Source: a virus. From it: a stretch of 20,501 nucleotides of DNA. How positions within the stretch are numbered: position 1 is the stretch's first letter; each line of letters starts with the position of its first letter. This document shows positions 1 to 20,501 of this stretch, piece by piece. The DNA lies in IMG/VR virus record IMGVR_UViG_3300034198_015398, positions 1 to 20,501 of that record; one strand, given 5' to 3'. A model generated the notes under the pieces. That model was not told where the DNA came from. It made no database searches and was given only the letters and a program-made list of their open reading frames with translations. The position numbers were made by a program, and so were the translations under genes.

Positions 1-749
1 AGTTTGAACGAACCAGCGGAGAGGTACAGAAGGTCCTCCTTTACGTCCGCGTCGTTGCGAATGTTTTCAATCGCATCGGCGGACAGCATGACTTGGAAAA
101 ACTCCCCATCCTTGCTGGCAAAAGGATCTGCCAGCATTTCTTCCCGCAGGAAGGTTCCGATTTTGTAAAGGACTTTGAAGTTCAACGGAGAATCAGGCAA
201 CACTGGATCAAACTGTGTGTTGATCGCCTGCATATCTCCGTTCAAATTTTGCGTAAAGGAACGAGTCGAGTCGCAAACGTATTTAACTCCGGACTGGATC
301 AGGTACTGATACCGGATGTCGGCGTTAATGATCTGGAGAATGGTTTTCTCAAGAGAAACCTGCGCTTGCAGGTAGGACCCCTTGAATGCAGTGCGAGCCT
401 GCTTGACGCAGACGCGAGGGCCAGCTCCGCGCAGGGTCTGAAGCTGGAAGCTGTACTCGGTCGAACCAACTGTATCGGCAGTCGCCCCAGTACCGCAAAG
501 CCCGGTGTCGTTCTGGAACAACGGAGCCGCGAGCGCACCGTATCCGGAGACGCCAGCGTTTGCAGGCACTGCCATTTCTTCTACTACGCTTCGGACAACG
601 TCGGAGACATTGGGCAGAGTGCCGCCATCAATAGAATTGATGTACGGGCTTTTACGAGCAAGCACCTTGCCGATTTGGCCGATGATGCGGTTTACGTCCT
701 TAGACGCGAAGTTCTGAATTGCAGAGAGCGATAGACAATCTCCAGCCAT
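1..749 (-). CDS. Major capsid protein, putative (C-terminus beyond the left edge)
   Basis: The reading frame opens with ATG at 749 (MAGDCLSLSAIQNF) and stays open to the window edge, giving 249 residues with no stop. It is probably the major coat protein. It lies directly after a scaffold-like gene and in the usual late order of terminase, portal, scaffold, capsid. The composition is that of a soluble shell protein, with motifs such as GTFLREEMLADPF (about residues 210-222) and FQVMLSADAIENIRND. No HK97 protease or prohead delta domain is visible in the part present. There is no Shine-Dalgarno at normal distance; the nearest purine run is about 15 nt upstream, and a 245-nt hairpin-rich leader precedes the gene. 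It could instead be another abundant head protein. The assignment rests mainly on gene order and protein character. Confidence 0.65.
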   Translation of the reverse strand, partial: MAGDCLSLSAIQNFASKDVNRIIGQIGKVLARKSPYINSIDGGTLPNVSDVVRSVVEEMAVPANAGVSGYGALAAPLFQNDTGLCGTGATADTVGSTEYSFQLQTLRGAGPRVCVKQARTAFKGSYLQAQVSLEKTILQIINADIRYQYLIQSGVKYVCDSTRSFTQNLNGDMQAINTQFDPVLPDSPLNFKVLYKIGTFLREEMLADPFASKDGEFFQVMLSADAIENIRNDADVKEDLLYLSAGSFK

Positions 750-994
750 AATTTTTAGTGGGTTCCCTCAGAATCCTCTGACCCACACGGGCAGCGGAAA
801 CCAAGGATGTGCGGCATCCAAAACTATGGATGCGACACGAAAGTTTGGTTGATCCGCTCCCGGCACGCTGGAGCTTGTTATTTCGGCCTGAACCCCAGAT
901 TTTTTGACCTCTGGAAGGTCGCCACCATACGGAGGTGGTACGCCGAGTTGATTTCGTAGCTAGTACAAATATCGACCTAGGTCAACATCAAATT
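750..994 (-). promoter_or_regulatory. Hairpin-rich 5' leader of the capsid gene
   Basis: This 245-nt gap has no gene but at least five inverted repeats. They are TCAGA/TCTGA (768-772 with 777-781, flanked by GGG/CCC), GCATCC/GGATGC (814-819 with 828-833, with outer pairs to 809 and 838), GCTCC/GGAGC (856-860 with 870-874), GACCT/AGGTC (906-910 with 916-920) and CCACC/GGTGG (922-926 with 934-938). A 10-bp palindrome, GACCTAGGTC, sits at 974-983. The A-run beside 906-920 is on the wrong side for a minus-strand terminator. A TTGACC box at 980-985 has no good -10 partner. The structure suggests control of capsid mRNA stability or translation; that role is inference. Confidence 0.5.
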
Positions 995-1975
995 TCAATA
1001 GGATTTATACCCGACGTGAAAGGTCGGAATGGATAGATCGATATGTGGTTGGTGACCCGCTTTTTTTGCTCGATAACAAAACGAGACATCTTCCCCTCTT
1101 CCGTTTCCGAACGGTTGGAAGTAGTCCCAAGGCTCGCCGGGTTGAATTGGAGCAAGCTCAGGGTTTGTTTCGCGGATTGCGTCGAACACAGAACGATGCA
1201 CGAGAAGACATCCAGTCCCGATCCAATCGACTGGCTCGACACGCTCCTCATAAGCTCTCGCCGCTCGCTCTAGCCTCTGGTCCGAACACATCAACTTCCC
1301 GCCTTCCTGCCTACCGAAATACGCGCATCCAACAAGCGTCTTCCCGGTGCCTAGCAACCTTTGAAGGACGTGTTTCGACAATGCTTTGTCCGGTAGTTTT
1401 CGCGCAGCTTCAACCCAGTATTTCATCCACATCGGCCTTCCGATTGACGGGATGATGTCGTCATCCATCATCAGCAGCCATTTTGCATCTGTTTGCAAAA
1501 AGGCATCCGCGATTTTATTTCGGGAGTGATACACCATCGCATCTCCGATGATCATATCGAACCTAATTTTGTCGCGACCGAAGTCCAATGCCATTGCGAC
1601 ATTGACGGCAGCGGTTACAGGGTTTGTCGTTTTGTACCAAGGCCACCCAACAAAAACGTCACGTCCGGCAAACTCACAGCGATACGAAGGAAGCCCTTCT
1701 TCGCTGCGAGACTCGTAAACGGTCGCTGGCGCGATTTGGCTCCTGTCTACCGGATCAACTGGCAAAGCCTCTTGTAGGGGCTTTTTTGGCTCAGGCAGGG
1801 GCACGTTTTCGACCTCCACACGCTCAACTACAGGCTGCTCAGGCGTTTTTGGCTGAGCTTGCTTCTGTGCCTGCCCTCCCCTTGCCGGAGGTTTGATTTT
1901 CGTTTGAAACGGATTGGAAGATTCTAACGCATTAATGGTGATGCGCTCTGCCCCTGAAATTTTCTGTTCGCTCAT
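995..1975 (-). CDS. GT-A-type glycosyltransferase in the head gene cluster
   Basis: This 326-aa protein has two parts. Residues 1 to about 95 are rich in P, Q, E and K and look disordered. Residues 100-326 resemble a nucleotide-sugar glycosyltransferase of GT-A fold. An MVYHSRNKIADAFLQ segment (148-162) precedes KWLLMMDDDIIP, with a DDD triad at 171-173 that would bind the metal and sugar nucleotide. VDWIGTGCLLVHRSVF follows at 249-264, then GED at 294-296 as a possible catalytic acid and a closing His320. No signal peptide or membrane segment is seen. The ATG overlaps the stop of the scaffold-like gene by 4 nt, so the two are probably translationally coupled, and the capsid gene lies downstream. 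Placement suggests sugar addition to a virion or host surface component, but the acceptor is unknown. Confidence 0.75.
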   Translation of the reverse strand: MSEQKISGAERITINALESSNPFQTKIKPPARGGQAQKQAQPKTPEQPVVERVEVENVPLPEPKKPLQEALPVDPVDRSQIAPATVYESRSEEGLPSYRCEFAGRDVFVGWPWYKTTNPVTAAVNVAMALDFGRDKIRFDMIIGDAMVYHSRNKIADAFLQTDAKWLLMMDDDIIPSIGRPMWMKYWVEAARKLPDKALSKHVLQRLLGTGKTLVGCAYFGRQEGGKLMCSDQRLERAARAYEERVEPVDWIGTGCLLVHRSVFDAIRETNPELAPIQPGEPWDYFQPFGNGRGEDVSFCYRAKKAGHQPHIDLSIPTFHVGYKSY

Positions 1976-3218
1976 TCAAGTGCCTCGTCAATCCCCAAAT
2001 CGATTGCCTGTTCCGACGACATTTTCAGTCTGTCGTTGAGGTTGTTTGCTTTGATGCTGGATTGCGTTGTTACGGTCTGGCGCGGAACCCGGGAAGCGCC
2101 TTTGAGTTTTGCATTTTCGTCTGTGGCTCGCTTTAGCTGCGTCTGTAAATCTTCGCGCATTTTTTGTTCTGCCCGGAGCTGCTCCGTCAGGACGTGTGAA
2201 AACACTGCCGCCGCCGCAATGCTGGCTCGCTCCTGAGCCGTTTTCGGCCACAGCGCACTGTTGAATTTCGCATCCAAGCTCTGAACCATTTCGTTGTGCG
2301 CCCGGATCTCCTCTTGCTGTCCCTGAGTTGCGTTCGCAGAAGCCTGCTTGTACCTAGCCCACGGAATATCCTTGGTGAGCGTTTCGATGTGTTCTCGCAC
2401 CGATTTGGTTTCGTTATCGTACCAATTTTTCGACGCATTCTCACGCTCCAGCATGATCTGCTCAGCGTTTTCTGCCGCGTGAGCGATTTCAGCATCCTGC
2501 CGCTCCTTTAGATCCGTGATGTCGATCAGGCCGCGTTTGAGTCGCTCCGCATCTGTCAGCGGAAGCCGTTTCAGCGCATTCTCCTGCCACCACTTATCCG
2601 AAACTTTGTCCGGTCCACCGACATCCTCAATCGATTTGATTACCTCGTCCGACGCTCCGTGTTTCTTGAGGATCGAGTAAACGCTCTCCTTTGCTTTCGA
2701 TATTGTTTCAGTGTACTTCGACCTAAACTCAGGATCGTTCTTGATGTCGAAAATCGCACGAAACTTCCGCAACTCCTCGTAATCTGACGGTGCCTCCGGT
2801 GGGCGCGATTCAGCCTCTGCAAGACGTTGGCGAAGGATTTCAGCTTCTTGAGCCTGCTGCTTGTAGAGGCTTGCAGTCTCTTGCAACTTCCTCCAGTTGC
2901 TCTGGTTTTTTCCGAAAGATTTCGAGGCTGCTCGATTGCCAGAATCTCCGGGTCGATCTCCATTTCAGGAGTCGTCTCAACCGGAGCTTGCGGCTCCCGC
3001 TCAGGCTTAGCAGGCTCCTGCTTTTGCTCAACCGGAAGAACTGGATCTTGATTTTCTTCTCCTGATTCAGTCAATTCCACCTCATCCAACAGCCTGTCGA
3101 TGCTGTCGAGCGTCTCGTCTGAGATAGGGTCAGCGTTCAGTTTCTCGGCACCACCATCGATTGAAGCAACCGACGATTCTGGCACCACGTTGTCATCTAG
3201 TTCATCTAATTCATCCAT
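1972..3218 (-). CDS. Scaffold-like head protein, interrupted by a -1 frame change
   Basis: The gene starts at ATG 3218 (MDELDELDD) and encodes an acidic, disordered N-terminal part ending in IEQPRNLSEK. After the A6 run at 2906-2911 that frame turns basic and meaningless and stops at 2640. A coherent coiled-coil protein continues in the -1 frame (KNQSNWRKLQETASLYKQQA) to 1972. Joined, the product is about 415 aa. An acidic N-terminus, long helices rich in E, Q, K and A, and a place between portal and capsid fit a scaffolding protein. The C-terminal part could start at TTG 2886, but the GGAGG before it is only 3 nt away. A sequencing error in the homopolymer, a real mutation and programmed frameshifting all remain possible. 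Confidence 0.6.
2905..2913 (-). other. Probable -1 frameshift or slippage site
   Basis: Sense sequence is CGGAAAAAAC. In the upstream frame it reads GAA AAA ACC, in the downstream frame GGA AAA AAC. Re-pairing of the Lys codon is perfect and that of the Glu codon needs one G-U wobble. A GGAGG lies about 10 nt downstream. One extra A would also join the frames, so polymerase slippage or a homopolymer base-call error gives the same picture. Confidence 0.5.
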
Positions 3219-3221
3219 AAA

Positions 3222-3461
3222 TTACATCTGCTGGAACGATGCGGACGAGGCATCGTTATCGTCTTTTTCGTCCAAAATTATCTCGTCGAGCTTTCTGAGT
3301 ATAAACTCCACGCCTTCCTTGTACTTCGCTTCCAGCGCAACTTCTTCAATGGTCTTGCCTTTTGTAAGCGGAACGAAAGTTCGCAAAAACAAACGCAGCT
3401 TTCCGTTGGATTTTGAGTCGTATTCTCGGAACCTTGCTGAATCAGATTCATTCCATTTCAT
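3222..3461 (-). CDS. Small hypothetical protein between portal and scaffold
   Basis: This 79-aa charged protein (MKWNESDSARFREYDSK...) has no family I recognise. Its middle, FVPLTKGKTIEEVALEAKYKEGVEFILRKLDEIILDE, looks like a helix-rich, soluble, acidic protein with no membrane segment or cysteine. It begins 9 nt after the portal stop in the sequence TGATAAACAAACATG, with no Shine-Dalgarno, and ends 3 nt before the scaffold-like gene start. Its position in the head cluster suggests a minor head or assembly role, which is inference from context only. Confidence 0.75.
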   Translation of the reverse strand: MKWNESDSARFREYDSKSNGKLRLFLRTFVPLTKGKTIEEVALEAKYKEGVEFILRKLDEIILDEKDDNDASSASFQQM

Positions 3462-3470
3462 GTTTGTTTA

Positions 3471-5885
3471 TCAACCTGCCGTAACCGGGCGCGGAGGGTT
3501 CGCAATCGTCGAAACAACCTGCCCCTGACCTTTGTTTTGAACCTCAAACTGCTCCTGAAGCATCTTCTGCTTCGCAACAGATGTTGAAGGAATACCGCCA
3601 ACTCCTTCTCCTCCGGTCGCGCCTACGGCTGGCATGATGTCCGGCGGGGGCGGCGTAGCCATACCCGAAGTGATGTGCGCGATGGCTTCCTTGTAAGCCT
3701 GCTTGTACTTCGCGATCATCGCAGCGTCAGCTCCCTTCGCCTCCGCAGCTCCGATGTGTTCTGCAAAATGTTTCATCGCGGAGGTGAGCGGCTGCACCAT
3801 CTCCGGCGGCAAAACTCCGGCTGGCGCATTCGCGATGACAGGCATGAGCTTCATCGCCATCGTATCGAGGTGGATCGGATCGTTGTCTCGCGGAGAGACA
3901 GGCACGTCCTGTCCGGCGATGATTGCCTGCAATTCCAGCACCTGCTGTCGCGTCGCCTCGATTGCAATTGCCTCGACCTGATCCTTTGGAAGAATTACAG
4001 AATTCGCGATGGTCGTTCCAACTTTTCGGGACCAATCCAGCTTGATGAGTTCGTCCTGATTGATGTTTGGGTTGCCGAAGTACCGCTGAATCAGCGTGTC
4101 CAGAACGATGTTGTCCTGCGGTGTGGTGTCGCGCAAAAGCTCCGACGCTGGAGAGTAAGCCATCAAGAGGATGTCTGCCGGAGGGATGTTCTTTTCGATC
4201 ATCTCAAGACAGCACTGGATTGCGTCTTCGTCCAGATGCGTTGGAACCTCGAAAGGAACTAGGAATGGAGGAAGATCCATCGAACTCCTTTCAAACGACT
4301 CCACGATCTCCCTACGCGCCCATACGGCTCCGGCCTGAGTTTTCCGGGCAATATCCAATTGCAATTTCAGGTCCGCAGCAGCCTTGAGATGCTCTGGATG
4401 GCAGATTCCTCTCTGCATTCGCTCCACCGACTGCGAGAACTGCCTCTGGAAGCGCATTAGGATGCCTTCCTTGAGTTGATTCTCGATGGCTGCGACACGA
4501 TTGATCTCCGAAGCCGTTTTTGCACTCCCGGCAGTCAAAGGCGCAGTCGGCAAGAATGTCCCGACCTGAATTTCAGCGAGACCTGAAACGAACTGATCGA
4601 GCCGCAGGAAATCACCTACATCAGCCGGGAGACTTTGCGGGACTACCTCGTACCCTTCAGCCACGAACGCCACCGGGTGGTGAACAGTCAATGGAGCTGC
4701 CCCGACCTTCGCATTCGGAGTCTTCTTCAGAAGCAGAAGCCCTTTGATGTATGAGTTATCGATTACAAGGTTGCGCGCCTTATCGACTGCGATGTGCGTG
4801 TTGTACAGGTCTCGTCCTGCTCCACGCGAGGACATCAGCCCTCCGCTTCCGACCTCGATGGAGAACAGTGCGAGCGTTTCCGACATCGCGTTGTATCGAT
4901 CAACCTGCGTGCAGATTTCGTCGCCAGATTTATCGTCGAACAGGTATCGGCTGATCTTGCCGTGCGGCTCGCGCACAAGGATCTCCCCCAGTTCAACATA
5001 TCTTGCGTCGTTTTCATACGAGGCTCCGTAACTGCCTTCGCGCAGCCAATCCTCGTACCTGCGAGCATCCTCGTCAGCGTCCAACGTGCGTCCGGCAGGG
5101 ATTGCGTTGTTGATCGCTTTGACAAGGTTGTTGATGTGCCACCCGGCTGCGGCAGACAGTTCCGGGTCTTCAAGGAACGGCAAAAGCTCTGCGATTTGAT
5201 AACGACGTTTGCGCCCCCAAATCGGCGTCTGATCGGCCTGCTGCGGAGTTTCAATTGAGAAGAAAGTGTAATCCTGCCTTAGGAACTCCGGCTTCCAGTC
5301 ACGCAAGTCGTCCCAGCACAGACCGCAGAATCCGAACACGACATTTTCGTGGACTACCTGAGCCACCAAATCGTCGAACCCTTTCCACGACCTGATGCAT
5401 TTCGTGATGGCTTCCCGAAAGACCTTCGTCTTGTGTTCAGCGTCGATTGAATCGACAGGGTACATCGCGTAGGACAGAGTCTGCGCCATCTCCACAACCT
5501 GCTTGAACGGTGGTTGAATTCGCGAACACATCATCGACAGGAACCCGGTCGGACGATTGCTCCGCCAGTTCTGACCCATCGATTCCAACTTTTTGGGCGC
5601 GTAGGGAGGCTCAAGGTTGAGCTTCTTCTGGATCAACTGGTTCTTCCGGTTCCGCTCGACGTTCTGCTGTTTTAAACGCCTGTACGCACTGTGCGCCTGC
5701 CTCGCGTCTTTAAACGTCCTGCGGACCTGCAACGTGTCCGGGTTGACGGTCTCTGTGTTTCCTTGATCTGGATCGACGACGTCGAGGTTCAGAATCCGGG
5801 CCTTGTCGTGATCGCTGGCAATGCGTGCAGCTTTGTTAGCATACGCATCAGTAATCGACGGAGGAAGAGGCTTTACGTCAGACAT
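3471..5885 (-). CDS. Portal protein, putative (head-tail connector)
   Basis: An 804-aa protein starting MSDVKPLPPSIT at ATG 5885. A TTG 21 nt upstream would overlap the preceding gene and is less likely. Size, position downstream of the large terminase and upstream of the scaffold-like gene, and an even alpha-helical composition fit a large portal, the ring through which DNA enters the head. An N-terminal TDAYANKAARI segment and a C-terminal Pro/Gly/Gln-rich tail (from about residue 750) are visible. The helical stretch DWSRKVGTTIANSVILPKDQVEAI and the Ala/Met-rich segment after it resemble the crown region of podovirus-type portals. There is no membrane segment. The next gene starts 9 nt downstream. 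No catalytic motif is expected, so the call rests on size, order and general resemblance. Confidence 0.7.
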   Translation of the reverse strand: MSDVKPLPPSITDAYANKAARIASDHDKARILNLDVVDPDQGNTETVNPDTLQVRRTFKDARQAHSAYRRLKQQNVERNRKNQLIQKKLNLEPPYAPKKLESMGQNWRSNRPTGFLSMMCSRIQPPFKQVVEMAQTLSYAMYPVDSIDAEHKTKVFREAITKCIRSWKGFDDLVAQVVHENVVFGFCGLCWDDLRDWKPEFLRQDYTFFSIETPQQADQTPIWGRKRRYQIAELLPFLEDPELSAAAGWHINNLVKAINNAIPAGRTLDADEDARRYEDWLREGSYGASYENDARYVELGEILVREPHGKISRYLFDDKSGDEICTQVDRYNAMSETLALFSIEVGSGGLMSSRGAGRDLYNTHIAVDKARNLVIDNSYIKGLLLLKKTPNAKVGAAPLTVHHPVAFVAEGYEVVPQSLPADVGDFLRLDQFVSGLAEIQVGTFLPTAPLTAGSAKTASEINRVAAIENQLKEGILMRFQRQFSQSVERMQRGICHPEHLKAAADLKLQLDIARKTQAGAVWARREIVESFERSSMDLPPFLVPFEVPTHLDEDAIQCCLEMIEKNIPPADILLMAYSPASELLRDTTPQDNIVLDTLIQRYFGNPNINQDELIKLDWSRKVGTTIANSVILPKDQVEAIAIEATRQQVLELQAIIAGQDVPVSPRDNDPIHLDTMAMKLMPVIANAPAGVLPPEMVQPLTSAMKHFAEHIGAAEAKGADAAMIAKYKQAYKEAIAHITSGMATPPPPDIMPAVGATGGEGVGGIPSTSVAKQKMLQEQFEVQNKGQGQVVSTIANPPRPVTAG

Positions 5886-5890
5886 AAAGT

Positions 5891-6499
5891 TCAAATGTTT
5901 AACCAACAGTTCTCTGGTAGCCCGCTTGCCTTTATGTGTTCATCTCGATCCAAGAAAATCGCAGCCCGGTTGTCGTGACGCTGGATCAGGCATCCACCCA
6001 AAACCCGACTTGAATGCGTGTCACGTCCCTGTCGGACATTTGCAGTCAACCTGTTGGTTGCGGAGATGCAGGCAGAACATCCGCCTTGCCAGTTGTAGTT
6101 TTTCTCGCAATTGCGACACGTCTTCGCACGCTCTTCAGCTAACTCATCCGTAACGTAATTAACTGGCTTGCTCGATTGTAGGATGTTTTTGGCCCACGTT
6201 TGAATATCGTCCAGCAACTCCGACTGCATTGTTGGCTTGTTGACGCTAACAACTGTCACAGAGTCAACGCCGTGACAAAAATGAGGCCAATTCCCGCAAA
6301 TGTATGCGGAAATGTCTCCCTCCACGTCTCCGATTGGTAAATGATTCTCAGCCCTGTAATGCTGAACAGCTTTTACAAGCTCGTCGTACGAGAATGAGTC
6401 GATACGCACATCTCCGTCGATGTAGTGCCAACCAGTCGGAGGAATTAGGCCAATGATAGGTTTTGCCACGGCTGGGTCGTAAATTATTTGAATGCCCAA
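5891..6499 (-). CDS. Cysteine-cluster protein of unknown function
   Basis: A 202-aa protein read from TTG 6499 (MGIQIIYDPAVAK). No ATG is available upstream before the stop of the previous gene at 6506. The N-terminal half is ordinary globular sequence with a YICGNWPHFCHG segment. The C-terminal half has a metal-binding pattern, CRNCEKNYNWQGGCSAC, and a later GGC and ENC, suggesting a zinc site. It lies 5 nt before the portal start and just after the ParB-like gene, probably in the same transcript. I do not recognise the family. The TTG start is uncertain. Confidence 0.7.
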   Translation of the reverse strand: MGIQIIYDPAVAKPIIGLIPPTGWHYIDGDVRIDSFSYDELVKAVQHYRAENHLPIGDVEGDISAYICGNWPHFCHGVDSVTVVSVNKPTMQSELLDDIQTWAKNILQSSKPVNYVTDELAEERAKTCRNCEKNYNWQGGCSACISATNRLTANVRQGRDTHSSRVLGGCLIQRHDNRAAIFLDRDEHIKASGLPENCWLNI

Positions 6500-6505
6500 A
6501 GCAAG

Positions 6506-7003
6506 TTAAGGATCGAACGAGTGGTGACATTTAGGACAGATCACCTTCTCTTTCGGCTGCGATTCTTTCTCTTCATCCGGCTCCGGAGGAGGATTAGGTG
6601 TGCCGATCAACTCCATCAACTGTTCGTCAGAAAATCCAAGGCAGTTGCCTCCGTAGCCCTTCTCCATCAACTCCTCTACCTCCACAGCGAGCATATCCCA
6701 GTTCCACGTCGCGTTCAGCCCAAGTTGATTGTCCACGATGACGTAGGCGCGTTTCTGCGTCTCCGATAGGTGTCCAAGCCTAATGCACGGCACGTCCTTT
6801 ATCTTAAGCTTCCTCGCAGCCAGAACCCTTCCGTGCCCGGCAATGATGGTGCCGAAGTCGTCGATCAGCACAGGGTTGACGAATCCAAACTCCTGAATCG
6901 ATGCAGCAATCTGCGCCACCTGTTCCTCGCTATGCTCACGCGAGTTTCGGCAGTATGGGATCAACTCATCGATGTTCAGAACCTCTACTGTTAAATCCTT
7001 CAT
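6506..7003 (-). CDS. ParB/Srx-fold protein with C-terminal zinc ribbon
   Basis: A 165-aa protein. Residues 1-95 carry the ParB N-terminal fold: LNIDELIPYCRNSREHSEEQ, SIQEFGFVNPVLID, then the nucleotide-binding GHGR at 56-59 followed by LAARKL. LSETQKRAYVIVDNQ follows. The tail is acidic and Pro-rich (about 135-153) and ends in CPKCHHSF, a possible zinc knuckle. Phage ParB-like proteins of this length are often next to or fused with a DNA methylase; none is visible here. It lies in the head cluster, after the tRNA and the tandem RNA-like repeats, with the start 14 nt past the last repeat. Possible roles are DNA binding or nuclease activity, or CTP binding as in true ParB. No parA is present, so a segregation role is not supported. 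Confidence 0.88.
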   Translation of the reverse strand: MKDLTVEVLNIDELIPYCRNSREHSEEQVAQIAASIQEFGFVNPVLIDDFGTIIAGHGRVLAARKLKIKDVPCIRLGHLSETQKRAYVIVDNQLGLNATWNWDMLAVEVEELMEKGYGGNCLGFSDEQLMELIGTPNPPPEPDEEKESQPKEKVICPKCHHSFDP

Positions 7004-7016
7004 GTTAAAAATGTCC

Positions 7017-7085
7017 GGGCTTTTATGATGTTACCCGGCGGGTGCTATGTTTAACTAGAGCGAAACAAGCTCCGCATCAATACCC
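7017..7085 (-). ncRNA. Structured RNA-like element, copy A of a tandem pair
   Basis: A 69-nt unit just before the ParB-like gene. In the sense strand the ends GGG and CCC pair, TGATG (7079-7075) pairs with CATCA (7030-7026), and inside lie a 5-bp arm GGAGC/GCTCT with a 7-nt loop, a weak second arm, and ACCC/GGGT around GCC. It is 51/69 identical to copy B without gaps, and the changes are confined to positions 17-50 and the last base. It may be a cis-acting leader or a processed RNA. Calling it an RNA is inference from pairing and conservation. Confidence 0.45.
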
Positions 7086-7105
7086 TATTGTTGTGTTTGG
7101 TTGGC

Positions 7106-7174
7106 AGGCTTTTATGATGTTACCTGCCGGGCGTATGAAATAACCAGAGACACCCATTCTCCGCATCAATACCC
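7106..7174 (-). ncRNA. Structured RNA-like element, copy B of a tandem pair
   Basis: Same length and ends as copy A, 20 nt upstream of it and 10 nt downstream of the tRNA. The first arm is GGAGA/TCTCT against GGAGC/GCTCT in copy A, a clean compensatory exchange of C-G to A-T. The 7-nt loop differs (ATGGGTG), while the outer 16 and 18 nt are unchanged. The third arm has one C-A mismatch here. The sequence after the closing stem reads GCCA. It is not a standard tRNA, since no T-arm sits against the 3' strand. Confidence 0.45.
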
Positions 7175-7184
7175 AAATCCAAAT

Positions 7185-7260
7185 TGGTTGCGGGAGTGGG
7201 ATTTGAACCCACGATCTCATCGTTATGAGCGATGCGACTTAACCGCTTGTCCATCCCGCG
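7185..7260 (-). tRNA. tRNA with CAU anticodon, initiator-like (fMet type)
   Basis: The sense strand starts CGCGGGATGG and ends CCCGCAACCA, with the CCA encoded. The acceptor has a C1-A72 mismatch followed by six pairs. The D-stem reads GAC/GUC with A11-U24. The anticodon arm is CAUCG-CUCAUAA-CGAUG and the T-arm is GUGGG-UUCAAAU-CCCAC. C1-A72 and A11-U24 are marks of bacterial initiator tRNA. The third mark, three G-C pairs at 29-31/39-41, is absent (UCG/CGA). It could start translation, elongate as Met, or, if modified at C34, read AUA. It lies between a small late gene and the two structured repeats. Confidence 0.93.
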
Positions 7261-7266
7261 TTTTAA

Positions 7267-7566
7267 TTACTTCGTCCGAAACACGCGAACACCAGCGTGT
7301 ACAACACCTTCAGCGTCCGTCCGGTCTTCCGTGCGAGCCGTGTAGTCAAAATCAGGATTCAGTTTCTTGTGCCGTGCAGCAGTGCCGCGTGCGCTATTGG
7401 CAACACTCTTCGGAACCCAAAAGCTCTGCCCAGCTTCCAGCTTGGCGACAGGGTACTTGCTCTGGCGCGGCCCCCTCCGGCCCTTCCGCTGACGCTCAGG
7501 GACACAGATGTTGGACTCGATCTCGATCCCGAACGCCTCGTCGATTACTTCTTCAGTTACTTGCAT
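7267..7566 (-). CDS. Small basic hypothetical protein after the large terminase
   Basis: A 99-aa protein from ATG 7566 (MQVTEEVIDEAFG). The start is preceded by an AC-rich leader, ACAAACAAACACAACTAATT, with no Shine-Dalgarno, which favours this ATG over an upstream in-frame start. The N-terminus is acidic. A basic stretch, RQRKGRRGPRQSKYPVAK (25-42), follows, then FWVPKSVANSARGTAARHKK and a C-terminus AGVRVFR. It resembles small proteins often seen in uncultured tailed-phage genomes, but I know no function. It is 31 nt after the large terminase and ends 6 nt before the tRNA. Confidence 0.8.
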   Translation of the reverse strand: MQVTEEVIDEAFGIEIESNICVPERQRKGRRGPRQSKYPVAKLEAGQSFWVPKSVANSARGTAARHKKLNPDFDYTARTEDRTDAEGVVHAGVRVFRTK

Positions 7567-7589
7567 AATTAGTTGTGTTTGTTTGTTAG
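7567..7589 (-). promoter_or_regulatory. AC-rich translation leader without Shine-Dalgarno
   Basis: Sense GCTAACAAACAAACACAAC then TAATT before ATG 7566. It is the clearest late-region example of the leader type common in the early genes. Confidence 0.45.
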
Positions 7590-7597
7590 CTCTATCT

Positions 7598-9475
7598 CTA
7601 CTCAGAGAAATCAATAAACTCCATAGATCCATCTATGACACTGCGCAACTCTTTTTCTCTGTGAACCTCTTTTTTAGGTTCATTCATAGTAGCTGTTGCC
7701 CCTCCCCGCTGCCTAAGTAGGAACACCATCAAACTTAATGAATCCAAAGCATCGGGAGATTTGCTGCGCGTGCGTTTGCAAAACTCACCTTTGCTCTCCA
7801 CCCGCACCATTCCCTGTCCCTTCTGCTTATAGCGTCGCGCTGTAGCCTGACGAATCAACTCCTCGTTTCGGAACCCGGGTGCGATCTTCAGGTAGTCGAA
7901 CTCAATGTATTTCGACAACCCAAAGATCAACTCTGTGACAACTCCGTTGTACAACTCAGACGCTTTCTGCGAATCGTCACCAAGGATGTGTGTGTCCGTC
8001 GCTGCCCAACTGTAGTTCACGCCCATCACCTCCTTCCCGAACAGAGTGCAGAGCGAGTCGTGGATGCCTGCACCGTTCCCAGTCCGATCCACGCACAACC
8101 ACCCGGGCGAGATCCTCATCTCTTTGCAGAATCGCATGATCTCCTGCGTCTGCTCCAGCGTCGCACGCTTCGCAAACGGGATCTGGTTGTCGAGCTGCAA
8201 TACCGTCCGGTGCTTTTTGAACGGGATGAACTTGCCTGACTGCGGTGTCCAGCCGTCAGACAGCCCAAAACGTCCGTAACTGCACAGCACCTGATCTACC
8301 CCTTCCAAAGCCAAATCGAACGCGGCTAGAGGCACTACCGGGCCTACAAACCGCACTGTGCCAATCGCATTGTCCATCATGCTTGGGCTGATGATGCCCA
8401 TCGAGATCCCTTCCTCGGGGAACCACCCGCGAGCCATCGTCATCGCCTCTGCCGTCCTGCCTCGGCTCATGTACGACATGAAACCCTCATAAGTCTGCAA
8501 CCCCGGGAACACGATGCGCCGCTCTACGACGTTCTCGCACCGGGCTGCATCCAGCCGCAGGACGTGATAGCCCAGCTTGCTCTCCCACTCGAAATCCTCC
8601 TCGCAGTCAACGCCGCCCCAGCCGTGGATCGGCTCGCACCGCTGCGCGTAATCCGAAGTCCTGTCGCGAGGGTTGCTGGCAGCGAAAATCTTGATGTGGC
8701 CGTGGAGAGTCTTGTCCGCAGTCGAGAGGATGTTGTTCACGCCTTCCCAGACGCCAACAGGAACCTCCTCCGCTTCGTCCAGAACGACGTGCGTCCGGCT
8801 CAGCCTGCCCCATTTGTGATGCGCCTGACCCGGCCGAGGTATCGGGTGGAATCCACGCAGCGTACCGTGACCGCTCTCTCCCTTTGGAATGGCGACGAGG
8901 TGAATGCCCTGCTTGCTGTCATCGGTGGTCTGAATGCTGCTCGCCTTGTCATCCTGATCGGTGAGCGGACGCACCAGCGCAGTGCGGTGGAACGTCTTGA
9001 TGTTCGCAAAGATGTTCCGCTCAGCGTGTTCACGGGTTAGCGATACCACCTTGATCGAGGTGAATGCCGGGTCGCGCCACCAGTCGAGGTAGAACCAAGC
9101 CGCAGCCCCGAATGACTTGCCCATCGCCCCGGCTCCCTGAATCAGCAGCCTGTCATGCGCGAACAGGCACCTCCAAGTGTCCCGGGAGGATAGTGGTCGC
9201 CAGTCGTAGACATCCGGCCCCCATAGCAGGGTTGCAGAAGCCTCAAACTGATCTGCGTCGAGAAGCGACTGCGTCCACTGCCTGACGATTGACTCAGCCA
9301 CCGGGATGGTGAGTTGGCTCAGGCCGGACGGTACAGAGCGCAGCACCTTGGTCAGGATGTAGTGCGCCGCGTAGAGGATGCCTGTCTCCTCGTCCCTGTC
9401 TGCCTCCCTGCGTGCCGCTGTGGCGTGTTGGAGGTACAGAGACTGCGTTGTCGTCTTGGGCGGTTTTACGGGCAT
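7598..9475 (-). CDS. terL: Terminase large subunit (packaging ATPase and nuclease)
   Basis: A 625-aa protein from ATG 9475 (MPVKPPKTTTQS), 1 nt after the stop of the preceding gene. The ATPase half has a Walker A GAGAMGKS (114-121), a Walker B VVLDEAEE (230-237) and an AASNP coupling motif (265-269). The nuclease half, of RNase H fold, shows AAFDLA with Asp387, WLCVDRTGNG with Asp463, and SPDALDSLSL with Asp575/578 as metal ligands. The length is near normal for the family, somewhat long. It drives DNA into the proheads and cuts the concatemer. Upstream are the small terminase and a PD-(D/E)XK-like protein. No frameshift or intein is seen. Confidence 0.95.
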   Translation of the reverse strand: MPVKPPKTTTQSLYLQHATAARREADRDEETGILYAAHYILTKVLRSVPSGLSQLTIPVAESIVRQWTQSLLDADQFEASATLLWGPDVYDWRPLSSRDTWRCLFAHDRLLIQGAGAMGKSFGAAAWFYLDWWRDPAFTSIKVVSLTREHAERNIFANIKTFHRTALVRPLTDQDDKASSIQTTDDSKQGIHLVAIPKGESGHGTLRGFHPIPRPGQAHHKWGRLSRTHVVLDEAEEVPVGVWEGVNNILSTADKTLHGHIKIFAASNPRDRTSDYAQRCEPIHGWGGVDCEEDFEWESKLGYHVLRLDAARCENVVERRIVFPGLQTYEGFMSYMSRGRTAEAMTMARGWFPEEGISMGIISPSMMDNAIGTVRFVGPVVPLAAFDLALEGVDQVLCSYGRFGLSDGWTPQSGKFIPFKKHRTVLQLDNQIPFAKRATLEQTQEIMRFCKEMRISPGWLCVDRTGNGAGIHDSLCTLFGKEVMGVNYSWAATDTHILGDDSQKASELYNGVVTELIFGLSKYIEFDYLKIAPGFRNEELIRQATARRYKQKGQGMVRVESKGEFCKRTRSKSPDALDSLSLMVFLLRQRGGATATMNEPKKEVHREKELRSVIDGSMEFIDFSE

Positions 9476-9476
9476 C

Positions 9477-10250
9477 CTAGGAGCGTTTAGAGGTGGGTGG
9501 ATTACTGCGTCCGAAGATGGTTTTGCGCCGGATATCCTCTGGAAGTCCTTGGACGAATATCCTGAGCCGGGCGCTGTAGTCTCCACCCAGCTCCCCGAAC
9601 ATGATGCCGACATCCCCTCCCTGAGACGCGATGTCCTTAGCGTGCTGGAGCTTCTCTTCCATCGTCTTGAGGTGAGCCGGGAATGCACTGACCCTGTCGG
9701 GACTGTAGATGGCAGGCTTAGCGGACGGGTGCGCTGCGGCTGATGCCGTTGCCGTTGCCGATGCCGTTGCCGATGCTGGGGCCGGATATCGTTCAGGGGC
9801 GGATGATGAAACGTGCCGGAACAGCTCGACAGGGATGTGGACTACAGGCTCCTCGTCCTGATTGTCGCCCCGGTCAGTCCTTCCTCCGGGTGCAATGCGA
9901 GGAGGGTTGGTCAACTTTGTCAGCTCGACCCACCTGATATCCTTCCCTGAGTCCCAGCCGTACAGCAGGATCAGCTTGCAGCCTGTACGCTCTGCCAGCG
10001 TGATAGCCTCTGCCCACTTGGCCGCGCCCAGAATGGCAGTCGGATACCTGTCCGCCGGGTTGGAGCGGATCTTAACCTCACCGAAAGCTGTGACCTCGTC
10101 CAAGCCGCCATCGCCCTCCCTGACGACTGCAAAATCGACCGGGTATCTCGGTGGCAGTTCGACCGTATCGAGGCCGTACCGGGCTGCAAACGCCGCCACA
10201 GCAGCCCTCTCGCGTTCCTTGTCCTCCGGAGTCTCGTAAATCGCCCTCAT
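9477..10250 (-). CDS. PD-(D/E)XK-like nuclease domain protein between terminase subunits
   Basis: A 257-aa protein from ATG 10250 (MRAIYETPEDKERE), with GGGAGG four nt upstream. The N-terminal domain (about 1-115) has the Asp and Glu-x-Lys pattern of PD-(D/E)XK nucleases: YPVDFAVV with Asp39 and FGEVKIRS with Glu58 and Lys60, followed by helix and strand TILGAAKWAEAI and KLILLYGWD. Residues 150-180 form an Ala/Ser/Thr/Pro linker encoded by GCCGTT/GCCGAT repeats. The C-terminal helical part (190-257) ends basic. Its start overlaps the stop of a 26-aa membrane peptide. Position suggests a packaging or DNA-processing role. It could also be a defence-evasion or host-DNA nuclease. Activity is not proven by motifs alone. 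Confidence 0.65.
   Translation of the reverse strand: MRAIYETPEDKERERAAVAAFAARYGLDTVELPPRYPVDFAVVREGDGGLDEVTAFGEVKIRSNPADRYPTAILGAAKWAEAITLAERTGCKLILLYGWDSGKDIRWVELTKLTNPPRIAPGGRTDRGDNQDEEPVVHIPVELFRHVSSSAPERYPAPASATASATATASAAAHPSAKPAIYSPDRVSAFPAHLKTMEEKLQHAKDIASQGGDVGIMFGELGGDYSARLRIFVQGLPEDIRRKTIFGRSNPPTSKRS
9743..9782 (-). repeat. Short in-frame repeat encoding an Ala/Ser/Thr linker
   Basis: GCCGTT and GCCGAT hexamers repeat on the plus strand and give ASATASATATASA in the protein. Phase is kept, so this is a flexible linker rather than a DNA-level element. Confidence 0.7.
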
Positions 10251-10327
10251 ACGTCCTCCCGGTTGCTCAGAACGACTGCAATCAGGACGACTGCAATCAG
10301 CCATCCTATGGTAAGTACCGTGTTCAT
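10247..10327 (-). CDS. 26-aa single-pass membrane peptide
   Basis: From ATG 10327 the frame reads MNTVLTIGWLIAVVLIAVVL then SNREDV and stops. It has one hydrophobic helix of about 19 residues and a short charged C-terminus. The stop overlaps the next ATG in ATGA, a sign of coupled translation. The helix is coded by an imperfect tandem repeat (CTGATTGCAGTCGT). An in-frame ATG at 10348 would add MHRKHRK, a positive N-terminus, and the true start may be that one. It might act as a membrane anchor or holin-like peptide, but nothing identifies it. It is short, so chance cannot be excluded, though the overlap and composition favour a gene. Confidence 0.5.
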   Translation of the reverse strand: MNTVLTIGWLIAVVLIAVVLSNREDV

Positions 10328-10429
10328 TTTCCTGTGTTTTCTGTGCATTGCATAAGTCTCTCTGTATCAGTCACTTACACCATAACATCGCACAATACAC
10401 GTCATATTAAGTGCGTATGATCCTTGTTG

Positions 10430-11041
10430 TCACCACCCTTGCTCTTTAGAGTTCCATCCCTCTGTATCGCTCTCCTGTACAGCGTCTCCTGTTGCTGTCT
10501 GTTGTTCAACAGGTTCGTCAATGACTCCCTTTAAATCAGCCAGTTGTGGCCCCTTGCGGTCGATTTGAGCGGACTCGTATGTCGAGAGATCCACCAACTC
10601 AGCCTCAAGCGTGGGCGGCAACGCCTTGTCCCGCTGAATCGTGCCAAAGTCCAGCTTGAGCGTCGGCCCAACCTCCAACTGAACCTGTTCAGGCGCGAAC
10701 TCCCCGGCGATCTGGGCGTCCATCTCAAGCGCGGCAAGCCTATCAAAGGTGGCTTCCAGCTTCCCCCCGGGTCTTCTCGTAACCTTTGTCGGGATCTCGC
10801 CCCTTGCCATCCTCCGAAGCAGGTCACGCTTCTCTCCAATGAGCATCGCAAACTGCTGGTCCACGATCTCACGCAGCTCAGCTACCCTTTGCCGGACATC
10901 CATCCTCGCATACCACTTGCAACCTCCGGTTTTCGCTGACTGCGTATCCGGGTTGCAGGCTTTGAAAGCGTCGGCTTGCGTCATGCCCTGAGAAATGAGT
11001 CGGGCGAAGCGTTCGTGGAGAGTGTTTTTGAGCGATGGCAT
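10430..11041 (-). CDS. terS: Terminase small subunit (DNA recognition for packaging)
   Basis: A 203-aa protein from ATG 11041. The N-terminal part, LHERFARLISQGMTQADAFKACNP (8-31), followed by GCKWYARMDVRQRVAELREIV, is the helix-turn-helix and helical pattern typical of phage small terminases, which bind the packaging site. A central helix, EKRDLLRRMARGEIPT, follows, with an acidic, disordered C-terminus (about 165-203) expected to contact the large subunit or portal. An in-frame stop lies shortly upstream, so the start is fixed. No Shine-Dalgarno is near it. About 1 kb separates it from the large terminase, filled by the membrane peptide and nuclease-like genes. Confidence 0.82.
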   Translation of the reverse strand: MPSLKNTLHERFARLISQGMTQADAFKACNPDTQSAKTGGCKWYARMDVRQRVAELREIVDQQFAMLIGEKRDLLRRMARGEIPTKVTRRPGGKLEATFDRLAALEMDAQIAGEFAPEQVQLEVGPTLKLDFGTIQRDKALPPTLEAELVDLSTYESAQIDRKGPQLADLKGVIDEPVEQQTATGDAVQESDTEGWNSKEQGW

Positions 11042-11443
11042 AGCGGAATCGGCGTTGGATCAGTGCTGCGCGGAAAGGGTCGGCTTCCTCCTCCTCTGAG
11101 CTTGTCTACCCCCTGTTTTCCATTAACAAACCTATTAATTTGATGTATAACAGCATTTGAGGCTTGACGTGTTGACTGAAAACCCCCTTCTTTAAGAAAT
11201 TAACCCCGTTATTGAGGAACTTACTAAGTGGAGAAGTGGAGTCAGTGGTTGATTTGCTTAGGTTATTAAGCGGGTTGCAGATTTGAATAATGCTTAAGGG
11301 ATGGTTGCCGTGGGAGATTAAAGGCAGGTTGCAGGTGATTTTTGGTCTTGAGTGAATGCTGTGTTTTGGGCGTTTTGCTTGGAGGTTTCGGAGTGGTAAG
11401 TTTGATGTGATACGACGCTGTAATAATGGAAATCCGTCAACGG
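11042..11443 (-). promoter_or_regulatory. C/A-rich untranslated junction between early and packaging genes
   Basis: About 400 nt with no gene I accept. The sense strand from about 11440 to 11190 is rich in C and A and poor in G, like a Rho utilisation region. TTTCTTAAAGAA forms a small palindrome near 11193-11204. An extended -10 like element, TGTTATACA (sense), lies at 11144-11152, but no good -35 is seen. GGAGGAGGAAG at about 11090-11100 is too far from the small terminase start to be its ribosome site. A transcription switch is inferred from position and composition. Confidence 0.35.
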
Positions 11444-11716
11444 TTATTTGGTGGAGTGGCATTTCTTGAGTTGGTATCTAAGCCGTGAGTTCTCTTTGCG
11501 AACTTTATCAAGTTCCAGTTTAATGCCGTTGGCGTAGTGAGTTATCGCCCACATACGCTCCTTGGTCATGCTCAACTCCGCTGCCGCTTGGTTCATAAGT
11601 GCATCTGTTTCGCACTCATCCACACGCGACATCTCCCCGCAATCTCCCGACCATCGTTTTTGGGATTGTACACACCCATTACGGAGGTTTTGGATAAGTT
11701 CATCTATGTAGCTCAT
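11444..11716 (-). CDS. Small coiled-coil hypothetical protein
   Basis: A 90-aa protein from ATG 11716 (MSYIDELIQNLRNG), with AAGGA six nt upstream and a 4-nt ATGA overlap with the preceding gene. The C-terminal third, NGIKLELDKVRKENSRLRYQ, has heptad-like Leu spacing and a basic end, suggesting a coiled coil. Four cysteines are scattered, without a clear zinc pattern. It is the last gene before the C/A-rich junction, so a regulatory role in the early-late switch is conceivable, but nothing in the sequence shows this. Confidence 0.78.
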   Translation of the reverse strand: MSYIDELIQNLRNGCVQSQKRWSGDCGEMSRVDECETDALMNQAAAELSMTKERMWAITHYANGIKLELDKVRKENSRLRYQLKKCHSTK

Positions 11717-11877
11717 TCCCGGTCCTTCGTGACGGCTTCTAGCTCGGCGCGGAGTTGTGCGTAAACCTCGAACTTCACCCAATCGCCTTCCGGGTCTTCT
11801 ATCATCAAGCCATTAGCCCAATTCTCTCCGCCTTCGCAATCGCTTCTGTATCGTTGTACTCGTAGCGCGTCGCTCAT
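11713..11877 (-). CDS. 54-aa hypothetical protein
   Basis: The frame from ATG 11877 reads MSDALRVQRYRSDCEGGENW and continues through DPEGDWVKFEVYAQLRAELEAVTKDRE. It overlaps the stop before it (ATGA) and the start after it (ATGA), so it is part of a coupled chain. The pattern of MSDALRVQRY, then GDWVKFE and a Tyr/Leu-rich helix, is one I associate with small early proteins of tailed phages. Function is unknown. The preceding sense sequence is AC-rich (CAAACAAACAGAACAATT). Confidence 0.78.
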   Translation of the reverse strand: MSDALRVQRYRSDCEGGENWANGLMIEDPEGDWVKFEVYAQLRAELEAVTKDRE

Positions 11878-12137
11878 AATTGTTCTGTTTGTTTGAATTC
11901 ATTCATCTCTACCATCCAGTACGTCAATGCAGTTCGCATTCCGATAGTGTGCGGATCGTGCGGAATCCTGAAGTCGGCCAGCACCTCTTTGATCCACCGT
12001 TCCCAGTCCTCATCGCTGCGTTTGTAATAATCCCTCTCTCGCTCCAGTTTGCGGGCAAACTCGGAAGCAACCCAGTACTCACACTGTGCGTCATAATCAA
12101 ATGATGCTTCGTCTGCTTCAGGCGTGTCTGCGCTCAT
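11874..12137 (-). CDS. Acidic small hypothetical protein
   Basis: An 87-aa protein from ATG 12137 (MSADTPEADEASFDYD). GGGAGG sits 4 nt before the start, and the ATG overlaps the previous stop. The first 25 residues are acidic. Then ASEFARKLERERDYYKRSDEDWERW suggests an amphipathic, charged helix. There is no cysteine pair and no membrane segment. I do not recognise a family. It belongs to the chain of overlapping small genes between the resolvase and the junction. Confidence 0.78.
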   Translation of the reverse strand: MSADTPEADEASFDYDAQCEYWVASEFARKLERERDYYKRSDEDWERWIKEVLADFRIPHDPHTIGMRTALTYWMVEMNEFKQTEQL

Positions 12138-12481
12138 TCCGCCTCCCTTGGACAGTAATCAACCGCTTCAATCAATGCCATCGCACGCTGTCTTGCGGTG
12201 GCTTGCCATAGGTATTTTGTGCAAATAGTCGCATCCCACATTCTCTGGTTCATCCAAAACAGTTGTCCTCCAGATAGGTGCGTTTCTGCTTGAGCGATTG
12301 CGTTGAGATCCTCGCAGTAATTTGGTGGATCATTATGCTCTAACCCGGATGGAGACAACCATATCTCCCAGCAAAAACCTGCTGGTTTTTCTGTCAGCAA
12401 CCGCGAGGTGTAGTTTCCCCAACCTATGAGTTTCCATCCTATAAACTTCGCAATCACCGCATTGATGTCCTCGTCGCTCAT
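12134..12481 (-). CDS. Phage ABA-sandwich-like protein, full-length copy
   Basis: A 115-aa protein from ATG 12481 (MSDEDINAVIAKFIGWK), with GGGAGG 7 nt before the start. The opening MSDEDIN...A...GWK, the middle PPNYCEDLNAIAQAE and the later TARQRAMALIEAVDYC follow the layout I know from phage ABA-sandwich-domain proteins. Those are frequent in phage early regions and have no established function. Its start overlaps the previous stop by 4 nt. The gene just upstream starts with nearly the same motif and looks like a shortened paralogue. The upstream ATG at 12502 is less likely because it lies before the Shine-Dalgarno. Confidence 0.7.
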   Translation of the reverse strand: MSDEDINAVIAKFIGWKLIGWGNYTSRLLTEKPAGFCWEIWLSPSGLEHNDPPNYCEDLNAIAQAETHLSGGQLFWMNQRMWDATICTKYLWQATARQRAMALIEAVDYCPREAE

Positions 12482-12705
12482 TCCGATTCCTCCCATTTGC
12501 ATAGCGTCCTAAAAAAAGTGCGGTTGCGTGAATATTTATAGCGAGCGTAAACGCAAATAACGCAAATGTTCTCTTTTGCTTTTCTGTCAATATAAAAAGG
12601 AGATACCCACAATCTCGAATAGTACCCCATCTCCTCGTCCTGCTTTTCCAATATTTTCCACCGACACACCTCCGCAATCGCCTTGTTGATTTCCTCGTCA
12701 GACAT
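12478..12705 (-). CDS. Shortened ABA-sandwich-like paralogue
   Basis: A 75-aa protein from ATG 12705 (MSDEEINKAIAEVCRWK), with GGGAGG 6 nt before the start. The first 17 residues match the opening of the downstream gene, and the end, FFRTLCKWEESE, matches the usual close of the family (FLRTxGKWEE, from memory). The middle, including the expected NYC-DLNA segment, is missing or replaced by YIDRKAKENICVICVYARYKY. A T7 run in the sense strand lies near the end. It may be an internally deleted copy or a divergent, still folded protein. Confidence 0.6.
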   Translation of the reverse strand: MSDEEINKAIAEVCRWKILEKQDEEMGYYSRLWVSPFYIDRKAKENICVICVYARYKYSRNRTFFRTLCKWEESE

Positions 12706-13285
12706 TGAAAACCTCCCGTCCTTCGGCCAACTCAAGGTCCATAATGCCATTTAAAGCGTCCCTAACGCCCGATACGACGTACCCAGTGCTTTCCCGGTTG
12801 ATTGATGCATTTTTGAGCTTCAAAGCAGCCTCGCGCCATTTGTCGCGTTCCTCGACCAACCGCAGCGCAGCAGCGATGAGTCCCTCCCATTTCCTTGGCT
12901 TAATCGCAGCACATAGGTCTCTGCTTTTCTCGTTGTACTCAGCGACTTGCTTTTCAGCGTTTGCAAGCCTCTCCCGCAGCACGTCGACCATCCCCTCGCC
13001 ACTGGCTCGATCCAGCATTTTATTCGCGTAAGCCCACGCATTCCGGGCGATTTTTTCTTCGTCGGCACTGAACATCTCCGGATCTGAGATCAGAGCCTGC
13101 ATCGCTAACCCGGCATACCAATCTTTCAGAGTGATTCCCTGAACCTGATTTAATTTTAGTTCATACATATTTGTTAATGTTTGCTTGAATGCCTGAATCC
13201 CCCCTTGGTGGGCTCCGGAGAGAAATGTGGTCGCTTGCTCAGTGCTAAGATTCTTGACTGCTTCGTATATTTCTTCCGTCGTCAC
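12698..13285 (-). CDS. Hypothetical protein with helical C-terminal half
   Basis: A 195-aa protein from GTG 13285 (TTEEIYEAVKNLS after the start), with GGGAGG 5 nt upstream and a GTGA overlap with the resolvase stop. Residues about 36-65, ELKLNQVQGITLKDWYAGLAMQ, resemble a segment common in phage hypothetical proteins. Residues 95-160, RERLANAEKQVAEYNEKSRD and ALRLVEERDKWREAALKLKN, are strongly helical and probably a coiled coil. No enzyme motif is seen. The end overlaps the next start by 8 nt. Confidence 0.8.
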   Translation of the reverse strand: MTTEEIYEAVKNLSTEQATTFLSGAHQGGIQAFKQTLTNMYELKLNQVQGITLKDWYAGLAMQALISDPEMFSADEEKIARNAWAYANKMLDRASGEGMVDVLRERLANAEKQVAEYNEKSRDLCAAIKPRKWEGLIAAALRLVEERDKWREAALKLKNASINRESTGYVVSGVRDALNGIMDLELAEGREVFNV

Positions 13286-13728
13286 TTCGACCTCCCGTCG
13301 TAAACGGTCACAGCAATCGCAAGCGCAGCCCACAGGTGGCTTTTGATTCCGTACATCTTGCCCGGGTTCTTCTTCGTTCCAACGGCTCCAAAGCGATCAA
13401 TCAACGCCTGCCGGATGTTTGCGTCCTTGGCTTTTGGAGAATGACAGAGATGCAGCTTAACATCCTTGCGATACACAAGCTCCGCATCTCCGATAGCCTC
13501 TATGAACCTTCCGATCCACACACAGGTCTCAAAAACCTCGCGACCAACCGCCATACCGTAGCTGGCAATCATCTCGATTGCAAAGTGGTGCAGGTCAGGG
13601 TCGATGACGCTTAAAACCTCTTTCAATTCCTCATTCTTGAAGTGACCGCACTCAACTACATCAACACCGTCCCAGACGACGTATGCGGATTCTGTTGGTC
13701 CGGGGTCAATGGCACACACCCGCTTCAC
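13282..13728 (-). CDS. RuvC-like Holliday junction resolvase
   Basis: A 148-aa protein from GTG 13728 (start, then KRVCAIDPGPTESAY), with AAGGAGG 4 nt upstream and a GTGA overlap with the MazG-like gene. The RNase H-type fold is seen as Asp8 in AIDPG, Glu52 in FAIEMIASYG, Asp102 in KAKDANIRQAL, and His131 in SHLWAALAIAV where many relatives have Asp. GAVGTKKNPGKMYG is a feature of the phage branch. Phage enzymes of this type trim branched DNA before packaging. His at the final site also occurs in some cellular RuvC proteins, so activity is plausible. Confidence 0.82.
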   Translation of the reverse strand: MKRVCAIDPGPTESAYVVWDGVDVVECGHFKNEELKEVLSVIDPDLHHFAIEMIASYGMAVGREVFETCVWIGRFIEAIGDAELVYRKDVKLHLCHSPKAKDANIRQALIDRFGAVGTKKNPGKMYGIKSHLWAALAIAVTVYDGRSK

Positions 13729-14042
13729 GCTTCCTCCTTAACGAAGCAGCCATTCGGAAGCAGTGTTCCTTTGCGATCCTTGATTTGATCCCAAGCACCG
13801 GATAGGCACTCGTTCAGCGACGTATTTTCCAACGCGCAGAAGTTGATGAGACAGACGATGACGTCCCCAACAGCATCCAGCATCTCCGGCCTTTGCCGTT
13901 TATTGATGGCATCGGCCAATTCGCCCATCTCGCTAACCGCTTTCAGAAACTGAGCTTCTGAAGTCGCATTCGGAATGATCTTCCGGGCTTCAGCCCATCC
14001 GATCACAAGTTTCTCCAATTCATCCAATGTGTTTGTATTCAT
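13725..14042 (-). CDS. MazG-like nucleotide pyrophosphohydrolase
   Basis: A 105-aa protein from the second of two in-frame ATGs (14042, MNTNTLDELEKLVIGWAEAR). The first, at 14069, would add MNTNNTQNK, but the stretch between the two matches the AC-rich leaders seen elsewhere. The MazG-type helices show SEMGELADAINKR (Glu38, Glu41) and DAVGDVIVCLI (Asp56, Asp60), then LNECLSGAWDQIKDRKG. Such enzymes split nucleoside triphosphates into monophosphate and pyrophosphate. In phages they may alter nucleotide pools or alarmone levels. It starts the coupled small-gene chain. Confidence 0.88.
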   Translation of the reverse strand: MNTNTLDELEKLVIGWAEARKIIPNATSEAQFLKAVSEMGELADAINKRQRPEMLDAVGDVIVCLINFCALENTSLNECLSGAWDQIKDRKGTLLPNGCFVKEEA

Positions 14043-14068
14043 TTTGTTTTGTGTGTTGTTTGTGTTCA
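14043..14068 (-). promoter_or_regulatory. AC-rich leader of the MazG-like gene
   Basis: Sense AACACAAACAACACACAAAA just before ATG 14042, with no G and no Shine-Dalgarno. Confidence 0.45.
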
Positions 14069-14380
14069 TCAGTCTTCAGAATCTAATTCTTGGTTGTACG
14101 CTAGAATATAGTACTTTCGCACGTCTCCAGAGTAGCCGTGTTGGTCAGCGTGCCATTCAGCTCCACGAGATCCTCCCGGGCTTAGCTTTGCTCTCTGCGA
14201 GTCGAGTATTGCTTGGTCCTCCGCTGAGTTGCACTGCCTCTCCAACTCATCCGCAGCCTTGTCTGCATCCCACTGCTCGCAGGACTTGCAGATACCGCAA
14301 TCCCCGTACTCGCAACACTCAGCCTGCGGTCTGTCAACATCTGCGAATCCATCGAAATAATAAAGCGGTAGGTATCTCAT
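14069..14380 (-). CDS. Cysteine-rich small hypothetical protein
   Basis: A 103-aa protein from ATG 14380 (MRYLPLYYFDGFADVD). Residues 22-34 hold CCEYGDCGICKSC, five cysteines in 13 residues, probably a zinc site. A helical segment with acidic and Gln residues follows, then GGSRGAEWHADQHGYSGD. The family is not recognised. The start overlaps the previous stop in ATATGA, and an AC-rich tract lies before it, inside the upstream gene. It ends 27 nt before the MazG-like start. Confidence 0.75.
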   Translation of the reverse strand: MRYLPLYYFDGFADVDRPQAECCEYGDCGICKSCEQWDADKAADELERQCNSAEDQAILDSQRAKLSPGGSRGAEWHADQHGYSGDVRKYYILAYNQELDSED

Positions 14381-14616
14381 ATGTCTGTGTGTGTATCTGT
14401 TTCCTGAATCTCATCAAATGTACGCATCTCCTCCTCAAACTCAAGTTGATTCAATCTGCGAATGCGCCCGATTGCACGATTCATCTCATGCATCTTGTGA
14501 CTGGATCGGATCACATCCCTGAAACTGTATTCAATGCCGCGCCCCCGAAGCCAACGCGAGCAGGCTTCCGAAACGATATAACTGTTACGCAAAAGTTTTG
14601 GGTCTTGTTCGTACAT
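14377..14616 (-). CDS. Small basic hypothetical protein ending in TDTHTDI
   Basis: A 79-aa protein from ATG 14616 (MYEQDPKLLRNSYIV), 2 nt after the helicase-loader stop, with GAGG six nt before the ATG. The centre, WLRGRGIEYSFRDVIRSS, and AIGRIRRLNQLEFEEEM suggest a helical, basic protein, maybe DNA-binding. The last residues, TDTHTDI, are encoded by the AC-rich tract that serves as leader for the next gene. Function unknown. Confidence 0.72.
   Translation of the reverse strand: MYEQDPKLLRNSYIVSEACSRWLRGRGIEYSFRDVIRSSHKMHEMNRAIGRIRRLNQLEFEEEMRTFDEIQETDTHTDI
14381..14402 (-). promoter_or_regulatory. AC-rich leader within the end of an upstream gene
   Basis: Sense ACAGATACACACACAGACAT, then ATG 14380. 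The tract also codes for the last residues of the 79-aa protein. Confidence 0.45.
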
Positions 14617-14618
14617 AA

Positions 14619-15353
14619 TCAGCCTCGGATTGTTACGATTTCGCTGAACTCAGCGAGACGCCGGGTCAGTGCGCTGCCTCGGTCGTCTGAAAGCATATCC
14701 CGCAACTGCTGACCCGATGCGTTGCTCGTCCAAATTATTGGCAACCCACGCTCGGACCTCTCGTCAACTATGTCGAACAGCATTTCCTCCGCAGTCGGTG
14801 TCAAACGCCCCTTGCCGATGTCGTCGAGAATCAGGAGTTTTGATTTGTAAGCAGCATTGATCGCTTGTTTTGCCGCATCCTTCTCTTTCGGATCGTCGCT
14901 GTACTTCTCAGCCGCCATCCGGGTTAGCTTTGTCGCCTTCAAAAAGCACAGCGAACGGATCTCCGGCCAAACCCTTCTCGCGATAAACGCCGCTGCGCGT
15001 GTTTTGCCTGCCCCGGAGGCTCCTATCAAGCCCAAGCCCTTCGGACCAAAATGCCAGCCTTCTACGGCTTTCTGGAGGGCTTCTGGCAACCTACTCATGT
15101 TGGTATCCCTGAAGAGCGGAGGGATCTTCGACCAAAACCCATCCCACAGCTCGCGTTCTTCTCTTTCTGCCTGAGTCTCCCGCGCCTCCTGAGACCGGGC
15201 CTCCGCGCAAAACCCACACACTCCAGCCGAAAGAATCTCGACTCCTGAAATTTCGATGCTTTTTGCATCGAACACAATTCCACAGTCTAAACATACTGCG
15301 CTCCTAGTCCTCAGTGGCTGATCACCAGTCGGTTGCATATGGGCTCGGTTCAT
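14619..15353 (-). CDS. DnaC-like AAA+ helicase loader
   Basis: A 244-aa protein from ATG 15353. The N-terminus has two CxxC pairs (Cys21/24, Cys46/49), likely a zinc site. The AAA+ domain shows Walker A GASGAGKT (111-118), Walker B LLILDDIG (173-180), sensor 1 WTSN (208-211) and an arginine finger near RRL (231-233). This is the DnaC/IstB-like class that loads the replicative helicase on DNA. The initiator gene upstream overlaps it by 32 nt. No helicase gene lies in the window, so it probably acts on a host or distant phage DnaB. An alternative start at Met6 is possible. Confidence 0.9.
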   Translation of the reverse strand: MNRAHMQPTGDQPLRTRSAVCLDCGIVFDAKSIEISGVEILSAGVCGFCAEARSQEARETQAEREERELWDGFWSKIPPLFRDTNMSRLPEALQKAVEGWHFGPKGLGLIGASGAGKTRAAAFIARRVWPEIRSLCFLKATKLTRMAAEKYSDDPKEKDAAKQAINAAYKSKLLILDDIGKGRLTPTAEEMLFDIVDERSERGLPIIWTSNASGQQLRDMLSDDRGSALTRRLAEFSEIVTIRG

Positions 15354-16080
15354 TTGTGTGTTTTGATGTTTGTGTTTGGTTTTGGGTGAAAAGTCCGCGC
15401 CACCCGTTTGCGATTGAAGCCTTGATTGCAGCTATCGCTGCCTCCTCGCCGACTTCAGCGAGTCGTGCGAGTTGAGCGTGCATCGTCTGAGATTGCAACG
15501 GCCTTTTCATCTCGGTCCGATACGCAATCCACTTACTCCATTCAATCCGAAAAACATCAGACTTCAGAGATTCAGGAAAAACAAGATCAGGCGCGGCATC
15601 GCGCCGCCTCTTTGTCTTAGTCTTGGTTATTGGTATTGGTTCTTGGTTATTGGTATTGGTTGGTTGCTCCTGAGTTGAGCTTGAAGGAAGCGAACGCTCA
15701 GCGTCCGATGAACTCGGAATGAACGGACGTTCGTTTTGAGTTGATCCAGCCTTGAGCGAACGGGCAGCTCCGCTCAAACGTCCGGCCCGGGAGGCTTTCT
15801 CGCATCGGTCCCGGTACGTCTGTATTTCCTCGTCTGCACGCTTTTGGGTGTATCCACATTCGGATGCCACAAAGAACTCTTCTAGGACCATCCTGAGCGC
15901 ATCACGCTCCTCTTGCGAGCGAGCGCAGATCCGACGAGCCAATGCCGGGAGGTCGGATGTCAGCGGCTGTTCCGACTCGTAATACAGGTCGAGAAGCTCG
16001 CGATAAACTCCACGCTCAAGGATGGAAAGGTGCCTCGTCGCAGAATTGAAATCACCGATGTGGTGAGAGTAGTAATTCAT
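15322..16080 (-). CDS. Replication initiator, DUF1376-type N-terminus
   Basis: A 252-aa protein from ATG 16080 (MNYYSHHIGDFNSATRHLS). The first 90 residues, with YSHHIGDF, LSILERGVYRELLDLYY and LPALARRICARS, are the typical DUF1376 winged-helix-like domain of phage replication proteins. A disordered Ser/Thr/Gln-rich linker (about 110-165) includes a stretch encoded by a 20-bp tandem repeat. The C-terminal domain has WSKWIAYRTEMKRPL and AIKASIANGWRGLF, as in phage initiators and DnaT-like proteins. It should bind the origin and recruit the loader encoded next. By analogy with phage lambda O, the origin may be inside this gene. Confidence 0.85.
   Translation of the reverse strand: MNYYSHHIGDFNSATRHLSILERGVYRELLDLYYESEQPLTSDLPALARRICARSQEERDALRMVLEEFFVASECGYTQKRADEEIQTYRDRCEKASRAGRLSGAARSLKAGSTQNERPFIPSSSDAERSLPSSSTQEQPTNTNNQEPIPITKTKTKRRRDAAPDLVFPESLKSDVFRIEWSKWIAYRTEMKRPLQSQTMHAQLARLAEVGEEAAIAAIKASIANGWRGLFTQNQTQTSKHTNEPSPYATDW
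15354..15384 (-). promoter_or_regulatory. AC-rich leader of the helicase-loader gene
   Basis: Sense AAACACAAACATCAAAACAC precedes ATG 15353 and codes for QTQTSKHTN in the initiator. Confidence 0.45.
15590..15605. repeat. GC-rich perfect inverted repeat
   Basis: GGCGCG and CGCGCC (15590-15595 and 15600-15605) are separated by GCAT and lie 15 bp left of the tandem repeat. It may belong to an origin or be a coincidence of coding sequence. Confidence 0.4.
15621..15660. repeat. Perfect 20-bp tandem repeat, candidate origin iterons
   Basis: TCTTGGTTATTGGTATTGGT occurs twice without a change and is followed by a partial third copy, TTGGT. The period is not a multiple of three, so the copies are read in different frames (TNTNNQ and PIPITK). 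DNA-level identity with differing peptides suggests a DNA role, such as binding of the initiator. Confidence 0.5.
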
Positions 16081-16088
16081 GTTTTGAT

Positions 16089-16439
16089 TTATATGGTTTC
16101 AACTTTTTCATCCGCGAGGCTCCTTTTTGTGCGAAACATCCCGGCGAGCAATGGATCTCTTTCCATCAGCAGTCGCGAATAAAACGCACGGTAGTTGTCT
16201 GACAGTTTGAATCCGTCGTCACTGTCAGTCTGCAACATTGTGTGCCAACGAAGCACCTCAAACAATAGGCTGATTCCGATTTGTTTGTCGCCTCTCGCTG
16301 ATCGATACTGAGTGGCGAGCCTATGCAACTCATCGTAAACGTGCGGGTTCTCAGCATGAAATTTTTCAAACCTCTCGCGCAGCCTGTTTGGCTTGCGGAC
16401 AACCGGGGGAGCAAAGTCGAACTCTGGATGTTCTGTCAT
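16089..16439 (-). CDS. Hypothetical protein next to the replication initiator
   Basis: A 116-aa protein from ATG 16439 (MTEHPEFDFAPPVVRKP). An AC-rich leader precedes this ATG. An open frame further upstream runs through the terminator hairpin and is rejected. NRLRERFEKFHAENPHVYDELHRLA and ARGDKQIGISLLFEVLRWHT are helical and resemble a protein common in tailed-phage replication clusters. It ends with DPLLAGMFRTKRS. I recall no function. It ends 8 nt before the initiator start. Confidence 0.8.
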   Translation of the reverse strand: MTEHPEFDFAPPVVRKPNRLRERFEKFHAENPHVYDELHRLATQYRSARGDKQIGISLLFEVLRWHTMLQTDSDDGFKLSDNYRAFYSRLLMERDPLLAGMFRTKRSLADEKVETI

Positions 16440-16458
16440 GTATGTGTGTGTTGTGAAA
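16440..16458 (-). promoter_or_regulatory. AC-rich leader of the 116-aa gene
   Basis: Sense TTTCACAACACACACATAC ends right before ATG 16439, just downstream of a terminator-like hairpin. Confidence 0.45.
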
Positions 16459-16462
16459 TGGA

Positions 16463-16499
16463 ATGAAAAGCCCTCCCCCCGGTTTCCCAGAGAGAGGGC
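16463..16499 (-). terminator. Intrinsic terminator after the SSB-like gene
   Basis: A 13-bp stem joins GCCCTCTCTCTGG (sense, from 16499) to CCGGGGGGAGGGC through a GAAA tetraloop, with three G-U pairs, followed by TTTT. The wobbles pair only in minus-strand RNA, which supports the direction. The U-run is short, so termination may be partial. Confidence 0.68.
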
Positions 16500-16512
16500 G
16501 TTTACGATCAGA

Positions 16513-17031
16513 TCAGAACGGAATGTCGTCGTCCGATTCGTTTTTGGTCCGATACGGACGCTGTGGCTGCGGCTTCGGAGCTGGGACAGACTTCTGTTCC
16601 TGAGCTTCGTCCTCATCTGTGGACTCGATGATCTCTTTAATCCGAGGTCCGAACTGAGCGAACAATTTGTCCAACTCGTCCTGCGACGCTGCAACGGCTT
16701 TAGATCCGACTGGGTTCAGGTAGCGGACGTTGTAGTACTTGTCGTCTTTTTCGACAACTGCAAGCACTTCCATACCGACGAATTTGTCAAACTCTGCAAC
16801 GGCAGGGCTACCGTTCCACCCGAAACACTCGCGCAGCGTTTTCGTCGTGCGCTCAAATGTCTTGTCGGTGAGGAATGCAGAGTGCCTGCACGTTGATCCG
16901 TTTTCGTGCGAATCGTCCACAACAACCAAGGGAATTTGGATGTATAGAGATCCGTTCTTCGTTTTTGCAATCCACTCGTCAGGACGTGTTACCTGACAGA
17001 TGAATTTACCTTCTGATTTGATTTGTCCCAT
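16513..17031 (-). CDS. Single-stranded DNA-binding-like protein
   Basis: A 172-aa protein from ATG 17031 (MGQIKSEGKFICQVTRPDEW). The first 110 residues alternate strands (SLYIQIPLVVVD, EVLAVVEKDDKYYNVRYL) as in an OB-like fold. A Pro/Gln-rich linker follows, and the last residues, SDDDIPF, match the acidic C-terminal tip by which SSB recruits partner enzymes. Together with the annealing protein and nuclease upstream it forms a recombination set. It starts 5 nt after the nuclease stop (TAAAACATATG). It is not the classical SSB by overall sequence; a phage-specific family is likelier. Confidence 0.72.
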   Translation of the reverse strand: MGQIKSEGKFICQVTRPDEWIAKTKNGSLYIQIPLVVVDDSHENGSTCRHSAFLTDKTFERTTKTLRECFGWNGSPAVAEFDKFVGMEVLAVVEKDDKYYNVRYLNPVGSKAVAASQDELDKLFAQFGPRIKEIIESTDEDEAQEQKSVPAPKPQPQRPYRTKNESDDDIPF

Positions 17032-17036
17032 ATGTT

Positions 17037-18107
17037 TTACTTCTTGCGCACCATCGAAGGTGCAGTTGTTTTTGTCTGAATGATGTCGCCCAATACTTGA
17101 GCGAGCTTTTCTTTTGCCGCTTTGCCTTTGAGCTTGAGTGCCTCGGCAAGCGACTCCTCCAGCCTTGCAACAGACAGTGTGCAGGATGAAACAAACGAAT
17201 CAACAGGCAATCCTGTAACGTCGTCGCACAGCAGTTCAAACGCATCCTGAATGCGCTCGATGCTGCGCGTTGTATTCCCGGGCTTAAGTTTGCGACCCGG
17301 GATCTCTTCTCCAGCAAGCAACCTGCGCTTCGCTTCAGACTTCGCAGCGTCAATGACGTCCTCAGCGATTTCGCATCGATCTAGGAATTCGCCCAACTTC
17401 TCAGACGACATACTCTGGAGCATCAGCACCTCAACAGTTGCCAGTTGAGTTGTTTCTGCCTGCGCCTCCGGGCAAACCGATTTCGCTTTGCAATATCGGC
17501 ACGCGTCAGCGGAAGGAATCCGCTTTGCCCCCGGCTCTTTCGCAGCCGCGATTATCCGAGCGATTTCGTCCTCTGCGTCCTGAAGATCGAACCTATCAAA
17601 CGCAGCTACAGTCGTCTCCGCAGCGAGAGGCTGCACCAGCGCAACGTGGATCGTCGCAAGCTTCGGGAATTTGCGAGCCACAAGGACCGCATATGCCCGG
17701 AGCTGCATTGACGATAGCGCACTTCCCTGAGCAATCCGACCGGATTTCCAATCTGTCACCAGAGCGACATTCCCCCAGATCTCAATCCTGTCGATTTGGC
17801 CGGACCACTCGTCCCCGTACCAGAGTCGCTCTTCGGCAACAATTACGTCAGGAGTATTTCCAGCAAACCCGATGCGTTCGACGACTGAATGATGCTCCTT
17901 CCAGCAGCTATCTCTCAATTCAAGTTGATCGACCGGGTATTTGTCCTCTGATACCTGCCCAGCCATCAGAGCGTGGAAGTCAGTTCCGATCTGTGCGTCC
18001 CGTGAAGTTTCCTCCGGCAATCCCAATTCGGCCTGATATTTACCGGGACAGAGCGAGTACGTCGGGAACGCAGACCCGCTCATTTTTCCTTTGCGCTCGT
18101 CGCTCAT
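17037..18107 (-). CDS. Cas4/AddB-type PD-(D/E)XK exonuclease with Fe-S cysteines (DUF2800-like)
   Basis: A 356-aa protein from ATG 18107 (MSDERKGKMSGSAFPTYSL), with GGGAGG six nt upstream and a 4-nt overlap with the preceding stop. RecB-family nuclease motifs are present: GTDFHAL (41-47), GQIDRI with Asp106, VTDWKSG with Asp119 and Lys121, and QLRAYA (135-140). Cys20 and Cys203, Cys206, Cys212 match the one-plus-three arrangement of a 4Fe-4S cluster. A coiled or helical C-terminus follows. The product probably resects DNA ends to give single strands for the annealing protein encoded next to it. Confidence 0.87.
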   Translation of the reverse strand: MSDERKGKMSGSAFPTYSLCPGKYQAELGLPEETSRDAQIGTDFHALMAGQVSEDKYPVDQLELRDSCWKEHHSVVERIGFAGNTPDVIVAEERLWYGDEWSGQIDRIEIWGNVALVTDWKSGRIAQGSALSSMQLRAYAVLVARKFPKLATIHVALVQPLAAETTVAAFDRFDLQDAEDEIARIIAAAKEPGAKRIPSADACRYCKAKSVCPEAQAETTQLATVEVLMLQSMSSEKLGEFLDRCEIAEDVIDAAKSEAKRRLLAGEEIPGRKLKPGNTTRSIERIQDAFELLCDDVTGLPVDSFVSSCTLSVARLEESLAEALKLKGKAAKEKLAQVLGDIIQTKTTAPSMVRKK

Positions 18108-18898
18108 TCCGCACCTCCCTGCTGAACCCAAGCGGCGATGGTCGGGAATCCGGACTCAACCCGGGCAATGATTTTTTCGCTGAATTCCCAGAGCGTCTTT
18201 TCCGACTTCAAAAGCCCTTTGAATTCAAGAAACGACAGGATGTCGTCCTCTGTGATCCCGGCTGCGGAGCATAGCGCAGCGATCCGGGTTTTCTCGGTTT
18301 GCTTCGGAGCCGGAGCCGGAGCCGGAGCCGGAGCAGCAGTAGCCTCTTCAACCTCTACAGGCTCAGCCTCGACAACCGGGCGTTTGGCAAACGCTGGTTT
18401 TTTTGCCGCAGGAGCCGTGTCGAACTGCTCCACTTCCTCCGGCGTGTACAGACCGCATACCACAGGCGCGTAGCAAAGCCGCACACCCTCGGAGATAACC
18501 CGGGCAGACAATAGGTGCCGTGGATATTTCTTCCACGCTTCGCCAGACGCAAGTCCGGCACGCTTAGCGTCCTCCAACGTCCAGCGGATCTCTACGTCTC
18601 CTCCCTGCGGATGGCTGAACGTCGCTGACACAGAAGTGTCTGTCCGTTCGCCCCATCGGACGCTCCCTCCAGCCTGCTGGAACCGGGCGAGGATCGCATC
18701 GGCTCGGAGGCTTGGGCGACCCTTGATGATGTGATACTCTTTGGCTGCGGAAGCCGGGTGCCTTCCCTCAGACTGCGCTATTAGAAAAAGCGCGATGGCT
18801 TGCTCTGGCGTGTTAACGCCAAACAGCTTTGAATCCGCTACCGCTTGCGCGGCCCGGGACAATTCGTCGAATGACTGCAATGCTAGTTGGTTGCTCAT
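18104..18898 (-). CDS. RecT/Bet-like single-strand annealing protein
   Basis: A 264-aa protein from ATG 18898. Residues 1-160 are the conserved part: a helical N-terminus, PASAAKEYHIIKGRPSLRAD (48-67), FSHPQGGDVEIRWTLEDAK and KKYPRHLLSARVISEGVRL, then YTPEEV. I know this pattern from phage recombination proteins annotated as RecT-like. A linker (161-204) with Ala-Pro repeats leads to a small C-terminal domain (205-264), perhaps for protein contacts. It lies directly before the nuclease, overlapping by 4 nt. The RecT name rests on remembered resemblance. Confidence 0.7.
   Translation of the reverse strand: MSNQLALQSFDELSRAAQAVADSKLFGVNTPEQAIALFLIAQSEGRHPASAAKEYHIIKGRPSLRADAILARFQQAGGSVRWGERTDTSVSATFSHPQGGDVEIRWTLEDAKRAGLASGEAWKKYPRHLLSARVISEGVRLCYAPVVCGLYTPEEVEQFDTAPAAKKPAFAKRPVVEAEPVEVEEATAAPAPAPAPAPKQTEKTRIAALCSAAGITEDDILSFLEFKGLLKSEKTLWEFSEKIIARVESGFPTIAAWVQQGGAE
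18305..18335 (-). repeat. Hexanucleotide repeat encoding Ala-Pro linker
   Basis: CGGAGC repeats in phase (plus strand), giving alternating Ala and Pro (about residues 189-198) in the annealing protein. It could vary in copy number between related phages. Confidence 0.8.
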
Positions 18899-18918
18899 AT
18901 GTTGGTGTGTTGGTTTTG
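18899..18918 (-). promoter_or_regulatory. AC-rich leader of the annealing-protein gene
   Basis: Sense AAAACCAACACACCAACAT then ATG. It fills the whole gap between the two genes. Confidence 0.45.
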
Positions 18919-19374
18919 TCAGAATTTGATGTAAAGGCCGTTGCAGCCTTTTTTCTTTTTGAACGACCTCCCTTCAGGAAGCGTGATTTTGTAGAAGGCA
19001 CCTCCGTCATCCACGACGGTGCATCCGCTCGCTGAGCGATTTGTTGCGCGAGGACGGCTGCGAGTGCCGTTCCACTCCAGCCACTCTACGCGCACGTTCT
19101 GGTGCGTTTTAGAGGCCTTAGCAGGCTTGCTGGCGAGCTTGGCAAGCTCCTCTTTTCCTTCCTCGCTTTCGGCGTACTCTGCGACCTCTTGTAGGTCGTA
19201 GTAGTCGGTGCAATTGTACCAACCGCTGGTGTGATGCCATTCGGAAGTTCCAACCGAACGCACGAACTCAACCGGGAGGCGCAGCTTCCTAGCTACCACC
19301 GACGCCGGGAACCGTCCGGCTGATTCTGCTGCGACTGCGCGATTGCTTTTGCTGTATCCTGAATATCCGCTCAC
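18919..19374 (-). CDS. Hypothetical protein upstream of the recombination genes
   Basis: A 151-aa protein from GTG 19374, with AAGGAGG six to seven nt before it and a GTGA overlap with the preceding stop. The N-terminal part, GYSGYSKSNRAVAAESAG and FPASVVARKLRLP, looks basic. SEWHHTSGWYNCTDYYDL follows, then an acidic Lys-Glu helix (YAESEEGKEELAKLASK). The last third, VEWLEWNGTRSRPRATNR, and the end GRSFKKKKGCNGLYIKF are basic. The family is not recognised. A nucleic-acid role is possible from charge alone. Confidence 0.78.
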   Translation of the reverse strand: MSGYSGYSKSNRAVAAESAGRFPASVVARKLRLPVEFVRSVGTSEWHHTSGWYNCTDYYDLQEVAEYAESEEGKEELAKLASKPAKASKTHQNVRVEWLEWNGTRSRPRATNRSASGCTVVDDGGAFYKITLPEGRSFKKKKGCNGLYIKF

Positions 19375-19634
19375 AGGACACCTCCTTCCACCTGATCTAG
19401 GAGCGCGGAAGGAACTGGCTTCCCAGTGTCCTCCCAGCGAATCCAAGCCTTGTATTTGTGTCCACGCGCCGACTGAAGACTGCGACCCCATCCGCCCCAA
19501 GTGATTCGTGCATCCCTTCCTCCAATTTTAACCTGAATTCCGATCCACCCAAACTGCAATGATCGCACTCGCGAGTGGATGTATGTTTGTCCGTACTTTC
19601 TGGTCTGCGCGACGTAATTGACTAGGTTTTTCAT
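19371..19634 (-). CDS. Small hypothetical protein
   Basis: An 87-aa protein from ATG 19634 (MKNLVNYVAQTRKYGQ). An upstream in-frame opening lies in the hairpin region and is unlikely. The sequence is rich in Gly, Trp, Arg and Ile (FGWIGIQVKIGGRDARITWG) and ends VEGGVL. It looks like a small beta-rich basic protein. I know no function. It begins after a strong AC-rich leader. Confidence 0.75.
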   Translation of the reverse strand: MKNLVNYVAQTRKYGQTYIHSRVRSLQFGWIGIQVKIGGRDARITWGGWGRSLQSARGHKYKAWIRWEDTGKPVPSALLDQVEGGVL

Positions 19635-19656
19635 ATGTTTGTATGTGTTGTTTTTG
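19635..19656 (-). promoter_or_regulatory. AC-rich leader with CATATG start context
   Basis: Sense AAAAACAACACATACAAACAT, then ATG. It follows immediately after a GC-rich hairpin region. Confidence 0.45.
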
Positions 19657-19669
19657 CCGGGGACTGCCC

Positions 19670-19711
19670 CCTGCCCTATGCCCCCCGGTTGGCCGGGAGG
19701 CAACGGGCAAG
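19670..19711 (-). other. Strong GC-rich hairpin in a gene gap
   Basis: Sense GCCTCCCGG pairs with CCGGGGGGC around CCAA (19680-19701). After a 3x3 internal loop, CTTGCCC pairs with GGGCAGG (19705-19711 with 19670-19676), 16 pairs in all. Two G-U pairs are possible only in minus-strand RNA. No U-run follows, so it is probably a processing or stability element, not an intrinsic terminator. Confidence 0.55.
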
Positions 19712-19716
19712 GTTGG

Positions 19717-20028
19717 CTACGCCAGCGTCGCTGCCAAGTGACGCAGCTTTTCAGCCGCTTCCTTGCGGCAAGCCCGTGCTACAGACTCAATCTGTTCCGC
19801 TTTGCGATTTGCGGAGGCGACAATCTTGCCAGCCTCCTCCCGCGCCTCTTTGATTAACTCCTCCCGCCTGAGCGAGGTCTCATTCAGGCTGATGGTCGGG
19901 AAAATGTCCGACCGGATCAGAGCTTCAACCTCTGCCCTGATCTCTGCGAGCCACGGTCCTAGGTAGGAATCACGTCCCACCTTAAGAATTGCTTCATCCA
20001 ACACTGCGAGTTCAGCGGATTTATTCAT
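19717..20028 (-). CDS. Small coiled-coil hypothetical protein
   Basis: A 103-aa protein from ATG 20028 (MNKSAELAVLDEAIL). After a short globular part with SYLGPWLAEIRAEVEALI, residues 50-100 (LRREELIKEAREEAG, RKAEQIESVARACRKEAAEK) form a charged helix, likely a coiled coil. No catalytic motif. No Shine-Dalgarno is visible before the start. Function unknown. Confidence 0.75.
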   Translation of the reverse strand: MNKSAELAVLDEAILKVGRDSYLGPWLAEIRAEVEALIRSDIFPTISLNETSLRREELIKEAREEAGKIVASANRKAEQIESVARACRKEAAEKLRHLAATLA

Positions 20029-20052
20029 GCGATGAATGTATTCAGTAATTGC

Positions 20053-20259
20053 TTAGGTTGGCAACGCCTTTTTTCCGGTTTCTTGAATCGGCTGCGAATC
20101 CACTACAGGAGCCGATTCGGAGGCAATTCCCTTCCTTGGTCGCCCTCCTTTTTTTCCGTTTTGACGGACTGCCGCCGCTTTCTTTTCGGAAGTTTTAAGA
20201 CCTCCGATTCGACCCACCTTTGTCAGGTGTTTGACGAACTTTTTTGAGTTTTTCTTCAT
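20053..20259 (-). CDS. Small Lys/Arg-rich protein with GGRPRK motif
   Basis: A 68-aa protein from ATG 20259 (MKKNSKKFVKHLTKVGR). It is strongly basic, with SEKKAAAVRQNGKKGGRPRK (about 25-44), whose GRPRK resembles an AT-hook minor-groove contact. This fits a small DNA-binding protein, but such Lys-rich proteins are common and the motif is short. The first 65 nt overlap the end of the upstream gene. A purely AC-rich leader precedes the ATG. Confidence 0.75.
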   Translation of the reverse strand: MKKNSKKFVKHLTKVGRIGGLKTSEKKAAAVRQNGKKGGRPRKGIASESAPVVDSQPIQETGKKALPT

Positions 20260-20404
20260 CTGTATGTGTGTGTGTTTTTGACCAATCGATCTGGTCGTAA
20301 TTTTCTCGAAACTTCCTGCGGTCAACCGGGCGAGGCACGTCGCCTTTGCCAGCTCCGGTGCGGATAAACTCCTTGCCGAAATCAGCCTTCATTGCCGCAT
20401 TCAT
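20195..20404 (-). CDS. Small hypothetical protein overlapping the next gene by 65 nt
   Basis: A 69-aa protein from ATG 20404 (MNAAMKADFGKEFIRTG); Met5 may be the true start. ADFGKEFIRTGAGKGDVPRP and VDRRKFRENYDQIDWSK match a short protein I have often seen in phage early regions, function unknown. After that the frame reads THTHTDEEKLKK from the AC-rich leader and continues into the next gene. The last 27 residues may be a non-conserved extension. Confidence 0.65.
   Translation of the reverse strand: MNAAMKADFGKEFIRTGAGKGDVPRPVDRRKFRENYDQIDWSKTHTHTDEEKLKKVRQTPDKGGSNRRS
20260..20279 (-). promoter_or_regulatory. AC-rich leader coding THTHTD
   Basis: Sense AAAAACACACACACATACAG then ATG 20259; the same bases code for THTHTD in the upstream gene. 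Confidence 0.45.
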
Positions 20405-20501
20405 CGGAAGCGGTGATTGGTGCTTCTGCTTTCTCTGAAGAGTCTCGTTTCAGCAACTGCTCCAGAAGTGTCGCTGCAACCATAAGCCGAAACGCAAACA
20501 G
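20382..20501 (-). CDS. C-terminal end of a gene entering from the right edge
   Basis: The frame is open from 20501 to a TGA at 20382-20384 and gives 39 residues, including FRLMVAATLLEQLLKRDSSE, then an acidic end. It overlaps the next gene by 23 nt. It is the tail of an upstream gene of unknown function; too little is present to say more. Confidence 0.6.
   Translation of the reverse strand: MFAFRLMVAATLLEQLLKRDSSEKAEAPITASDECGNEG

Follow-up and report, generated by a model that had tools for sequence, protein, structure and literature searches.

A tandem pair of pseudoknotted elements beside a phage tRNA points to a new family of small structured RNAs

The window analysed here, a viral DNA stretch of 20,501 nucleotides considered at its full length, carries between a tRNA gene and a ParB-like gene two direct repeats that almost certainly belong, as adjacent copies, to a new family of structured RNAs. 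Covarying homologues are present in at least 100 contigs and Rfam 15 holds no match, which bears out the suggestion of an earlier note, made from the letters alone, that a new phage RNA class might be found here. As judged from sequence, the novelty is that of an RNA family without an Rfam relative; no new biochemical activity is claimed.

Results

The two copies and their surroundings

The gapless repeats (7017-7085 and 7106-7174, plus strand) share 51 of 69 letters; when the 300 bases of this region were shuffled 30 times, no gapless self-match exceeded 34. The two invariant blocks described earlier do exist, at positions 2-19 and 54-69 of the repeat rather than at 1-16 and 51-68, with differences at positions 1, 52 and 53. 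The elements proper span 7014-7085 and 7103-7174, slightly beyond the repeat units of the earlier note, because the hairpin denoted P3 runs past their start. As previously noticed, the pair is flanked by a tRNA gene and a ParB-like gene. The former, on the same strand as the elements and directly upstream of them, is a tRNA-Met(CAT) with an initiator-like C1-A72 mismatch (7185-7260, minus strand), and the latter, directly downstream, codes for a ParB-N domain (6506-7003, minus strand; PF02195, phrog_620). ParB, the tRNA and DUF7303 make up the gene context of the pair, and the tRNA and every nearby gene are on the minus strand, like the RNA.

The tRNA-proximal copy (copy 2; 7103-7174, minus strand) has the 72-nt core GGGTATTGATGCGGAGAATGGGTGTCTCTGGTTATTTCATACGCCCGGCAGGTAACATCATAAAAGCCTGCC, which shows covariation and matches R1, a covariance model built from four sequences, with 93.5 bits. 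On the minus strand, its P1 helix joins GGGT (7171-7174) to GCCC (7129-7132), and the 5' strand of its pseudoknot, TGATG (7164-7168), which covaries in relatives, pairs with CATCA (7115-7119) inside the P3 loop. The P2 hairpin, CGGAGA-7 nt-TCTCTG (7145-7163), is connected to the 3' strand of P1 by the linker GTTATTTCATAC (7133-7144), of which the initial GUYA is near-invariant across the family, and the P3 hairpin, GGCAGG-TAACATCATAAAAG-CCTGCC (7103-7128), has six pairs that all covary. The ParB-proximal copy (copy 1; 7014-7085, minus strand), with the 72-nt core GGGTATTGATGCGGAGCTTGTTTCGCTCTAGTTAAACATAGCACCCGCCGGGTAACATCATAAAAGCCCGGA, matches R1 with 91 bits. It comprises, on the same strand, P1 (GGGT, 7082-7085, paired with ACCC, 7040-7043), the pseudoknot 5' strand TGATG (7075-7079, paired with 7026-7030), the P2 hairpin CGGAGC-7 nt-GCTCTA (7056-7074) and the P3 hairpin (7014-7039), which contains the pseudoknot 3' strand (7026-7030). 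A run of five Ts (7007-7011, minus strand) lies 2 nt past P3 of copy 1, and similar T runs also follow the single copies of two related contigs, L147 and L148.

Two features of the neighbourhood deserve mention in their own right. An unpaired 1:72 position is a hallmark of initiator tRNAs; the phage tRNA-Met genes have C1-A72 in the window and in L148 (3087-3161) and, by our reading, A1-A72 in L147 (4165-4235), but they lack the three G-C pairs that the anticodon stem of bacterial tRNA-fMet has. The window also codes for a terminase-like protein (7598-9688, minus strand; weak phrog_2 match) that has 184 relatives among viral contigs from the environment. A tblastn search with this terminase yielded no match among 50,697 phage records, and its relatives can be taken to mark a phage group without cultured members.

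Fold, covariation and strand

Each copy combines P1 (4 bp), the P2 hairpin (6 bp), the P3 hairpin (6 bp) and a 5-bp pseudoknot that connects the P3 loop with the P1/P2 junction. The 5' part of the consensus reads P1 (4 bp)-AW-PK5' (5 nt)-P2 hairpin (6 bp)-GUYA...CAU..-P1', and is followed by P3 (6 bp), with its 14-nt loop UAA-NNNCA-UAAAAG in which the five central letters are PK3', and by P3' at the 3' end. Since P1' abuts P3 directly and PK5' abuts P2 directly, two coaxial stacks, locked together, are likely. The P2 loop has 5-8 nt in most members and varies in sequence and length. In three members, the P2 arm is some 20-35 nt longer (L478, 2304-2416; L523, 2313-2421; L470, 2339-2436), and the P2 tip thus appears to accept inserted sequence and would lend itself to tagging. 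About 10% of members have the entire element closed by an optional outer stem, P0; with at least 9 Watson-Crick pairs, this stem is present in 8 of 82 members vs 0.6 expected. A second pseudoknot, GUUA:UAAC, hinted at by the copies of the window, was discarded, as GGUCA and GGUAA variants break it.

Covariation carries the case for this fold. Already with four sequences, 95.2% of cells were paired and 9 of 21 pairs were doubly changed, which none of 500 shuffles reached. In an alignment of 65 distinct rows, 96.0% of cells were paired vs 71.4% after shuffling, and 331 cells were changed on both sides vs 91.5. All four helices covary, including the six P3 pairs, and the pseudoknot is paired in 100% of cells, with CG, UA, AU and GC versions. 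It has at least eight sequence versions, the 5' strand being TGATG, TGACC, TGTGG, TGCGG, TGTAG, TGCGT or others. Shifting the alignment by 1-3 columns made pairing fall to 35-47%. Verrucomicrobiota members vary pairs that are fixed elsewhere, with a CGCGG:CCGCG pseudoknot and CG or AU replacing GC in P1. Near-invariant unpaired letters are A, GUYA, UAA and UAAAA; the search pattern itself fixed GG, A, TG, CG, TAA and CATAAAA, and invariance at these positions is therefore partly a product of selection. UGGU and the A after P2 are near-invariant outside the search pattern, and the members found solely by model or synteny have mostly the same letters, with a few changes.

The same alignment identifies the strand. 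When read on the minus strand of the window, the 65 sequences have 158 G-U cells vs 6 A-C cells, which designates this strand as that of the RNA; 96.0% of cells are paired on it, compared with 84.8% on the opposite strand, and P2 holds one invariant G-U pair. The three-arm fold proposed earlier for the plus strand was not borne out: in folding energy the copies did not surpass shuffled sequences (z -0.47 and +0.74), and their minimum-energy folds differed from each other. More generally, energy folding of single sequences, to which the pseudoknot is invisible, gave no z-score below -1.35 on either strand.

Homologues and their distribution

A search with a minus-strand pattern yielded the first homologue, L148 (L011 in that search), in which the order is that of the window, with tRNA-Met, one element a few bases later and the start codon of ParB; its P2 (CCGA/TCGG) and P3 (GTTGGG/CCCAAC) are compensatory variants of those in the window. 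In a terminase search, 80 relatives were found, the closest of which, L147 (88% identity), has the element behind the same tRNA, followed by a different gene, with a TGACC:GGTCA pseudoknot instead of TGATG:CATCA. Model R1 then found L216/L217, with a third version of the pseudoknot (TGTGG:CCACA) and no tRNA nearby. A covariance model from related phages, the approach recommended in the earlier note, thus did find homologues with paired changes. In the viral collection, a pattern with free pairing letters returned at least 119 stretches, and R1 confirmed at least 111 matches among pattern loci and known loci. The total amounts to at least 118 distinct sequences, at least 84 of which are left after redundancy reduction. 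An exact 17-mer scan of viral contigs gave 26 matches, 25 of which were due to chance or coding sequence, and the loose pattern TATTGATG..TAACATCATA gave mostly chance matches.

The element is carried by phage contigs of 8-210 kb from fresh and sea water, by a few bacterial metagenome-assembled genomes (MAGs) and, in sparse copies, by Verrucomicrobiota genomes. No cultured phage had the element in BLASTN searches of 50,697 phage records, for which the window region and five relatives served as queries. Among 84,980 species genomes, a strict pattern retrieved five MAG contigs. The phyla of the Akkermansiaceae, Altibacter and Acidobacteria MAGs were taken as Verrucomicrobiota, Bacteroidota and Acidobacteriota. 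The R2 search found the element in 3 of 289 genomes from the phylum to which the Akkermansiaceae MAG belongs and in 8 of 384 from one class of that phylum, and nothing new in 295 and 246 genomes from the phyla of the Altibacter and Acidobacteria MAGs, respectively. This is only a suggestion that Verrucomicrobiota are the main hosts. Two bacterial copies are near prophage-type genes (RecT, integrase), and two others are surrounded by cellular genes, on contigs 222 and 323 kb in length, one near sucA/sucB-type genes and genes for EF-Tu, ribosomal protein L1 and a Na+/Pi cotransporter, the other near a TrmA-like gene. Such chromosomal copies are sporadic within their families. In L552, the element (7152-7229, minus strand) is enclosed by a long outer stem and located 106 nt upstream of the Na+/Pi cotransporter gene (5301-7046, minus strand). 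In L554, the chromosomal element (6879-6956, minus strand) is found inside a terminator-like stem, the outer strands AAGAGAAA/TTTCTCTT being followed by a T run.

Copy number and gene context

Exactly one copy was found in each of the 45 positive virus records, 8-210 kb in length, a count that is a lower bound as many records are fragments. Tandem pairs are rare: of 58 loci returned by a tandem scan, only L444 and L437 were true pairs besides that of the window. Three recurrent contexts were observed. The element is found behind tRNA-Met in the window, L147 and L148; behind an HTH-HNH gene, with some 700 nt without a clear gene next; or between a coiled-coil gene and the gene for DNA polymerase A. 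Most homologues have no tRNA nearby. P1 often starts 4-9 nt past the upstream stop codon, and the element has the same direction as the longest ORF within 2 kb in 39 of 50 cases upstream and in 43 of 50 downstream.

Among terminase relatives, 8 of 50 have the element, and the records of the other 42 have none. When DNA polymerase relatives were compared, it was found just upstream of the polymerase gene at 17 loci, which belong almost exclusively to the closest relatives; three relatives (G006, G102, G124) have a single copy placed elsewhere, and most others are without it. The presence of one copy elsewhere in some relatives and its absence from others indicate that the element is accessory and movable. 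In the DNA polymerase clade, a strong terminator is often located 0-13 nt past the element, just before the polymerase start, and related phages without the element retain both terminator and polymerase. Over the family, terminators of -15 kcal/mol or below are found downstream of 21 of 69 members, vs 2 in shuffles, 1 upstream and 7 on the opposite strand, and T5 is found within 28 nt downstream of 14 of 82 members vs 3.2 expected. P3 itself was rejected as a uniform terminator, since U-runs trail only a minority of members.

Two observations relate to these neighbours themselves. An HTH-HNH gene directly precedes the element in L290 (4600-5184) and in its clade (L300, L293, L352, L354, L368 and L330), and the homologues of this gene in the cultured phages Weasels2 and Gundel_1 overlap annotated tRNA genes, as if the HNH homing-type nuclease favoured stable-RNA loci. 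In L474, L475 and L479, strong terminator-like hairpins part the DNA polymerase A gene from the preceding one, with or without the element, which suggests that in this clade the polymerase may be a regulated or separate transcription unit.

Comparison with known RNAs

The Rfam search called for in the earlier note, run with permissive filters on the window pair, matched no family to the element even at E<=10; the only matches nearby were tRNA and tRNA-like antisense models, which recognise the tRNA itself. For L290, Rfam 15 gave only chance-level matches, and for the natural tandem L444 it gave none. In such natural pairs, circularly permuted forms can be read across the joint. We found no published description of this RNA among the open papers searched; it might be an unnamed entry in large phage-RNA catalogues.

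Several known RNAs resemble the element in part. In ZTP (pfl) riboswitches, the helix order is P1, junction, P2 hairpin, P1' and P3 hairpin, and the P3 loop pairs with the P1/P2 junction. The element shares this loop-to-junction topology and the frequent proximity of a terminator; however, it has no match to ZTP at E<=10, its invariant letters differ, and it is a mobile single copy of phages without purine-gene context. Type III antitoxin RNA repeats, such as ToxI, are tandem pseudoknotted RNAs also known from phages. In contrast, no toxin gene was identified beside the window pair, and the element is usually single, folds differently and has no Rfam match. The put RNA of HK022, a structured phage antitermination RNA of about 70 nt upstream of terminators, is similar in size and also has terminators nearby, but it is not known to have a pseudoknot, unlike the element, and there is no sequence match. 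Pistol ribozymes are phage-associated and of similar size, and pair a hairpin loop with the junction of P2 and P3 (PMC4604425). However, the loop-bearing hairpin (P1) is 5' in pistol and 3' in the element, which would make the latter a circular permutation at most, and the pistol model RF02679 gave no match, even across the natural tandem pairs. The CUGANGA and GAAA boxes of hammerhead ribozymes, the former described in PMC10085705, are absent from the consensus, and no hammerhead, permuted forms included, matched in Rfam. GOLLD, first seen downstream of Met-tRNA (PMC12286853), and ROOL are likewise phage or prophage non-coding RNAs without an assigned function, often near tRNAs, but they are unrelated, are hundreds of nucleotides long and gave no model match, whereas the element has about 72 nt and is usually not near tRNAs.

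Discussion

Our tentative proposal, which we put forward with some reserve, is that this tandem of a new fold exemplifies an accessory, stand-alone RNA that acts in trans. It is inferred from a copy number of one at any genome size combined with changing neighbours, from the location of the element at the ends of genes or tRNAs, and from the fact that close relatives do without it. The RNA might be made as the tail of the transcript of an upstream phage gene or tRNA and then trimmed to its compact, nuclease-resistant fold. Its target in trans would then be a host factor, the host being probably often a member of the Verrucomicrobiota. Phages would carry the element as they do tRNAs, in one movable copy that ends a transcription unit.

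Other readings have to be weighed against this one. The processing element considered in the earlier note is one possible role. A new ribozyme class, small and self-cleaving, which would cut polycistronic phage transcripts and free the tRNA or the downstream gene, is a rather unlikely reading, yet it has several points in its favour. The RNA is compact, with about 72 nt, a pseudoknot and near-invariant unpaired letters, it is intergenic, often 4-9 nt past a stop codon or directly behind a tRNA, and single copies at variable places are also compatible with this role. Published criteria for ribozyme candidates are 50-80 nt, conserved nucleotides, pseudoknots or junctions, and covariation (PMC10085705), all of which apply here, and pistol, likewise phage-associated, has a similar loop-to-junction pairing. 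Nevertheless, known ribozyme models do not match, a cleavage site cannot be named, and ten motifs chosen on similar criteria showed no cleavage when assayed (PMC10085705). The more specific version of a putative ribozyme with a pistol-like pseudoknot and a 3' loop hairpin, widespread in aquatic phages and uncatalogued as its carriers are uncultivated, appears doubtful as well. The element might alternatively be a cis-acting leader or read-through element, be it an attenuator, a put-like antiterminator or a riboswitch, that would control the transcription or translation of the next gene, an unlikely role in our opinion. Its location directly upstream of DNA polymerase A at 17 loci, the strong intrinsic terminator often 0-13 nt behind it and before the polymerase start, the chromosomal copy 106 nt upstream of a Na+/Pi cotransporter gene and the ZTP-like topology all argue for it, and riboswitches too can occur as tandem copies. 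A cis role would suit the clade with DNA polymerase downstream, but it does not suit the HNH clade, in which no clear gene follows for some 700 nt. The downstream gene is not constant, relatives without the RNA still have terminator and polymerase, one copy is found even in 210-kb genomes, and no Rfam riboswitch matches. An accessory stand-alone RNA fits better than a riboswitch.

The remaining readings are less probable still. A role in stabilising the mRNA or tRNA precursor upstream, as a 3'-end element or a block to exonucleases, would account for the compact pseudoknot, the few nucleotides that separate it from stop codons or tRNA 3' ends and the downstream terminators of one clade, but a general stabiliser would not be expected to occur only once per genome and to be lacking in close relatives, and we hold this role to be improbable. 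It is very improbable that the element works as folded single-stranded DNA, as an origin, packaging or recombination site; a single copy per genome and proximity to replication or packaging genes in several phages would suit this role, but the excess of G-U over A-C cells, the invariant G-U pair of P2 and the co-directional flanking ORFs point to RNA. As for degenerate tRNA-derived elements or a chance direct repeat, adjacency to a tRNA and an arm of 5 bp with a 7-nt loop, read in the earlier note as an anticodon arm with U33, had suggested the former. That arm was read on the wrong strand; it corresponds to P2, whose loop differs in length and sequence between members. Searches with tRNA models left the element unmatched, and its pseudoknot covaries in at least 100 contigs, most without a tRNA; these covarying homologues refute both ideas, to which we attach next to no probability.

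The RNA family is compact, covaries very strongly, has a defined pseudoknot and more than 100 natural variants, and is absent from Rfam. One movable copy per phage, together with its presence in Verrucomicrobiota, suggests that it may be an accessory phage tool for a little-studied group of hosts.
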